The translations under genes and the position numbers were made by a program. Source: Rhodovulum sp. MB263 (GTDB lineage: Bacteria > Pseudomonadota > Alphaproteobacteria > Rhodobacterales > Rhodobacteraceae). Taken from it: DNA of 64,000 nucleotides. Shown one piece after another: positions 1 through 64,000 of the stretch (within the stretch, counting starts at the first letter, position 1; every line of letters starts with the position of its first letter). Under the pieces are notes generated by a model. The model had not been told where the DNA came from. It was given only the letters and a program-made list of their open reading frames with translations, and searched no databases. The stretch is from assembly GCF_002073975.1 (NCBI RefSeq), contig NZ_CP020384.1:868001-932000 (forward strand), written 5' to 3'.

Positions 1-749
1 GTGAGCGAGACCTGCAGGTCGACATCGCCATAGGCATCGGTCGAACCCTGCCAGAGCCGCGCGTCGGGCGGCGTCCACATCGCCGTGCCGGAGGGCTGCC
101 AGAACAGATCCTCGGCCTCCGAGATCAGGAGCTCGATATCGGTGATCAGCCGCACCGGCTGGACCCTGCCCAGATCGATCCGGCCCGCGAAGGCGTAGAT
201 CGCGCGGGTCTGGCCCGGGGCCATCGCCAGCACGCCCCCCGCCGCGCGGCAGCCCTCGGCCGCCCCCGCGAAGTCCGGGGCCTCGGCCAGGGTGACGACG
301 GTCGTGGTCGGGATGATCGAGGCGGCACGGATCGCGATCCCCGAGACCGGGCCGGGCGTGCCCATCGCGTCATGGGCGCGCGCGAGATAGGTGCCGGATT
401 TGAGCGGCAGGGTCGCCTCGGTCACGCCGCCCGAGACCGCCTTGCCGATCCCGGTCGAGCTCTGCCAGGTCGCGCCCGAGAGCGCGCCCGCATGGCGGAA
501 CTCGATCCGGCCGCCCTGGCGCACGTCGAGCGAGGGATGCCGGTCCCAGCGCAGCATGGCGACGGCACCACCCGAGGCCTGCACCGAGAGCCCGGTGATC
601 GCGCCCGGCGGGGCGTTCTCGCCCTGCACCGCCGTCGCGCCCGCCCAGGCCCAGTCCGACCAGATGCCGCGCGCATTCCGGCCCCGCGCGCCGAAGGCAT
701 AGGGGCCCGGCGCGACATCGTCGATCATGTCCTCGGGGCTGTCGGTCAC
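1..749 (-). pseudogene. Fragment of a phage tail-tip (host-specificity J-like) protein
   Basis: An open minus-strand frame runs from a junction near 749 to the left edge, so its 5' part is missing and its 3' end lies outside the window. The translation has fibronectin-III-like strands of tail-tip proteins: PGPYAFGARGRNARG, then PPGAITGLSVQASGG, then HPSLDVRQGGRIEFRH. This order is familiar from lambda-J-like baseplate proteins of Rhodobacteraceae phages. An in-frame TAA lies just upstream (756-758) and no ATG precedes the conserved part, so I read a truncated remnant rather than an expressed gene. The family call is from pattern recognition only. Confidence 0.6.
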
Positions 750-960
750 GGGGCTTTACCTGCGCGGGCTCGCGCCGCTGAGCGCCACCAACCGGCTGAC
801 CCCGCCCGCGCCCGGCACCGAGGCGCACAAGCGCTGGAGCGCGGTCCATCGGGCCCCGCCCGGACCCGACCGCTGGAAGATCAGATCCCGCACCTTCGAA
901 GGCCTCGCCGTCGCCGCGGCCGAGCAATGGGGCGGGCAAGCAGGAAAGGAGGCCGCCTGA
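748..960 (+). pseudogene. C-terminal fragment of a phage DNA-methylase-like protein
   Basis: Only the last ~70 codons of a longer gene are present. The translation (GLYLRGLAPLSATNRL, then a Pro-rich stretch, then RSRTFEGLAVAAAEQWG) resembles the C-terminal end of phage proteins usually annotated as DNA cytosine methylases, which close with an 'RSRT(F/Y)..IA.AMA.QWG' motif. The upstream part is replaced head-on by the tail-tip fragment of the opposite strand. Its TGA overlaps the ATG of the next gene, so the original gene order downstream seems preserved. The enzymatic domain is absent and the fragment cannot be active. Confidence 0.45.
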
Positions 961-1514
961 TGGCCGAGATTTTTACCCGCAGCTTCGGCTGCTGCGAGGC
1001 CGAGACGAGCCCGGCCGAGGCCCGGCTGACGATCCGCCGGGACGGCAAGGACATGATCCGGCTCTTCGGCCGCGACCTGATCCGCAGCTCGCTTCTGGGC
1101 GGCAGCTGGGCACCCGATATCGAGCGCGCGCTGCGCTGGGGGCTCGAGCTGATCGAGGCCGAGCTCGGCGAGGATCTGCGCTACCGCGCGGGCGTGATGG
1201 CGGCCGTCAAGCTCTGCTGGCGGCTGCGCCTGGCCGATGATCCGCGCCGCGCGGAGCGGCTTCTGCTGGGCGATCCGCAGGCCGGGCAACCGCCAGCAGA
1301 GCCCCGGATCTGCCCCGCCTGCGGCGAGCTGGTGACCGAGGGGCAGGGATGCGGCGGCGGTATCTGCCGGGCCTCGGACGCCTTTCCGAGGCCGGTCGAA
1401 GACCCCGCCGACAAGGCGTTCCGCGACGCTATCGCCGAGCTGGTCGACAGCGCCATGAAAGAAGGAAAGGTCGATGGCGAGGCGTGGGGCGGAATGCCAG
1501 ATGCGCACGCGTGA
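960..1514 (+). CDS. Hypothetical phage protein with Cys-rich segment
   Basis: This 184-residue protein starts at an ATG that overlaps the TGA of the upstream fragment. It is acidic and soluble, with no signal peptide or membrane segment. Around residues 117-137 there is a Cys-rich segment (CPACGELVTEGQGCGGGIC) that could bind zinc. I do not recognise the family. Its tight coupling to the methylase-like fragment upstream and the excisionase-like gene downstream (overlapping by 14 bases) places it in the early region of a prophage remnant. Confidence 0.5.
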   Translation: MAEIFTRSFGCCEAETSPAEARLTIRRDGKDMIRLFGRDLIRSSLLGGSWAPDIERALRWGLELIEAELGEDLRYRAGVMAAVKLCWRLRLADDPRRAERLLLGDPQAGQPPAEPRICPACGELVTEGQGCGGGICRASDAFPRPVEDPADKAFRDAIAELVDSAMKEGKVDGEAWGGMPDAHA

Positions 1515-1734
1515 TATTCAGTTCGCCCCGCGACTACTTCCCGCACCTGAAGCAGCGCACTATCTCGGGGTCAGCACCAGCACACTGCGCAGCTTGAACA
1601 TCCCGCGTCGCCAGCTTGGCGCGAAGCGCCTATATGACAGGCTTGACCTTGACGCATTTGCTTCCGGGCTCCCAACTGAAGGGAACCTTTCAGGAGATTC
1701 GGAATGCGACAGCCTGTTTGGGGTGTCCAGTTGA
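1501..1734 (+). CDS. Excisionase-like helix-turn-helix protein
   Basis: A 77-residue protein with a MerR/AlpA-like DNA-binding helix-turn-helix in its first half (LPAPEAAHYLGVSTSTL, then a basic LNIPRRQLGAKRLYDR segment and LDAFASGL). Small proteins of this type precede tyrosine integrases in many Rhodobacteraceae phages and act as recombination directionality factors or regulators. Its TGA overlaps a possible TTG start of the integrase remnant downstream, the usual translational coupling. The gene looks intact although the integrase it served is broken. The directionality role is inferred from position. Confidence 0.6.
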   Translation: MRTRDIQFAPRLLPAPEAAHYLGVSTSTLRSLNIPRRQLGAKRLYDRLDLDAFASGLPTEGNLSGDSECDSLFGVSS

Positions 1735-2464
1735 AGGGGATCAGGCGTCAAAGACGTGGTGATCGCGTCGTGAAATACCATCGCGCGACAGGAATTCGCC
1801 TTCCCGACCTGCCGGAAACACATCCGGATTTCGTTGCTGCGTGGGCCGCTGCGGAAGCTGGAAGCGCCGACCCGCTGGCGAAGGCTGCCCGCGTCGCGCC
1901 GGTGGCCATTGGCTCCCTGTCCGCATCCATCCGCGCCGAACGAGCGGGCAGGGACTGGAAGTCCCTTTCCGCAGTATATCGCAGCGCGATGAAGCGCGAA
2001 TTCGATGCGATGTCGGAAGCCTATGGAAAAGCGCAAACCAAAGCAAGGTGGGCAAGCCCGCACATGTGCCATGGACTAGCGCGCTTCCGGCTTTTGCAAG
2101 TGGATGGGCTGTGGAACTGAACCAGGTGAAAGATGCCCTCCAGGTCACATCTGGCGGGTTCACCTTCCTGGAGGCAAACGGCAAGGTCCGGTCGGTGAAG
2201 GGGCTTGGCAACCTTATCGCAGAATCAGCCCGAACCGCAGGCATCAGCAAGTCTGCACACGGCCTTCGAAAATCGCGACTGACAGCCATCGCTGAAGCGG
2301 GCGGAACTGCGCATGCGATTATGGCATGGGGTGGTCACCAGACCCTTCAGGAGGCCGAGCGTTACACGCGCGCGGCGCAGCTGAAAAAGCTGGTCATGGG
2401 TGATGAACATATAGAGAACAGTGTATCACTTGAAATCCGTGATACAAAAACAGCGAAAACCTAA
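1731..2464 (+). pseudogene. Tyrosine integrase remnant with internal deletion and frameshift
   Basis: The N-terminal part (KGIRRQRRGDRVVKYHRATG, then LPDLPETHPDFVAAW) matches the arm- and core-binding region of Rhodobacteraceae phage integrases. The C-terminal catalytic end is in another frame: AHVPWTSALPAF, then HGLRKSRLTAIAEAG (box H-x-x-R), then WGGHQTLQEAERYT with the nucleophilic Tyr. The middle of the fold, including the first catalytic Arg box, is missing, and the two parts join near 2035-2045 with a frame change. A family member would be about 330-350 residues; this encodes some 240. It cannot be a functional recombinase. An ATG at 1704 is an alternative start. Confidence 0.75.
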
Positions 2465-2489
2465 ATGATTTCAACGCTGTTTCGCACGA

Positions 2490-3632
2490 GTGGCAGCCCG
2501 TAGGGGGTTTGCCTGGTCGGTCGCCCGGATTGCCCGCGGCATGAAGCGCTATGTGCTGGAGGCCGAACGGCCCTTCATCGTGAACCTGACCCACGGCGCC
2601 CGGACCGAGGATCTGGCCCGGCCGCTGCGCACGATCACCGGCGCGAACCGGGGCGAAAAGGCGCTGGTGGCGCCCAGCCTGACCCGCTTCAACGGCGGAG
2701 CCACGGGCGCCGATCTGCGCGACCCGATGCCGACCGTCACCGCGAACAGCTGGATCAAGCGGCCCGGCGGCGCGATGCCGCTGGGGATCGTCACGCCGCA
2801 TCTGCTGAGCCTCAAGGGCACCGCCCGCCGCGATGGTGCCGCCACGGCGCCGCATCCGACCGTGCTGGCCGGTGGCGGCCACAGCGCCGTGGTCGCGCCG
2901 GTCCTGACCTACGCCCAGCAGGGCGGCGGCAACCGCTCGGCCGGGGCTCCGCACCACACGATCTGCGCCTCGAAGAAGGACCAGAACAGCCTGCTGGCCG
3001 CGACCATGGTTCATGTCGGCAATGGCGAACGGCCCGGGCAGGCGCCGCGCGCGCTCGACATCGGCGCGCCGCTGAACACCGTGGTCGCGGGCGGCGTGAA
3101 GCACTACCCGGTGGCGGCCTTCCTCGCGCAGCAGAACGGCGGGCCGCGCATGGCCACCCATGCCGGGCATGACCCGCGCGCTCCCCTGTCCACGGTCGCC
3201 GCCAGCGGCAGCCACCAGACGCCGGTCGCAGCCTGGTTCGCGAAATACTACGGCACCGGCGACGGCGCCCGGATGGACGAACCTTGCCACACCGTGACTG
3301 TCAAGGACCGCATAGGGCACATGCAGGCCGACCTGGCCGCGCCGCCCTTCGCCGAGGAACACGAGGCCCGGTCCCGCGAGGTGGCCGAGTTCCTGCGTGC
3401 CCATGGTGCATGGGACGGCGGCGAGTTCGTCACGCTGGAGATCGACGGGCAGACCTTCGTTGTGATCGACATCGGCATGCGGATGCTCAGCCCGCGGGAG
3501 TTGTTCAACGCGCAAGGGTATCCGCCCGACTACGTGATCGAGGGCGCTTGGGAGGGGCTTGACAGCGACCAGCCCACGTTCCGCCCGTTTTCCAAGGATG
3601 TGCAGATCAGCTGCTGCGGCAACTCGGTCTGA
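2490..3632 (+). pseudogene. 5'-truncated phage DNA cytosine-5 methyltransferase
   Basis: The translation from GFAWSVARIARGMKRY onward matches the C-terminal half of large phage C5-methyltransferases, with repeated target-recognition units of the form 'RTIT/PTVTAN...' and a terminal MRMLSPRELFNAQGYPPDY segment followed by CGNSV, the end of the C5-MTase fold (motifs IX-X region). The N-terminal half with the SAM site, the PCQ catalytic Cys loop and the ENV motif is absent. The frame opens at a GTG just before the homology begins, which looks fortuitous. This is a remnant whose upstream part was replaced by the integrase fragment. Confidence 0.65.
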
Positions 3633-3665
3633 CGCCCGCATTCTGGACGGAATATGCGCTTCGGC

Positions 3666-4640
3666 TCAAGGGGCCTGGGCGCGCGCTATTGGTCTTCGAG
3701 CTTTGCGGTGAACCTCGCCACGGTCCTCGATCAGCCTGTTGAGGAGCGACAGGGCCTTTCGCGCCGCTTCGCTCACGCCCGCGCGTCCCGCCTCTGCGGG
3801 CACCGCCGGGTCAACCAGACAGGTCGTGACGGGATCGCCGTCTTGGTCGAGCCCAAGCTCGACCTGCCGAAGCTGGTAGCAGAAGCGATAGCCGGTCGGC
3901 CCGTCGCGCTGCTTCGTCACTTCGGCGGTGATCTGCCCCAGGTCGTCGCGGGACAGTTCGATTTCGGTGTCGATGGCGGCACGAAGGGACGAATGCCCTC
4001 GCGCCCCGCGCCCGGTGTCCTTGCCGGTGTGGTGCACCAGCATGACATGCGCCCCGGTGACACGCCGGATCAGGTCGAGATTGCGCACCAGGTCGGCAAT
4101 GTCAGGGGCCGCGTTCTCATCCCGGCCCCCCATCACCCGCGCCATCGTGTCTATGACGATCAGGTCGAAGCCAGCGCCGCCCACGGCCGAGAGGTGTTGC
4201 AGCACTTCGGTCAGCGGCCCGGCCGCGCTGTCCGTTCCGGTCAGCGTGATCGGGACCGACAGCACGAAGAATTCGGGTTCATCGAGCGCCGACACCCGGT
4301 TCGCGAAGCCGCCGCCGCCCTCTGCCGCGATATAGAGGACGCGGCCCTTGTTCACCCGCCGGTTTCCCCAGCTGCGCCCCTTGGCGACATGGTGCGCCAG
4401 ATCCAGGGCGAGGAACGACTTCCCGCTGTTGGACGGGCCGTAGAGGACGGAAAGGGCCGACTGGTCGAGCCAGCCCTTGACCAGATACGGGCGAGCCAGG
4501 CAGGGCGACAGATCCGCCGCCCAGGTCGTGGCGCTCAGCAGGGACAGGGCGCGGGGCTTCAAGCGCGCACGATTGCCATAAAGATGGCTGACCGCGCCCT
4601 CGGAAGCGCCTTCGGTCCCTTTTGTCGGATCTTTGGCCAT
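3666..4640 (-). pseudogene. C-terminally truncated RepA-like AAA ATPase (diverged inverted copy)
   Basis: A 324-residue reading frame nearly identical to the 374-residue ATPase of element B further right. It keeps the P-loop GPSNSGKS near residues 68-75, the Walker B region DLIVIDTMARVMGG and the LVHHTGKD loop of RepA/DnaB-like hexameric ATPases (AAA_25 type). The match stops at 3703, after which an unrelated tail (ARRPIARAQAP) closes the frame, so about 50 C-terminal residues are lost. Substitutions against the other copy are scattered (for example SVPITLTGTD against SIPVTLTGPD), so the copies diverged before arriving here or come from related phages. It may still be expressed. Confidence 0.65.
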
Positions 4641-4966
4641 GGCCGCTCGTTCCCCTGCGACGGCCTCAGGCCGCGTTTCCAGTCCAGCCATTCCGCACCG
4701 CGAGCCGCACCAGCTCGGGCGGCGGGGCCTTGAAGCGCGTGTAGTCGAACGCGGCCACCGGCTCGGATTGGAGAGCGTCATCATCGCCAAAGAGGCCGTC
4801 GCAGAAGTTGAGCGCCAAAGCCTCGTCGGCGGTCATCCAGGTTTCCGCCGCCATCCAGGCGCGGATACGCTCGACCGGATGGCCCGTGGCTCGGGAATAG
4901 GCCTGCGCATAGGTCTCGGAAATCTTGTCCAGCATGCCCGCCTCGCGGCGCAGGTCGTCTGCGGTT
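3703..4966 (-). repeat. 1264-bp inverted duplicate of 24517-25780
   Basis: The reverse complement of this segment aligns over exactly the same length, with no net indel, to 24517-25780. It covers the 3' half of the ClpP-like gene and most of the RepA-like ATPase gene. Identity stops sharply at both ends (AACCGCAGACGACCTG at one, CACCGCAA at the other). Scattered substitutions show the copies are related but not recently duplicated. Confidence 0.9.
4666..4966 (-). pseudogene. Truncated ClpP-like prohead protease (diverged inverted copy)
   Basis: The C-terminal ~95 residues of a ClpP-like phage head maturation protease (TADDLRREAGMLDKISETYA to VRLAVRNGWTGNAA). The N-terminal half with the catalytic Ser region has been replaced exactly at 4966, where homology to the element-B copy ends and an in-frame TAA appears. 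It cannot be an active protease. It lies directly upstream of the truncated RepA-like ATPase, the same gene order as the intact pair in element B. Confidence 0.7.
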
Positions 4967-5042
4967 TAGCGCGGCGCCGAACCGCGACTTCACGCACATC
5001 GACCAATCACCTCGAAGCGCCGACTGACCGGAGGAAACCGAC

Positions 5043-5453
5043 ATGAAATTGCTCACCACGCTAATCCTGTTCGCCTCAGCTGGCCCCGTCTACGCAGACA
5101 CGGCCACGCCTTTACTTTCCGCCAGCTCTGCCCGAACAGATCGCTACGGCTGCACGGTCAGACAGCGCCCGGATGGAATGACCTACAGCGGATTCCGCGA
5201 TGCATGGCGCAATACCGCCGCAGATGACCTCTATTCCCTGCAAAGACACCAGGCGGCGCTAGAGGCGGGCTCATGTGAATGCGATGCACTCTGGCCTGAC
5301 TGGTCCAGCATCGAAGAGGAATTCGAGGCGCTTGGCTTCGCTGATCCGCAGGCAACGGACAGCCTTCATGTCACCTGGGCTGCCGCCGAGTATTTCCCTG
5401 TCATTTCGAACCTTCGCGCGGCACTGCGGGAACAATGTCAGGAGGCTGATTGA
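5043..5453 (+). CDS. Small exported protein next to virB6-like remnant
   Basis: A 136-residue protein with a clear N-terminal signal peptide (MKLLTTLILFASAGPVYA, cleavage likely after AYA-like VYA). The mature part contains a few Cys residues (YGCTVRQ, CECDALW, a terminal EQCQ) that could form disulfides. The family is not recognised. Its TGA overlaps the ATG of the following virB6-like gene, so it is probably one of the small periplasmic proteins found between VirB5 and VirB6 in conjugative type IV secretion clusters. An RBS-like GGAGG lies just before the start. Confidence 0.5.
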   Translation: MKLLTTLILFASAGPVYADTATPLLSASSARTDRYGCTVRQRPDGMTYSGFRDAWRNTAADDLYSLQRHQAALEAGSCECDALWPDWSSIEEEFEALGFADPQATDSLHVTWAAAEYFPVISNLRAALREQCQEAD

Positions 5454-6195
5454 TGGGGATCGTTACATTCATCGTAGAGGCAGCCGACAAGGGCCTCGAT
5501 GCCGTCGCAACTTCGCAGTTCGCCGCCGTAGCAGAGGTTTCCGGCACGATCATCATGGGGGCCGCGACCGTTGCGATCATCGCGCTCTTCATCAACATGG
5601 CATGGCAAATTCGCCCATGGACGGGCGAGAGATGCTGGTGCTGCTCTTCAAAATCAGCTTGATCAAGGCATTTGCGCTTAACTGGGCGAACTTCAACTTT
5701 GTCAGTGAACACCTAATCGACGGATTGGACGAGCTTGCTGGGAGCCTAATTGGCTCCGCCACAGGTGAGGAGGCCATTGGCTCGGCCTATTTCGCCGCAC
5801 GGTTTGATCTCCAAATGGACCGGCTAGCGGAGTACGGCAACGAAGCCGCCTCGCATATGTCCAGAGTTAGCAAAGCGTTGATGGGTGTCTTCTTCATGGC
5901 CCTAATTGCTTTGGTCGGCGGGTTGGCAGGAGCGGTCTTGGTACTCGCGAAAATGATGATAACGCTGCTAATCGGATTGGCGCCGGTCATGATCCTCTGT
6001 TCGATGTTCGACGTGACGAAAGACTACTTCCACCGTTGGGTATCCTCGCTGGCGAGTTTCTCCCTTTACCCGGTCGTGATCGCCGGAGTGTTTTCGATGG
6101 TCTTCGGCTTGGTAACGCTACTGGTCAGTGACCTTGGAGCCATAAACACCGCAGACAAAGCCGGAGAGATGGTCCCGTTTTTAGGCGTGGTGTGA
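5453..6195 (+). pseudogene. VirB6/TrbL-like conjugation membrane protein, frameshifted and truncated
   Basis: VirB6/TrbL proteins are polytopic inner-membrane subunits of type IV secretion channels. The first ~50 residues (MGIVTFIVEAADKGLDAV, then a hydrophobic AATVAIIALFINMAW helix) are in one frame. The rest (MDGREMLVLLFKISLIKAF, then AALMGVFFMALIALVGG-like helices and LAPVMILCSMFDVTKDYF) is in the next frame. Reading through requires one extra base near 5613-5616, consistent with loss of one C from a C-run. The 3' end is cut at 6191 by the IS3-family element, whose first bases supply the stop codon. The rest of the gene is not found beyond the IS. Confidence 0.7.
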
Positions 6196-6231
6196 GCTAC
6201 TCCCCATCGGTTGGACAGTATCTGGCGTAAT

Positions 6232-7083
6232 TTAAGCTACTCTTTGCACCTGCTGATCGGGTTTGTTGATATCATTTCTCTGCCAATAAACCAGCGCCGG
6301 TGGCTTGCCGCCGAGGGCTGAGTGAGGACGCTGGTGGTTGTAGAAGGTCATCCATTTCCGGATAGCCCCTTTCGTCTCTGATCCGGTCTCCCAGGCATGC
6401 AGGTAGACGCATTCGTATTTCAGGGTTCGCCACAGCCGCTCGATGAAGATGTTGTCGAGGAATCGGCCTTTCCCATCCATCGAGATGCGCACACCGGATC
6501 GGCGGAGCCGGTCGGTCCAGGCGCAGGACGTGAACTGGCTGCCCTGATCCGTGTTCATGATCTCGGGCGGGCCGAACTTGTGGATGGCCTCGCTCAGTGC
6601 TTCGACGCAGAAGTCGGCCTCCAGGGTGTTCGAGATCCGCCAGGATAGAACCTTGCGCGTGTGCCAGTCCATGATCGCTATGAGGTATAGGAACCCGCGG
6701 CGCATGGGCAGGTAGGTGATGTCCGAGCACCAGACCTGGTTCGGACGATCCACGTGCAGCCCTTTCAGAAGGTAAGGATAGGTCTTGTGTCCTTTCGCCG
6801 GCCTGCTCGTGTTGGGCTTCTGGTAAATCGGCATCAGCCCCATGAGGCGCATTAGCCGGCGTATTCGCTTCTCGTTCACGAGATGCCCGTCATTGCGCAG
6901 GTGCCAGGTCATCTGGCGGACACCGAAGAACGGCGTCTCCAGGAACTGCTCGTCGATCTGCCGCATCAGGCCGAGGTTCTGTGCGGTCTCTCCCTTCGGC
7001 TCGTAGTAATAGGACGAGCGCGCAATCGACAGCAGCCTGCACTGCTGACCGATGGACAGCTGAGGATGGTCAGGCTCGATCAT
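6232..7083 (-). CDS. IS3-family transposase OrfB (DDE integrase domain)
   Basis: The catalytic part of the transposase. It has an N-terminal HTH_21-type region (SIGQQCRLLSIARSSYYYEP), then the rve integrase core with the first Asp in WCSDITYLP, the second in NTDQGSQFTS and the Glu in DNIFIERLWRTLKYE, so the DDE triad is complete. The first ATG gives 283 residues, but the open frame extends upstream into orfA. In IS3 elements the active product is an OrfAB fusion made by -1 slippage, here probably at the run of six T (read on the minus strand) near 7118-7127. Confidence 0.88.
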   Translation of the reverse strand: MIEPDHPQLSIGQQCRLLSIARSSYYYEPKGETAQNLGLMRQIDEQFLETPFFGVRQMTWHLRNDGHLVNEKRIRRLMRLMGLMPIYQKPNTSRPAKGHKTYPYLLKGLHVDRPNQVWCSDITYLPMRRGFLYLIAIMDWHTRKVLSWRISNTLEADFCVEALSEAIHKFGPPEIMNTDQGSQFTSCAWTDRLRRSGVRISMDGKGRFLDNIFIERLWRTLKYECVYLHAWETGSETKGAIRKWMTFYNHQRPHSALGGKPPALVYWQRNDINKPDQQVQRVA

Positions 7084-7091
7084 ACCGCGCC

Positions 7092-7385
7092 TCACTTCCC
7101 GCCCCAGGGCTTCAGCTTTCGTTCCAAAAAAGAGTTGGCCACCGCCAGCTCCCCGATCTTGGCGTGGAGCTCCTTCACCTGCTCCTCGTCGATCTCGGGT
7201 CTCTTGCGGCCACCGCGCTCGAACACGCCGGACGCGCCTTCGAGCAGGGCGCGCTTCCATTGATGGATCATCGTCGGATGCACTCCGAACCGGCTCGCCA
7301 GCTCGGCCGCCGTCTCTTCACCCTTCAGGGCTTCCAGCGCGACCTTCGCCTTGAACTCAGGCGCGTGCTGCTTGCGTTTCGACAT
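7092..7385 (-). CDS. IS3-family transposase OrfA (helix-turn-helix)
   Basis: A 97-residue DNA-binding protein with the HTH_Tnp_1 pattern (EFKAKVALEALKGEETAAEL, then FGVHPTMIHQWKRALLEGA) followed by a leucine-zipper-like segment near ELHAKIGELAVANSFLERKL. It binds the terminal inverted repeats and is the N-terminal part of the OrfAB transposase. The frame is intact. Confidence 0.88.
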   Translation of the reverse strand: MSKRKQHAPEFKAKVALEALKGEETAAELASRFGVHPTMIHQWKRALLEGASGVFERGGRKRPEIDEEQVKELHAKIGELAVANSFLERKLKPWGGK

Positions 7386-7621
7386 CTCTGATCTCCTTCT
7401 CGTCGAAGATCAGCAGACTGCAAATCGTAGCTTACGTCACTGTCCGAATTTCGGGGGGTAGCTCACATCCGTCCAGCCGGTGGTGGCGATGAAAAATGTG
7501 CTCCGACAGGCCTCAAGGTAAGAATTTTTCGGCGACCTGCTCCCTAGACCTTCGAAAGGAAGCCTGACACAACAGAAGTGTACGCAACACATCTGAGTAG
7601 CTCTTATGAAAGGAGGCGCTG

Positions 7622-8089
7622 TTGTCAGAGGAAAGCCCAGAATCCCTTGCAGGGAAAATTAAAGAAATCGTCCAGGAGGCTTGGGCTGCTGAGGCGAAAC
7701 CAGTCTTGTTGAGCAATCTTGGAATGGAGCTCAGGAGAAATGGAGTTGATTACAAGTCCATCACGTCTGGAAAAAGCCTGAGCGCTTTCATTTCTGAGCG
7801 GGATAATGAATTCAAGGTGGTTCAGCACCCGAAAGAGACACTAAAGTTGGGAGTCATTCCCGCGGGTGAAGATTTTGAATTCAAGGTGGACGCTGGAGAA
7901 GAAAAGGATGGCGTCGAGGTCGAAGCTGAGGCCGGTCCGATTTCGAGGCATGCCAAGAACGCTCACGTGGCTGAAAGTCGCCGAGCCCTATATGCGTTCA
8001 TTCACCAGCTTTCAAAGCTTCCAGCCTCTGAGAGAGATGGTGTCAATATCCCAGTAAATGTTCTGATTCGACTTATGGAAGGCAAATGA
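7622..8089 (+). CDS. LOTUS/OST-HTH-like winged-helix protein
   Basis: A 155-residue protein starting at TTG behind a strong ribosome-binding site (AAAGGAGG, 5 bases upstream). Residues ~25-80 (VLLSNLGMELRRNGVDYKSI, then GKSLSAFI, then FKVVQHPKETLKLGVIP) follow the OST-HTH/LOTUS pattern: a winged helix whose last strand ends in a hydrophobic Pro turn. That domain binds RNA, including G-quadruplex RNA in some proteins, and in bacteria is often fused to NYN nucleases. An acidic linker and a helical C-terminus follow. GC content is far below the core genes, suggesting transfer. The stop overlaps the next start (ATGA), so the two are co-translated. The LOTUS assignment is by eye. Confidence 0.5.
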   Translation: MSEESPESLAGKIKEIVQEAWAAEAKPVLLSNLGMELRRNGVDYKSITSGKSLSAFISERDNEFKVVQHPKETLKLGVIPAGEDFEFKVDAGEEKDGVEVEAEAGPISRHAKNAHVAESRRALYAFIHQLSKLPASERDGVNIPVNVLIRLMEGK

Positions 8090-8919
8090 AGGCGGCAATC
8101 GTTGTTGGAACAAATGATCCTGAAATTCAAAATTATTTTGATGATCGTCAGGAGGCTGCAATTCCGAAAGCCTATCGCGAAGGCAGCGGCCTTGCCTTTA
8201 GCTCGTTGAAGGTGTTTCGGTTCGACCCTCACAACAAGGATGGCCTATCATATCGTGAGTATGTCGTAAGGGTGTCTCAGAGATATGATGCGGTCGCTTG
8301 TGTCGTTGGTGTTGACGTATATGATTGGGTCGATGGCTGTGAAAATCTCTTCTTCACAACCTTTTTCAACTTCCCTGGATGGCAACCAAACTATCAAAAC
8401 TTCTTTTCCAAGCACTTCAGCTCTTGGCTGAAAAACTTCTCTGAAATTGCTAAGGCTGGCGGGAGCCAAAAGCAGAGAACTATGCTTCTTCTTCCGGTTA
8501 CTGCCTTTGATGCCGACGAGCTTAGAGCACTGCCGAGATTGCTGAAAGACCACGCGACTGAAGGCCGGTTCATTCGAATTCTTCAATCTTACTTTGCCAG
8601 CGTAGGAGGACGTCAAACGCCGAAGAGAAAGGGGGGCGGGGATGCAACAAAGTTCTATGTTGATGATCGTCGTCACTTCTTTCAGCTGGGCCTGGAAGAA
8701 CATGCTGAAGCGGGGGAGCTTCCACCCCATGATTTCTTCTGTCGCGCTGGGAAGTTTATAAGATTTGGGATTTCAATTAAAGATAAGCGACACTTCAATG
8801 TTACGGAAGAGAAGCCAAAAGATCGCATCCATATCAGACTTAAGAACTGTCATGGCCAAGAGGATGACTATGGCCCAAAGACACATTTGAACATATTTCC
8901 AAATGGCCACATAGAATAA
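8086..8919 (+). CDS. Unknown protein paired with LOTUS-like gene
   Basis: A 277-residue soluble protein, translationally coupled to the gene before it. I do not recognise the family. It begins with a hydrophobic strand (MKAAIVVGTNDPEI) of a Rossmann-like kind, has an aromatic-rich middle (ENLFFTTFFNFPGWQPNYQN), a second strand MLLLPVTAFDADEL, a basic Gly-rich loop (TPKRKGGGDATKFYVDD) and a C-terminal KTHLNIFPNGHIE. Several conserved-looking His/Asp residues might be catalytic but no known nuclease motif is visible. Low GC and a terminator directly after the stop mark the end of a two-gene unit. A nucleic-acid or defence role is only an inference from its partner and location. Confidence 0.5.
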   Translation: MKAAIVVGTNDPEIQNYFDDRQEAAIPKAYREGSGLAFSSLKVFRFDPHNKDGLSYREYVVRVSQRYDAVACVVGVDVYDWVDGCENLFFTTFFNFPGWQPNYQNFFSKHFSSWLKNFSEIAKAGGSQKQRTMLLLPVTAFDADELRALPRLLKDHATEGRFIRILQSYFASVGGRQTPKRKGGGDATKFYVDDRRHFFQLGLEEHAEAGELPPHDFFCRAGKFIRFGISIKDKRHFNVTEEKPKDRIHIRLKNCHGQEDDYGPKTHLNIFPNGHIE

Positions 8920-8958
8920 GGGTGGCGAAGGTTGCCCTTCGTCCACCCTTCTTTGTTC
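8920..8958 (+). terminator. Rho-independent terminator of the two-gene cassette
   Basis: GGGTGG-CGAAGG pairs with CCTTCG-TCCACCC across a TTGC loop with one bulged base, followed by TTCTTTGTT. It begins just after the stop codon of the second gene. Confidence 0.75.
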
Positions 8959-9340
8959 TTAGTCTAAAGTTCCTTCAAACGCCTTCCGCGACATTAACCG
9001 GATCAACGCTCGGGGCGTATATTTCGAGTTTGCCGATACAGAAGCATGGCCAGAAGAGCTAAATGCATAGCCCTGCCGAGCACGCGAGAGTCTTTAGATG
9101 CGGGTTGATAGGTAGCCAGTTACTGGGCAGAAGTCAAGTGCGGGCGCGGCTCGAGTTGCACCTATGCTCACTGAACACAAGGGGCGAGCCGGGCAGCCGA
9201 TCAAGACAGAGGCCCTCTGCCCTGTGACCAAGGGTGAACACAGGTTGACACCACTTGACCAGGGGATGTTGGGTTTTAGGTGGGGTGCGCCGACATGTGT
9301 GTATGAATTCGACGCAAATTCATACACTTAGATGGTGTTT
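8959..9340. other. Intergenic region with a possible gene remnant
   Basis: About 380 bases without a clear gene. One plus-strand frame near 8980-9070 reads INARGVYFEFADTEAWPEEL and then stops, which looks like the C-terminal end of a lost protein. Nothing else is recognisable before the tRNA-Cys-derived repeat. Confidence 0.3.
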
Positions 9341-9384
9341 TGGAGGCGAGTACCGGAATCGAACCGGTGTACACGGATTTGCAA
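9341..9384 (-). repeat. Left attachment site: 3' end of a tRNA-Cys gene (variant)
   Basis: Read on the minus strand this is the 3' end of tRNA-Cys from the anticodon loop to CCA, matching the intact gene at 33518-33591 except in the T-arm. There the stem is ACCGG/CCGGT instead of AGGAG/CTCCT, with both sides changed together. It marks the left boundary of element A and comes from a slightly different tRNA-Cys allele. Confidence 0.8.
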
Positions 9385-9579
9385 GAGTTAGCATGTCTCT
9401 GACTTTACGCATCTTTTTGCTTAGGTTGACGCGAAAAATCCGCAGAACGTATCATGAATGCCTAGAGAGCGTTGAAAAGTCTAAGCCTAAGTGGATTGGT
9501 ATCTGAATACCGCATTTTCGGTCTTTCTCGTCACGCCGAAGAGTACAGATCGCGTTGGTGGTCGCTGTTCCGGTGATTC

Positions 9580-10293
9580 CTACCCGATTTCACGGACCTT
9601 CTCGACGCCAGCCGGGCCGACCTTGGTGAGGTAGAAAGGCTGCGCCTGGGCGAGGAAAGCGAAGTGTTCCAGCGCGGGCACCCGGCGGATGTTCTCTACC
9701 CGGCGCATCGGGCTCTCGACGCCGACCAGCGCGAGGGCAGGGAAGAAGCCGTAGCATTCGCCGAGATCGATCGGGCCGTGCATAGCAATGCAGCGGGCGA
9801 GCATCTCCTGGCCTGCATAGTCGAGGAAGTCGAAGTCGTCCGGGCGCACCATGACTGCGCTGCGAGCAATGAGGTTTGGGTCGGGAGGGGATGCAGGTTT
9901 TGGTCGTTGAAGTGGCGGTCCAAACTGTGTCGGAGCAAGCTCCTGTGAGCTAATGCGGCCCTCGGCTAGAGAAATGCGGAATGTCTTCAATCTGTCGGAC
10001 CAGACAAGAAGATCGCCAAATGGATTGTAGGAAACAACGGTACAATCATCGTGTCTGAGGTCGGGGTCAGACTTGAAGACGAGGGCAAGGACCGGGGCGA
10101 GAGTGTAAGGCTTGGCAATAGTCACTCCACCCTGCTGAAAAGTCGCATAACCCAACTCTTCCATGAAGCGGATCAGGCGGGGTGGCAGACGGCCTTCGCA
10201 ATAGGCCAGCTCCGCTTCAGGCATGGGTTCGCGTGCGGTCGGTTCTCCAAGCTTCTCGGCGCGAGCGCGGTAGTTCTTCTCAATATCGGCCAT
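9580..10293 (-). CDS. GAD-like/DUF1851 immunity-type protein
   Basis: A 237-residue soluble protein with two parts. The N-terminal ~110 residues (EAELAYCEGRLPPRLIRFM, then VTIAKPYTLAPVL, then YNPFGDLLVWSD) match the GAD-like domain. The C-terminal part (DFLDYAGQEMLARCIAMHGP, then ECYGFFPALALVG, then LEHFAFLAQAQPFYL) matches DUF1851/Tdi1-type T6SS immunity domains. Proteins of this architecture neutralise type VI or other polymorphic toxins. No cognate toxin lies next to it: a broken IS3 transposase is on one side and the attachment repeat on the other. It may be an orphan immunity gene left after loss of its toxin. Confidence 0.7.
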   Translation of the reverse strand: MADIEKNYRARAEKLGEPTAREPMPEAELAYCEGRLPPRLIRFMEELGYATFQQGGVTIAKPYTLAPVLALVFKSDPDLRHDDCTVVSYNPFGDLLVWSDRLKTFRISLAEGRISSQELAPTQFGPPLQRPKPASPPDPNLIARSAVMVRPDDFDFLDYAGQEMLARCIAMHGPIDLGECYGFFPALALVGVESPMRRVENIRRVPALEHFAFLAQAQPFYLTKVGPAGVEKVREIG

Positions 10294-10362
10294 CTACCGG
10301 CACCTTTCCAGATTCACGTTCATCCGTCGATCAGCTAAACCGTCCTGTCGCATAGTCCTTGG

Positions 10363-10567
10363 GAGAACGGCTACTGCGAGAGCTTCAACTCGAAGCTCAG
10401 GGACGGTGATCGTATACGATCACCTAAACGGCGAGATCTTCTACTCGCTGGCCGAGGCACGCGTGGTGATCGAGGCGTGGCGGGTCCATTACAACACCGC
10501 GCGGCCTCACTCGTCCCTGGGCTATCGGCCACCAGCGCCGGAGGCCGTTCACTGGGCACCGTTTTGA
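10363..10567 (+). pseudogene. IS3-family OrfB C-terminal remnant
   Basis: The translation ENGYCESFNSKLRD, then after a frame change LNGEIFYSLAEARVVIEAW and YNTARPHSSLGYRPPAPEAV, is the end of an IS3-family transposase containing the catalytic Glu (ENGYCESF). A 20-base perfect palindrome replaces a few codons between the two parts and breaks the frame. The following ~90 bases (GGACCACCCGATAGGGGCAGACCA) resemble an IS end. Confidence 0.75.
10405..10424. repeat. 20-bp perfect palindrome inside IS remnant
   Basis: GGTGATCGTATACGATCACC is its own reverse complement over all 20 bases. It sits exactly at the point where the transposase remnant loses its frame and is not part of the usual gene. Confidence 0.9.
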
Positions 10568-11125
10568 GCTCCGGGATCAGCCCCGCCGCATGCATCTACC
10601 TTGGCACCGAGACCCGTCATGCACTAAGACTGAAACCGGACCACCCGATAGGGGCAGACCACTGTGTCTCTCTATTAGCATGTGACTATGGTTCATAGGA
10701 TGAGTAATCGAAGATGTTCATAAGCCCATGCCAATGCCTATACATCAAAGACGGTCGCTGCTGCCCCTTTGCGGCCTGTTAGGGAGGTCGGCATTCGTCT
10801 GCAGGCTGATGAACAGAAAAGATGGGCTCGGAGCGGACCTGCGGCAGCGCAGCATGACTCCTGAGCACCTGGCGCCATCGACTCGGGCGCTCCCTGCCGA
10901 TTGCCGACGTTGGACACCTCAAGCCCGCGCCGCCCGTAGATCACGGAAGCGGCCGTTCATCGCGGTTGCAGCACGCGCAGGAGCCGCAAAGGTCTGGAGA
11001 GCGGACAAAGCCGCCGTTCGCCGCGAGTGCTCGATTTATGGCGCGGCTGCGAGAGTGCCGGAAGGATCGGCGGGAAGTGTGAATTCGCCGCGGCAACGCG
11101 ATGGTTCGTTCTATGCCAGAAAGGC
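10568..11125. other. Gene-poor spacer with decayed sequence
   Basis: About 560 bases between the IS remnant and the next gene. Reading frames are Arg-rich and unconvincing. It contains the first copy of a 91-bp degenerate direct repeat (10822-10912) that recurs near 11.9 kb. Confidence 0.5.
10822..10912 (+). repeat. Degenerate 91-bp direct repeat, copy 1
   Basis: Starts ATGGGCTCGG and ends CGACGTTG. It aligns without gaps to 11860-11950, with roughly 14 differences counted by eye. The shared core includes GACTCGGGCG and TCCCTGCCGAT. It is non-coding as far as I can tell. Confidence 0.75.
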
Positions 11126-11611
11126 TCAAGTAGGTCTTAGCGCCAAGACTAAGCTTATGAAGCCAAGGAAAGTTGAGACCATTGCAAGATATGCGGGCAC
11201 CCGGATAAGTGGGTCCGGCACTGTTAGATACCAACGGAGAATGCCCAAGAATACGCACTTCTTAACCTCTATCTCCACCTCTTGCCCTAAATCGACTCCC
11301 AGTGTTTTTCGGAGATCGTAATCTAACCTGATGATATTCTCTCGATCATTATGACCAACGACGGCGGCATACGCGCAACGACCTCGTGGAGCTGTCAACC
11401 GGACTATTTGGAAGCGCTTTGTTCCGTCACGCTTCTTGCCGTTGATAAGCGCGCGACCCTGACCCGTATGCTTCTCGGGGCACTTCTGTACCGTAAATGA
11501 GTGGGTGTTCGCGCGGTCCAAAATAATACCTGGGAAATTGTCGAGCAAACCGATAGCCGCTTCTTTTACGCTGAGTATCAGCGTTGCACTGTAATCTTTG
11601 TTTTGCAACAT
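11126..11611 (-). CDS. Hypothetical membrane-anchored protein with beta-barrel-like domain
   Basis: A 161-residue protein starting at the ATG of MLQNKDYSATLILSV (11611). Residues ~35-125 form a beta-rich region (KKRDGTKRFQIVRLTAP, then LDYDLRKTLGVDLGQEVEIEV) resembling a double-psi barrel of the AbrB/Cdc48-N kind, where 'LGV..G..V.V' is common. The C-terminus is one hydrophobic helix (AYLAMVSTFLGFISLVLAL), so the barrel would sit on the cytoplasmic face of the membrane. I do not know the family. It stands alone on the minus strand, between two copies of a degenerate repeat, with lower GC than the phage genes around it. Confidence 0.45.
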   Translation of the reverse strand: MLQNKDYSATLILSVKEAAIGLLDNFPGIILDRANTHSFTVQKCPEKHTGQGRALINGKKRDGTKRFQIVRLTAPRGRCAYAAVVGHNDRENIIRLDYDLRKTLGVDLGQEVEIEVKKCVFLGILRWYLTVPDPLIRVPAYLAMVSTFLGFISLVLALRPT

Positions 11612-12371
11612 ACTTCGCTCATTTCGAAAGGTCCGCGCTGCCATGACACTGACCTTGGCCGTCCGCTGCGCTTCGTACGAAGGTCGGCTCCTGGGTTGGA
11701 ACGGACATCTGCAGTGCCTGTCACGAAGGTCGGCTCACGGCCGACTTTACCAACATCTTCTCGCTGCAACCGCAAAATGCCGCAACTGCTCGCTCGGTGA
11801 AATTGGGCTGTGAGCGGACGAATGCACCCGCAGCGAAGGCTCCGCTGGGGTGCGGCAGTATGGGCTCGGATTGGACCTGCGGCGGCGCAGCATGGCGCCG
11901 GAGCGCCTGGCGCCACCGACTCGGGCGGTCCCTGCCGATAGCCGCCGTTGAGCGCCACGCTGCCAACACCGTTGACGAAACACGGAAGTGGACATCCGCC
12001 TGGCCCATAGAACAGCTCTCAATCGGCGATGAAGGCGGGTCTTCGTTGCGGGTGCTGTTGAAAAGTTCGCTTGCGGGGCCGCTGAGCACCAGTTCATGGG
12101 ACATCGCTTCGCTTTTCTGCGATCCCGGCTCTTAACGGACCCAGCCTCCTCTGCAAAGAACGACGTTCCAAACTCGGGCGGCCTCTCAGCCGCTGCCGGA
12201 GTTTTTCAAAACAATCAGCCGAGAGCGGTCGCTGGTGCCCGGTGCGGCGAAAGCCAGCCTTGGGGAGCCTTGAGCAAACGCACGCGCCGGGCAGAGCATT
12301 CACCGGCGAAACACTTTGGCTGCCGGACGCGCCTAGTGCGGCAATGACCAAAAGTAGCGCGAACACGCGGT
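11612..12371. other. Gene-poor spacer
   Basis: About 760 bases with no gene I can support. It holds copy 2 of the 91-bp repeat and short repeated words such as ACGAAGGTCGGCTC. Sequence of this type is common between decayed insertions in Rhodobacteraceae genomes. Confidence 0.5.
11860..11950 (+). repeat. Degenerate 91-bp direct repeat, copy 2
   Basis: Same orientation and length as the copy at 10822-10912. It lies about 1 kb away, on the other side of the small membrane-anchored protein gene, so the two copies flank that gene. Confidence 0.75.
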
Positions 12372-13777
12372 CTAACTTTCCTTCGTGGAGCCATCGTTAT
12401 TGTAAACGGTGCGCCGGCTTGCCCCCTCATGCGGCTGCAGCGGGAAAAATGGCCCCGATGGGGTCCAGCTCGCTGAGTGATGAACGTAGTTGCGACGATA
12501 CTGAATACTTTCAGCGGGTGTTATGATCTCACCAGAAAGTAGACGATCCTTCAAATATTCCAGCACCTCGTCATTCTCAGGAAGGTCATAATTGCGCCCA
12601 GAGATCAAGGCTGTGAATGGAACGCCCGCGTCAATGGCCTTCCGGAACATGACATGAAGTGCGACGTGGGATAGGCCAGGATCTTTAATCCATTTGCGCT
12701 TTAGAAACCAGCGGTTCCAGTAGGGATCGTACCGGTTGGAGCCAATGGTTTCGTACTCCCGTGTCAATGCATTGTGGTCTGATTTATTTATCCAGCCATC
12801 AGAAACTAGCTGATTGAATATAGCCAAGTCTTCTGCCGTGAAATCACTGTAGCCAAACACTCGTCCTGTCTCGGCCGGCCGCGGGTTGAAGTTATCAAAT
12901 TGTGACCGAGCGCGCTTTACCTCTACGCATTCCTCATAGAATTCTGGGTAGCCGCCTCCAATATCAGAATGGGCCCCCGGCATGCGAATTGTTTCGGCGC
13001 TGTTGGGAGCTTCGGTGAGTGGGAAGTTTTCTCGAAATTCATCCAGTGCTGTTATGTGAACAATCTTGGTCGCTATATCGTCGGGCAACGTGATCCTGAG
13101 ATTGCCCCAGCTGCTATCGTTCGCAACAAGCCCCCAAGAAACAACCGTATCAAATATGCCTAGAAAACGGATCTCCAGTTTTGACTTATCTTCCTCTTGA
13201 AGTTCATAAAATGGGCCGCCGTATCCGTGACCAGCATGGCCACGCTTGACGCAATTTAAAAAATGCCTCGCCGCAGCCGCACCCCGACTAAAGCCAAAAA
13301 CATCAACCTTAATTGATTTTATTGCTCCTGAAGACTTAGCCTTATTCAGATGCCTTAGAAAGACTAGGAAAGCATCTTTGACACGCTCTTCCACACCTGA
13401 GCGCCCCCATCCGAGGGCGAAGCCAATGGTGCTGTCATCCTGCCCTGCCGTGGTGCCGATGCCGTCAAAAATTTCTGAAAATCGACGTATTTTAGCCCCA
13501 TCAGTGTTATTTTCTGCAGTCTTCGGGACGAAAGAATCATAGCTCCGGTATAGTTTCGCGACATTGCTAAGATCGTTCACATAGCTCGCTTGGCTGACGA
13601 CACCACCCTCAGCGCGTACCCGATTGCCTTCTTCAACATTTGCAAGGTTATTCCCAGTCCCATCGAAAAAAACGCGATTTCCAGATCGATCAAGGGGCAG
13701 CTCGTCGTAACCGCACTGATGGACCCCTTCTGCTGAAGGTCGAAGAAGTCGTCCTTGGGGAATGAGAGATCATCCAT
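12372..13777 (-). pseudogene. Tle1-like type VI phospholipase effector (DUF2235), frameshifted at a T7 run
   Basis: Tle1 proteins are T6SS-delivered phospholipases of the alpha/beta-hydrolase fold. Read on the minus strand, the gene starts MDDLSFPKDDFFDLQQKG and reaches PLIDLEIA. A run of seven T (13666-13672) then shifts the frame, and FDGTGNNLANVEEGNRV continues in the next frame. FDGTGNN is the hallmark of DUF2235. Further on are the nucleophile elbow DVFGFSRGAAAARHF (GxSxG), GIFDTV for the Asp loop, and GAHSDIGGGY for the catalytic His region. Full length would be about 467 residues. It is either inactivated by loss of one T or read by slippage or transcriptional stuttering on the T-run. 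Confidence 0.8.
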
Positions 13778-13789
13778 AGCTCGGCCACC

Positions 13790-14407
13790 TCAATTGCAGT
13801 GTTTTGGGATATCCATTTCAGAGAGGCGATGGGAAAACCACCCTTTAACCTCCGAATTTCCCAGCATGAACTGCATGTTTGATTTTTTCCTTTCGTCAGA
13901 AATTGTATCTTGCTTGCCGCAGCTTTCTGCGAGTTTGATTGCGACTCGAGGCTTGTCGCTCGGTGGATAACTTTCATCATAGGTGACGGCCTGCACCATG
14001 CCATCTGCAGAAATGCGAAAAATCAAAATTCCGAAATCGGATGTGATCGGATCGAGTTTCAGGTCTCTCATATCAACATCCAGTGATGAAGAATATACTT
14101 TCTCGGTCACCACCTCATACCAAGTTATCTTGAAGTGAACATGTGTCGTATCGCGAGCGCTGTTTAATATATTCCTGACAGGCAAACTTGCATCAGCATC
14201 TGTGTAACCCCCATTTTGAACCCATGCCTTTTCCTCATAATCTGCAAAAACCGGACCAAATGACGGAGATTCCACAAAGGCAACCACCGGCCACCCTTCT
14301 TCAGTTTTGAGGTTGTATTTAAAGTTTTGAGTTACACTCTCGGCCTTGCAAGCCGCCACAAAAAACAGGAGGAGGCTAAATGAGGCAAACTTCGCGAATA
14401 TCTTCAT
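13790..14407 (-). CDS. Lipoprotein, probable Tle1 immunity protein (DUF2931-like)
   Basis: A 205-residue protein with a lipoprotein signal (hydrophobic FASFSLLLFFVAAC, lipobox VAAC at residues 17-20). Periplasmic lipoproteins of this size directly beside tle1 genes are the usual immunity factors that block phospholipase in the periplasm. The body is beta-rich (WPVVAFVESPSFGPVFADYE, then HVHFKITWYEVVTEKVYS). I place it near DUF2931, but this is pattern memory rather than a search. The gene lies 12 bases upstream of the effector start and 15 bases downstream of the adaptor gene, all on the minus strand, so one transcript is likely. Confidence 0.65.
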   Translation of the reverse strand: MKIFAKFASFSLLLFFVAACKAESVTQNFKYNLKTEEGWPVVAFVESPSFGPVFADYEEKAWVQNGGYTDADASLPVRNILNSARDTTHVHFKITWYEVVTEKVYSSSLDVDMRDLKLDPITSDFGILIFRISADGMVQAVTYDESYPPSDKPRVAIKLAESCGKQDTISDERKKSNMQFMLGNSEVKGWFSHRLSEMDIPKHCN

Positions 14408-14422
14408 AGAATTTCTCGTGGT

Positions 14423-15466
14423 CTATTGGCCCAAGGCCGATTGAAGCTTCAAGATTCGCAAGTCCTCCGCGACTTGCTTCTGTTCCAAGTCTTTCAGGGC
14501 GCTCACTTTTAGTTTGCGTTCAAAATGAGGGCCTTGGGTCAGCTCATACCAACAAAGCGCGAATATGGAGCCGGTGTTGACGAAGCCGTATTGCGAAAAG
14601 CGTTCAGCAACACGATTGAGCGCGTCTCTTATCTCGAACTCAGTTTTTCCAGGGAGGAGTGTTGCCAAACGACTCTGGATTTTCAAAAAGTTTGCTTGAA
14701 CGCGACGCGCCTTAAGTGTCTCCTTTTCTTCGACCTCCATCCTGAAATTATTGAAAGAAATTCCCGCGAATGGCCCGTTCGGAATGTATTTGGTCGCTCT
14801 TCCGTCTCGCCTGACTATCACATATCCAACAGGATTTTCATTGTCTGTATAAAACCAACCCGTCGCCAGGTCGGCTCGGCGCGAGAGATATGAAAAATGC
14901 ACTTCTGCCACATCGGGCTCCCAAAACCTGAAATAGCTCCAGTTATCGTGCTCATCGCGAACCCGTGTGAACTGCCGAAATAGCCTCAGCATATTTTCTA
15001 TTGTGTCTTTCGACCTAACATAGATGCCGACCTCGTTGCTCCACAGGTCAGTTTTCCTCCCTGTGTCTGTAAAAAGCTTCCGCACGAAATCATTTTCGAT
15101 TTCCAATTTGACTATATATGGAGAAACATCTGCGAGCTCTTGCGCAGCGGTGCCTCGAAACAAGTTCAGATACGTTAACCCACTATTCGCCAACGTGTCG
15201 GGTAAATAAGGTATTTTCGCGGCATCCAGAATGGCAAACGTATGCGTTGACTGTTCTGCGTGCAAAATTTCTTCTGAAGAAAAGAAGTTCTCCCCAAAAA
15301 GGTTGGATGAAATATCTTCAGGTAGGTGTTTTTTCGGCCAAACGCCAAATTGCGCGTCAAGTGCTCTTACCGAAGGAAGGGTTACCTCATGAACCGCCGC
15401 AGAAGAATGACCGTCTCCATTCGGTGAGTTTGCCTCAAGGGCCAGCCAAAAGTCCTCGCTACCCAA
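14423..15466 (-). CDS. DUF4123 T6SS effector adaptor/chaperone (Tap/TEC type)
   Basis: A 347-residue protein whose residues ~70-200 match DUF4123: HTFAILDAAKIPYLPDTL, then LFRGTAAQELADVSPYIVKL, then GIYVRSKDTIENMLRLFRQF, then DNWSYFRFWEPDV. These adaptors load a specific effector onto a VgrG spike. It is the first gene of the adaptor-immunity-effector unit. The frame has no upstream ATG, so TTG at 15466 is the most likely start. The vgrG gene usually found upstream is absent; the DNA instead switches to a phage lysis region within 300 bases. Confidence 0.8.
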   Translation of the reverse strand: MGSEDFWLALEANSPNGDGHSSAAVHEVTLPSVRALDAQFGVWPKKHLPEDISSNLFGENFFSSEEILHAEQSTHTFAILDAAKIPYLPDTLANSGLTYLNLFRGTAAQELADVSPYIVKLEIENDFVRKLFTDTGRKTDLWSNEVGIYVRSKDTIENMLRLFRQFTRVRDEHDNWSYFRFWEPDVAEVHFSYLSRRADLATGWFYTDNENPVGYVIVRRDGRATKYIPNGPFAGISFNNFRMEVEEKETLKARRVQANFLKIQSRLATLLPGKTEFEIRDALNRVAERFSQYGFVNTGSIFALCWYELTQGPHFERKLKVSALKDLEQKQVAEDLRILKLQSALGQ

Positions 15467-15761
15467 CGTCAGCCTCGTCTGTGAAATTCATTATCAATCA
15501 CTTAGACTGTAGGCGCAAACAGGTGCAGAGTGAAACGATTGCCTCGACCACTGGCGAAGAGCCGCTCAAGATGCAGCTATCGGCGGAGAGCTCTATTTCT
15601 ATTGAGTGACAGGGTTGGCCGCAGTGCATACGGTCCATGGCAGTTCACCCGACCCTTCCTTCAAGATGGGCGGCGAAGACGGTTTGGCAACCTGCTGAGC
15701 GTCCGCTTCTGGGAACCTCGGCCGATGCTTGGGAACAGGGCCGAACGTCCGGTCTCCGCCC

Positions 15762-16337
15762 CTATGCCCCACACAGCCGCCCGGTCAGCGCGACCAGTTC
15801 CCGCTCCTCGGCGGCAGACTGCACAAGCCCGTAGCTTGCGGCGATCCGCCGGAACCGCAGCACATACTGACAACGGAAGCCAGGATCCGGCGGCAGCCAT
15901 TCCAGCGGTCCGCGCGCGCCCTTGGAGCGGTTTGCGGAGGCACTGACGGGCAGCAGGTTGACGGGATCGCGGGCGAAGCGGGCGCGCTTGGCGGCGGGCC
16001 AACTGGCGGCACCGTGGCCCCACGCATAGCGCAGCGGCACGATGTGATCGATGTCGAGATCGCCCGCCTCGGTGATCACCTGCCCGGTATACGGTGCGAA
16101 CCAGCGGCCGTGGCGCACCGAGCAGCCCGAGGGCGCGAGCCGCACCGGCACGGTGGAGAGGTCCGCCAGCATCTCGGCCCGGGTATCGAGGCAATCGCCG
16201 TCCGGATCGGTCCAGCCCGAGCCGAAGGCCGCGCGGGTATAGGGCGCGGCCGGTGCAACGCTCTGCGGCGCCTGCGCGACCGGCGCGCAGGTCAGGAGCG
16301 TGAGGCTCAGCAGGAGCAGGGACAGGAGACGGCGCAT
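15762..16337 (-). CDS. Secreted HNH-family nuclease (DUF1524-like)
   Basis: A 191-residue protein with an N-terminal signal peptide (MRRLLSLLLLSLTLLTCAPVAQA). It may instead be a lipoprotein, since LLTC resembles a lipobox. The catalytic region has DIDHIVPLRYAWGHGA, then ARDPVNLLPVSASANRSKG, then PPDPGFRCQYVLRF. The DHIVPL His and the downstream N/R/K residues are those of HNH endonucleases with a beta-beta-alpha metal fold. Such secreted HNH proteins degrade DNA outside the cytoplasm. It lies at the end of the minus-strand lysis and tail module, so it may be released at lysis or be a moron gene. Confidence 0.75.
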   Translation of the reverse strand: MRRLLSLLLLSLTLLTCAPVAQAPQSVAPAAPYTRAAFGSGWTDPDGDCLDTRAEMLADLSTVPVRLAPSGCSVRHGRWFAPYTGQVITEAGDLDIDHIVPLRYAWGHGAASWPAAKRARFARDPVNLLPVSASANRSKGARGPLEWLPPDPGFRCQYVLRFRRIAASYGLVQSAAEERELVALTGRLCGA

Positions 16338-16399
16338 GGGGACGGACCTTTTACCGGGGCCCCCAGGATCCGGTTAAACGCCGCCCGGGCCGGGGGAAC

Positions 16400-16520
16400 T
16401 CATACGAGCCCCACCCTGACCTCGCGATTGGCGATGATCAACTCCCGCGCGGCGGTCGCGCCGCTCTTCGAGACCGAGTAAGTCAGCCGCACCTCCTCGA
16501 TCGAGCGCCACGGCAAGACC
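16400..16520 (-). pseudogene. C-terminal fragment of an unidentified phage protein
   Basis: A minus-strand frame reads LPWRSIEEVRLTYSVSKSGA, continues into ARELIIANREVRVGLV and stops. Composition and frame look like the end of a real gene, but nothing upstream of ~16520 continues it. I do not recognise the family. Confidence 0.3.
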
Positions 16521-16595
16521 CCGGCGGGGTGTGCATTCGGCCGGTTGCTCCGTCATAGCCCAAGGTGTTAAATTCAGACCGAACACGGTAGTGAA

Positions 16596-16838
16596 ATGGG
16601 CGTTTCAGTGATCAGGTACACACTGACAGGATTCGGTTGGTTTCTCCTTCTTATTGGAACAATCAACATATGCGTGAAAATTTTCGGCAGCGATTTCGCC
16701 GTGTCACGATACGCTGGCAGCTCGCGAAACTTGGATACTCCCATTGCTTTTGTCCTAACTGCTCTCGTTTTCCTCGCTCTCAGCTCAATCATCGGAAAGC
16801 TCGACAAGTTGCTTGAGCGAGGTCCCAGGCAGGAATAG
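16596..16838 (+). CDS. Small two-helix membrane protein
   Basis: An 80-residue protein with two hydrophobic helices (LTGFGWFLLLIGTINICV and AFVLTALVFLALSSIIG) joined by a short polar loop and ending in a charged tail. The family is not recognised. It is on the plus strand against the minus-strand lysis genes and has lower GC than they do, so it is probably a later arrival. The start is an ATG with GTAGTGAAATGG upstream, a weak ribosome site. Confidence 0.5.
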   Translation: MGVSVIRYTLTGFGWFLLLIGTINICVKIFGSDFAVSRYAGSSRNLDTPIAFVLTALVFLALSSIIGKLDKLLERGPRQE

Positions 16839-16886
16839 CATGCGCCTGCATGCAAGGTGCGGTGCCGCTGAGAACTGACTGGGGCT

Positions 16887-17225
16887 TTAATTTCGAGCTT
16901 GTCGCCGCCCCCTGACCGCTTCTCTGACCCTTCGCCCGATCTCGCCGGGCGAGGGGGCGATCCATCCGATCAGCGCGACCAGGACGATCCAGGGCGGGAT
17001 GACATTGACGATGACGGTGTCGACGCGGTCGGCTCGGAGGTGGTTCTCGGATTGCTCCTGGCGGATCTCGCGGGTGCGGGGCCGAAGGATGGAAGGGGCG
17101 TTCTCGACCTTCACACCTTGCACGTTCTCGGCCCCGGCCTGGACATTGGCGGCGACCTGCGGCCCGAGCGGGACCGGCAGCCCGCCGCAGCCTGCCAGCA
17201 GCAGCGCCGCGAGGAGCGTCCTCAT
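16887..17225 (-). CDS. Spanin-like lipoprotein of the phage lysis module
   Basis: A 112-residue protein with a short lipoprotein signal (MRTLLAALLLAGCGG, lipobox LAGC) and one predicted C-terminal transmembrane helix (VIVNVIPPWIVLVALIGWIA). This outer-membrane lipid anchor plus inner-membrane helix is the layout of unimolecular or Spanin2-type lysis proteins that fuse the two membranes at the end of the phage cycle. Its start overlaps the stop of the endolysin gene upstream (ATGA-type), which supports a lysis cassette. Confidence 0.65.
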   Translation of the reverse strand: MRTLLAALLLAGCGGLPVPLGPQVAANVQAGAENVQGVKVENAPSILRPRTREIRQEQSENHLRADRVDTVIVNVIPPWIVLVALIGWIAPSPGEIGRRVREAVRGRRQARN

Positions 17226-17731
17226 GCGCCCGACCAGCGGAACGGCGCATCGGCCGGCACGCCGTCGAGCCCCTCATGGCAGAGCTGGCGAGCCTTGTTG
17301 CGGCGGATCGCGAGGCCGCGCACGCCCTTGCCGCCCGCGAAGCGCCAGCGCGGAAGCTCATTGCAGGCGCCGCGCAGGTCGCCCGCGTTGAGCTTGCGGA
17401 TGAGCGTCGAGCGCCCGGCCGCGCCGAGGCCCACATTATAGGCCCAGTCGAGGATCGCGACATAGGTCCGGTCGGGGATGCGGGTCTCGACGGGATCGGC
17501 GATCAGCCGGTCGAGCCCGGCCTCGAACTCTGCGAGCCTTCCTGCGAACATCGCTCGGCACTGGGCGGGCGTGTAGCTGTCGCCGAGATTGACGCCGCGC
17601 GTTTCGCCGAAGCAGACGGTCGGCACGCCGACGATGTCGAGATAGGCCTCTGTCTTCAGGCCCTCATTGCCGCCGACGAAGCTGAGCGCGAGGGCGGTGG
17701 CGGCGGCGCCGCGCTTCAGGATCCTGCGCAT
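17222..17731 (-). CDS. Phage lysozyme (glycoside hydrolase 24 endolysin)
   Basis: A 169-residue T4-type lysozyme that cuts the N-acetylmuramic acid to N-acetylglucosamine bond of peptidoglycan. The E-D-T catalytic triad is visible in NEGLKTEAYLDIVGVPTVCF followed by GET. Further family marks are PDRTYVAILDWAYNVG and STLIRKLNAGD and GLAIRRNKARQLC. The N-terminal ~20 residues (RGAAATALALSFVGG) are weakly hydrophobic like a signal-arrest-release segment, so export without a dedicated holin is possible. It overlaps the spanin-like gene downstream. Confidence 0.85.
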   Translation of the reverse strand: MRRILKRGAAATALALSFVGGNEGLKTEAYLDIVGVPTVCFGETRGVNLGDSYTPAQCRAMFAGRLAEFEAGLDRLIADPVETRIPDRTYVAILDWAYNVGLGAAGRSTLIRKLNAGDLRGACNELPRWRFAGGKGVRGLAIRRNKARQLCHEGLDGVPADAPFRWSGA

Positions 17732-17735
17732 CGGC

Positions 17736-17948
17736 TCACTCCATCCTCTGGGCGATCAGCCGGGCGGCGAAGGCGGCCGCGGTGACCAGCGCCGAGAGCC
17801 CGGCGAAGAACCCGCGCGGGATGTCCAGCGCATCGGGCGAGGCCAGCGAGAGCCCGGCCTCGAGCCCTGACAGCAGGCCCGCGAGCAGGATGAGACGGAT
17901 CGACCAGGCACGCCGGATCAGCGCGCGCCAGTGGGGCACGAGGTGCAT
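17736..17948 (-). CDS. Holin-like small membrane protein
   Basis: A 70-residue protein with two hydrophobic segments (WSIRLILLAGLLSGLEAGLS and FFAGLSALVTAAAFAARLI). Small proteins with this opening (PHWRALIRRAWSIRL) sit beside endolysin genes in many alphaproteobacterial prophages and are presumed holin or pinholin components. It ends 4 bases before the endolysin start. Confidence 0.6.
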   Translation of the reverse strand: MHLVPHWRALIRRAWSIRLILLAGLLSGLEAGLSLASPDALDIPRGFFAGLSALVTAAAFAARLIAQRME

Positions 17949-17984
17949 GGGGAAACTCCTGTGGGGTTGGGGACGGCCCGGGCC

Positions 17985-18050
17985 TCAGGGCCAGGCGATC
18001 AGCGCGATCCAGATCGCGGCGGTGAGGGCGCAGTAGAGGGGCAGGCTCAT
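17985..18050 (-). CDS. 21-residue membrane peptide of the lysis module
   Basis: The sequence MSLPLYCALTAAIWIALIAW plus a final Pro is a single hydrophobic helix. Its ATG overlaps the TGA of the gene before it (ATGA), the same coupling seen throughout this cassette, which argues it is translated. Function is unknown; a small antiholin or holin accessory is possible. Confidence 0.45.
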   Translation of the reverse strand: MSLPLYCALTAAIWIALIAWP

Positions 18051-18373
18051 TTGCCGCCCCGCCAGAGACGCAGGGCCTCGGCCAGCTGGCGCGGATCGCG
18101 CTTGAGCCAGAGCAGCGTGGCGGCGGCGGTTTCCAGCGCCAGCGGGCCGAGCACGGTGACGCCGACGATGGTGAGCCGCTCGGGCGTGCCCATCCAGAGC
18201 GCGATCTCGGGCCCGGCGGCATAGCCGATGGCGGCCGAGGCCAGGGTGATGCCCATGCGGGCGATCACCGCCAGCCCGTCGGTGCGGATCCAGACCAGCA
18301 GGATCGCCCCGAGGATGGCCAGCGCGGTGCGGAGCGCGCTTTCGGTGGCCTCGATCACGGCCTCACTCCCCAT
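18047..18373 (-). CDS. Phage holin-region membrane protein
   Basis: A 108-residue protein with hydrophobic segments ALRTALAILGAILLVWI, ARMGITLASAAIGYAAG and VGVTVLGPLALETAAATLLW and a basic C-terminal tail (LKRDPRQLAEALRLWRGGK). The topology and place between tail and endolysin genes suggest a holin or related lysis protein. An in-frame GTG at 18358 is an alternative start lying just after the stop of the upstream gene. Confidence 0.55.
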   Translation of the reverse strand: MGSEAVIEATESALRTALAILGAILLVWIRTDGLAVIARMGITLASAAIGYAAGPEIALWMGTPERLTIVGVTVLGPLALETAAATLLWLKRDPRQLAEALRLWRGGK

Positions 18374-18821
18374 CCTGCCGGCCGAACACTGCATCGGCCA
18401 ACTCCGGCCCCAGGAGCGCGTCCCATATCGGGTCCGCGCGGGCGAACTCGGCAAGGCCCACGAGGCGAAGCCGCACCGCGGAGCGCTCGGTTTCGGGCAG
18501 GGGGTCGGCCAGGGCGGCCAGGGCCCCGGGCATCCGCCTGGCCGCGAGATCCTCGGCCTCGCCCTGGGTCAGGATCCCGGCCGCGATGAGGGCCGAGGCC
18601 AGGTCGAGCCGGGTCAGCGTGGCGCTGTCGCGCCAGGCGGCCAGCTGCCCGGCCGGGTCCGGCTCGACCGGCACCCAGGCGCCATCGACCAGCGCGTGGT
18701 CGGGGCCGGGCCGGAGCGGCACGTCGATGGTGCCCTCGGGATAGGTGGCCAGGATCGCGGCCGAGGGGGTGCCGATGGTCTGCCAGTAGCCGCGCTCGGG
18801 GTGGTAGAAGCCCTGTTCCAT
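18363..18821 (-). CDS. Phage tail-fibre-associated protein
   Basis: A 152-residue soluble protein starting MEQGFYHPERGYWQTIG. The N-terminal half (GYWQTIGTPSAAILATYPEG, then PVEPDPAGQLAAW) is the short Trp/Tyr-rich module seen in phage tail-fibre assembly-type proteins of this family. The C-terminal half is helical. Its ATG overlaps the TGA of the tail gene before it. The family match is tentative. Confidence 0.5.
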   Translation of the reverse strand: MEQGFYHPERGYWQTIGTPSAAILATYPEGTIDVPLRPGPDHALVDGAWVPVEPDPAGQLAAWRDSATLTRLDLASALIAAGILTQGEAEDLAARRMPGALAALADPLPETERSAVRLRLVGLAEFARADPIWDALLGPELADAVFGRQDGE

Positions 18822-19618
18822 CAGACCAGCTCCGACCAGATCGTGCCGCTCCAGTTGGAGATCTGGTAGTAATGCCCCGGCGGCACGATGAAGCTGGCGC
18901 AGCTGGGGGCGCCGCTGGCGGCGATGGCGCTGATGCGCACGAAGCTCCGGTTGTCGGCCGAGACATAGATGAAGCCCGCCGCCGCGCCGCCGCCGACCCC
19001 GATGCTGACCAGGATCGGACGCTTCGAGCTGTTCTGGTAGGTGACGCCTGCCGCGCGGACGGCCTTCACATCGGTCCAGCGCTGCCCGTGGCCGAGGCAG
19101 ACCGCATCCCGCCAGGCGCCGAGCACCGCGCCGCTGACCAGTCCGGGCTCAGGGCTGCCGTCGTCCCGGGCCTGGGCGTCCGTCAGGCTTCTGTTGATGC
19201 AGATATAGGGGCTCCAGCCATAATGGTCCCTGTTGTAGGAGCGCACCCAGATGTCGCCGGCATCCTCGGTCTGGACGATCAGGAAGCCGCGCGCATTCCG
19301 GTATCGCCGGATCCAGAAGCCGCAATGCCAGGAGTTCGCGACAGGGGTGTTCAGGGCCTTGCTGTCGCAGAAGAAGAAGCCCGAGCCCCGTCCGGGCAGA
19401 TCGGCCTCGACATCGGCGACGGCCGCGACCGTGTCATGCTGCATGCTCCGGTTGCCGAAGAGCCGGAGCATCCCGGCGAGGTCGCGATCCTCCAGGTCGG
19501 AGAGGTTGTTGCGCCCGCAGAGGGCGTCGTCGCCGATCTCGCCGATCTCGCCGATCTCGGCGGCGGTCTGGCTGAAGCGCTTGCCGGAAAGGGGGAACGG
19601 CCCCGGGATCTCGGTGGG
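18821..19618 (-). pseudogene. 5'-truncated phage tail protein
   Basis: The open frame reads PDTPTEIPGPFPLSGKRFSQ, then a triple GEI repeat (EIGEIGEIG), RNNLSDLEDRDLAGMLRLFG and a beta-rich C-terminal domain with repeated Trp/Tyr (WHCGFWIRRYRNARG, SPYICINRSL). It extends up to ~19618, where homology switches to a plus-strand gene fragment, so no proper start remains. An internal ATG at 19471 would give 216 residues. The domain looks like a receptor-binding or tail-fibre end domain. Confidence 0.55.
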
Positions 19619-19713
19619 GGTATCCGGCCGCCCAGATCGAGGCCCGTGCCTGGGCGCTGGGCGACCCCGAGGACGCAGGGTTGGCCCGCGCCCTTAACAG
19701 ATGGAGGGCGTGA
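19618..19713 (+). pseudogene. C-terminal fragment of the gene upstream of the portal
   Basis: The plus-strand frame GYPAAQIEARAWALGDPEDA, ending ALNRWRA, stops 2 bases before the portal ATG. It looks like the end of a packaging-module gene (terminase or a connector) whose front part was replaced by the opposite-strand tail gene. Confidence 0.35.
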
Positions 19714-19715
19714 CC

Positions 19716-20756
19716 ATGTGGCCATTCAAGCGCAAGGAAGAAACCCGGGCGGCGTCGAGCTTCACTGCCGAAGTGATGCGGCTGCGCGAAAACTGGATCG
19801 CCGGGGCATCGGGGGTGGCTGAGTTGACCGCGACGGTGCAGACCTGCGTTTCCCTATGGGAACAGGGCCTTTCCCTGGCGGAGGTGAAAGGCACGCCGCT
19901 GCTGGACCGCTTCACCTTGGCGATGATCGGCCGGTCTCTGGCCCTGCGTGGCGAGGTTGTGCTTTGGCTGCGCGGCGACAGGCTGGTGCCCGCCTCCGAT
20001 TGGGATCTGTCCACCCGCGATGGCCGCCCGAGGGCCTATCGGCTGACGATTCCCGAAGTGGGCGGCGGTGCGACCTTCACCGCGCTGGCGGGCGAGGTGC
20101 TGCATATCCGTATCGGCGCGGATGCCGCGCAACCCTGGATCGGCTCCGCCCCTCTGCGACGGGCGCGGCTCACGGCCGGGCTTCTGCAGGCCGTCGAAAC
20201 CGCGCTTTCCGAGACCTACGAAAATGCGCCCATCGGGACGCAGATCGTGCCTTTGCCGGATTCGGACTCTGACGACATGGCGGCGATGCGTGCAGCGTTC
20301 CGTGGGCGGCGCGGTTCGGTCCTGGTGGTCGAGGGCGTGGCACAGGCCACCGCCGCCGGGCAACACCCCCAGATCGGCCAGCACCCGGACGACCTTACGC
20401 CGGATCTTTCCAAGGCGATGACCAAGGAAACGCTGGACGCGGCACGCAATGCTGTCAGCGGCGCTTTCGGTGTCCTGCCTGGGCTTCTGAACCCGGCGAC
20501 CACGGGGCCGATGGTTCGGGAGGCCCAGCGACATCTGGCACAGTGGATGCTGCAGCCCATCGCGGCGCTGATCGCAGAAGAGGCGTCCGAGAAGCTGGGG
20601 ACGGCTGTCACCCTGGACGTGATGACGCCGCTGCAAGCCTTCGACGCGGGCGGCCGGGCGCGCGCCATGTCCGCGATCATCGGCGCGATGGTGCAAGCCA
20701 AAGAGGCCGGGATCGACCCGGCGCAGGCGCTGAAACTGGTGGACTGGAACGAATAG
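19716..20756 (+). CDS. Phage portal protein (HK97 family)
   Basis: A 346-residue protein starting MWPFKRKEETRAA. The portal forms the dodecameric ring through which DNA enters the capsid. Family marks are ENWIAGASGVAELTATVQTC near the start, GRSLALRGEVVLWLRGDRLV, GEVLHIRIGADAAQPWIGSA and the AQRHLAQWMLQPIAALIAEE helix near the end. It is somewhat shorter than typical HK97 portals (about 400). The packaging gene upstream is cut and no capsid gene follows in this element, so it is an isolated survivor. Confidence 0.8.
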   Translation: MWPFKRKEETRAASSFTAEVMRLRENWIAGASGVAELTATVQTCVSLWEQGLSLAEVKGTPLLDRFTLAMIGRSLALRGEVVLWLRGDRLVPASDWDLSTRDGRPRAYRLTIPEVGGGATFTALAGEVLHIRIGADAAQPWIGSAPLRRARLTAGLLQAVETALSETYENAPIGTQIVPLPDSDSDDMAAMRAAFRGRRGSVLVVEGVAQATAAGQHPQIGQHPDDLTPDLSKAMTKETLDAARNAVSGAFGVLPGLLNPATTGPMVREAQRHLAQWMLQPIAALIAEEASEKLGTAVTLDVMTPLQAFDAGGRARAMSAIIGAMVQAKEAGIDPAQALKLVDWNE

Positions 20757-20788
20757 GGCGGTCGCGCTTGTTGGGTGGGCGGACGTTT

Positions 20789-20950
20789 CCTCAGATTGAG
20801 GAGAACCCAGATTTGGGGCGTCCGTCCTCCATCGGAGGGCCGATCCAGATTTGGACCGGCCCTCGCCCGGCACTGAACCCAGATTTGGGGCGAGCGAACG
20901 ACCCGGATCTGGGTTGGTTGCCAATTCCCTCAAATTGAGGACATCAGAGG
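20789..20950. repeat. Cluster of six short near-palindromes around CAGATTTG
   Basis: The 200 bases between the portal and the repressor gene hold CCTCAGATTGAGG (20789), CCCAGATTTGGGG (20806 and again 20878), TCCAGATTTGGA (20844), ACCCGGATCTGGGTT (20901) and CCTCAAATTGAGG (20938). Each is a short hairpin or dyad. They look like binding sites or remnants of an origin. Confidence 0.7.
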
Positions 20951-20959
20951 CGCGTTTGG

Positions 20960-21229
20960 TCAAAAGTCGTGGCCACCGCTTGCCACCTTCTTCAGCCGAA
21001 CCCCTGCGCCGCCGCCGTTCTCGGGGATGAACTCGGCCCCAGCGACCTCCAAGGCAGAGCGGATCGCATCAATGGCCTTCTGTGCAGGGTAAGGGCTGCC
21101 TGAGCCTTCTGCCCGCTTAACGGTCATTGATGATACACCCGCTGCCCTCGCCAAGGCCTCTTGAGAAAGATTGCACAGCGCCCTCGCCGCTCGAATCTGC
21201 GCGGCTAGTGAAGTTTTCTCTTGTTCCAA
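20960..21229 (-). CDS. XRE-family phage repressor-like regulator
   Basis: An 89-residue DNA-binding protein with a helix-turn-helix (RAARALCNLSQEALARAAGV, then SSMTVKRAEGSG) and the closing motif FIPENGGGAGVRLKK shared by many phage XRE regulators. The start is TTG and lies inside an inverted-repeat operator, which suggests autoregulation. It is divergent from the small gene on its right, the layout of a lysogeny switch. The regulator of element B at 30.5 kb is a relative with almost the same C-terminal motif. Confidence 0.8.
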   Translation of the reverse strand: MEQEKTSLAAQIRAARALCNLSQEALARAAGVSSMTVKRAEGSGSPYPAQKAIDAIRSALEVAGAEFIPENGGGAGVRLKKVASGGHDF

Positions 21230-21263
21230 AATAGAACATTCCTTATGTTCCCTTTTGGAACAT
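21222..21263. promoter_or_regulatory. Paired inverted-repeat operators between divergent regulator genes
   Basis: TGTTCCAAAATAGAACA and ATGTTCCCTTTTGGAACAT are two dyads with the same half-site (TGTTC/GAACA) 6 bases apart. They cover the repressor start codon and the upstream region of the divergent gene, as expected for an XRE dimer operator. Confidence 0.75.
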
Positions 21264-21287
21264 TACCCCCGTTAGGAGAACCTGACA

Positions 21288-21551
21288 ATGCCCAAAGACC
21301 GCGCCTGCGCGAACAGCCTTGCTTTGCTCCGCCTCCCCTTCTTCGGCCGTGAGCGCGCCTATTGGACAGGAAAAAGGCTCCGCGCGCGTTGGCAGCGGTT
21401 CCGCCTGTGGCGCGCCTACCGGCGCCCCGTCACCTTCGAGGATCTGCGCCGGGTTGCCTATGACGCCAACCGGGCATGCCCCGAGCCCTACGCTGCCGCC
21501 CTGTTCGACAGGATTTGCCGGGAGGCGGAAAAGCGGATCATTGACTGTTGA
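21288..21551 (+). CDS. Small basic phage protein of unknown function
   Basis: An 87-residue Arg-rich protein (ERAYWTGKRLRARWQRFRLW, then RRPVTFEDLRRVAYDANRAC). I do not recognise it. It is the first gene to the right of the XRE operator, with AGGAGA upstream of its ATG, so it is expected to be controlled by that repressor. The basic character would suit nucleic-acid binding. Confidence 0.5.
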   Translation: MPKDRACANSLALLRLPFFGRERAYWTGKRLRARWQRFRLWRAYRRPVTFEDLRRVAYDANRACPEPYAAALFDRICREAEKRIIDC

Positions 21552-21562
21552 ACGCCGAAACA

Positions 21563-21614
21563 AATGGTCGCTTGACAATATCCATCAGGCCGACATAAAT
21601 GGTCGCGCGACCAT
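21563..21614 (+). promoter_or_regulatory. Promoter with GGTCGC operator sites for the MerR-like gene
   Basis: TTGACA (21572) and ATAAAT (21595) are spaced by 17 bases. AAATGGTCGC overlaps the -35 element, and the perfect 16-bp palindrome ATGGTCGCGCGACCAT (21599-21614) covers the expected transcription start. The ATG follows at once, so the mRNA leader would be only a few bases. Confidence 0.7.
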
Positions 21615-22172
21615 ATGGAGTCAGAAGTGATCAACATTTTCCAACAGCACTTCTCCGCGGGAGACGTGACCAAAGCGGCGGATATTTCGATGTCCACGCT
21701 ACAAAACTGGATCAAGCGCGACGTTATTGTTGGGCACAAGAAAATCGAGGGAGGGGGGTCTCAAGGCAGGCACCGGCGCTTTTCCTGGCACAACGTGATC
21801 GAAATCGCCACTGCAGCAGCGCTGGTCAAAGTCGGGGTTACCGACCTCAGCATCGCCTTTCGCGCCGCGCAGTTGTTCGCTCACACGGGGGCTGGCCCGC
21901 TTCCCGGAAAGCCGGGGCGCTGTCCTGGGCTTCCGTTCGAAGCAAGTAATGTGCGAACCCTCTTGTTCGTCTCCGGAGAGCACTCGCAGATCCTGCCCTA
22001 TAGCCCGAACAAGGGCGGAGAAGATGTACTGGCCGTCGCCCGTATCGGCCTCAGAAAACCCGAGGCGTTCATTGTGGTGGATCTGCTCGAACTTTTTGAC
22101 CGTGTATGCGGCGCCCTTGGGCTGCATCCGCAAGAGGTCATGGACCGGGCTTACTCGAAAACGCATGGGTGA
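21615..22172 (+). CDS. MerR-like phage regulator
   Basis: A 185-residue protein. The N-terminal half is a winged helix-turn-helix (FSAGDVTKAADISMSTLQNW, then a Gly/Arg wing GGGSQGRHRRFSWHNV) as in MerR-type regulators. The C-terminal half (VRTLLFVSGEHSQILPYSP, then EAFIVVDLLELFDRVCGAL) is an unknown domain. The gene starts inside its own promoter region next to a 16-bp palindrome, so it probably binds there. A protein of the same architecture sits at the same place in element B. Confidence 0.65.
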   Translation: MESEVINIFQQHFSAGDVTKAADISMSTLQNWIKRDVIVGHKKIEGGGSQGRHRRFSWHNVIEIATAAALVKVGVTDLSIAFRAAQLFAHTGAGPLPGKPGRCPGLPFEASNVRTLLFVSGEHSQILPYSPNKGGEDVLAVARIGLRKPEAFIVVDLLELFDRVCGALGLHPQEVMDRAYSKTHG

Positions 22173-22288
22173 GTTGATCGGGTCAACTGCAGTTTCAAAG
22201 AAGTGCGCCGATCAATGGTCTGGTTTCAGTGTCGATAGGTTCTTTCTGCCCAAGGCGCCGCACTTCTTACGACTGAAAGGAAAGGTGA

Positions 22289-22498
22289 ATGCTTAAGCCA
22301 AGCCCCATCTTCGCAAGCGAACGCAATGCGGCCCGGCTTCTCGATATGAAGCAGGCCGAGTTTCGTGCGCTGGTGGAGGCGGGGCACCTGCCGCGCGGCC
22401 GTGAGATCGCTCCTGGCCTGATCCGCTGGCCGGTCGAAGACCTCCGCCGCATTGCCAGCGGGGAAGCGGCCGAGGGCATGGGGGACGTGAGTTGGTGA
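22289..22498 (+). CDS. Excisionase-like helix-turn-helix protein
   Basis: A 69-residue protein with an AlpA/Xis-type helix-turn-helix (FASERNAARLLDMKQAEFRA, then EAGHLPRGREIAPGLIRWPV and EDLRRIASGE). Its TGA overlaps the start of the integrase gene, so the pair is co-expressed, as usual for a recombination directionality factor and its integrase. Confidence 0.7.
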   Translation: MLKPSPIFASERNAARLLDMKQAEFRALVEAGHLPRGREIAPGLIRWPVEDLRRIASGEAAEGMGDVSW

Positions 22499-23490
22499 GC
22501 AAGCGCTATCTCTGGCGGCATCCGAGCGGACGCATCTACGTGCGCCTCAGGGGGCGTCTGTGCAGGATCATGGCCCCAGAGGGAACCGCGGAATTCGACC
22601 GGGAGTATTGGGAGATCCTGACCGGGAAGCGGATGCAGGCCAAGACCTCCTGGAACGCCCTTATGGACGATTACCGGACCTCTGACCGCTGGCTGGGGCT
22701 GAAACCCCGCACCCGTCAAGACTATGACAAGGTGATGGCCTACCTCCGGGAGAAGATCGGCACCCGCGACGTGAAGGCGCTGACGCGGGCGGACGTGATC
22801 GCCGCGCAGAAGGCGAACGCGCATCGGACCCGCTTCGCGAACTACATCCCGCAGATGCTGGTGATCCTCTGCGAGCACGCTATCGACCTGGGCTGGCTGG
22901 CGAACAACCCTGCGAAGGGGGTTCGGGCCCTCAAGACCCCCGAGAAACGCCGGAAAGAGCATTTTCCCTGGCCGGATTGGGCGGTAGAGAAATTCCGCTC
23001 GGAAGCCGAAGAACTGCCCCGCCTGATCTTCGAAATCGGCGTCGGCAGCGTTCAGAGGCCGGGGGATTGGGTGGGCTTCCGCTGGGGCGACTACAACGGC
23101 GAGTCCCTGACCCTTTGCCAGAACAAGACCGACAAGTCCCTCGTGCTTCCGTGCACAAACCAGCTCAGGGCGGCTCTGGATCGTGCGAAGGGCGCGCTCG
23201 GCGCGGTGCCCATCGCTGGACGACCGATCCTGATGAAGCGCGACGGCAACCCCGTGAGCTATCGCTACATGGCGCAGATCATGTTGAAGGAGCGGCGCCG
23301 CCTCGGGCTCGAAGCCTACGACCTGCACGCGCTGCGCTATCGCGGGGTGCAGGAACTGGCGCTGCACGGCTGCACCGACGACGAGATCGCGGCCTACAGC
23401 GGACACGCCACGAAAGCGATGATCGAGAAATACGCGGGCGAGGCCCGGCAGATCATGCGGGCGCGTCAGGCTGCGGAAAAGAGACGCTGA
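22495..23490 (+). CDS. Tyrosine integrase of element A
   Basis: A 331-residue phage integrase that catalyses site-specific recombination at the tRNA-Cys 3' end. The N-terminal part (VSKRYLWRHPSGRIYVRLRG) is an arm-binding domain and residues ~50-150 the core-binding domain. Catalytic boxes are the Arg in VQRPGDWVGFRW, HALRYRGVQELA (H-x-x-R), SGHATKAMIEKYAG with the second His and the nucleophilic Tyr. GTG at 22495 overlaps the stop of the excisionase-like gene; a TTG one codon earlier is possible. The stop lies 81 bases before the attachment repeat. Confidence 0.88.
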   Translation: MSKRYLWRHPSGRIYVRLRGRLCRIMAPEGTAEFDREYWEILTGKRMQAKTSWNALMDDYRTSDRWLGLKPRTRQDYDKVMAYLREKIGTRDVKALTRADVIAAQKANAHRTRFANYIPQMLVILCEHAIDLGWLANNPAKGVRALKTPEKRRKEHFPWPDWAVEKFRSEAEELPRLIFEIGVGSVQRPGDWVGFRWGDYNGESLTLCQNKTDKSLVLPCTNQLRAALDRAKGALGAVPIAGRPILMKRDGNPVSYRYMAQIMLKERRRLGLEAYDLHALRYRGVQELALHGCTDDEIAAYSGHATKAMIEKYAGEARQIMRARQAAEKRR

Positions 23491-23571
23491 ACAGAACGAG
23501 ACCAGAACAAGAAACTGATACCCGAGGTGATACCCCAATGAGCAAGCAAGGCACTAACCCATTGAAAGTAT

Positions 23572-23618
23572 TGGAGGCGAGTAGGAGAATCGAACTCCTG
23601 TACACGGATTTGCAATCC
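23572..23618 (-). repeat. Middle attachment site: 47-bp copy of the tRNA-Cys 3' end
   Basis: An exact 47-bp match to 33518-33564, covering the tRNA-Cys 3' end from the anticodon stem to CCA on the minus strand. It is the junction between the two tandem elements. The rest of the tRNA is not present here. Confidence 0.92.
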
Positions 23619-23763
23619 TTCCGACCACACGGAAAACGCGGGCAAATCCTGTAAACGCCCCCAAGGTCTGCCCCCTCAAAAAACAAACGCTTACGAGGCG
23701 CCTGTAAACGGCAGTCGTTCCTCGAAACTTCTCTCCAAAGACATCAAGCCCGCGCATAAGCGG

Positions 23764-24114
23764 ATGGCGCGGGTTCTCGGCCATGCGCTGACTTATGCGT
23801 CCTTCGATGGCTGGGACTGGTTCCGCCTCTTGGCCATGGTGCGACTCACGGCGCGCGAGCGGGCCTCGCTGGCCTATGCGGCGCTGCGGTCGCTGGAGCC
23901 CGAGCAGGCCGAAATGACGGCGGCCACGGTCCTGCGCGCGGCCGGGGCACCCATGCCCCCGTTCCTGCGCGGGATGGAGGAAGCCCGGTTCTGGGCCTCG
24001 CTCGCCAATCGGGCCGAGCTGAAAGCCTTCGCGCTGGCCTCTTTCGAGGCGATGGCGCCGCGCGATCAGACCGCGTTCCTCCGGCATATCTCGGAAATCG
24101 AGGTGGCGGCATGA
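23764..24114 (+). CDS. Hypothetical phage protein upstream of prohead protease
   Basis: A 116-residue helical, soluble protein (WDWFRLLAMVRLTARERASL, then ATVLRAAGAPMPPFLRGMEE, then FEAMAPRDQTAFLRHISE). I do not recognise the function. It heads a tightly packed operon in which each stop overlaps the next start, leading to the protease and the ATPase, so it belongs to the head or replication module of the element. Confidence 0.55.
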   Translation: MARVLGHALTYASFDGWDWFRLLAMVRLTARERASLAYAALRSLEPEQAEMTAATVLRAAGAPMPPFLRGMEEARFWASLANRAELKAFALASFEAMAPRDQTAFLRHISEIEVAA

Positions 24115-24218
24115 GACGGCTTGCCAATCCGAAGAGCCAGCGGCCGAGCAGCAGCTACCTCGCCGCCGCTCCCTCGGCGCAACCGCAACAGCCCCCCAAA
24201 GCTCAGGTGTCAGAATGA
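24111..24218 (+). CDS. 35-residue basic peptide of the phage operon
   Basis: A very short gene (MRRLANPKSQRPSSSYLAAA, then a Pro/Gln-rich tail). ATG overlaps the TGA of the previous gene and its TGA overlaps the ATG of the protease gene (ATGA on both sides), which is why I accept it as translated. Function is unknown. Confidence 0.45.
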   Translation: MRRLANPKSQRPSSSYLAAAPSAQPQQPPKAQVSE

Positions 24219-24817
24219 CCGAAACCCTTCATATCTACGGGCCGATTGGCGAGGGCGAGAATACCCCGCCCCGGATCGGCGCGTTCCTGGACGACAATGC
24301 GGGCGTGCCGGTGGTGATCGCCGTCAATTCCTATGGCGGGATTGCCTCGGACGGGGCCGCGATCCTGGCCCAGCTCGACCGGCACGGGCAGGTCCGGGTG
24401 GAAGTGTTGGGCGTGGCGGCGTCTGCCGCGTCGCTCCTGGTGATGGGGGCGGCCGAGATCGCCATGCACCGCGCGGCGCATCTGATGATCCATGAGCCGT
24501 CCAATCTTGCCTGGGGAACCGCAGACGACCTGCGCCGCGAGGCGGGCATGCTGGACAAGATTTCCGAAACCTATGCGCAGGCCTACGCCCGCGCCACGGG
24601 CCATCCGGTCGAGCGTATCCGCGCCTGGATGGCGGCGGAAACCTGGATGACCGCCGACGAGGCTTTGGCGCTCAACTTCTGCGACGGCCTCTTTGGCGAT
24701 GATGACGCTCTCCAATCCGAGCCGGTGGCCGCGTTCGACTACACGCGCTTCAAGGCCCCGCCGCCCGAGCTGGTGCGGCTCGCGGTGCGGAATGGCTGGG
24801 CTGGAAACGCGGCCTGA
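24215..24817 (+). CDS. ClpP-like phage head maturation protease
   Basis: A 200-residue serine protease of the ClpP/crotonase fold that trims capsid proteins during head assembly. The expected marks are PVVIAVNSYGGIASDGAAIL for the oxyanion region, GVAASAASLLVMGA with the nucleophilic Ser, and MHRAAHLMIHEPSN with the catalytic His region. The C-terminal part (LDKISETYAQAYARATGHP, then MTADEALALNFCDGLFGDD) is typical of phage versions. Its 3' half is duplicated at 4.7-5.0 kb. Confidence 0.85.
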   Translation: MTETLHIYGPIGEGENTPPRIGAFLDDNAGVPVVIAVNSYGGIASDGAAILAQLDRHGQVRVEVLGVAASAASLLVMGAAEIAMHRAAHLMIHEPSNLAWGTADDLRREAGMLDKISETYAQAYARATGHPVERIRAWMAAETWMTADEALALNFCDGLFGDDDALQSEPVAAFDYTRFKAPPPELVRLAVRNGWAGNAA

Positions 24818-25780
24818 GGCCGTTGCAGAGGAACGAGCGGCCATGACCAAAGATCCGACAAAAGGGACCGAAGGCGCTTCCGAGGGCGCGGTCAGCCATC
24901 TTTATGGCAATCGTGCGCGCTTGAAGCCCCGCGCCCTGTCCTTGCTGGGGGCCACGACCTGGGCGGCGGATCTGTCGCCCTGTCTGGACCGCCCGTATCT
25001 GGTGAAGGGCTGGCTTGACCAGTCGGCCCTGTCCGTCCTCTACGGCCCGTCCAACAGCGGAAAATCCTTCCTTGCCCTGGATCTGGCGCACCATGTCGCC
25101 AAGGGCCGCAGCTGGGGAAACCGGCGCGTGAACAAGGGCCGCGTGCTCTACATCGCGGCCGAGGGCGGCGGCGGCTTCGCCAACCGGGTGGCGGCGCTCG
25201 ATGAGCCCGAATTCTTCGTGCTGTCGATCCCGGTCACGCTGACCGGGCCGGACAGCGCGGCGGCGCCACTGACCGAGGTGCTGCAACACCTTGCCGCCGT
25301 GGGCGGCGCGGGCTTCGACATGATCGTCATCGACACGATGGCGCGGGTGATGGGGGGCCGGGATGAGAACGCGGCTCCCGATATTGCCGACCTGGTGCGC
25401 AATCTCGACCTGATCCGGCGCGTCACCGGGGCGCATGTCATGCTGGTGCACCATACCGGCAAGGACACCGGGCGCGGGGCGCGGGGGCATTCGTCCCTTC
25501 GTGCCGCAATCGACACCGAAATAGAACTGTCCCGCGACGACCTGGGGCAGATCACCGCCGAAGTGACAAAGCAGCGCGACGGGCCGACCGGCTATCGCTT
25601 CTGCTATCAGCTCCGGCAGGTCGAGCTTGGTCTCGACCAGGACGGCGACCCCGTCACGACCTGTCTGGTTGACCCGGCGGTGCCCGCAGAGGCGGGACGC
25701 GCGGGCGTGAGCGAAGCGGCGCGAAAGGCCCTGTCGCTCCTCAACAGGCTGATCGAGGAGCGTGGCGAGGCTCACCGCAA
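24517..25780 (+). repeat. 1264-bp segment duplicated in inverted orientation at 3703-4966
   Basis: This is the intact-gene partner of the left repeat. It spans from within the protease gene to within the ATPase gene, so its ends fall inside coding sequence on this side. That indicates the left copy is the recombined one. Confidence 0.9.
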
Positions 25781-25967
25781 GCCGCAATATCCGAGCCACG
25801 CTGGCGTGAGCTTCGATCTGTGGCGCGATGCCTGCATGACAGAGGGCGAGCTTTCCTCCTCCGAAAACCGGGACACGCGCAAGCGGGCCTTCAATCGGTG
25901 CAGGGAAGAGCTTGAAACCGCGCGGGAAATCGTCGTGCGGGACGACCTGGTGTGGGTGGTGCAATGA
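24843..25967 (+). CDS. RepA-like AAA ATPase
   Basis: A 374-residue hexameric-ATPase type protein (AAA_25/RepA family) likely to load or act as replicative helicase, or to serve as a phage DNA-handling ATPase. P-loop GPSNSGKS lies near residues 68-75, GFDMIVIDTMARVMGG gives Walker B, and HVMLVHHTGKDTGRG is the sensor loop. A C-terminal helical segment (FDLWRDACMTEGELSS, then KRAFNRCREELETA) is missing from the truncated left copy. It follows the protease gene after 25 bases and is followed directly by repeats containing TTGTCCCGG, which could be replication-related. Confidence 0.78.
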   Translation: MTKDPTKGTEGASEGAVSHLYGNRARLKPRALSLLGATTWAADLSPCLDRPYLVKGWLDQSALSVLYGPSNSGKSFLALDLAHHVAKGRSWGNRRVNKGRVLYIAAEGGGGFANRVAALDEPEFFVLSIPVTLTGPDSAAAPLTEVLQHLAAVGGAGFDMIVIDTMARVMGGRDENAAPDIADLVRNLDLIRRVTGAHVMLVHHTGKDTGRGARGHSSLRAAIDTEIELSRDDLGQITAEVTKQRDGPTGYRFCYQLRQVELGLDQDGDPVTTCLVDPAVPAEAGRAGVSEAARKALSLLNRLIEERGEAHRKPQYPSHAGVSFDLWRDACMTEGELSSSENRDTRKRAFNRCREELETAREIVVRDDLVWVVQ

Positions 25968-26114
25968 CCGGGACAACGCATCTTGTCCCGGCCTGTCCCG
26001 CCTTGTCCCGGTGTGGTGGGACAGAGGGCTTTGTCCCGGCTTGTCCCGCTTGTCCCGGTTTCTGCCAAGGCAATGAAAATGCGGGAAAATACGCCAACCA
26101 ATCTCTTGTCCCGG
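25968..26114. repeat. Iteron-like TTGTCCCGG repeats after the RepA-like gene
   Basis: Direct copies of TTGTCCCGG or a one-base variant start at 25983, 25993 (CTGTCCCG), 26003, 26031, 26041, 26050 and 26106; one inverted copy (CCGGGACAA) lies at 25968. The first three are spaced exactly 10 bases apart, about one helical turn, as in plasmid or phage iterons. An open frame through them (from an ATG at 25964) would encode repeated VPACP-type peptides and is less likely. Confidence 0.65.
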
Positions 26115-26519
26115 TTGGTCGGGGCAAAGGCCGCACGGCGTATGGTGGACCGAACCGCAGGAGGGAAAGGGGATCCCCCCGTAGGGGGGACCCCTTCCCG
26201 CTCGGGACACGCCCGGACCCGGCGGGGCTGTCCCGGTCCCGGATCAACCATCCGGGGTCGCGGGGCGATCTGGCGTCGGTCCATGGGCAGAGAAAGCGCC
26301 AGCGCTTCGGGGCAAGGGCTGCGGTTCCCTTCAAGGGCCTCTGCAATCTCGAAAGCCGGTGGCGGGTCCTTCCTGGCATGGGTCTGCACGGGGGTAATTC
26401 GCACCCCGATGCCTCCAAGTCACTGAATAATCGAAGCCTTGTCGGTTTCGGTTGTTGTTGTTGTCCCCACGGGGACCGGCAGGGCGACCGTCTCGTCCGC
26501 ATTGAAAGCGAGGATCACC

Positions 26520-28076
26520 ATGATCGCTGAAGATACCCGGGGCGCCTTCGCCTCAAACCCCGCGCAGCACTCCGCTCTGACCGGTCGGCGCGGCGCTGGC
26601 ATCGCGCGGGCCGAGGGCACTCCCTCGGGGGTGCCCGCCAGCGGGTCGGCCAGCGCGGCCCGGAATGGCCAGCCCTCCGCCCGCCACCTGGCGCAAATGC
26701 GCGGCGCGGCATTCAAGGCCGGGCTCTCGGCCGAGTTCGCGGATCTGATGGCCGAAACCGGCGTCAGCGCGGCGCAGGCCGAGGCCGTCGCGTCGGGGCT
26801 GGCCGAGTTTCAGAAGGTTTCCGCGCCCTTCGTTCAGGGGGAGCAGCTTGACCATGCGGCGCTGATGTCGATCGCGAAACGCGCGGCGATGGCGGGTCTC
26901 GCTCTGCCGGAGACCGACGCGGCGGCGATCACCAAGGAAATCGCCCGGGTCGCCGCGAACGAGGCCATGGCGCTCATGGCCAGCAACGAGCCGCCGATCC
27001 GCCCCTGCGCCATCGGCATCGGTCAGGAAGCGCCGTCTCGGGCCGACGCGATGGCGGATGGTCTTCTGGCGCGGATGCAGTCCGGGCATGTCCCGACCCA
27101 CGGCCGGGAGTTCGCGAACATGCGGCTCGATGACCTTGCGAGGCTGTCGGCCGGCAGCAGCTTCCTCCGGGGGCAGCGCCATGCCGTGATGTGGGGTGGT
27201 GCGATGGGCGCCGACGATTTCAAGACGGCCCTGGCGATTGCCTCGAACAAGGTGCTGCTGGCGGCCTACGAGGCCGCAGAGTCGCAGATCAAGAAGGCCT
27301 CCCGCGAAGTCTCGGCCCCGGATTTCCGGCCGATCAACACCGTTCGCGTCTCGGGCGGCGTCGAGCTGGCGAAGGTGCTGGAAAACGGCGAGTTCGGGCA
27401 AGGCCAGATCACCGATGCGGGCGAGGCCTTCGTGCTGGAAACCTATGGCAAGATCTTCACCCTGACCCGGCAGGCCATCGTGAACGATGACCTCCGTGCT
27501 TTCGAGCAGAGCTCGCGGTTGTTCGGTCAGGGTGCGGCGCTCACCGAGGCGCGCATCTTCGCCGGGCTCCTCGAGGCGAATGGCGGCGCGGGTCCGGCCA
27601 TGTCGGATGGAAAGACCCTCTTCCATGCCGGTCATGGCAACCTGGCCGAGACCGGTGCGGCTCTCTCCATCGGCTCGCTGTCCCTCGCGCGCACCGCGAT
27701 GCGTCGCCAGAAGGGGCTGGCGGGCGAGGCGATCCGGGTGGACCCCGCGCTTCTGATCGTGCCGCCCGAGCTGGAAACGCAGGCGGAACGGCTGGTAGCC
27801 GAAATCTCGGCCGCGTCGGCCGACGATGTGAACCCGTTCCAGCAGAAGCTGACGGTTCTGGCCGATGCCAACCTGACGGACCCGGCGGCCTGGTACATCG
27901 CCGCCCTGCCGGGCCGTCCCGATGCGTTGCAGCACGCCTATCTGGACGGGGCTTCGGGGCCGCAGATCTTCACCCGCGACGGCTTCGAGACCGATGCCAG
28001 CGAGTTCAAGGTGCGCCTCGATTTCGGGGCCGGGTTCGTCGATCACCGCGCCTGGTACAAGAACCCCGGCGCGTGA
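26520..28076 (+). CDS. Phage major capsid protein (Mu gpT-like)
   Basis: A 518-residue protein. The N-terminal ~180 residues are a helical, Ala-rich scaffold-like segment (ARHLAQMRGAAFKAGLSAEF, then EFQKVSAPFVQGEQLDHAAL). The C-terminal part has the Mu-like major head pattern: FRPINTVRVSGGVELAKVLE, FVLETYGKIFTLTRQAIVND, PAMSDGKTLFHAGHGNLAET, then QKLTVLADANLTDPAAWYI. In related phages a protease and capsid are fused; here the protease is a separate gene. ATG 26520 follows a GAGGATCACC site. The open frame continues upstream to 26439, so a longer N-terminus cannot be excluded. Confidence 0.78.
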   Translation: MIAEDTRGAFASNPAQHSALTGRRGAGIARAEGTPSGVPASGSASAARNGQPSARHLAQMRGAAFKAGLSAEFADLMAETGVSAAQAEAVASGLAEFQKVSAPFVQGEQLDHAALMSIAKRAAMAGLALPETDAAAITKEIARVAANEAMALMASNEPPIRPCAIGIGQEAPSRADAMADGLLARMQSGHVPTHGREFANMRLDDLARLSAGSSFLRGQRHAVMWGGAMGADDFKTALAIASNKVLLAAYEAAESQIKKASREVSAPDFRPINTVRVSGGVELAKVLENGEFGQGQITDAGEAFVLETYGKIFTLTRQAIVNDDLRAFEQSSRLFGQGAALTEARIFAGLLEANGGAGPAMSDGKTLFHAGHGNLAETGAALSIGSLSLARTAMRRQKGLAGEAIRVDPALLIVPPELETQAERLVAEISAASADDVNPFQQKLTVLADANLTDPAAWYIAALPGRPDALQHAYLDGASGPQIFTRDGFETDASEFKVRLDFGAGFVDHRAWYKNPGA

Positions 28077-28659
28077 TCCGGCAATCCGCCCAAAAGGATG
28101 CTCAGAGCCGCGTGCGGCGGCTCTGACGCGGCAGGGGTGATCGCACCTGGCGGGAGGGGTCCGCAAACGCGATTGGGGCAAGTCGGCGAGTGTCCCGCAT
28201 GGTGGGCGAAGAACCCCGACAGCCCGCGGCCTGGGTTTTCGTCAGGGCGCGGCGGGCATCGGGCCGGGGTGCGGAAACGCCCCGGCCTGTCTTCGAGCAG
28301 CCGATGTGCAGATCAGGACACCAGTTCGGCCGCGCCGTGGTCCAATTTTCCGAATGCTGTGCTCGCCGCCAGCGACGGCAATTCGTAGGGAGCTGCCAGT
28401 CCATGGGAGATGCCCGCATAGAAGTTCAGCGCAGGAAGCATACCTTCCTGTGTGCCAGCAATTACACCACCGCCGCAATTGCAGGACCGAGCCTTGCATC
28501 ACCGACCTGTAGGGCAGGCACGAGCAACAGTATCGGGAAGCGCGTACCTCACATTTCTTGTGCACACGGCACCCATCTGATTTAAAGCAATGGTGCGCTG
28601 CCCGCCATTACTTTGGGGAATGGCCCGACAATAAGCATATGAGCAACCGGAGACAGCCA
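28077..28659. other. Intergenic region between capsid and ParA-like gene
   Basis: About 580 bases with no supportable gene. A perfect hairpin (CAGAGCCGC, 5-base loop, GCGGCTCTG) at 28103-28125 follows the capsid stop and may end that transcript. GC content falls towards the right, marking the edge of the inserted cargo near 28.3-28.6 kb. Confidence 0.5.
28103..28125 (+). terminator. Hairpin after capsid gene
   Basis: CAGAGCCGC and GCGGCTCTG form a perfect 9-bp stem with loop GTGCG, 27 bases after the capsid stop. There is no T-run, so factor-independent termination is uncertain. Confidence 0.45.
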
Positions 28660-29739
28660 ATGGCCCGCAGAATACTACTCTTCAACCACAAAGGTGGCGT
28701 GGGGAAGACGACTACAGCATACAACATCGGCTGGAAGCTGACACAGCAAGGGCATCGGGTGCTTCTTGTAGACGGCGACTCGCAAGTAAATCTTACCGCG
28801 AGAGCACTCGGCGAGCGTTTTGAAGAATATTATGAAGATGACGGAACGCGTTCGTCCAATATCTACGATGCTGTCCGCCCTGTATTCGAAGGCCGACCAA
28901 ATCCTATCGAAGGGTTCACCTGCCCTACTGCGGAGAACAACGACAGCTTGTTTGTTTTGCCTGGGCACCCAGATTTGTCGGCCCTTGAAGGGCAGATAAG
29001 CTTGGCACAAGAAACGCGTGGCACCCTTTCGGTAACGAGAAACCTTCCCGGGGCCTTGCACCAGCTAATTTCACTTATCGAGAAAACTCATGAAGTTGAC
29101 TTTAGTATCGTTGACATCAACCCCGGTCTGGGCGCCCTGAATCAAAACTTCTTCATGATAAGCCAAGCATTCATCGTTCCTACTAACCCAGACCCGTTCT
29201 CTCTTATGTCGCTGAAGACCCTGGGACTCGAAATTGAAAAGTGGGTAAACTGGAAACAGAGGTTCGGAGATGCGTTTCTTGACGCCACCTACCCGCTACC
29301 CGAAGGGTGGGCAAAATTCCTTGGCGCAGTTCATTCTCGCTTTAACAGACACAAGAGTAAAGCTGCTGGACGGTATCACGAACGTTTAACCTCGATCGAT
29401 GAACGGATTGAACAAGAATTCGTGCCTAGGATGGAAGCTGCGCAAGCTCTTTTCGATCAGGTAGCTTACGGGACCGCATCCGAAATTCAACTTCCTGCGG
29501 ATGCAACAGATCCCGACAAGCGCCGAATTTACGCACTTGCTCGCGTTCCGGATTTTGCGCAGGCAGTTCATATTGCTACCGAAGTTGGAAAACCGGTTTT
29601 CTGCATTGATCAAGCTGATCTTAAGTATGTCGGACTTCGCGGAAATGTGAAAGACAGCGTCGAAGCGAATGTAAAGGTCTTCGATGAAATTTTCGACGGA
29701 ATCTGCAAAAAAGTCACCACGATTCTAAATTATGACTAA
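28660..29739 (+). CDS. ParA-family ATPase paired with HEPN protein
   Basis: A 359-residue P-loop ATPase. It opens MARRILLFNHKGGVGKTTTA with the deviant Walker A (KGGVGKTT), followed by VLLVDGDSQVNLTA (A') and FSIVDINPGLGALNQNFF (Walker B region). A large insert and C-terminal part (RFNRHKSKAAGRYHERL, RIEQEFVPRMEAAQALF) go beyond a plasmid ParA, and no ParB gene or parS-like site is visible. An ATG seven codons upstream is possible, but CGGAGA supports this one. The last 8 bases overlap the HEPN gene. Low GC compared with the phage genes points to separate origin. Confidence 0.75.
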   Translation: MARRILLFNHKGGVGKTTTAYNIGWKLTQQGHRVLLVDGDSQVNLTARALGERFEEYYEDDGTRSSNIYDAVRPVFEGRPNPIEGFTCPTAENNDSLFVLPGHPDLSALEGQISLAQETRGTLSVTRNLPGALHQLISLIEKTHEVDFSIVDINPGLGALNQNFFMISQAFIVPTNPDPFSLMSLKTLGLEIEKWVNWKQRFGDAFLDATYPLPEGWAKFLGAVHSRFNRHKSKAAGRYHERLTSIDERIEQEFVPRMEAAQALFDQVAYGTASEIQLPADATDPDKRRIYALARVPDFAQAVHIATEVGKPVFCIDQADLKYVGLRGNVKDSVEANVKVFDEIFDGICKKVTTILNYD

Positions 29740-30355
29740 TGCAGCGGGAGTCCTTGAGCGGAATTTAAGAGAAGCCGAGATATGCTTGGAGAACTTCGAC
29801 GCGACCAATCAGGACTTTGCTTTGCGGCACGTATGGATTACATGCGTTTCGGCTTTTGATCTGTACATGACTGAAATGGTTTCAGAGGTAGGCATTCGTC
29901 TGATCGACCGTGACCCTCCGACGCTTACGAACAACTTGCGGCAAGTTTCTGTTCGACTTGAAAGTATGTTTGGCATAGAGGAGCAGACGCCTGCCGAACG
30001 CCTTTTGTTCTTTCGGGATAGCATCTACTCCACCATCCAGTACAAATCGTTTTATCGGCCAGACGGCGTTTCGGAGGCTCTTAGCTATGTTTGGACCTGC
30101 CCCGCAAAAGAGAAATGGGCGAGAGTTCTCTCCGGAATGCAGGAAACGGGCCGTTATCTGTCTCGAACCGAACAAGACATCAGAGCCGAGCTAACGTTGA
30201 TTGGTGACCGCAGAGATCTCATAGCTCACTCCATGGACACGCCTCCAGGCGCCCAACGGCCAAACCCGGTATCACGAGAAGATGCAGCTTCAGTGATTGA
30301 GTTCTTTCGCGACATAGTTAACGCTATAGACGCGGAAACTGAAAGACAGCTTTAG
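29732..30355 (+). CDS. HEPN-domain protein, putative RNase toxin
   Basis: A 207-residue all-helical protein with the HEPN RNase motif R-x4-H: R161 and H166 in GDRRDLIAHSMD. Upstream helices (LREAEICLENFDATNQDF, then RHVWITCVSAFDLYMTEMVS) match the MAE_28990/RiboL-PSP class of HEPN proteins with an N-terminal helical bundle. HEPN proteins cut RNA and act as toxins in toxin-antitoxin and anti-phage systems. It overlaps the ParA-like gene by 8 bases, so the ATPase may gate or sense for the nuclease. The HEPN class is assigned by eye. Confidence 0.65.
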   Translation: MTNAAGVLERNLREAEICLENFDATNQDFALRHVWITCVSAFDLYMTEMVSEVGIRLIDRDPPTLTNNLRQVSVRLESMFGIEEQTPAERLLFFRDSIYSTIQYKSFYRPDGVSEALSYVWTCPAKEKWARVLSGMQETGRYLSRTEQDIRAELTLIGDRRDLIAHSMDTPPGAQRPNPVSREDAASVIEFFRDIVNAIDAETERQL

Positions 30356-30485
30356 GCACAACTCTTCAGCTAGACACCCCCTTGCTTGCGTAATTGCTGG
30401 GCAAGCCACTGAGCTTACGGCTCCGGTAGGACGCGTCAGGGGTCGTGAGTGAGGGTTTCTGCTTTGGTCTATATCTTAACCTTCG

Positions 30486-30506
30486 CTCACCCGATAAGAG
30501 GGTGAG
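30486..30506. terminator. Hairpin between HEPN and XRE genes
   Basis: CTCACCC and GGGTGAG pair with a 7-base loop between two convergent genes. No T-run follows on either strand, so it is a possible bidirectional terminator only. Confidence 0.4.
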
Positions 30507-30520
30507 TAAGGGCTAATTGT

Positions 30521-30748
30521 TCACTTCTTAAGCCGAACCCCTGGCCCGCCGCCGTTCTCGGGAATGAACTCGACACCGGCGGCCTCGAAGGCAGATTGCA
30601 GCTTTCGGAGCGTCTCCGCCTGGCCGCCTGACTGACCGTTCTCAAAGCGGCTGATGGTCATGGTCGAGACGCCGGACAGCTCAGCGACTTCGCGAACTCC
30701 GAGTCGAAGGGCGGCCCGCGCCATGCGGCATTGCTCATGTGTTATCAT
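30521..30748 (-). CDS. XRE-family regulator of element B
   Basis: A 75-residue helix-turn-helix protein (CRMARAALRLGVREVAELSG, then VSTMTISRFENGQSG) ending FIPENGGGPGVRLKK, nearly the same tail as the element-A repressor. The start is taken at MITHEQC because an operator dyad lies directly upstream. It is divergent from the small genes on the right, giving a phage-type switch. Confidence 0.8.
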   Translation of the reverse strand: MITHEQCRMARAALRLGVREVAELSGVSTMTISRFENGQSGGQAETLRKLQSAFEAAGVEFIPENGGGPGVRLKK

Positions 30749-30749
30749 G

Positions 30750-30810
30750 GTATTCGAAACTGTTGACAGGGTATGCAGTGTGTGTTTTGAATACAGTGTA
30801 TTCGAAACTG
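30750..30810. promoter_or_regulatory. Operator/promoter region of the XRE switch
   Basis: GTATTCGAAACTG occurs twice in direct orientation (30750 and 30798), the second overlapping the dyad GAATACAGTGTATTC (30789-30803). TTGACA at 30763 is a candidate -35 for rightward transcription. The layout fits repressor control of both directions. Confidence 0.65.
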
Positions 30811-30834
30811 ACACCTCTGACAACGGAGCCCAGA

Positions 30835-31026
30835 ATGCCGAACCCGTTTCCGGCAGCCGTCACGGCTTTGCCTGCTGCCCGCCTTTATGAGATCCACGAC
30901 TGCTTGGCCCTCGCTCTCGATGCCACGGAGCGGCCGGGCCGATACTCTCAGAGCGAGCGCGAGGCCCGCAGCTATCTGCGCACGGCCCTGAGGCACACCC
31001 TCCACCTCATGGAGACGAGGGCATGA
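30835..31026 (+). CDS. Small phage protein of unknown function
   Basis: A 63-residue helical protein (AARLYEIHDCLALALDATER, then EREARSYLRTALRHTLHLME). The family is not recognised. It is the first gene right of the operator and its stop overlaps the next start. Confidence 0.5.
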   Translation: MPNPFPAAVTALPAARLYEIHDCLALALDATERPGRYSQSEREARSYLRTALRHTLHLMETRA

Positions 31027-31385
31027 AGCGTCGGACTTTCCTCGCCGCCGCCCCGCTGGCTGTACCCACGATGACGAAGGCCGAAGCCGATCAATCGCAG
31101 ATCCTGAGGCTCTTCCATCGGCATCGTGCGATCCTCGATGCCGCCAGGCGGCATGTCTGCAATGTGACTGGAAGGGGCGAAGACGCAGAGCTGGACCTGC
31201 TCTTCTACCGGCATTCGAACAAGATCGAGGAAGAGATGATGTCTCTTCCAAGTACTTGCGCTGCCGATTTCGCAGCCAAGGTGATCGTCGAAACCGTGTG
31301 CGGACAGTGCGGCGCAGACTGGGAGACCAGCATGATCTGGAAGGAAGCGCGCCTGTTGGTCGGGGTCGCGCCGTCGGCGCGGTGA
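31023..31385 (+). CDS. Hypothetical phage protein with N-terminal signal-like segment
   Basis: A 120-residue protein that opens MKRRTFLAAAPLAVPTMTKA, which looks like a short Tat- or Sec-type export signal with a twin-Arg start. The rest is helical with four Cys residues (HVCNVTG, STCAAD, ETVCGQCGAD). I do not recognise the function. It is translationally coupled to the preceding small gene (ATGA overlap). Confidence 0.5.
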   Translation: MKRRTFLAAAPLAVPTMTKAEADQSQILRLFHRHRAILDAARRHVCNVTGRGEDAELDLLFYRHSNKIEEEMMSLPSTCAADFAAKVIVETVCGQCGADWETSMIWKEARLLVGVAPSAR

Positions 31386-31485
31386 GGAACGTTTGGTTAT
31401 TGGCGCTGCCCGTATGGATAAATCATGTGCGATGGCACACGTCTTGACTGCGAGCCCTTAGGCGGGTATCGAAATCATGTGCTTG

Positions 31486-31497
31486 GATACATGTATC
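31486..31497. promoter_or_regulatory. GATACATGTATC palindrome upstream of MerR-like gene
   Basis: A perfect 12-bp palindrome 19 bases before the start codon of the MerR-like gene. The parallel gene in element A also has a palindrome at its start, so autoregulation is likely. Confidence 0.55.
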
Positions 31498-31516
31498 GAG
31501 ATCTGGAGATCAGAAA

Positions 31517-31996
31517 ATGGAATTCACCAATCAGCGCTTCACGGTTTCCGAAGTCGCCTCACTGACCGAAACCAACCTCAACACCGTGCAGAGCTGGCGT
31601 CGCAAGGGGTTCTTCGACCTCGGGGCAAGCGAGGGCTGGCACCGCTTCACGCTGTCCGAGCTGTTTTCGGTAGCGGTCTTCGCCGAGGTCACGGGCGGGA
31701 CAGGAAATCAGGACGTTGCCTCTTCGGCCTGTTCCTTTGCCGTCCAGATGCTGGCGGAGATCATCGAAAGCAACGCCGCGCCCTACTTCGTTGGCGCCAG
31801 CCGAAAAGGGAGCGATCCCGTCATGGAAATCGCCTACGGGTCGCTCAATGTGGGCGCCACGCTTGGCAAGCTGATTTCGGAAGGGGCCGACGCCGGGGCC
31901 TACATCGTCGTCGATTATAGCGCGATCTTCTCGCGCCTGCTCAAGCGCCTTCATGCGGGCGGCTACGCGATGGAAAACCCGAACAGCAACGTCTGA
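31517..31996 (+). CDS. MerR-like phage regulator of element B
   Basis: A 159-residue protein with a winged helix-turn-helix (FTVSEVASLTETNLNTVQSW, then RRKGFFDLGASEGWHRF) and an alpha/beta C-terminal half (MEIAYGSLNVGATLGKLIS, then GAYIVVDYSAIFSRLLKRL). It parallels the 185-residue MerR-like protein of element A in fold and position but is clearly diverged. Probably it controls the excision or early genes. Confidence 0.65.
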   Translation: MEFTNQRFTVSEVASLTETNLNTVQSWRRKGFFDLGASEGWHRFTLSELFSVAVFAEVTGGTGNQDVASSACSFAVQMLAEIIESNAAPYFVGASRKGSDPVMEIAYGSLNVGATLGKLISEGADAGAYIVVDYSAIFSRLLKRLHAGGYAMENPNSNV

Positions 31997-32045
31997 CCGG
32001 CGCACTCTTCGCTCCGCCATAGAAACGCAGCAAGGAGAACTGCAC

Positions 32046-32195
32046 ATGGCCTGCAAACCGAACAGCTTCACCCAAGCAGACGTGGCGCGCGTGCTCAAAG
32101 CCTGCTGCGGCGCCGAAATCCCGATGGGTTGGGGCGAGATCGACCCGCGCACGGGCAAGATAGCCGTGATCGCGCTCGGTTTTGGGGAGGCATGA
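32046..32195 (+). CDS. Small phage protein of unknown function
   Basis: A 49-residue protein (MACKPNSFTQADVARVLKAC, then GAEIPMGWGEIDPRTGKIAV). A short helix-turn-helix-like start suggests DNA binding, but it is too small to be sure. It has AAGGAGAA before the ATG, and its stop overlaps the next start. Confidence 0.5.
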   Translation: MACKPNSFTQADVARVLKACCGAEIPMGWGEIDPRTGKIAVIALGFGEA

Positions 32196-32404
32196 CGATG
32201 GAGCGCCGTCCCGCCGCAATCCGAAAATCCGACCTGACACCCGCTTTTGAAGCTGCGAAGGCTGCGGGCTATGATCAGGTTTCCATCGTTGTGGAGACCA
32301 ATGATGGAAAGCGCTTCCTGATTACAGCCGTGGTGGCGGGCGATACCGCTACGCCGGACATGACGCCGCTTGAAAAGTGGAGGGCAGGCCGTGCCGCAAG
32401 CTGA
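32192..32404 (+). CDS. Small phage protein in front of the integrase
   Basis: A 70-residue protein (MERRPAAIRKSDLTPAFEAA, then GYDQVSIVVETNDGKRFLIT). It occupies the place of an excisionase next to the integrase but shows no clear helix-turn-helix. It overlaps the integrase start by 14 bases. GGGGAGG precedes its ATG. Confidence 0.55.
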   Translation: MTMERRPAAIRKSDLTPAFEAAKAAGYDQVSIVVETNDGKRFLITAVVAGDTATPDMTPLEKWRAGRAAS

Positions 32405-33443
32405 CCTGCCCAAAGGCGTGCACCGGGTCCGGCGGAAGCTGGCGAACGGCAAGAGCCGTTTTCACTTCTATGCGTGGCGCGGAGGCCCGAAATTCTGGGA
32501 AGATGAATACTGCAAGCCCCGCGATCCGGCCTTCTATCAGGCTTTCGCGGACGCTGCCGCTCGACCGCAACCGGCCGACTACATGACGCCCAGGATGGTG
32601 GATGACTTCCTGTCCAGCACCGCGATGCCCAAGGGCGAACGGTCGCGGGCCGACATCCGCAAATGGGCGCTGCGCTTTGCCGAGCACTTCAAGGACGCGC
32701 CCGCCGTTATCTTCGAGGAGCGCGGCGCGCGCGGGGAAGTGAATGCCTGGCGGGCACTCTGGAAGCACTCGCCCAAACAGCACGACATGGCGGGCACTCA
32801 TGCTGTCCGCATCCTGAATTGGGCGGTGCAGGAGGGCAAGTTGACCGAGCATCACTGTCACAAGCTGCATCGGCTCTATGATGTGGACCGCTCGGAAATC
32901 GTCTGGACCCAGACCGACCGCGCCGCGTTCAACGCGGTTGCCCCGGAATGGGTGCGCCGCATCCTCTGCGCCGCCTGCGAGACCGGTCTGCGCCCGGCCG
33001 ACCTGATCAAGCTGACCCCGGCCCATGTCGAGCAGACTCCGCTTGGCCGTCGCCTGCGCGTCAGGACGAACAAGCGCAAGCGGCTGGCCCATATCCCGAT
33101 CACGCCCGAGCTGGCCGAAATTATCGACACGACCCCGGCCGGTCGGCTGCTGATCCTGACCAATGCGAGAGGCCATGCCCTCACGCCTCACCGGGCATCC
33201 GAGGGCGTCCGCCAGTGGCGCGACAAGGCGAAGCTGTCCGATGACCTGCGCCTTTACGATGCGCGCGGGACCGCCGCGACGCGGCTGTTGAATGCGGGTC
33301 TCTCGCTCGCGGAGATCGCCAATCACATGGGCTGGTCGGTCCGCTACGCGGCAAACGTGATCGAGCACTATGCCCGCGTCTCCCCCGACGAAACCGATGC
33401 CGTTCTGATCAAACTTGCCCAAGCGAAAAGGGGTGTAGCGTGA
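32391..33443 (+). CDS. Tyrosine integrase of element B
   Basis: A 350-residue integrase that recombines at tRNA-Cys. The N-terminus (GVHRVRRKLANGKSRFHFYA) is an arm-binding domain. Catalytic boxes are the Arg in CETGLRPADLIKL, then LYDARGTAATRLLNAG, where the usual H-x-x-R has Tyr in place of His, then MGWSVRYAANVIEHYARV with Trp in the second His position and the nucleophilic Tyr. GTG at 32391 is chosen because GGAGGG sits 7 bases upstream; a TTG at 32370 is possible. The stop is 74 bases before the tRNA. Confidence 0.87.
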   Translation: MPQADLPKGVHRVRRKLANGKSRFHFYAWRGGPKFWEDEYCKPRDPAFYQAFADAAARPQPADYMTPRMVDDFLSSTAMPKGERSRADIRKWALRFAEHFKDAPAVIFEERGARGEVNAWRALWKHSPKQHDMAGTHAVRILNWAVQEGKLTEHHCHKLHRLYDVDRSEIVWTQTDRAAFNAVAPEWVRRILCAACETGLRPADLIKLTPAHVEQTPLGRRLRVRTNKRKRLAHIPITPELAEIIDTTPAGRLLILTNARGHALTPHRASEGVRQWRDKAKLSDDLRLYDARGTAATRLLNAGLSLAEIANHMGWSVRYAANVIEHYARVSPDETDAVLIKLAQAKRGVA

Positions 33444-33517
33444 ACAAAACTGTAAACGGCGCTGTAAACGGAGCGCACCGCGCAAGCGGGTGGTCGAGCC
33501 AAGTGCTTGAAAGTAAA

Positions 33518-33564
33518 TGGAGGCGAGTAGGAGAATCGAACTCCTGTACACGGATTTGCAATCC
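33518..33564 (-). repeat. Right attachment site: 47-bp identity with 23572-23618
   Basis: The 3' 47 bases of the tRNA-Cys gene, from the anticodon stem to CCA, are identical to the middle copy and define the crossover segment of element B. Confidence 0.92.
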
Positions 33565-33591
33565 GCTGCGTAACCACTCCGCCAACTCGCC
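33518..33591 (-). tRNA. tRNA-Cys (anticodon GCA)
   Basis: Read on the minus strand, 74 bases form a complete cloverleaf. The acceptor stem GGCGAGT pairs with ACTCGCC, followed by TCCA; the D-arm contains AGTGGTTA; the anticodon stem-loop is GGATTGCAAATCC with GCA in the loop; the T-arm is AGGAGTTCGATTCTCCT. CCA is encoded. It is the integration target of two phage-like elements, whose recombination regenerates its 3' end. Confidence 0.95.
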
Positions 33592-34576
33592 AGATCAGCG
33601 GCCTAGCCTCTAGCATTCGCAAACACGCAGCACAAGTCCAAGATGCGCGTTTGGGTGAGGTCCGTCCTGCTGCGCGCCTTGTCGGCATATATCCAGGACA
33701 GATCCGTAGATCCGGCGCGGCCGGTCTGAGGGATTTTTCGTCCCGGTCTCAGGTTTCGTAGCTTGCAGGAGGCACGACTGCGGGCCGATCGGAGAGGGCG
33801 GCCGGTTCCAAGGCCCTGACGCGTCAGGGCCGGGGGTAAAATGGTCGAGGACAGAAACGCGGCCGGAGCATGGGGGCCAGCAGGCTCCTTGCCCTGGGGT
33901 GAGCCTCCCGATCATACGGATCTTGCGCCCATGCGGTTCTTTCGGTGCCGGACGGCATGAGACGGCATGCTCGCGCCGGGAGCGGAAGACCGGCTGGCGA
34001 CTTTTCATCCTGAGAGATCGCTGCGACATCGGCCGGCGGCACGGCCTTTGCCGCCCATGCCGGAGGCAGCGCGCCCGGCCTCGTTTTCCGTCGAACAAAG
34101 AGCGGACCGGTCCGGGCTTTCGCGCCCTGTCCTGGCGTTTTGAACCAGACCCTCGCAAAGGTGGCCGGATCGGCGATGATCGGGCGGCGGGGGGGCGTTC
34201 TGCCGGACAACGGAAATCCGGGTCGCGGCGCCGGAGGCCCCGGATCGCGAGGGCGACCGGCGATCTGTCATCCCAGCAGGGCTTCGGTCTGGAGTGGCTG
34301 AAAGCCCGGTGGGCGGCGCTGTCCTGCCAGTCCTGATGGTGTTTCCGGGCGCGTTCACGCGGTTCGGGATGCGCTGGCCTGCCGAGGGTCGGGCGCGCGG
34401 CCGGTAGACTACGGCCCTGCCGACCGGAGAGACGTCTCTGGAGAGGTCCGTATCCGGAGACCGGGGCCGGCCCCGTTTCAGGCGCGCGCTGGCCAATGGA
34501 TATCGGCCCGCCGGGTCGGTTTACTTGCCCCGCCGGATCCTGCATTTTCGCCGCATGCCCGTTGCGAGACGATAAG
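33592..34576. other. Gene-poor region upstream of tRNA-Cys and MarR gene
   Basis: Nearly 1 kb. The open frames on both strands are Arg/Pro-rich and lack domain-like features, so I call no gene. It must hold the promoter of the minus-strand tRNA near its left end and that of the MarR gene near its right end, but I cannot point to convincing elements. Confidence 0.5.
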
Positions 34577-35023
34577 ATGATCTCCGATCCCGACCCCGAT
34601 TTCGATCTTGGCGAGTTCCTGCCCTATCTGCTCAACCAGGCCGCCCAGGAGACCAGTGCCGGCTTTCATGCGATCTATCGGGCCGAATACGGGATGCTGC
34701 GGACCGAATGGCGGGTCATGGTGCATCTGGGGCGCCATGGCGAGATGTCGGCCTCCGAGATCGGGCGGTTGTCGATGACCCACAAGGCCAAGATCTCGCG
34801 TGCGGTACGGGCGCTTGAAGAAAAGCGCTTTCTGCAGCGCTGCCCCGATTCCGACGACCGGCGCTCGGAGATCCTGTCGCTGACGCCCGAGGGGCATGCG
34901 GCGCTGGCGCGACTGTCGGCGCGGGCGCGCGCCTATGGGGCGGACATCGAAGCGCGCTTCACCGATGAAGAGCGCGCATTGCTGAAGTCCTTCCTGAGGC
35001 GGCTCGCGACCGAGACGGCCTGA
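34577..35023 (+). CDS. MarR-family transcriptional regulator
   Basis: A 148-residue winged-helix dimer protein. Marks are LLNQAAQETSAGFHAIY in the dimer helix, TEWRVMVHLGRHGEMSASEI, GRLSMTHKAKISRAVRALEE as recognition helix, and the wing CPDSDDRRSEILSLTPEG with the D-x-R motif. It is a repressor- or activator-type regulator responding to a small ligand that cannot be predicted. It lies 75 bases before psd on the same strand, though control of that operon is unproven. Confidence 0.85.
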   Translation: MISDPDPDFDLGEFLPYLLNQAAQETSAGFHAIYRAEYGMLRTEWRVMVHLGRHGEMSASEIGRLSMTHKAKISRAVRALEEKRFLQRCPDSDDRRSEILSLTPEGHAALARLSARARAYGADIEARFTDEERALLKSFLRRLATETA

Positions 35024-35098
35024 CCTGCGCCGATCTGCGGTTTGCATCGTCCGCGCAAAGGACTATTCACGAGAAAACCACTCAACCAGGCGGGGCCC

Positions 35099-35767
35099 AT
35101 GTCCGTTTCGATGCTCTCCACCGTCGTCAAGCCGATGCATCCCGAGGGGCGCCGTTTCGTCGCCATCGCTGCGGGCCTGACGGTTCTGTTCTTCCTGATC
35201 TGGGCGCCTCTGGGCTGGATCGGGCTCGGCCTGACGGTCTGGGTCTATTATTTCTTCCGCGATCCCGAACGGGTGACGCCGGCCCGGCCGGGGCTGATGG
35301 TCTCGCCCGCCGACGGCATCGTGTCGCTTCTGGAACCCGCCGTGCCGCCGGCCGAGCTGGGCCTGGGCGAGGCGCCGATGACCCGGATCTCGGTCTTCAT
35401 GTCGGTCTTCAACTGCCATGTGAACCGGCTGCCCGCGGCGGGCCGGGTGACCGGAATCGCCTACCGCCCCGGCAAGTTCCTCAATGCCTCGCTCGACAAG
35501 GCCTCGGAAGACAACGAGCGCAACGGGCTGGCGGTCGAGCTGGCCGACGGGCGCCGTTATGGCGTGGTGCAGATCGCCGGGCTGGTCGCGCGGCGCATCC
35601 TGTGCTGGACCGCCGAGGGTCAGAGCCTCGCCACCGGCGAGCGTTTCGGGCTGATCCGGTTCGGCTCGCGGCTCGATATCTATCTTCCCGAAGGGGTCGA
35701 GCCGCTGGTCTCGATCGGCCAGACCATGGTGGCGGGCGAGACCGTCATCGCCGATCTCGGCGCCTGA
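35099..35767 (+). CDS. psd: Phosphatidylserine decarboxylase proenzyme
   Basis: A 222-residue short-form (PSD-A type) decarboxylase that turns phosphatidylserine into phosphatidylethanolamine at the inner membrane. It self-cleaves to form a pyruvoyl group; the GS cleavage site is in [15 protein letters not shown] near the C-terminus. A hydrophobic hairpin ([20 protein letters not shown]) anchors the N-terminus, and [18 protein letters not shown] with its HVNR signature is conserved. The ATG at 35099 gives the family's usual start; an upstream in-frame ATG would add 21 unlikely residues. pssA follows after 18 bases, so both steps are in one operon. Confidence 0.93.
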
Positions 35768-35785
35768 CCCGACGGAGGGCTGACG

Positions 35786-36538
35786 ATGAAGAAGTTCATC
35801 CGCCGCGATCCGCAACACCGCGACCAGGTGCCGTTCCTGCAGCTTCTGCCCAACCTGGTGACGCTGTCGGGGATGTGCCTCGGGCTGACCTCGATCCGTT
35901 TCGCGATGGATGGGCGCTATGACGGGGCGGCGCTGCTTTTGCTGCTGGCGGCCTTGATGGACGGGCTCGACGGGTTGCTGGCGCGACGGCTGAATGCGAC
36001 CTCGAATTTCGGGGCCGAACTCGATTCGCTGTCGGATTTCCTGTGTTTCGGCGTCGCGCCGGGGCTTCTGATCTATCGGTTCTTCCTCGAGCCCTCGAAC
36101 AATTTCGGCTGGATCTTCGTGCTGGTCTTTGCCGCGGCCTGCTGTCTGCGGTTGGCGCGCTTCAACGTGATGCGTGACGAGAACGAGGCCGAGACCAGCC
36201 ACCATTTCCTCGGCGTGCCCGCGCCTGCGGGGGCGATGCTGGGCCTGCTGCCGCTGTTCGTCTCGCTGGCGGGCATCGTCGATCTGCGGCCGGTGCCGCA
36301 TCTGGTGGCGTTCTGGCTGGGCTTCGTCGGCGTTCTGATGATCTCGCGGCTGCGGACCTTCTCGCCCAAGGCGATGCGCATTCCGCGCGCGCTGGTGGGG
36401 CTGATGATGTTTGCCACCGTGGTCGCGGTGGGGCTGATGTTCACCCGGATCTGGCTGCTTCTGACGGCGCTCGACCTCATCTATCTGGCCCTGCTCGTGC
36501 ATGCCGCGCTGCAGGCCCGGCGTCCGGACGCTGGCTGA
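35786..36538 (+). CDS. pssA: CDP-diacylglycerol-serine O-phosphatidyltransferase
   Basis: A 250-residue polytopic membrane enzyme that makes phosphatidylserine from CDP-diacylglycerol and serine. The CDP-alcohol phosphotransferase motif DG(x)2AR(x)8G(x)3D(x)3D is complete in DGLDGLLARRLN followed by FGAELDSLSD (residues ~51-77). Several hydrophobic helices follow (WIFVLVFAAACCLRLARF, GLLPLFVSLAGIV, ALVGLMMFATVVAVGLMF). Its product is the substrate of the Psd enzyme encoded just upstream. Confidence 0.93.
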   Translation: MKKFIRRDPQHRDQVPFLQLLPNLVTLSGMCLGLTSIRFAMDGRYDGAALLLLLAALMDGLDGLLARRLNATSNFGAELDSLSDFLCFGVAPGLLIYRFFLEPSNNFGWIFVLVFAAACCLRLARFNVMRDENEAETSHHFLGVPAPAGAMLGLLPLFVSLAGIVDLRPVPHLVAFWLGFVGVLMISRLRTFSPKAMRIPRALVGLMMFATVVAVGLMFTRIWLLLTALDLIYLALLVHAALQARRPDAG

Positions 36539-37038
36539 TACGACTCAGAAGTCAGGCCCCGCACGCAGGCGGGGTCTGATCCCGGGGAGCTGATCCCGGG
36601 CACAGGCGCTTTGCCGCCGGGCCTGCGCGTTTTCCTCGACATGACGCAAGATCCGTCCGGGCGCGGCCGATCGGCTATGCGCATTGCCCTCTTTCCTCCG
36701 TCCCTGAAAGTTGATAGAAATGCTCAGGTACGAGGTGCGGTCCGCCGTGCCGATATAACACTCACTTGTCAGGCCCCAGCTCGTTGCCCGGTCCCCTGCC
36801 TCTCAAGACAGTACCTCGCGATGAGTCTGCCTCTGTCCAGATACCAGCCCGTTCCGGCCCGTGATGGCCGGAGCCGGGGCGATGCCTGCCGGATCCCGGG
36901 ACGGTCCTGCAGCCGTTCCCGGACGCGGCGGGGCCGGGGCAGGGGCCTTGCTGCAGAAACCGCAACCTAATGGAGGGACAGGATGGAGCGACCGAGCATG
37001 TGCAGGACCGGGATGACGGCAGCCCGGAGGGTGCGGGC
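36539..37038. other. Intergenic region between pssA and hemP
   Basis: About 500 bases. After pssA there is a GC hairpin (CCCCGC, 6-base loop, GCGGGG near 36557-36574) that may end the lipid operon. An iron-box-like sequence lies at 36712-36726. No convincing gene is seen. Confidence 0.5.
36712..36726 (+). promoter_or_regulatory. Possible iron-responsive operator (TGA-N9-TCA)
   Basis: TGATAGAAATGCTCA fits the TGA-N9-TCA core described for RirA-type iron-responsive operators in alphaproteobacteria. It lies some 310 bases before hemP, which is far for a promoter operator, so the assignment is weak. Confidence 0.3.
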
Positions 37039-37197
37039 ATGACCCTCCTCCAGACCATCCGCCACAGCAGTGACGAGACCACCCAGCACGATGCCCGCAT
37101 CCTGACCGGCGGCGGGAATACTGCGGTGATCGTGCTCGACGGCGTCGCCTATACGCTTCGGATCACCCGTTCGGGCAAGCTGATCCTGACCAAATAG
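37039..37197 (+). CDS. hemP: Hemin uptake protein HemP
   Basis: A 52-residue protein whose C-terminal half (HDARILTGGGNTAVIVLDG, then YTLRITRSGKLILTK) is the HemP family signature. HemP is a small cytoplasmic protein needed for induction of haem-uptake genes under low iron in several proteobacteria. The start at MTLLQTIRHS is preceded by GGAGGG. No haem receptor genes are adjacent in this window, so it stands alone here. Confidence 0.85.
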   Translation: MTLLQTIRHSSDETTQHDARILTGGGNTAVIVLDGVAYTLRITRSGKLILTK

Positions 37198-37560
37198 GCG
37201 GGGTGCGGCGGCCGGACCTGTCAGTCTGTCGGTCGCCGCGTCCGCCCGCTCCGGTCCACCCGGCCCGATGCCGGCGTCGCAGCGGATCGTGACCGCGTGA
37301 GACACCGGCCTGCGATTCGGGCCTGCGATTCGGGCTTGCGTTACGCGCTAGCGTTCCGGGCGGGCAAGGCAATGCCGCGTCGCAGCATTGTCACTTTACA
37401 TATTCGTAAGCCGGGCATAACGCTGGGGACATTCGGGCCCCCTATTCTGGGGACAAGATCCGTTCCGGAGCCGTCCCGAAGCCCCCGATGCCCCGCCCCT
37501 CTGCAGGGGCCGACGCGGCCGCGGGACTGGCGCCGTCCAGTCCGCAGAAGGAGCCGCGTC
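37198..37560. other. Upstream region of the PhaC-like gene
   Basis: About 360 bases. It contains a 13-base tandem repeat (CTGCGATTCGGGC) near 37311-37336, and the inverted repeat CAATGC-N9-GCATTG at 37370-37390. The latter could be a regulator site, since TGC...GCA dyads are used by PhaR-type regulators, but this is speculative. Confidence 0.4.
37370..37390. promoter_or_regulatory. Inverted repeat CAATGC-N9-GCATTG
   Basis: A perfect 6-bp dyad with 9-base spacer about 170 bases upstream of the PhaC-like hydrolase gene. TGC/GCA half-sites resemble those bound by the polyhydroxyalkanoate regulator PhaR, but no PhaR gene is nearby. Confidence 0.35.
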
Positions 37561-38673
37561 ATGGCCGATACCCCTCACGAAACCGAGCAATCCGTTCCCC
37601 TGTTCTGGCCGATGGCCGCGGTTCTGGGGTGGCAGGAGGCCGGCTATCAGGCGATGGCTGACGGGCTTCGCTTCGTACAGGAAGCGGCCGAGATCTCGGC
37701 CCCGCCCGAGCCGTCCTGGGCCAGCCCGAACGAGGTTCTGCTCGATCTCGACACCATGCGGCTGCGCGATTTCGGGGGCAGCGGCACCGGCCTTCCGGTG
37801 ATTATCGACGCGCCCTATGCGGGCCATTCCGCCACCATCGCCGATTTCGCGCCGGGGCAAAGCCTGGCCGCGACGCTTCTGGCCTCCGGGCTTGGCCGGG
37901 TGCTGGTCACCGACTGGAAATCGGCCACGCCCGAGATGCGCGATTTCGACATCGACAAGTATCTGGCCGAGATCAATGTCGCCATCGACGAGGTCGGCGG
38001 GCGCGCGATCCTGGTGGGGCTGTGCCAGGGCGGCTGGATGTCGGCAATGGCCGCCGCCCGCTTTCCCTCCAAGGTGGCGGCCCTGGTGCTGGCGGGTTCG
38101 CCCATCGACACCGATGCGGGCGACGGGCCGATCCGCCGGATGGCGCATGAGACGCCGCTATCGGCCTATCGGGACATGGTGGCCGCCCATGACGGCCGGA
38201 TGTCGGGCAGCCTGATGCTGACCGGCTGGAAGAACATGCATGCGGAGAAACAGTATCTGGGCAAGTTCCTCGATCTTTATGCCCATATCGAGGACCGCAA
38301 CTATATCGAGCGGACCGAGACCTTCGAGCGCTGGTACGAAAACCCGCTGGATCTGCCGGGCCGCTATTACCTTCAGGCCATCGACCTGCTGTTCAAGCAG
38401 AACCTCTTTGCCAGGGGTGAATTCATGGGCCTCGGGCGGCGGCTGTCTCTGAAGGATGTGACCTGTCCGGCATACCTTCTCGCGGGTGAAGGCGACGATA
38501 TCACCACCCGGGAACAGGTCTTCGCCGCCGAGGATCTCCTGGGCACGCCGAAGGCGCAGATCCGCAAGCTGCTCGCCAAGGGCGGGCATATCGGGCTGTT
38601 CATGGGCCGGCACACATTGGCGGATGTCTGGCCCGGCATCGCGGAGTGGATCGCGGAACAGGGAGGAAAGTGA
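37561..38673 (+). CDS. PhaC-like alpha/beta hydrolase with Cys nucleophile
   Basis: A 370-residue alpha/beta-hydrolase. The nucleophile elbow is GLCQGGW, the G-x-C-x-G lipase box of polyhydroxyalkanoate synthases rather than the Ser of ordinary hydrolases. The charge-relay Asp is likely in LAGEGDDITT and the His in KGGHIGLFMG. PVIIDAPYAGHSATIADF and VLVTDWKSATPEMRDFDID also match PhaC-type strands. It is much shorter than class I PhaC (about 570), lacking the N-terminal domain, so a thioesterase, transacylase or PHA-depolymerase-like role is as likely as polymer synthesis. It overlaps the proton-ATPase gene by 3 bases. Confidence 0.65.
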   Translation: MADTPHETEQSVPLFWPMAAVLGWQEAGYQAMADGLRFVQEAAEISAPPEPSWASPNEVLLDLDTMRLRDFGGSGTGLPVIIDAPYAGHSATIADFAPGQSLAATLLASGLGRVLVTDWKSATPEMRDFDIDKYLAEINVAIDEVGGRAILVGLCQGGWMSAMAAARFPSKVAALVLAGSPIDTDAGDGPIRRMAHETPLSAYRDMVAAHDGRMSGSLMLTGWKNMHAEKQYLGKFLDLYAHIEDRNYIERTETFERWYENPLDLPGRYYLQAIDLLFKQNLFARGEFMGLGRRLSLKDVTCPAYLLAGEGDDITTREQVFAAEDLLGTPKAQIRKLLAKGGHIGLFMGRHTLADVWPGIAEWIAEQGGK

Positions 38674-41072
38674 TGGACGGACAGGACCAGCCAGAGGGGG
38701 AGAAGCTGCCCCCCACCGACCCGCAAAAGGGGCTGAGCACCGCCGAGGCACAGGCCCGGCTCGGTCGCTTCGGCCCGAATACTCTGGCCGAGGAACACCG
38801 GAGCCTGTTCAAGCGGGTCTTCGGGTATTTCTGGGGGCCGATCCCCTGGCTGATCGAGATCGCGGCGATCCTGTCGCTGGTCCTGTCGGACTGGGCCGAT
38901 TTCGGCGTGATCCTTGCCATGCTGCTGGTCAATGCGGGCGTCGGCTTCTTCGAGGAGAACAAGGCCGATTCGGCCATTGCCCTGCTCAAGCAGAAGCTTG
39001 CCCCCGCCGCCCGGGTGCTGCGCGACGGCCGCTGGCAGGAGATCGCCGCGACAGAGCTGGTGCCGGGCGATCTGGTAAGGCTCGAGATCGGCAATATCGT
39101 CCCGGCCGACCTGCGCCTGACCGAGGGGCAGTATCTCTCGGCCGACGAGGCGGCGCTGACGGGGGAGTCGCTGCCGGTCGACAAGGCGGTAGGCGACACC
39201 GCCTATTCGGGGTCGATCGTGCGGCTGGGCGAGATGGTGGGTGAGGTCACCGCCACCGGCATGAAGACCTATTTCGGCCGCACTGCGGCGCTGGTGCAGG
39301 GGCCCGGGCGCAAGTCCCATTTCCAGCAGGCGGTGATGCGGATCGGGAATTTCCTGATCGTCAGCGCGCTGGTGTTGGTCTCGATCATCCTGATCGTGTC
39401 GATCTGGCGCGACAATCCGCTGTGGCAGACCGTGCAATTCGCCCTGATCCTGACGGTTGCCGCCATTCCGGTGGCGCTGCCGACGGTGCTGTCGGTGACC
39501 ATGGCGGTGGGCGCCGAGCGGCTGGCGCGGATGAAGGCCATCGTCTCGCGGCTGGTCTCGATCGAGGAGATGGCGGGCGTCGATGTGCTCTGTTCCGACA
39601 AGACCGGCACGCTGACCCTGAACCAGCTGACGGTCGAAACCCCGCGCCCCGCAGCGGGCGCGAGCCGGGACGATCTGCTGCTGGCCGCGGCGCTTGCCTG
39701 CAATGCCAATGCGCCCGATGCCATCGACCAGGCGGTGCTGGCCGCCGCCGACGGGATCGAGGCGCGGCGCGATTACAAGCTCGGGACCTTCACGCCCTTC
39801 GATCCGGTCTCGAAACGGACGCTGGCCGAGGCCCGGCGCGGCGACGAGACCTGGCGCTTTGCCAAGGGCGCGCCGCAGGTGATCCTCGATCTTGCGGGGC
39901 TCGAGGGGGCGGCGCGGACCGCGCTCGAGGCCGAGGTCGATGCCCTGGCGGCCCAGGGGTTCCGCGCCATCGGTGCGGCCCGGGCCCAAGGCGAGGGCGC
40001 CTGGCAGTTCCTCGGGCTGATCCCGATCTTCGACCCGCCCCGGCCCGATGCCGCCGAGACCATCGCGAAGGCCGGCGAGATGGGCGTCACCGTCAAGATG
40101 ATCACCGGCGATCACGAGGCCATCGCCCGCCAGATCGCGGGGCAGCTCGGGCTCGGGCAGGCGATGTACCCGGCGGGCCAGCTTCTGGAGGGCGACCCGG
40201 CCGAGGTCGAGGCGCGCGTGCGCGCGGCCGACGGTTTTGCCCGCGTTCTGCCCGAACACAAGTTCCGCATCGTCGAGGTGCTGCAGCAGGGCGGCAGCAT
40301 CGTCGCGATGACCGGCGACGGGGTGAATGACGCCCCCGCGCTGAAGCGCGCCGATGCCGGGATCGCGGTCAGCGGTGCGACCGATGCCGCGCGCGCCGCG
40401 GCCGATCTGGTCCTGACCGGAACGGGCCTGTCGATCATCACCGAGGCCATCGCCGAGGCCCGCCGCATCTTCGAGCGGATGACAAGCTACGCCACCTTCC
40501 GCATCGCCGAGACCATCCGGGTGCTGCTGTTCATGGCGCTGGCGATCCTGGCCTATGATGTCTACCCGGTCACCGCGATCATGATCGTGCTTCTGGCGGT
40601 GCTGAACGACTTCCCGATCATGATGATCGCCTTCGACAATGTTGCGGTCTCGCCCAAACCCGTGCGCTGGGACATGCGCCGCGTCATCACCGTCGCCTCG
40701 ACGCTGGGCGTGATGGGGGTGGTCGAGACCTTCCTGCTGTTCTGGTATGTCGACAGCATCCTGCACTTGCCGCGCGAGACGATCCAGACGCTGATCTTCC
40801 TGAAACTGCTCGTGTCCGGCCACATGACGCTTTACGTCACCCGCAACCAGAACTGGTTTTGGACCCGGCCATGGCCCGACTGGAAGCTTTTCGCGACCAC
40901 CGAGGTGACCCAGGTCATAGGCACGCTGATCGCCGTCTATGGCCTGCTCGTCACGCCCATCGGCTGGACCGCGGCACTTCTGGTCTGGGCCTATTGCCTG
41001 GCCTGGCTGCCGATCGAGGGCGCTATCGCCATGAGCGTGCGGCGGCTTTACGCGGCCCGCTTGCGGGGCTGA
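38673..41072 (+). CDS. Plasma-membrane proton-efflux P-type ATPase (P3A)
   Basis: A 799-residue P-type ATPase expected to pump protons out at the cost of ATP. The actuator has ALTGESLPVDKA, the phosphorylation site is CSDKTGTLT (Asp near residue 309), and the hinge is MTGDGVNDAPALK. The membrane-helix motif IPVALPTVLSVTMAVGAERL is characteristic of the P3A proton pumps of fungi, plants and some bacteria. Helices such as AILSLVLSDWADFGVILAML complete the fold. The long C-terminal regulatory domain of eukaryotic pumps is absent. ATG 38673 overlaps the stop of the PhaC-like gene, and GGGAGG precedes it. Confidence 0.9.
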   Translation: MDGQDQPEGEKLPPTDPQKGLSTAEAQARLGRFGPNTLAEEHRSLFKRVFGYFWGPIPWLIEIAAILSLVLSDWADFGVILAMLLVNAGVGFFEENKADSAIALLKQKLAPAARVLRDGRWQEIAATELVPGDLVRLEIGNIVPADLRLTEGQYLSADEAALTGESLPVDKAVGDTAYSGSIVRLGEMVGEVTATGMKTYFGRTAALVQGPGRKSHFQQAVMRIGNFLIVSALVLVSIILIVSIWRDNPLWQTVQFALILTVAAIPVALPTVLSVTMAVGAERLARMKAIVSRLVSIEEMAGVDVLCSDKTGTLTLNQLTVETPRPAAGASRDDLLLAAALACNANAPDAIDQAVLAAADGIEARRDYKLGTFTPFDPVSKRTLAEARRGDETWRFAKGAPQVILDLAGLEGAARTALEAEVDALAAQGFRAIGAARAQGEGAWQFLGLIPIFDPPRPDAAETIAKAGEMGVTVKMITGDHEAIARQIAGQLGLGQAMYPAGQLLEGDPAEVEARVRAADGFARVLPEHKFRIVEVLQQGGSIVAMTGDGVNDAPALKRADAGIAVSGATDAARAAADLVLTGTGLSIITEAIAEARRIFERMTSYATFRIAETIRVLLFMALAILAYDVYPVTAIMIVLLAVLNDFPIMMIAFDNVAVSPKPVRWDMRRVITVASTLGVMGVVETFLLFWYVDSILHLPRETIQTLIFLKLLVSGHMTLYVTRNQNWFWTRPWPDWKLFATTEVTQVIGTLIAVYGLLVTPIGWTAALLVWAYCLAWLPIEGAIAMSVRRLYAARLRG

Positions 41073-41440
41073 GCCCGTCGGAGGGCACGCTTCGGAAGAC
41101 GCATGGCCCCCCCTCGCTTCGGTTATTGCCGGGGCAGGGGCCGGTGCCATCCGCAGGACATGCGGAGGCGAGGCGGTTCGTTCCGGTCCCTGCGCCAGGG
41201 CCAGCGAATGGCGACGCCGCAGGACAGCCCCGGCTTCGGGATGGCATGTCCTGGCGAAGACCGATGCCGCGACCGGCGGAGACGACGCCCGGCAGGTGGA
41301 CGGGAACCGATCGCGGCTGGCCCCGATGCTTCAGCATAACGCAGACCCGGCGGGCCGGACAGGTCGGCGCGAGAGGACTTGTCAAACCGGCCCGGAATTG
41401 GTCTGAGCTTTGATGGGACAAACAGGAAGGGAGACGGGCC
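41073..41440. other. Intergenic region before malate synthase
   Basis: About 370 bases with no gene I can support. The last 20 bases supply the AGGAAGGGAGA ribosome site of the malate synthase gene. Confidence 0.5.
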
Positions 41441-43618
41441 GTGACGGAACGACGTGCAGGCGCGGGATATGTGGCGAAGGCCGGGCTCGAGGTTGCGGCA
41501 GATCTGGCGGCCTTTGTCGAAGAGGCGGCGCTGCCCGGGACCGGGATCTCGCCCGACAGGTTCTGGACCGGCTTCGCGGAGCTCCTGCACGATCTGACGC
41601 CGAAGAACCGCGCGCTTCTGGAAACGCGCGAGAAGCTGCAGCTTCAGATCGATGCCTGGCATCAGGCCCGCCGCGGCGCGCCGCACGATCACGAGGCCTA
41701 CAAGGCGTTTCTGGAAGAGATCGGCTATCTGCGGCCCGAGGGCGGGGATTTCGAGATCGAGACCGAGGGGCTCGACCCCGAGATCGCCTCGGTGCCGGGG
41801 CCGCAGCTGGTGGTGCCGATCACCAATGCCCGCTATGCGCTGAACGCGGCCAATGCGCGCTGGGGCAGCCTCTACGACGCGCTGTACGGCACCGATGCGA
41901 TGGGCGGGCCGGCCCCTGCGGGCGGTTACGACCGCGGCCGCGGCGCCCGCGTGGTGGCCCGGGCCCGGGTGTTTCTGGACGAGGCCTTCCCGGTCGCGGG
42001 CAGCAGCCATGCCGATGCCCGGCGCTATCACGTCCAGGGCGGCGCCCTGCTGATCGACGATCATCCGCTTGAGGATCCGTCGAAATTCGTCGGCTATCGC
42101 GGCCATCCGCGGGCGCCGGACGCGGTCTTGCTGAAGAACAACAACCTGCATGTCGAGCTGGTCTTCGACCGGACCCATCCGGTGGGGGCACGCGATCAGG
42201 CCGGGCTGGCCGATATCCGGCTGGAAAGTGCTGTTTCGGCGATCATGGATTGCGAGGATTCGGTGGCCTGCGTCGATGCCGCCGACAAGATTGTCGCCTA
42301 TCGCAACTGGCTCGGGCTGATGCGGGGCGACCTGACCACCGACTTCGTCAAGGGCGGCGCGCGGCTGACCCGGGCGCTGTCGCCCGATCTCGACTTTGTC
42401 GCCCCCGACGGCACGCCTAGCGCGCTCAAGGGGCGGGCGCTGATGCTGGTGCGCAATGTCGGCCATCTGATGACCAATCCCGCGATCCGCGACGGTGCGG
42501 GCCAGGAGGTCTTCGAGGGGCTGATGGACGCGGCCATCACCACGCTGATCGCCATGCATGACCTGACGAAGACCGGGGGCGCGCGGAACTCGGTCGCGGG
42601 CTCGATCTATGTGGTTAAGCCCAAGATGCACGGCCCCGACGAGGTCGCCTTCGCCGACGAGACCTTCACCCGGGTCGAAGCGATGCTGGGCCTGCCGCGC
42701 TATACCGTCAAGCTCGGCATCATGGACGAGGAGCGCCGCACCTCGGTCAATCTAAAGGAATGCATCCGCGCGGCGAAGCACCGGGTGGCCTTCATCAATA
42801 CGGGCTTCCTCGACCGCACCGGCGACGAGATCCATACCTCGATGGAGGCCGGGCCCTTCAGCCGCAAGGAATTCATCAAGCGCAAGTCCTGGATCACCGC
42901 CTACGAGAACCTCAATGTGGATATCGGGCTCGAATGCGGCCTGTCCGGCAAGGCCCAGATCGGCAAGGGTATGTGGGCGATGCCCGACCGGATGGCGGCG
43001 ATGCTGTCCTCGAAGATCGAGCATCCCAGAGCCGGTGCCACCTGCGCCTGGGTGCCGTCGCCCACGGCCGCGACGCTGCATGCGCTGCATTATCACCAGA
43101 TCGATGTCTTCGCGGTGCAGGCGGGCCTGAAGGCGGGCGGACGGCGCGCCCATGTCGACGGCATTCTCGAGATTCCGCTCGCGGCCTTCCGCAAATGGAC
43201 CCGTGCGCAGATCCTGCGCGAGGTCGAGAACAACGCGCAGGGCATCCTCGGCTATGTGGTGCGCTGGATCGACCAGGGCGTGGGCTGCTCCAAGGTGCCC
43301 GACATCAACGATATCGGCCTGATGGAGGATCGGGCCACCTGCCGGATCTCGGCCCAGCATATCGCCAACTGGCTGCATCATGGCGTGGTGACAGAAGACG
43401 AGGTGGCGGACGTGATGCGCCGCATGGCCGAGGTGGTCGACCGGCAGAATGCGGAGGATCCGGCCTATCTGCCGATGGCGCCGGAGTTCGGGGGCGTGGC
43501 CTTCCGCGCGGCCTGCGATCTGGTCTTCGAGGGCCGCAGGCAGCCTTCGGGCTATACCGAGCCGGTGCTGCATGCCCGGCGGCTGGAGCGCAAGGCCGAG
43601 ATTGCTGCGGAAGGCTGA
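41441..43618 (+). CDS. glcB: Malate synthase G
   Basis: A 725-residue enzyme condensing glyoxylate with acetyl-CoA to malate. The length and order of motifs match the G isoform: [20 protein letters not shown] near the N-terminus, [118 protein letters not shown] and [20 protein letters not shown]. The start is GTG with AGGAAGGGAGA upstream. It converges on an aminotransferase gene that can also consume or form glyoxylate. Confidence 0.95.
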
Positions 43619-44042
43619 GGCAGATCCGCGACGCCGCGCCCGGTCGGGCGCGGCAGTTCATCCCCCGAGCGCCTCTTGAAACCCGCACGCACGGAGCGGA
43701 TGCGCCCGGGCCCGTTGCTGCGGGGCAGAAGATTTCCTGAAATCCAGACGGCACGTCGCACGTCCCGGGCAGGGCACCCCCGGCCGGCTATCCCACGGCT
43801 GACGCCGGGAGGCGCCGCGGCGCCTCCCTGAACTCGTTACGAACGGGCATTGCTTGTGATGGCCCAGAAGTAACGGCCCAATGTTACGGAATGATTGCCG
43901 GTGCCGGAGCGACGCAGGGGCAAAGCGCAGGCCGTGCTGCGCTTTCTCGACCGGCTCTGCCTTGCCCGGGGAAGGACGCTGTCACCGGGCAAGGCAGAGC
44001 CGGGCGGGGGAGGCCGGCCACGGGCCCCCGCCCGAGCCGGGG
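43619..44042. other. Convergent intergenic region with strong hairpin
   Basis: About 420 bases between the ends of glcB and the aminotransferase gene. The right part carries a perfect 19-bp inverted repeat (43951-44003) that probably ends transcription from both sides. The left part contains nothing recognisable. Confidence 0.5.
43951..44003. terminator. 19-bp perfect hairpin between convergent genes
   Basis: CCGGCTCTGCCTTGCCCGG and its exact reverse complement are separated by a 15-base loop, 40 bases from the aminotransferase stop. It lacks a long T-run, but the stability and convergent position make a bidirectional terminator likely. Confidence 0.65.
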
Positions 44043-45170
44043 TCAGACCACCCGTTCGACGACCGCCTGCAGCCGGGCCAGCGTGGCATCGGTATCCACG
44101 AGCTTGTCGATCCCGAAGAGACCGATCCGGAAGGTGCGGAACTCGGCGCCCTCGCCGACCTGCAGCGGCGTGCCCGAAGCGATCTGCATGCCCTCGGCGC
44201 GGAACCGGGCGCCCGACTGGATCTCGGGGTCGTCGGTATAGCAGACCACGACGCCCGGCGCGGCAAAGCCCGGGGCGGCGACCGAGGCGAAGCCATGTGC
44301 GGCCAGCATCTCGCGGACCTTCCGGCCCAGCTCGGCCTGCGCTGCCTTGGCGGCCTCGAAGCCCATCTCGCGGGTCTCGGCCATGGCGTCGCGCAGCCCG
44401 ATCAGCGCGTCGGTCGGCATGGTGGCATGATAGGCATGCCCGCCATCTTCATAGGCCTTCATGATCGCGCGCCATTTCTTCAGGTCCATGGCGAAGGAAT
44501 TCGAGGCGGTCTCGGCCAGCCGCTCGGCTGCGCGGGGCGACAGCATCACCATCCCGGCCGAGGGCGAGGCCGACCAGCCCTTCTGCGGCGCCGAGATCAG
44601 CACGTCGACGCCGGTTGCCTGCATGTCGACCCAGATGCAGCCCGAGGCGATGCAGTCGAGCACCATCAGCGCGCCGACCTCATGCGCAGCCGCCGCCATC
44701 GCGGCGATATAGTTGTCGGGCAGGATGATCCCTGCCGAGGTCTCGACATGGGGCGCGAAGACGACATCGGGACGGGTCTCGCGGATCTTCGCGACCACAT
44801 CCTCGATCGGTGCGGGCGCGAACGGCGCCTTGGCCGCATTGCCGGCGGGACGCGCCATCAGCACCTCGGTTTCGCCGGCGAAGCCGCCCGCCTCGAAGAT
44901 CTGTGTCCAGCGATAGGAGAACCAGCCGTTCCGGACGATCAGCGCGCGGCGCCCGGTGGCGAACTGGCGCGCGACGGATTCCATCGCGAAGGTGCCGCCG
45001 CCGGGCACCAGCGCGACCTCGGCCGCGCCATAGACCTCGCGCAGCATCTCCGAAATGTCGCGCATGGCGGTCTGGAACTTGGCCGACATGTGGTTCAGCG
45101 AGCGGTCGGTGAAAACGACGGAAAACTCGCTCAGACCGTCGGGATCGACATCGGGACGCAGGCCGGGCAT
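44043..45170 (-). CDS. Class V aminotransferase (alanine/serine-glyoxylate type)
   Basis: A 375-residue PLP enzyme of fold type I, class V. The PLP Lys is in DVLISAPQKGWSASPSAGMV, the Asp contacting the ring is in LMVLDCIASGCIWVDM, and VALVPGGGTFAMESVARQF binds the phosphate. The opening LNHMSAKFQTAMRDISEML is shared with serine/alanine-glyoxylate aminotransferases. It most likely transfers an amino group to glyoxylate or pyruvate, which suits its position facing malate synthase. The precise amino donor cannot be read from the sequence. Confidence 0.82.
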   Translation of the reverse strand: MPGLRPDVDPDGLSEFSVVFTDRSLNHMSAKFQTAMRDISEMLREVYGAAEVALVPGGGTFAMESVARQFATGRRALIVRNGWFSYRWTQIFEAGGFAGETEVLMARPAGNAAKAPFAPAPIEDVVAKIRETRPDVVFAPHVETSAGIILPDNYIAAMAAAAHEVGALMVLDCIASGCIWVDMQATGVDVLISAPQKGWSASPSAGMVMLSPRAAERLAETASNSFAMDLKKWRAIMKAYEDGGHAYHATMPTDALIGLRDAMAETREMGFEAAKAAQAELGRKVREMLAAHGFASVAAPGFAAPGVVVCYTDDPEIQSGARFRAEGMQIASGTPLQVGEGAEFRTFRIGLFGIDKLVDTDATLARLQAVVERVV

Positions 45171-45740
45171 CGGGCAGGACTCCTCTATGATTTCAGCTCT
45201 GACCTAGGCCCTTGACCGCCGGGATGCCAGAGAAAACCGGGTATGCACCGGGGAGGCATCGCTGCGCCCGCATCCGCCCGCGCGCGCCGCCGATCCGGCT
45301 GGGCCGGGGCGAGAACCCGCCTCGGGCAGGTCCGGCACCCGAGGGGTCCCGCGCGCCCACCGCCCGGCCGAGGGGGCTGTCGAGAAGGCCGATCCTGCTG
45401 CGCGAGCGCTTCCCCGCCTGACATCCACGCCCGGCTCGGCCCGGCCGCGTTGCCCAGGCCGAGCCCGCGCGCAAGCTGGTCCTGTCGTGGATTGCGCCGG
45501 ACGGGGCGCGGCGGTTGCGTTCGGGCCCCGGCCGAGACCGTGCACCCCCGCTTCCGGCGCCCGGGGCGCGAAGAGGGGCGGCAAGATCAGGATCTGCTTC
45601 CGGCGCTCGGGTTAGGCCCGTCGCGATCCTGACAAGCCCTCCCGGGCCGGACCCTGGCGTGCTTTCCCGGACGCCCATTGCGGTGGATATCGGGCGGCGG
45701 ATATCGGGTGGCGCATGGTCCCCGGCGATCCGCCGGGGTG
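45171..45740. other. Intergenic region between aminotransferase and sensor kinase
   Basis: About 570 very GC-rich bases with only Arg/Pro/Gly-rich frames. It must contain the promoter of the minus-strand aminotransferase gene at its left end. Nothing else is seen. Confidence 0.5.
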
Positions 45741-47144
45741 TCATCCGGCGGGTGCGGCTTCTGCCCGCGGCGAGGTGTTCCATGTCAATGGCAGGATTGC
45801 CGAAAGCCGGGTGCCGCCGCCCCGCCGGCGCCCCAGTTCGAGCGTGCCGCCCAGCGCGCGCACGCGGTCGCGCATCGCCGTGAGCCCGCGCCCCTCGACC
45901 GTGCGGTCGGGAAGGCCCACCCCGTCATCCTCGACCGTGAGACACAGGGCCTTTGGCTGGCCCGGCAGGTCTTCTGGTCGCACTTCGACCCGCAGCCTGT
46001 CGGGCCTTCCGTGGCGCAGGGCGTTGGTCACGCCCTCCTGCACGAAGCTATAAGCGGTCAGATCGACGATCTCCTCGGTCTCGGGAAGGCGGTCGGGCAG
46101 CTCGATCGTCCAGTCGAGATTGCCATGGGTGCTGCGGAACCCGTCGAGCATGTCGCCGAGCGCCTCGAGCAGCGGCAACTGGCCCAGTGTCATCGGGCGG
46201 AGCGTGGTCAGCAGCCGGGTATTGGCGGTGTGGATCTGATCGACGATGGCCGACAGGGTGGCGGCCTCGCGCTGCAATGCCGTATCGCCGGCCCGTGCCG
46301 CGGCGCGCTGGATGGCGCCCGCCTTGACCTTCAGGTCGAACAGGCAGGGGCCGAACTCGTCCTGCAGTTCCATCGCGATGGTCCGGCGTTCGTGATCGCC
46401 GAGCTCGACGATCTTGCGCGCAAGTGCTGCGCGGTCGGCCTCGCTTGCCTCGAGGTTGTCGGCGAGGGCGTTGAACCCGTCCGCCAGGGGTCGGAAGTCC
46501 GGGGTCGGTACCTCCGGAAGCCGGGTGTGCAGCGCCCCGCCGCGCAGCGCGCCGAGCCCGTCGCGCAGCCTGTCGAGCGGGCCGAGCGCGCGCCGGATCA
46601 GAAGAACCAGCAAGACCCCTGTCAGGCCGAAGCCGAGCGCCAGCGCCCAGAGCAGTGCCGCGGCATCCTCCCAGACCTCGTCGATCTCGTCCTCTGGCGC
46701 CGTTGCGATCGAGACGGTGCCGTAATCGGTGCCATCGGCCAGCACCGACATCCGGGTCTCGCGGTTCGCGGGCATCACCAGATCGCGGAACCAGCCCGGC
46801 GCGCGGCGGCGGTGGGGGGCGGTCTCGTGCGCCAGGCGGCTTTCGGCCCGTATCACCGGCAGGGCGCCGGTTCGCGCGTCGGTCAGCCCGATGCGCACAT
46901 GGCGCGGCTCGATCAGGGTCTCGGAAAGCTCGGCCATCACCTGTTCGGGCGGGCGATTGCGCAGCGCCGCGCCCATCGCCGCGATCACCTGCGCCCGGGC
47001 GCCGGCTTCGGCCGCCGCCATCTCGACCTCGACCGCTTCGCGCGCATTGTGGAACAGCACCAGCGCCGCCAGCGCCAGTGCGGCCAGCTGCATCAGTCCC
47101 ACACACAGAACGACCTGCCAGCTCAGGTGGAGGCGTGACATCAT
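45741..47144 (-). CDS. Sensor histidine kinase-like protein with Gln at the phosphoacceptor position
   Basis: A 467-residue membrane protein. One N-terminal helix (VVLCVGLMQLAALALAALVL), a periplasmic LapD/MoxY-type region and a second helix (ALLWALALGFGLTGVLLVLL) are followed by a HAMP segment and a HisKA_3 dimerisation region. The usual ER..IA.ELHDE motif reads ERRTIAMELQDEFGPCLFD, so residue 261 is Gln where the phosphorylated His is expected. The ATPase part looks complete: FVQEGVTNALRHG (N box), VEDDGVGLPD (G1) and GRGLTAMRDRVRALGG (G2). No response regulator is next to it. It may have lost kinase activity or act as a partner. Confidence 0.8.
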   Translation of the reverse strand: MMSRLHLSWQVVLCVGLMQLAALALAALVLFHNAREAVEVEMAAAEAGARAQVIAAMGAALRNRPPEQVMAELSETLIEPRHVRIGLTDARTGALPVIRAESRLAHETAPHRRRAPGWFRDLVMPANRETRMSVLADGTDYGTVSIATAPEDEIDEVWEDAAALLWALALGFGLTGVLLVLLIRRALGPLDRLRDGLGALRGGALHTRLPEVPTPDFRPLADGFNALADNLEASEADRAALARKIVELGDHERRTIAMELQDEFGPCLFDLKVKAGAIQRAAARAGDTALQREAATLSAIVDQIHTANTRLLTTLRPMTLGQLPLLEALGDMLDGFRSTHGNLDWTIELPDRLPETEEIVDLTAYSFVQEGVTNALRHGRPDRLRVEVRPEDLPGQPKALCLTVEDDGVGLPDRTVEGRGLTAMRDRVRALGGTLELGRRRGGGTRLSAILPLTWNTSPRAEAAPAG

Positions 47145-47791
47145 TCAATATCCTCCAGATTGTTTCGAGGATAGCCCGGCGCGGCCTCCGGGTCGATTGC
47201 TCAAAAGTCGGAGCCAGACGGCCCAAAGACGCAGTGGCCGGGTCCTTTCGGCCGGAAATGGCCGAAATGGCGGGTCCGGCAAGTCAGCGAGAGGGGGGAG
47301 GAGGCGAGAGGCGACGTAAGGGCCCGCGTGCCGGGACATCGGGCCTGCCTTCGGCGGACAGGGGCACCGCCCGGCTCCGATGCCCCGGGGCTGGCGTCTT
47401 GCATGGCCGTGGCGACCTCTTTTCCGCCCTTGGCCAAGGAAGAGCGATTGCGCAGCTCTTATGTCCCTGTCGCGCCTCGATCTGCCGGTGCCCGATTCCG
47501 GGGGGCGGAGGGCCGGGGGGCCAGTTTCGGGTCGCCATGAGGCTGTTCTCCGCGCGTACCGGGCTCCGGGCGGGCCGGTCCCGCGCCGACAGAGGCGCCG
47601 AGCCAGGTTATGTCATGGACGCAATGGATCTTGTGGAGAGAAAGGACCGGCCGGTCCCTGTGGCGCTCCCGTGCCAGGTGCCGGTTGTGCCCCGGGCTCT
47701 GCCCGCGCCCGTGCGGCGTGTCAGCGAGAGCGGCAGGGTGACCTCATCCCTCCCGACATCAAGAGGCTCGGGCGGTGGCCCATAGAGATGC
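47145..47791. other. Intergenic region between sensor kinase and IS481 remnant
   Basis: About 650 bases. It contains the minus-strand promoter region of the kinase gene at its left end. All frames appear non-coding. Confidence 0.45.
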
Positions 47792-48290
47792 CATCGCGTC
47801 ACGGATACCCGCAGTGGCTGCCTCAACCGAGGCGCGGGCTGCGACTTTGTCCATGTCACGGTCGATGACGCGACCCGGCTGCTCTCTGTCGTGGTGCTGG
47901 CGGACGAGGTCAGGGCCACGACCACCGCATTCCTGCTACGTGCCCTGCGCCGGTTCCGGATCAAGGCATCAAAGGCGAACCTGTGATGAGCGACAACGGC
48001 AGAGCCCGGCACGCACACCGTTTCCGCAAGGCGTTGCGTTGGCTGCATATCCGCCAAATCCAAAGGCCGCGCGGGTTCGCCGGGAAAACGATCCACCAGA
48101 TCGTTTTCCCGGCCGGTTCACTCCAGACCCTTCTGCGCGAATGGGCCCATGGGCTTGCGCGCCCGTCTTCGGTGGCACGCAATGCCGGCCTGCCGCGCTG
48201 GCTTGACTGGTTCAATCGCTCAGGGCCGCATTCAGCGCTCAACGGCCCCGCCGCCGCTTGCGCTGGTGAACACCCTCATGAGGAAGCACC
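47792..48290 (+). pseudogene. IS481-family transposase remnant
   Basis: Fragments in different frames match the catalytic domain of IS481 transposases: HVTVDDATRLLSVVVLADEV, AFLLRALRRFRIK, then MSDNGRARHAHRFRKALRWL, then SLQTLLREWAHGLARPSSV and LPRWLDWFNRSGPHSALNG. At least two frameshifts and missing segments (the region after HIRQIQ is replaced) inactivate it. The N-terminal helix-turn-helix part and recognisable ends are absent. Confidence 0.75.
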
Positions 48291-48447
48291 GCGCACTGGC
48301 CGTGCCGGTCGAGAAGCAGAGGGGATCGAGCCCGCCGATGGGCAGGTCCGGGGAAAACGGAGCTTTGCGCTCGGCGACATGTCCCGCGCCGATGGCCAAT
48401 GGGATCATCGGGCGTCGCAAGGGCCGCGCTTGCCCTTCGGTGCCGAC

Positions 48448-49653
48448 TCAGCGCAGCCGGGCCAGCAGCGGACGAGAGGCTTTGCCGGTAACTGTCAGCC
48501 GGTTCCGCGCCTCATAGCGCCGGATCGCCTCTTCGGTCTTCGGACCGATCACCCCGTCGGTTCCCTCTGTGTCGTAGCCCGCCTCGGTCAGGCGGCGCTG
48601 CAGCTCCTTGCGGTCCTCCAGCGTCAGGCCGGTCGCATCCGGCGGGAAGGCCTTCGAAAGCGGCGGCCCGCCGGCCAGCCGGTCGGAGAGATGGCCGATG
48701 CCGATGCCGTAACTGACGGCGTTGTTGTAGCGCAGGATGACGTCGAAATTCGCGAAAAGGGCAAAGGCGGGGCCCTGCCGACCGGCCGGGGCCAGGAGGG
48801 CAGTGGCGCCCGCGCGGGGCAGTGGCCGGCCGTCGCTGCGCGTCACACCCAGGGCCGACCAGGCGGCTGCGTCCTGCCGGCGCCCGCGCCCGGTCCGGGC
48901 CAGATCGAGCGTGTCGGGCAGGCGCACCTCCATCCCCCAGGGCTGGCCGGCGCGCCAGCCCGAGCGCTGCAGATAGGCCGCCGTCGAGGCCAGCGCGTCG
49001 GTCGGGTCGTCGGACCAGATGTCGCGCCGCCCGTCGCCGTCGAAATCGACCGCATAGGCCAGATAGGAGGTCGGGATGAACTGGGTATGGCCCATCGCGC
49101 CCGCCCAGCTGCCGGTCATCCGGGCGGGGGTGATGTCGCCCCGGTCGAGGATCTTCAGCGCCGCGATCAGCTGACCCTCGAAGAAGCTGCCGCGACGGCC
49201 GTCATAGGCCAGCGTCGCCAGCGCCGAGACCACCGGAATGTCGCCCCGGCGCGCGCCATAGCGGCTTTCCAGCCCCCAGATCGCGGTCACGACCGGCGCC
49301 GCGACACCGTAGCGCGCCTCGATCTCGGCAAGGCGCCGGGCATGGCGGGCCAGCATCGCCCGGCCGGTCGCGACACGTTCGTCCGAGGCGGCGATGGCCA
49401 GGTAATCCTCGAGGCTGCGGGTGAATTCGGTCTGGTTGCGGTCCTTCTCGATCACTCCGGGAAGATAGTCCGCGCGGCCGAGCGCCCGGTCGAGCGTGGC
49501 GGGGGTGATACCCGCGGCCGCCGCGCGCGGCCGGAAGCTGCGGCGCCAGGCCTCGAAGCCGGGATTGGCGACAGGCCGCAGTGCCCCGCCGTTACAGGCC
49601 GAAAGCGCCGAGGCGGCGAGAGCCATGAGAAGCGGGCGTCTTGCGATGGTCAT
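48448..49653 (-). CDS. Lytic murein transglycosylase (MltB family) with peptidoglycan-binding domain
   Basis: A 401-residue lipoprotein or secreted enzyme that cleaves peptidoglycan to 1,6-anhydro products. The signal (RRPLLMALAASALSACNGG, lipobox LSAC) suggests outer-membrane anchoring. The SLT_2/MltB domain has VVTAIWGLESRYGARRGDIP with the catalytic Glu, then GSWAGAMGHTQFIPTSYLAY and YAVDFDGDGRRDIWSDDPTD. The C-terminal ~60 residues (LTLEDRKELQRRLTEAGYD, then GVIGPKTEEAIRRYEARNRL) are a PG_binding_1 domain. It is a single gene facing away from the ABC remnant. Confidence 0.9.
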   Translation of the reverse strand: MTIARRPLLMALAASALSACNGGALRPVANPGFEAWRRSFRPRAAAAGITPATLDRALGRADYLPGVIEKDRNQTEFTRSLEDYLAIAASDERVATGRAMLARHARRLAEIEARYGVAAPVVTAIWGLESRYGARRGDIPVVSALATLAYDGRRGSFFEGQLIAALKILDRGDITPARMTGSWAGAMGHTQFIPTSYLAYAVDFDGDGRRDIWSDDPTDALASTAAYLQRSGWRAGQPWGMEVRLPDTLDLARTGRGRRQDAAAWSALGVTRSDGRPLPRAGATALLAPAGRQGPAFALFANFDVILRYNNAVSYGIGIGHLSDRLAGGPPLSKAFPPDATGLTLEDRKELQRRLTEAGYDTEGTDGVIGPKTEEAIRRYEARNRLTVTGKASRPLLARLR

Positions 49654-49903
49654 CGTCGGGGCCTTCCTTTCCGCGCGTTCCGTTCCGGGGTCTGGATAGC
49701 GGGGCCGGGACGCCGCGCCTAGGGGCAGCCCTGTCCTTGCCGCGTTGCCGGGCGGGAGCCCGCCGAACGGCGCCCGGCGCGGCTTCGGCGGAAAGGCCGT
49801 GCCGTGGCAGATGGCATATGGCTGTCACATGAAGGGTGCAACGGCGTCGCGAATGGCCGCTGATCCTGCGGTCGGCTCCTTTCGATCTGTCAGGAGATAC
49901 GAG

Positions 49904-50891
49904 ATGACAATGACGCTGTCCTCCCTGTCCCGCCGTGCCGTGCTGGCAAGCGGTGCCGCCATGCTGGCCGCGACCCTGATCGCGTGCCGGGCCCCGGCCT
50001 CGTCGGGCGAGGTCAAGGTCTTCGCCTGGGGCGACTATTTCCGGACCGGCGAGATCCTCGAGGTCTTCACCGGGGCGACCGGCATCAAGGTCAATCTCTC
50101 GACCTATGGCTCGAACGACGAAGCGACCGCGAAGCTGCGCAGCGCGGGCGGCAGGGGCTTCGACATCCTGTTCCCCTCGGTCGACCGCCGGCCCGATTAC
50201 GACGACGGCAACCTGCTGGACGAGATCGACGGGTCCAAGCTGAAGGTCGAGCGGGTCCAGTCCGCGCTCTGGTGCTCGTCGCTGCAACTGGGGGGTAGCG
50301 CATCGCGGCAGGCGCTATCTGGTGCCTTTCGACGGGGGCACCGAGGGCATCACCTGGGATGCCAGCCTGCATGACATCGCCCCGGGCGCGCTGTCCTATG
50401 GCCATCTCTGGGCCGGGGGGCTCGACCGTCAGGTCGCGCTGCGACAGAAATCGGTGCTGACCAGCCTTCCTATCTGTCTCGACGCCATCGGTGAGGTGCG
50501 CTCGAACCGGGCGATGGACATCTAAGCCTCGGAAGCGGAAAACCGCCGTGTCTTCGATGCCTGCATCACCTTCGTGAAAAGCACCGCGGCAATATCGGCG
50601 CGTTCTGGAGCAATGCCACCGAAGCCACCGCCGCCATTCCCTCGGGCGCTGAAAATGTCGACCAGGTCTATGAATCCCTCAATTCCCTGCTGACGCCCGG
50701 GATCGGCGGCATGTTCTCGCATGCCGCCGGTTGCAATTCGGCCGCCCTGGCACATGACCGAGGCCAGGAAGGAGGCCTTCACCTTCGCCTATCAGGGCGA
50801 TGCCATCAACAATCTCTGGTGGTGGCCGATGTTCACGCCCTGGATCTCGCCGCTGCGCGAGGAATATACCGAAAAGCTCACCAACGTCTGA
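49904..50891 (+). pseudogene. Spermidine/putrescine-type ABC solute-binding protein, degenerate
   Basis: PotD/PotF-like proteins bind polyamines in the periplasm. The frame starts with a Tat-like lipoprotein signal (SRRAVLASGAAMLAATLIAC) and EVKVFAWGDYFRTGEILEVF. It shifts near 50295, continues as VPFDGGTEGITWDASLHDIA in another frame, then stops in frame at 50523 (AMDI-stop). Later pieces in further frames (NRRVFDACITFV, GNIGAFWSNATEATAAI-like, EAFTFAYQGDAINNLWWWPM) show where the rest was. Several lesions make it non-functional. Confidence 0.8.
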
Positions 50892-50955
50892 CCGGCCGGC
50901 CTGACGCGCGGGGGGCTCCGGCCGCCCGCGCCTGCCCTTTTCCGGACCTGCCCCC

Positions 50956-51973
50956 ATGACCTCACCCTCCCGCGGAATGTATGTCGCGCTTGTCGGGGCG
51001 GCGGTGCGCTTTGGCAGCTTCCGGGCCGTCCATCCCACCGATCTGGCCATCGAGGCGGGCGCCTTCTTCCCGATCCTCGGGCCTTCAGGCTGCAGCAAGA
51101 TCACGATCCTGCGCCTGCTGTCGGGCTTTCTCGAGCCGTCCGCGGGCGAGGTGCGGATCGGTGGACAACCGATGGCCGGGATCGGCCCGTCCGACCGCTC
51201 TGATCTTCCAGAACCTCGCCTTGTTTCCGCTGATGCCGGTCTGGGAGAACGTGGCCTTCGGGCTCGAGATGGGGGGCTGGAGCCGTCGCCGCCGTCGCGA
51301 CCGGGCCTTCGAGCTCCTGGACATGGTCGCGCTGGGCGGGCAGGGCGACAAGCTGCCCGCCGAGCTGTCGGGCGGGCAGCGCCAGCGCGTCGCCATCGCC
51401 CGCGCGCTGGCGGTGGAGCCGGCGGTGCTGTTGCTGGACGAGCCGCCTTCCGCGCTCGATCTCAAGCTGCGTCAGCACATGCGGGCCGAGCTCAAGCAGC
51501 TCCAGGTCGCGACCGGCATCACCTTCGTCTACATCACCCATAATCAGGGCGAGGCGCTGACCATGTCGGACCGGGTCGCGGTGATGCCCCATGGCCGGAT
51601 CGTGCAGGTCGGCAGTGCCGACGACATCTATGACCGTCCCGCCACCGCCTTCGTCGCCACCTTCGTCGGCAAGATGAACCGTCTGTCCGGACGGATCGAA
51701 GCCGTCGCCCGCGACCGCGCCCGGATCGCGACCGCGGGCGGCAGCTTCCTGGCGCAGAACCCGTGCGGGCTGGCCCCGGGCGTCGAGACGGTGCTGTTCC
51801 TGCGGTCCGAACGCCTTCATCTGCTGGGTCCGGGCGAGGCTGCGGCCAATACCCTCGGGGGCCGTCTTGCGCGCCGCGACAAGGAGGGCGCCTTCTCGAC
51901 CCTGATCGTCGAGACCCCGGCCGGGGCCCTGACCGTGCAGCGGGTCAATTCGGGCGCCGGAGACCTGCCATAG
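50956..51973 (+). pseudogene. Polyamine-type ABC transporter ATPase (PotA-like), degenerate
   Basis: The N-terminal part ([20 protein letters not shown]) carries a damaged Walker [10 protein letters not shown] instead of GPSGCGKTT. The frame changes near 51190-51200, after which [20 protein letters not shown], the signature [15 protein letters not shown] and Walker [17 protein letters not shown] follow in the new frame. A TOBE-like C-terminus is present. With both a mutated P-loop and a frameshift, it cannot power transport. Confidence 0.82.
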
Positions 51974-52037
51974 GGGCCGCTTCGTCTCGGCTTTTCCGAA
52001 GCGGCGGGGGTGATCCTGCCCGGGGGCGGAACGGCCG

Positions 52038-53092
52038 ATGACGCGGCTTGGGCGCAGCTTCGGCGCGCCGCTGGCCGTGTTGCTGGTGGTTCTGGCCGGG
52101 ACCTGGATTCTCGGGCTGATCGCCGCGCCACAGGCGATCATGATCAAGCGCTCGCTCTGGAATATGGAGCGCCCGGCGGGCGCGGCCGAGCTCTCGCTGG
52201 AGATCGACCAGCTTTATAACTGCCTCGATGTGCTGGCGCTGCACCGCGCCGCAGCCGAAACCTCCGATGGCCCGCCCGACCGGGCCGGGCGGCTGGCCGC
52301 GAACGATGCCGAACGCGCCAGGCTTGCGGCCCGGATCGGCAGGCTGGAAGCGCAGGAAAGCACCCCGGTCCGGACCTGGACCCTGTCGGATCACGCGCAG
52401 ATGGGGCGGCCGCATCTGTGGATCTTCGCCGGGACGATCCCTGCGGCGCTGGCCGTGACCGCCATCGCCTTCGCGGTCTGCTATCCCGTGGCCTTCGCCG
52501 TTGCCAAGCTCCAGCCGCCGCTGCGGGCCGCGCTGATCATGCTGGCGCTGGTCATCCCCTATGCCATCAACGAGCTGCTCCGGGTCTTCGCCTGGCAGAT
52601 GATCCTGAACCATGGCGGGCCGCTCAACGCGGTTCTGGGGCTTGCGGGCATCGGCCCGATACCCTTTCTTGAAAGCGGCACCGGCGTCTTCGTGGCGATG
52701 GTCCATGCCTATATCCTGTTCATGATCTTTCCGCTTTATAACGTGCTGGAAACGCTCGATACCAACCAGATCGAGGCCGCGCGCGACCTGGGCGCCGGGA
52801 GCTGACAGATCCATCGCCGGATCGTCCTGTCCAATGCCCGGCCCGGCATCGCGGTCGGCTGCATCATGACCTTCATGCTGTCGGCCGTCTCCTATTCGGT
52901 GCCATGTATCATGACCCGCGGGACCGCGGCGCCCTGGTTCGCGCAGCTCGTCTGCAACCGATTCTTTTCTTCCAGGTCTCGGAATGGAACACGGGCGCGG
53001 CCCATGCGGTCAGCCTGCTGGCGGTCTGTACCGGCTTCGTCTTCCTAATGATGCGGCTTCTGAAGGTCCGGCTGCGGGATATCGCGAAATGA
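52038..53092 (+). pseudogene. Polyamine-type ABC permease (PotB-like), interrupted
   Basis: An inner-membrane permease. Helices such as APLAVLLVVLAGTWILGLIA and VTAIAFAVCYPVAFAVAKL are intact up to the EAA loop (QIEAARDLGAGS), where a TGA at 52803-52805 replaces the Trp codon expected at this position. The frame reopens (IHRRIVLSNARPGIAVGC) but shifts again near 52970, and the last part (AHAVSLLAVCTGFVFLMMRL) is in a third frame. Its final TGA overlaps the next permease start. Confidence 0.82.
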
Positions 53093-53877
53093 CCCGGCAG
53101 GGCAGCGGCCTCGTTCTGCGGATCTATATGGTGGTCTTCTTCCTCAACATGTTCCTGCCGCTCGCGATCATGGTGGCGGCGGGCTCCTACTACCATTCCC
53201 CGCCCTCGGTCACGGTCTGGAAGGGGCTCACGCCGCGCTGTTTCGCCGAGCTCTGGCAGGATCGCCGGGTGTGGTTGGGGCTGATGAACTCGATCCTGAT
53301 CGCGGGCGCGGTGATCGGGCTGGCCGGGGCGCTGCCTCTCGGCGGCTCGGCGGTTCGGCGGCCGGCCGACGGGGGGCTCTACAGCGCCTTGGTCTCGCTG
53401 CTCCTGACGCCCGGCATCATCCTCGGGATCTCGACGGCGATCTTCTGGAACGAGCTGGGCGTCGCCGCCGGTCTGTTCACCGCGATCCTCGCCCAGACCA
53501 GCTTCATCGCCTCCTATGCCATGCTGATGTTCATGGCCCGGCTCCAGCGTCAGGACATGGCGCTCGAGGCGGCCGCGCGCGATCTCGGCGCGACGCCGTT
53601 CCAGGCCTTCCGCCGGATCACCTTGCCATTCCTGAGGCCCAAGATCCTGACCGCCACCATCATCACCTTCCTGCAGAGCTTCGAGAATTACACCACCACC
53701 ATCTTCCCGATCGGCGGCCAGCACCCGCTGGTGACCGAGATCGGCGCGCGGATGCGCTTCGGGCTGTCGCCCGCGATCAATGCGCCGGGCATCCTCTTCG
53801 TCCTGGCCACCATCGCCTTCGCGTTGGGCTGGGGCGCGCTGAAAGAGCGCGAGCGCCGCGCGGCGGACAGGCTCTGA
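53089..53877 (+). CDS. Polyamine-type ABC permease (PotC-like), apparently intact
   Basis: A 262-residue inner-membrane protein with six hydrophobic segments, from IYMVVFFLNMFLPLAIMVAA to ILFVLATIAFALGWGAL. The EAA loop that contacts the ATPase is complete (LEAAARDLGATPFQAFRRI). It is the last gene of a polyamine-type operon whose binding protein, ATPase and first permease are all broken, so it probably has no working partners here. Confidence 0.8.
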   Translation: MTRQGSGLVLRIYMVVFFLNMFLPLAIMVAAGSYYHSPPSVTVWKGLTPRCFAELWQDRRVWLGLMNSILIAGAVIGLAGALPLGGSAVRRPADGGLYSALVSLLLTPGIILGISTAIFWNELGVAAGLFTAILAQTSFIASYAMLMFMARLQRQDMALEAAARDLGATPFQAFRRITLPFLRPKILTATIITFLQSFENYTTTIFPIGGQHPLVTEIGARMRFGLSPAINAPGILFVLATIAFALGWGALKERERRAADRL

Positions 53878-53947
53878 GCCCCCCTTGCCTCTGCCCGGGG
53901 TTCCGGTCCATCTCTGGTCCCCGACATCAGGGCCGGGAGAAGCAGGC

Positions 53948-54124
53948 ATGAAACCAGTGGCCAGCCGCGAGGCGATCGACGGGGTGCAGCAGATGCACCG
54001 GGCGCTGCACATGGCGCTGGATGCGCTTGAGAACCGCAACGAGCCCGCGCAGGCCGCCGAGATCCTGCGCCAGATCGACGTCGCCATGGTCGACTGGATC
54101 GAGGCCGCGCGCTTCATGCGCTGA
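53948..54124 (+). CDS. Small conserved-looking helical protein
   Basis: A 58-residue acidic, helical protein (ASREAIDGVQQMHRALHMAL, then NEPAQAAEILRQIDVAMVDW). The family is not recognised. It has AGAAGCAGGC before the ATG and precedes sbcD by 67 bases. Confidence 0.5.
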   Translation: MKPVASREAIDGVQQMHRALHMALDALENRNEPAQAAEILRQIDVAMVDWIEAARFMR

Positions 54125-54191
54125 GCTTGGTCTGGCCGTCACCCGGCTCTTCCTCTGGACTTTGGCCCCGATTGGCGGAACGATCTCCGGC

Positions 54192-55334
54192 ATGCGACTT
54201 CTCCATACCGCCGACCTGCATCTCGGGCGCCAGTTCAACGGCCTCTCGCTGGAGGCAGACCATGCCGCCATTCTCGACCAGATCGCGGCGGCGGCCCTGG
54301 CGCATGAGGTCGATGCGCTGGTGATCGCGGGCGATGTCTTCGACCGCGCCGCCCCGCCCGCCAGCGCCGTGCGCCAGTTCAACGCCTTCCTCAGCCGGAT
54401 CCGGGCCGAGACCGGCGCCGCGGTGGTGATGATCGCGGGCAACCACGATTCCGGCGACCGGATCGAGGCGATGTCGGTGATGACCGACACCGCTCGGGCG
54501 CTGATCCGGGGCACGGCCGCGGCCGAGGAACCGCCGCTGATCCTTGCCGATGCCGAGGGTCCGGTCGCGTTCTCGGCGCTACCCTTCGCCTGGGAATATG
54601 CCGCGCGCGAGGCCTTCGGCGACGAGACCCTCACCTCGCCCGAGGATGTCCTGCGCGCCCAGATCGGCGCCGCCCGGGCGGCCCTGCCCGAGGGTGCGCG
54701 CTGGGTCGTCGTCGCCCATGGCACCGTCGCGGGCGCCTGTGTCAGCGAGGCCGAGCGGCCGCTGGCCCGGATCGGCGGGGTCGAGACGGTCGGGGCCGAG
54801 CTGTTCGACGGCGCCCATTACGTCGCGCTCGGCCATCTGCACCGCCCGCAATCGGCGGGTCGGCCCGAGATCCGCTATGCAGGCGCGCCGCTCGCTTTCG
54901 GCTTCGACGAGGCGGGCGAGGAGAAATCCATGAGCCTGGTCGAGATCGACGGTGCCGGAGAGGTGCGGATCGCGCCGATCCCGTTCCGGCCGATCCGGGG
55001 CGTGCGGGTGGTCGAGGGGCGCCATGAAGACCTGCTGCGGCTGCCGCCTTCGGAGGATTTCCTGCGCGCTGTCCTGACCGACGAGGCGCCGGTGATCGAC
55101 GCCATGCGGCGGCTGCGCGCGGTGTTCCCCAATGCCTGCGACCTTTGCTATGCGCGCGAGGCGCGGGCGCCCGAGCTCAAGGCGCTGGGCCCGGTGCCGC
55201 GCGGGCTCGACGATCCGATGGCGGTGATCGGCGGGTTCCTGGATCAGGTGCGCGGCGAGCGGGCCGATGCCGAGGAACTGGCCGCGATTGCCGCGACCCT
55301 CGACGGGCTGCGCGGCGGCGAGGAGGGGGCATGA
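54192..55334 (+). CDS. sbcD: Exonuclease SbcD (Mre11-like nuclease subunit)
   Basis: A 380-residue metallophosphoesterase that, with SbcC, opens DNA hairpins and trims protein-blocked ends. The nuclease motifs are in order: MRLLHTADLHLGRQFNGLSL (D-x-H), VIAGDVFDRAAPPASAVRQF (GD), MIAGNHDSGDRIEAMS (GNHD), VVVAHGTVAGA and YVALGHLHRPQ (GHxH). A C-terminal capping domain follows. Its stop overlaps the start of sbcC (ATGA), giving the usual coupled pair. Confidence 0.92.
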   Translation: MRLLHTADLHLGRQFNGLSLEADHAAILDQIAAAALAHEVDALVIAGDVFDRAAPPASAVRQFNAFLSRIRAETGAAVVMIAGNHDSGDRIEAMSVMTDTARALIRGTAAAEEPPLILADAEGPVAFSALPFAWEYAAREAFGDETLTSPEDVLRAQIGAARAALPEGARWVVVAHGTVAGACVSEAERPLARIGGVETVGAELFDGAHYVALGHLHRPQSAGRPEIRYAGAPLAFGFDEAGEEKSMSLVEIDGAGEVRIAPIPFRPIRGVRVVEGRHEDLLRLPPSEDFLRAVLTDEAPVIDAMRRLRAVFPNACDLCYAREARAPELKALGPVPRGLDDPMAVIGGFLDQVRGERADAEELAAIAATLDGLRGGEEGA

Positions 55335-58300
55335 GGCCGGTCCGGCTGACCTTGCAGGCCTTCGGCCCGTTTCCCGGCCGCGAGGTGGTCGATTTCCGCG
55401 CCGCGGTGGCGGCGGGGCTGTTCGGGATCTACGGCCGGACCGGCTCGGGCAAGTCGACGATCTTCAGCGCGATGACCTTCGCGCTGTTCGGCGAGGCCGC
55501 GCGGGCCGAGCAGGACGCGCCCTCGCTTCGTGCCGATCATGCCGATCCGGACATGCCGACCGAAGTCGAGTTCGTGTTCGATCTGGGCGACCGGCGCTAT
55601 GTGCTCTTGCGCCGTCCCGATCAGTCGCGGCCCAAGACCCGCGGCAGCGGCGAGACCCGCGACCCGCATGAGGCCTATCTTTTCGACGCGACCGGGCTGC
55701 CGCTCGACCGGATCGGGGCCGAGGGGCGCGGCAAGATCCTGGCCGAAAAGAAGGTGGGCGCGGTCTCGGCGGCAGTCACAGAGCTTCTGGGCTATGGGTC
55801 GCACCAGTTCCGTCAGATCGTGCTGCTGCCGCAGGGTCGGTTCGAGACCTTCCTGGCCGCGCGCACCCGCGAGCGGCTCGAGATCCTGCGCGAGCTTTTC
55901 GATGTCTCGATCTACCGCCGTCTCGCCGCGACGATGAAGACCGAAGCCGAGATGCTGGAACGGACGCTGCGCGAGGCGCGCGCGGTCTGCGAGGGACGGC
56001 TTGCGGCCGAGGGTTTCGAGGGGATGGAGGCGCTTGAGACCGGTCTTGCCGCGGCCGAGGCGCGGCTGGTCGAGGCCCGGAGTGCCGAGGCGGCGGCAAC
56101 GCGCGAGGCGGCGGCGTCCCGTGCGGGGCTGAGCGCGGCAGAACAGACCGAGGCGCGGTTTCTGGCGGCGGCGGCGGCAGACCAGGCGCTGGCCGGGATA
56201 CGCGAGGCGGGGCCCGCGATGGCCGAGCTGGCGGCGCAGCTGCGCCGGGCCGATCGCGCGCGGCTGCTGCTCGATCTCGAGGCGCGGGTTGTCGAGGCCG
56301 CGCGCGAGGCCGAGGCGGCGTCCGGACGGATGGATGCGGCCGAGGCGCGTCTTGAAACCGCCAAGACCGCCGCGACGCGCGCGGCGGCGCGGCAGGAGGC
56401 CGAGACGGCACGCGGGCCCGAAACCGAGGCGCTGCGCCGCGAGGTCGAGACGCTGAAGCGTCATGCCCAGACGCTTGCGGCGGCGGCAGAGCTGCGGCAG
56501 CGCGCGGAAGAGGCGCAGGCCGGGGCCGAGGCGGCACGGGCCGAGCATTCCGCCGCGCAGGGGGCGCTGGCTCAGCGCATGGCGCAACGTGGCAAGGCGG
56601 CCGAGGCGGTGCAGGCGGCACGGCAGACATCGGCCAATCGCGCGCTGCTGTCTGCCCGGCTGCAGGCGCTCGAAACCGAGATGAAGGCCGCGCTGAGCGT
56701 CGAGGCCGCGACCCGCGACGTCAGTGAGACCACCGAGGCCGTTGCCCGGCTGGTTCGGGCCCTGGAACACGCCGTCCGTCGGAGCCGCGCCGCCCATGCC
56801 GAGATGGAGGCGGCCGAACGTCGTCTGGCGCGGAGCCAGGCCTTGCATCTGGCGGCCGGTCTGCAACCGGGCGCTCCCTGTCCGGTCTGCGGCGCGACCG
56901 ACCATCCGGCGCCTGCCGCCGGGGCGGGCGAGGCCTCGGCGTCCGAGGCGGCGTTGCGGACGGCGCGGGCGGCATGGGAAGAGGCCGACCGGGCGCAGCG
57001 CGAGGCCGACCGGGCGCTTGCCTCGGAACGCGGTGTGCTGGCCGGCCGTCAGGAACGGCTGGCCGGGCTTGACCGGCCTGCAACCGACACGGCGACGCTC
57101 AAGACCCGGATCCGGGCCACCCATGAGGCTCTGGCCGCGCTTGGGGCGGAGACCGAGATCGCCGTTGCCGAGGGCCTGCTTGCCCGGCTCGACGCGGCGG
57201 TCAGGGCGGCCGAAGACACGCGCGAGCGCTGTCGCGAGGTCATTGCCGAACGCGAGGCGGAGGCGCTGCGCGAAGCCGCGCGGATCGAGGCGATGCTGGC
57301 GCCGGTGCCCGAAGCATTGCGCTCGGAGACCGCGCTGACGGCGGCGCTGTCCGCCCGGCAGGCGGCGCTCGAGGCGCGCGATGCGGCGCGGCAGGGTGCG
57401 ATGAAGACCGCCACCGATGCCCGCGAGGCGGCATTGGCCGCGCGCGCCGGCCATGAGGCGGCGGTACGGGCGATGGCCGAGGCGCGCGCCCGGCACGAGG
57501 GCGCCCGGCAGGCCTTTGCCCGGCGACTGGGCGAGACCGGGCTTTCCGCCGACGATCTGGCGGCGCTGAAACCCGCCATTGCCCGGCTGGAGGAGGACCG
57601 GGCCGCGGTCGAGGCGCATGGTCGCGCGCTGGCGGTGGCGGAAGAACGCGCCCGGGCCACGGCCGAGGCGATCGAGGGGCGGACGCGGCCCGATCTGCCG
57701 GCGCTGCGCGAGGTTCTGGCCGCAGCCGAGGCCCGGCATGCGGAGGCGACCGAGCGGCGCGCCGCGGCGGCGCATGCGTCGGACCATCTGGCGTCGCTTC
57801 GCGACGATCTTGTCGGAACGCTGCAGCGGCTCGGGGCCGAGGAGGCCGCGTCAGCGCCCCTGCGCCGCCTGTCGGCGCTTTTCGAGGGGCGCAATCCCCA
57901 GGGGCTCGACCTCGAGACCTATGCCATCGGCGCGATGTTCGACCGGGTGCTGGCGGCGGCGAACCGGCGGCTCGGGCCGATGAGCGGGGGGCGCTACAGG
58001 CTGGAGCGCGAGGCCGAAGGGGGCGGAGGACGCGGACGGCGCGGGCTGGGGCTGCAGGTCTTCGATCTGTTCACCGGCAAGGCGCGTCCGACGACGACGC
58101 TGTCGGGCGGCGAGACCTTCATCGCCGCGCTGGCACTGGCGCTGGGGCTCGCGGATGCGGTCGAAAGCGCCAGCGGCAAGGTGCGGCTCGATACGATTTT
58201 CATCGATGAAGGCTTCGGCAGCCTCGACACCGAGGACGGTGCCGGGACGCTCGACCGGGTCCTGCAGGCGCTGGGGGCATTGGTCGGGCATACCAGGGCG

Positions 58301-58408
58301 GTCGGGCTGATCTCGCATGTGCCGCTGGTGCAGGAGGCGATCCCGAACGGGTTCTATGTGCACAAGGATCCGGCGGGCAGCCGGATCGAGACCCGCGCGC
58401 CGGTCTGA
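55331..58408 (+). CDS. sbcC: Exonuclease SbcC (Rad50-like ATPase subunit)
   Basis: A 1025-residue SMC-like protein. The N-terminal ATPase half has LTLQAFGPFPGREVVDF and the P-loop GRTGSGKST near residues 37-45, plus the Q-loop region HQFRQIVLLPQGRFETFL. Two long Ala/Glu/Arg-rich coiled-coil arms flank a zinc hook CPVCGATDHP (first Cys at residue 517). The C-terminal half has the signature TTLSGGETFIAALALALGL and Walker B DTIFIDEGFGSLDTEDG. It holds DNA ends for the SbcD nuclease encoded just upstream. Confidence 0.93.
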   Translation: MRPVRLTLQAFGPFPGREVVDFRAAVAAGLFGIYGRTGSGKSTIFSAMTFALFGEAARAEQDAPSLRADHADPDMPTEVEFVFDLGDRRYVLLRRPDQSRPKTRGSGETRDPHEAYLFDATGLPLDRIGAEGRGKILAEKKVGAVSAAVTELLGYGSHQFRQIVLLPQGRFETFLAARTRERLEILRELFDVSIYRRLAATMKTEAEMLERTLREARAVCEGRLAAEGFEGMEALETGLAAAEARLVEARSAEAAATREAAASRAGLSAAEQTEARFLAAAAADQALAGIREAGPAMAELAAQLRRADRARLLLDLEARVVEAAREAEAASGRMDAAEARLETAKTAATRAAARQEAETARGPETEALRREVETLKRHAQTLAAAAELRQRAEEAQAGAEAARAEHSAAQGALAQRMAQRGKAAEAVQAARQTSANRALLSARLQALETEMKAALSVEAATRDVSETTEAVARLVRALEHAVRRSRAAHAEMEAAERRLARSQALHLAAGLQPGAPCPVCGATDHPAPAAGAGEASASEAALRTARAAWEEADRAQREADRALASERGVLAGRQERLAGLDRPATDTATLKTRIRATHEALAALGAETEIAVAEGLLARLDAAVRAAEDTRERCREVIAEREAEALREAARIEAMLAPVPEALRSETALTAALSARQAALEARDAARQGAMKTATDAREAALAARAGHEAAVRAMAEARARHEGARQAFARRLGETGLSADDLAALKPAIARLEEDRAAVEAHGRALAVAEERARATAEAIEGRTRPDLPALREVLAAAEARHAEATERRAAAAHASDHLASLRDDLVGTLQRLGAEEAASAPLRRLSALFEGRNPQGLDLETYAIGAMFDRVLAAANRRLGPMSGGRYRLEREAEGGGGRGRRGLGLQVFDLFTGKARPTTTLSGGETFIAALALALGLADAVESASGKVRLDTIFIDEGFGSLDTEDGAGTLDRVLQALGALVGHTRAVGLISHVPLVQEAIPNGFYVHKDPAGSRIETRAPV

Positions 58409-58437
58409 GGGCCGGGGCGGGACGGGACCTGTCCGGC

Positions 58438-60030
58438 TCAGGCATAGATGCTCTCGTCGTGGATGCGTTCGGCGATGTCGGCGGCCAGACGGCAGATGTC
58501 CAGGCAGGGCAGCAGGCGCTGCGCCGTGCCGCGTCCGAGGCTGACCATCTCTTCGCGAAAGGGCGCTGGGGCGGTGTTGAGCGCGCGCCAGTTTGCAGGT
58601 TCGATGCCCTCGACCGCGGAAACCTGAAAGCCAATTCTGCGCTCGGAGGGGCCGACCAGCAGCACCCGGCTATGCTGGCCCTTGCGCGGCGGGGCTTCGC
58701 CCAGGAACCCGGACAGGCAGACCAGCGTCGTTGCCCGGCCGCCGACCGAGAAGAAACCGAGTACGCCCGGGGCCCTGTGCGTCATCGGGGTTATGGCGGA
58801 GGGTGGTTCGATGATGTGCATGACCGTTTCGATCGGCGCGGCATGGGCGATACCGGCCTGGAAGATCAGGTAGCGGCGGCGATCGCGGATCAGTGCGTCG
58901 GGCGAAGGGGCGGAAGTCTCGCCCGGGTCGGATCCGGGATCGGAGAGGAGGGCGCCGGACGCGGCGGCAGTCAGGCTGTCCGGCGCGGCTTCCGCGCCGA
59001 TGCCCGCGGGGCGGGCCGGCATCGCGGCCCCGCCCGGTCGCGCGGGGGCAGTGGCATGCGCGGCAAGTTTCGGGCTGACCGGGGCCGACATTTCGGCGAT
59101 GGCCTGCAACCCCTTCATCTCGCGCAGCCGCGGGCCTCCGATCACATAGGTCTGTGCCCCGTCCTCTGCGATGGCCAGTGAGGCGATGGCGCCCGCTCCG
59201 CCGCCCAGAAGCGCGGGTGGCGGTTGAAGATCGTCGGGGCGGAAGGTCGCGATGCGGCTGATCACGTCGACCGCGAGTCCGATCAGCCGGTCGTCGCCAA
59301 AGCCGAAGACCACGATTTCCGGGTCGGATCTTTCGCGCGCACCGCCAAGCCCCAGAAGGCCGGTTGCGTCGAGCACGGGAACACGCAATCCGTTGACGGT
59401 GACCGAGCCGAGGCAGTCGCCTCCGGTCAGTGCATTCCGTTCGACGCTCTGGCGCGGCAGCGTGCGGTGGACCTCGACCGCAGGGGCGGCGAATGTGGCG
59501 TCGCCTGCGCGAAATGTCAGAAATGCGCGTCCCTCGCCGCCCGCCCCGCCGCGGGGGCGTTCGTCGCGGAGGAACCGGCTGGCAACGGGCAGCCCGGCCA
59601 GAGCGAACAGCGCGGCCGGGTCGACCACGTTCACCAGCTGTCCTTCGTGAAAGAAGCCGCCGACGAAGAAGGGTGTCCCGGAACCGCCCGTGGTAAGCGG
59701 CTGGACCGCGTTGTCGGCCAGCCGAGCCAGACCGGAAATCGCGTTCACCGCAAGCGCCAGCACCCGGTCGCCCTGGTTCAGGATCGCGGCGATGCCGGGA
59801 GGAGCGCCGACCGGGTCGATGCCCGAGATGCTGCGCGGATCGACCACCGGGATGATATGACCACGCAGCCGGATTGCGCCCATCAATGCGGGATGAGCGA
59901 TCAGAAGCGGCGAGAGCGCGTCGATCGGAGCGACTTCGGAGAGATGCTCGATATCGATGCCGATCACGCCGCCCTCCACCTCCATCAGGGCATATGTCGT
60001 TTCGCGGCGGAGCTGGGATGCGGTTTGCAT
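58438..60030 (-). CDS. Triple CheW-domain chemotaxis protein
   Basis: A 530-residue soluble protein with three CheW-like beta-barrel modules. The first has TYALMEVEGGVIGIDIEHLS and AIRLRGHIIPVVDPRSI, the second FLTFRAGDATFAAPAVEVHR and GSVTVNGLRVPVLDA, and the third YLIFQAGIAHAAPIETVMHI and RRIGFQVSAVEGIEP. A Pro/Ala-rich linker separates modules two and three. CheW couples receptors to the kinase CheA; several in one chain would organise a receptor array. It overlaps the stop of the receptor gene upstream by one base, so the two form a unit. No cheA is in the window. Confidence 0.85.
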   Translation of the reverse strand: MQTASQLRRETTYALMEVEGGVIGIDIEHLSEVAPIDALSPLLIAHPALMGAIRLRGHIIPVVDPRSISGIDPVGAPPGIAAILNQGDRVLALAVNAISGLARLADNAVQPLTTGGSGTPFFVGGFFHEGQLVNVVDPAALFALAGLPVASRFLRDERPRGGAGGEGRAFLTFRAGDATFAAPAVEVHRTLPRQSVERNALTGGDCLGSVTVNGLRVPVLDATGLLGLGGARERSDPEIVVFGFGDDRLIGLAVDVISRIATFRPDDLQPPPALLGGGAGAIASLAIAEDGAQTYVIGGPRLREMKGLQAIAEMSAPVSPKLAAHATAPARPGGAAMPARPAGIGAEAAPDSLTAAASGALLSDPGSDPGETSAPSPDALIRDRRRYLIFQAGIAHAAPIETVMHIIEPPSAITPMTHRAPGVLGFFSVGGRATTLVCLSGFLGEAPPRKGQHSRVLLVGPSERRIGFQVSAVEGIEPANWRALNTAPAPFREEMVSLGRGTAQRLLPCLDICRLAADIAERIHDESIYA

Positions 60031-62504
60031 CAGCTTTCCTTTGGTCCTGCCGCCTGGCCCAGCTCTTCCGCCAGGCGTGCCAGGGTCACGGCCGCGGCTT
60101 CGCCCACCCCGGCATGGGCAAGCACCTGTGTCAGCCCGCCGCATGCCTCCTCGGCCATGCTGCCGATGGCGCGGATACGTTCGATGGTCTGTTCGGTGCC
60201 ATCGGCCGATCGCAGAATGCTGTCATTCGCCCGTTCGATGTGGCGCGATATCTCGCGTGCGGCTTCGCCGTTGCGTTCGGCAAGCTTGCGCACCTCGTCC
60301 GCGACGATGGAAAAGCCCGCGCCATGCTCGCCCGCGCGGGCCGCCTCGATGGCGGCGTTGAAGGCCAGAAGGTTCGTCTGAACCGCGATGTCGCCGACCA
60401 GGTCGACGATCTCGGTGACCTTGTCGGCGGCTTCCCGCGCGGTGCGCATCTCGCTCAGCGCGCCATCGAGCAGGCGGTCGCCATTGCGGGCGCTGTCCTG
60501 CAGCTTCTCGTTGGTGCGAGCCAGCAGGTCGGCATCGCCGCGCAGCATGTCATTGACCTCGCGCAGGCCGTCGATTTCGGTGGTGAGGTCCTGTGCCCGG
60601 GCGGCGGTGGCGCGTTCCAGCTCGATCTGGGGAGAGATGTCATATCCGCACATCACCACCCGGTCGACCTCGCCGCGGAAATCGGTCAGGGGTGTGTAAT
60701 GGGCCAGCAGGAACAGGTCCCGGTCGAAGCGGGCGACATGGCGGTAGCGGCCGGATTGCGCCTCGCCCTTGCGCAGCGCCATCCAGAAATCGGTATAGGC
60801 GGAGGACCGGATGTAGTCGCCGGGGCAGAACGAGCTGTGCGACTGGCCCCGGACCTCGCGCAGCGAATGGCCGACGAGCCGCAGGAAGCCCTCATTGGCC
60901 TCGAGGATCTTGCCGTCAGGGTCGAATTCGACCACCGCCTGATGGTTCAGTGCCGCCTGCCACTTGCCGTCGAGATCGAGCATCCGGCGCTTTGTATCCG
61001 TGATGTCGACCGCAATCTGGATGACACGGTCGGCGTGGCCCTCGGGGTCTGTGACGGGGTGGAAGACGGTGTGAAGCCAGACTTCGCGGCCGTCGGCATC
61101 GACCCACACGAGTTCGCCCGAGAAGCCGTCGTTTTCGCGAAGATCCTCCCAGAAGCGGGCCGCGCTGCCATCCTTGACGCTGTCTTTGTCGAGGAAAATG
61201 TCGAGGCCACGGCCGAGAATGTCCTCGATGCGATGTCCCATGCGGTCGAGCCATCCGCCATTCGCAGAGCGGATCCGGCCGGCGCCGTCATATTCGGCGA
61301 CCATCATCGCCCGGTCGAGCGCGTCGAGCCTGTTCTCGGCCTCGGCCTCGGCCTTGCGGGCCGCCGTCACGTCATGGCCGACGAACAGCACCGACTGCAC
61401 CTCCTCCGTCCCGGCGCCGGCCAGTGGCAGGTAGCACGACGACAGCCAGACGATGCGTCCATCGGGGCTCTCGTGGCGGAAGAGGCCCGAAACCGGCTCG
61501 CCACGGGACAGACGGTCCCAGAAATCGTCATGGCGGCGCGCCCCGGCGAGTTCGGCGGGCATGAGGGTCTTGTGGCTGGCGCTCTCGAGATCGGTCTGTG
61601 TCAGCCCGAGCAGCTTGCAGAACCCTGCACTGGCCTCGAGGATCGTGCCGTCGGTGCGGAATTCGGCGGTGGCGAGGCGGCTGTCGAGCGCGGATTGCCG
61701 CGCCCGCATCCGGTCGAGATCGCGCCTCTCCCTGGTGATGTCGACGGCAATTTCCAGCGCGCCGGAAAATCCTCCCCCGGCTTCGGTGAGCGGCAGAAGA
61801 TGGGATCGGGTCCAGACGATGCCGCGGCCGCCATGACGACGCGGGATGTCGAGGACCGCGCATTCGCCCCGGGCCAGTCCGGCCCAGGCCTCGGTCCAGG
61901 CCTTTGCTCGGCTGAACTCGGCGTCGAGCTGGCGGCGCATGTGCTGGCCGATCAGGTCGTCGGGAGGCTGGTCCAACAGCGCACACATCGATGCCGAAAC
62001 CTCTTGAATATGGCCTTCGGCATCGTAGCGGGCGCTGGTCAGCGCGCTGTCGCAGAGCGGTGCGAGGGGGTGCCCGGCCCCGGCGCTGGCAGAGCCGGCT
62101 GCGGGCAGGCCGGCGCTGGCGGGCTCGCCCACCACCGACAGCCGCAAGCTGCCATCAGGACAGATCGAGACGACGCTGCGCATCTGCATCGGATGGGCGC
62201 TGCCCGAGCGGCTGGCGGCGAAGCTGCCGGACCAGACCTGCCCGGTTCCGGCGACGGCACGATTCCAGAGATCGTCCGAGGTTTGGCCGGGAGAGGCGAT
62301 CAGGCTGTCGAAATCGTGCACACCGAGCGTGTCCCCGGAGAGTTCGAGCAGGAAGATCGTCGCTTCGCTGGCCGAAACCAGGGTCCTGGTTTCCATGTCG
62401 AAGCTCAGAACATGGGCCTCGTCGAGGATCTGCGCCCCGAGCGCCTGGGCAAGGGCGGTCTGGAAATCTGGCTTGTCTTGAGCGGCTTCGGCGTTCGAGC
62501 TCAT
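60030..62504 (-). CDS. Soluble multi-PAS methyl-accepting chemotaxis protein
   Basis: An 824-residue cytoplasmic chemoreceptor with no transmembrane helix. A divergent N-terminal PAS-like region is followed by at least three PAS modules with PAC ends ([60 protein letters not shown]; each closes with a VDIT/YDIS segment). The C-terminus is a short MCP signalling hairpin whose tip reads [20 protein letters not shown], followed by [22 protein letters not shown] modules of this kind can bind haem or flavin to sense redox or oxygen. It is translationally coupled to the CheW protein. Confidence 0.88.
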
Positions 62505-62738
62505 CTCTGGTCCTTCGCGATGCGAGGCGCCCGCGACGGTTTTTCTGCGGGGCCGACATCGACCCTCTTAGACCGGGACACTTAAGACGAGGTTTCCGAA
62601 ATCTTCTGTCGACTGGCAGAAACGATCCGCGCGGTCCGGGAAAGGGGCCGACCGCCGCCGCCGCGTCGATCGTGCGTCGATCCGAAGGGGCGAAAGAATG
62701 ACTGCACCGCGTGGGGGGGGCGGCTGCCTGAAGCAGGC
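62505..62738. other. Promoter region of the chemotaxis pair
   Basis: About 230 bases upstream of the minus-strand receptor gene. No clear -35/-10 pair stands out. Confidence 0.35.
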
Positions 62739-62775
62739 AAGAAAAAACCCGCGCCGCCCTTGAGGCGGCGCAGGC
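62739..62775 (-). terminator. Rho-independent terminator of mdh
   Basis: Read on the minus strand, TGCGCCGCC, loop TCAA, GGGCGGCGC and then GGGTTTTTTC form a canonical intrinsic terminator 33 bases after the mdh stop codon. Confidence 0.9.
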
Positions 62776-62807
62776 CGGTGTCGTTGCGCCTTTTGGCGGC
62801 GGAGACC

Positions 62808-63890
<1,083 letters not shown>

Positions 63891-63929
63891 CTAGACGGGT
63901 CCGGACCAGTTGTATCCGGAGGCCCTGTC

Positions 63930-64000
63930 GTGATCGAATTCGGTCCGCTTTTCTTCGCCGTGGCAATCCCGGCGATCCTGTTCGCCGGTGTGTCCAAGGG
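63930..64000 (+). CDS. TauE/SafE (TSUP)-type permease, start only
   Basis: The first 23 codons read MIEFGPLFFAVAIPAILFAG followed by VSK, a hydrophobic opening with the GxSKG motif of sulfite-exporter TauE/SafE (DUF81) permeases. The gene runs off the right edge. GTG is the likely start, preceded by CCGGAGG. It is divergent from mdh. Confidence 0.6.
   Translation, partial: MIEFGPLFFAVAIPAILFAGVSK

Follow-up and report, generated by a model that had tools for sequence, protein, structure and literature searches.

Two overlapping genes of low GC content in Rhodovulum sp. MB263, here called A and B, are best explained as a horizontally mobile two-gene conflict module whose most likely role is anti-phage or anti-plasmid defence, a reading to which we give about an even chance. 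The two genes are paired and co-inherited, are held under selection, and lie in mobile settings and among defence genes. The first protein has a predicted LOTUS-like fold, and neither protein is represented in the profile libraries that we searched. Defence itself is the function that we infer from this body of evidence.

The window, by which we mean the whole 64-kb stretch of DNA that was analysed, has a GC content of 0.65, and the pair stands out from it at 0.47 as the low-GC cassette that the original prediction had recognized. The features on which the following discussion draws are collected in Table 1. The strong ribosome site and the ATGA overlap that had been read from the letters are both present: AAGGAGG lies five bases 5' of the TTG start of gene A, and the ATG of gene B overlaps the TGA of gene A. 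Of the intrinsic terminator proposed at the 3' end, the hairpin is strong (-25.6 kcal/mol, z = -6.1, with 0 of 200 shuffles as good), but its T tract is interrupted (TTCTTTGTTCTT) and a simple terminator scan left it unflagged.

Table 1. Features of the A-B pair, its two proteins and its immediate surroundings (window positions for DNA, residue numbers for proteins).
Feature	Position	Strand	Description	Basis
TrbL/VirB6-family conjugation gene fragment	5450..6190	+	element backbone; cut by IS	profile match
IS3-type insertion	6191..7467	-	two ORFs	ORFs and terminal inverted repeats TGTGAGCTAC
Shine-Dalgarno of gene A	7610..7616	+	AAGGAGG	sequence
Gene A	7622..8089	+	155 aa, TTG start	sequence
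Gene B	8086..8919	+	277 aa, ATG start	sequence
3' hairpin	8919..8949	+	probable intrinsic terminator, imperfect T tract	folding
tRNA-Cys 3'-end copy	9341..9384	-	attachment-site remnant	sequence repeat
Protein A, winged helix	~6-84		LOTUS-like	model and alignments
Protein A, linker	92-108		low confidence	model and alignments
Protein A, C-terminal helices	109-153		conserved	model and alignments
Protein B, N-terminal domain	~1-100		Rossmann-like	model and alignment
Protein B, helical part	103-174		LP..NF motif	model and alignment
Protein B, C-terminal domain	177-277			model and alignment
Protein B, C-terminal residues	H206, H215, C219, R226, H236, C255, H256, H267, N269			alignment

The pair lies, as had been proposed, between a broken conjugation gene and an attachment site. 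The TrbL/VirB6 fragment to its left is interrupted by the IS3-type element, which has matching 10-bp ends at 6191 and 7458-7467, and to its right is the copy of the tRNA-Cys 3' end. A further copy lies at 23568-23615 and the tRNA itself at 33518-33591, and these two are adjoined by ORFs with phage-integrase domains at 22492-23490 and 32370-33443. Three tandem tRNA-Cys 3' ends with integrase ORFs amount to tandem integrative elements at one tRNA gene, and since the third copy (9341) is without an integrase of its own, the left element is probably a remnant. Beyond that copy, type VI secretion-like cargo occupies 9580-15466 and includes a Tdi1/GAD-like immunity gene (9580-10293), a Tle1-like phospholipase domain (12372-13580) and a DUF4123 protein (14423-15466). 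An ORF of 172 aa at 11126-11644 matches the CDC48 N-terminal domain (E 3e-10), which is unusual for a short bacterial ORF, and a protein of 191 aa at 15762-16337 matches the C-terminal (HNH) domain of GmrSD.

Several lines of evidence indicate that the two genes are maintained together. Gene A precedes gene B in 22 of the 22 loci measured, mostly in Pseudomonadota, with gaps of -4 to +14 nt, and at every one of these loci the GC content of the pair is lower than that of its surroundings. The description of a self-contained two-gene unit is borne out by this constancy. Co-occurrence of the homologues, on which the original prediction had staked itself, was found in every complete case: among relatives on plasmids, viral contigs, genome contigs and whole genomes, gene A lies directly upstream of every complete B. 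The Aeromonas A used as query returned 12 plasmids, all of which also carry B, and the Ruegeria A returned six of those 12 together with one chance match (E = 1). Matches in G350 and in Sphingobium that might have passed for orphan genes are both fragments and were rejected as such, and profile matches in G500 and G402 that are limited to the middle of B were left out of the counts. Evolutionary distances among A proteins follow those among B proteins closely (Mantel r = 0.85 across 19 lineages, a value reached by 0 of 5000 permutations). Purifying selection acts on both genes, with dN/dS of 0.08-0.33 in the informative close pairs; the E. coli/E. albertii pair is near-identical and thus uninformative for this ratio.

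The same organization could be that of a type II-like toxin-antitoxin system serving mainly plasmid or element retention, in which B would be the toxin and A the antitoxin, the winged helix of A repressing the shared promoter and its C-terminal helices blocking B. Two adjacent genes kept as one operon at such short gaps, with a small first gene overlapping a larger second, are consistent with it, as is the looser constraint on gene A than on gene B in most close pairs. This is the main rival to defence and a close one, and the mechanisms overlap, because many defence systems are themselves toxin-antitoxin-like. Taking all of the evidence together, we consider a toxin-antitoxin role possible, if on the unlikely side.

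The distribution of the pair is sporadic and points to horizontal transfer across differing mobile and defence contexts. It is present in one of 296 genomes of the host's family (single-protein query), and profile searches returned 3-4 of ~390 genomes each, some of the matches being partial. A single-sequence genome scan for B gave no match, and an alignment query was required to find its relatives. The carriers include small plasmids of Acinetobacter, mobilizable or non-mobilizable, ColE-type plasmids of Klebsiella (4.6 and 8.3 kb), IncF plasmids of E. coli and E. albertii, IncF-type plasmids of Enterobacter, Klebsiella and E. coli, and plasmids of Komagataeibacter and Aeromonas; five complete E. 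coli genomes have an intact pair, plasmid-borne in all. On viral contigs the pair sits among structural-type genes, in G1180 it adjoins a tyrosine integrase, and in Brucella, Granulicella, Pseudomonas and Prodigiosinella it is found on chromosomes or large contigs. Two records call for care as to their source. The Synechocystis B12 plasmid record CP101710 contains an unannotated pair (L018:3938-5306) whose closest relatives come from Proteobacteria, which makes a chimeric or contaminated record possible, and a contig of a 'Sporosarcina' MAG (L026:1642-2883) has a pair near-identical to the E. coli plasmid version and is probably a misbinned enterobacterial plasmid.

Frequent residence on small plasmids and integrating elements would suit a toxin-antitoxin pair as well. 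A roster of carriers that includes phage-like contigs, integrating elements and very small mobilizable plasmids would also be expected of a counter-defence or maintenance module, one that protects its plasmid or phage against the systems of the host or adjusts copy number. We regard such a module as improbable: the pair has no fixed position beside replication or transfer genes, and it also occurs between chromosomal defence genes, in Brucella and in G934.

The neighbourhoods of the pair suggest defence as the role of the module. Named defence, restriction or TIR genes adjoin the pair in 6 of ~19 lineages, a raw count without a matched background. In G934 the genes for HmaA, HmaB and HmaC (E = 0 each) lie directly upstream on the same strand, Hma itself being a defence candidate put forward by the authors of PADLOC (PMC8565338). 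HmaC ends ~150 nt short of the start of A as placed by homology, and an overlap of the two is not claimed, since that start lies ~150 nt downstream of the first call. In Brucella a PDC-S06 gene (PrrC-related) ends ~200 nt upstream of the pair and a PDC-S37/Hhe gene starts ~400 nt downstream, and on the IncF-type plasmids of Enterobacter, Klebsiella and E. coli a complete Gabija system (GajA E=0, GajB E=1e-251) lies beyond one IS110. The Ruegeria pair has a type IIG restriction-methylase neighbour, the G1073 pair a type III restriction neighbour, and in A. baumannii a ThsB-like TIR protein is encoded 153 nt upstream. The TIR gene was rejected as a fixed third component, being missing beside the A. 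haemolyticus pair, and PLD- and MBL-like neighbours in Pseudomonas phages, for which the PADLOC evidence is weak, were left uncounted. About two thirds of the lineages are without an obvious defence neighbour (for example Granulicella, Komagataeibacter, Aeromonas and Prodigiosinella). Plain addiction pairs would not be expected beside named defence operons, which argues against the toxin-antitoxin alternative, while the BrnTA and VapBC toxin-antitoxin genes adjoining some loci argue for it.

The slot that the pair occupies in its own element is also consistent with defence cargo. In G088, a genome of the same family as the host, a 15.3-kb element is bounded by tRNA-Cys and a repeat of the 3' end of that gene, and contains by the tRNA an ORF placed as an integrase would be, a mobilisation-type gene, and a TrbL 72% identical to that of the window. 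After TrbL, where the window has the A-B pair, this element carries a Mod-type DNA methyltransferase locus. The methyltransferase has PDB matches to adenine-specific Mod subunits including EcoP15I Mod; the locus also holds a DUF3800-like ORF, read by eye, and a large ORF adjoining the Mod gene gave no PDB match. The common slot after TrbL means that the pair of the window occupies the site where a relative carries restriction-like cargo. In Ruegeria, a mobilisation region that shares 70% identity with the one in G088 is found ~5 kb from the pair. The original suggestion of an anti-phage system in a position typical of defence cargo thus finds partial support in the neighbourhoods and the cargo slot.

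AlphaFold models of both proteins were built from 11-row alignments. The model of A (mean pLDDT 80) has helices at residues 6-24, 30-39, 44-47 (short), 53-59, 109-131 and 145-153, with wing strands at 64-68 and 76-80 and an insert at 40-52 between helices 2 and 3. A winged helix with such an insert is what defines the LOTUS fold, and the model of A has both. Re-alignment to 967 PDB chains puts LOTUS domains in each of the first nine rows (TDRD5, TDRD7, Egalitarian and Tejas; Z 8.4-9.3), followed by the Oskar LOTUS domain and African swine fever virus I73R in rows 10-15 (Z 7.9-8.3); the first 14 rows (Z 8.1-9.3) are LOTUS apart from two I73R entries. Other winged helices reach Z <=7.8, so the margin of LOTUS over generic domains is modest (~1.5 Z) and the ordering consistent. 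At the sequence level, PF12872 gave no match to the window A, to 11 members or to the consensus at E up to 1-10. Comparison with 32 bacterial OST-HTH sequences by hhalign brings helix 2, insert and helix 3 into register (LLSNLG...GKSLSAFI with SLSAIG...GFRKLSDLV), at a profile-profile score that is not significant, 13 of 200 column-shuffled profiles being as good. With respect to the Ghxph motif of the OST-HTH insert (PMC2848206), most members of the A family have Gly and then Leu/Ile about three residues on (SGKSL, NGERL, GKETL), without the hydrophobic residue right after the Gly. Structure prediction, by which the LOTUS assignment was to stand or fall, therefore returned a LOTUS-like fold with LOTUS domains as the nearest PDB chains, whereas a match to the OST-HTH profile and a significant profile-profile score were not obtained. 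Since the link in sequence to OST-HTH is unproven, we call A LOTUS-like on the strength of its predicted fold and not proven LOTUS by sequence. It may bind nucleic acid, and perhaps RNA; RNA targeting by the pair, as first suggested, is likewise conjectural.

The winged helix, the insert between helices 2 and 3 and the two-strand wing are common to A and the bacterial OST-HTH/LOTUS domains. The bacterial proteins (PF12872, in combinations of LK-nuclease or DUF88/NYN with OST-HTH) differ from A in the sequence match that A lacks, and A, at 155 aa, has no fused NYN/DUF88 nuclease, its partner B being separate, mobile and strictly paired. Almost all bacterial OST-HTH domains are fused to DUF88-type nuclease domains, and their gene neighbourhoods show no conserved association with systems of RNA processing, CRISPR among them (PMC2848206). 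A stand-alone A in strict partnership with a second family does not conform to that picture. Elsewhere the Rhodovulum sp. MB263 genome does encode a canonical PF12872 protein. In layout A follows the usual plan of an antitoxin, its winged helix at the N-terminus being joined through a disordered linker to conserved helices at the C-terminus, but its wing fold ranks nearest to LOTUS and not to repressor wHTH domains.

Protein B is modelled with a mean pLDDT of 86 and a pTM of 0.84. In an alignment of 21 B sequences, which diverge down to 17-30% identity to the B of the window, P137 of the LP..NF motif, F199, H206, R226, H236 and N269 do not vary; H215, C219 and C255 occur in 20 of the 21, and H256 and H267 in 18. 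This conserved set looks like an active site together with a probable metal site, the latter partly lost in G1073 and G677, and because these two lose part of the His/Cys set the metal site cannot be universal. Catalysis by the C-terminal domain of B would be a guess from conservation. G1073 represents a divergent branch: its A (L090:7970-8701) reaches 243 aa and has a long insertion that separates the LOTUS-like part from the C-terminal helices, and the partner B is without part of the His/Cys set. The B of G677 (L088:8832-10019) lacks the usual Cys pattern, and of its A the C-terminal part alone was found upstream.

The claim that the second protein matches nothing known held for Pfam, PADLOC, NCBIfam, PHROGs and PDB sequences. 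A, B and the family consensus have no match in Pfam (2025), B having none to NYN, PIN or DUF88, and none in PADLOC-DB 2.0 (2023), where stray matches of one or two members reach E 0.0026-0.013; a match to MkoB (E 0.0026, two members) was dropped because the consensus gives none. B has no significant match in NCBIfam (2026) or PHROGs and no sequence relative in the PDB (best E 0.065, a chance value), nor does its C-terminal profile, and Foldseek with the B model returned nothing under E 0.03 in the PDB or under 0.09 in viral models. With nothing worth counting in Pfam, NCBIfam, PHROGs or PADLOC for members or consensus, B was rejected as a known enzyme. Over residues 1 to ~125, B can be aligned with Argonaute MID domains and with receiver-type Rossmann domains at Z 6.5-7.8, values typical of a common alpha/beta arrangement. 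We rejected an Argonaute MID or receiver identity for B and claim no kinship: the signatures of receivers and of PIWI are both missing from B, and its C-terminal domain is different. A profile comparison of A with B was negative, and the two were rejected as mutual relatives. Six protein accessions of the pair are not mentioned in the open-access texts searched, and a literature search for LOTUS with phage gave nothing.

These properties of B bear on two of the alternatives. At ~275 aa and with two or three domains it is large for a type II toxin. Its receiver-like N-terminus, together with the winged helix of A and the closeness of generic wHTH domains to LOTUS in the structural ranking, would be compatible with a two-gene transcriptional or post-transcriptional regulator, a wHTH protein with a ligand-binding Rossmann partner and no conflict role. 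Of the explanations considered this is the least probable, given the sporadic distribution (~1% of genomes or fewer), the mobile settings, the defence neighbours, and the invariant polar residues in the C-terminal domain of B, which are typical of active sites.

For the preferred reading, defence, a working mechanism can be outlined. The LOTUS-like winged helix of A would bind nucleic acid, while its conserved C-terminal helices would hold B. As the effector, B would act through its C-terminal domain, which with its invariant H206, R226, H236 and N269 is likely catalytic and perhaps a nuclease; the near-invariant His/Cys set could hold a metal, and the Rossmann-like N-terminal domain may serve in regulation or ligand binding. 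A would sense or localise, and B would act: on invasion the binding partner of A would be altered, and B would in consequence be released or directed. A more specific proposal is in our view doubtful. It holds that the pair is a new immune system whose LOTUS protein, split off and standing alone, would recognise RNA of the invader and guide a nuclease of a new His/Arg/Asn class.

Compact overlap, low GC content, patchy spread and defence company are common to the A-B pair and to the two-gene defence and toxin-antitoxin cassettes of plasmids and prophages. The pair differs from those cassettes in that its proteins and their consensus match no model in PADLOC-DB 2.0 or Pfam. It is a mobile two-gene conflict cassette composed of a LOTUS-like protein and a new effector family, set apart by comparison with PADLOC 2023, Pfam 2025 and, for B, NCBIfam 2026 and PHROGs. 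The LOTUS fold is known mainly from animal germ granules and stand-alone bacterial RNases. If the function is defence, the pair would be a compact two-gene system that fits on a 4.6-kb plasmid and employs an unnamed effector family whose C-terminal domain is still unassigned, and the LOTUS fold would gain a concrete, testable bacterial role as sensor or adaptor. The natural plasmid versions in E. coli and Klebsiella make for easy testing in laboratory strains. Should the doubtful RNA-recognising LOTUS reading prove true, a fold that belongs to the piRNA machinery of the animal germline, LOTUS, would also have a part in the immunity of bacteria against viruses.
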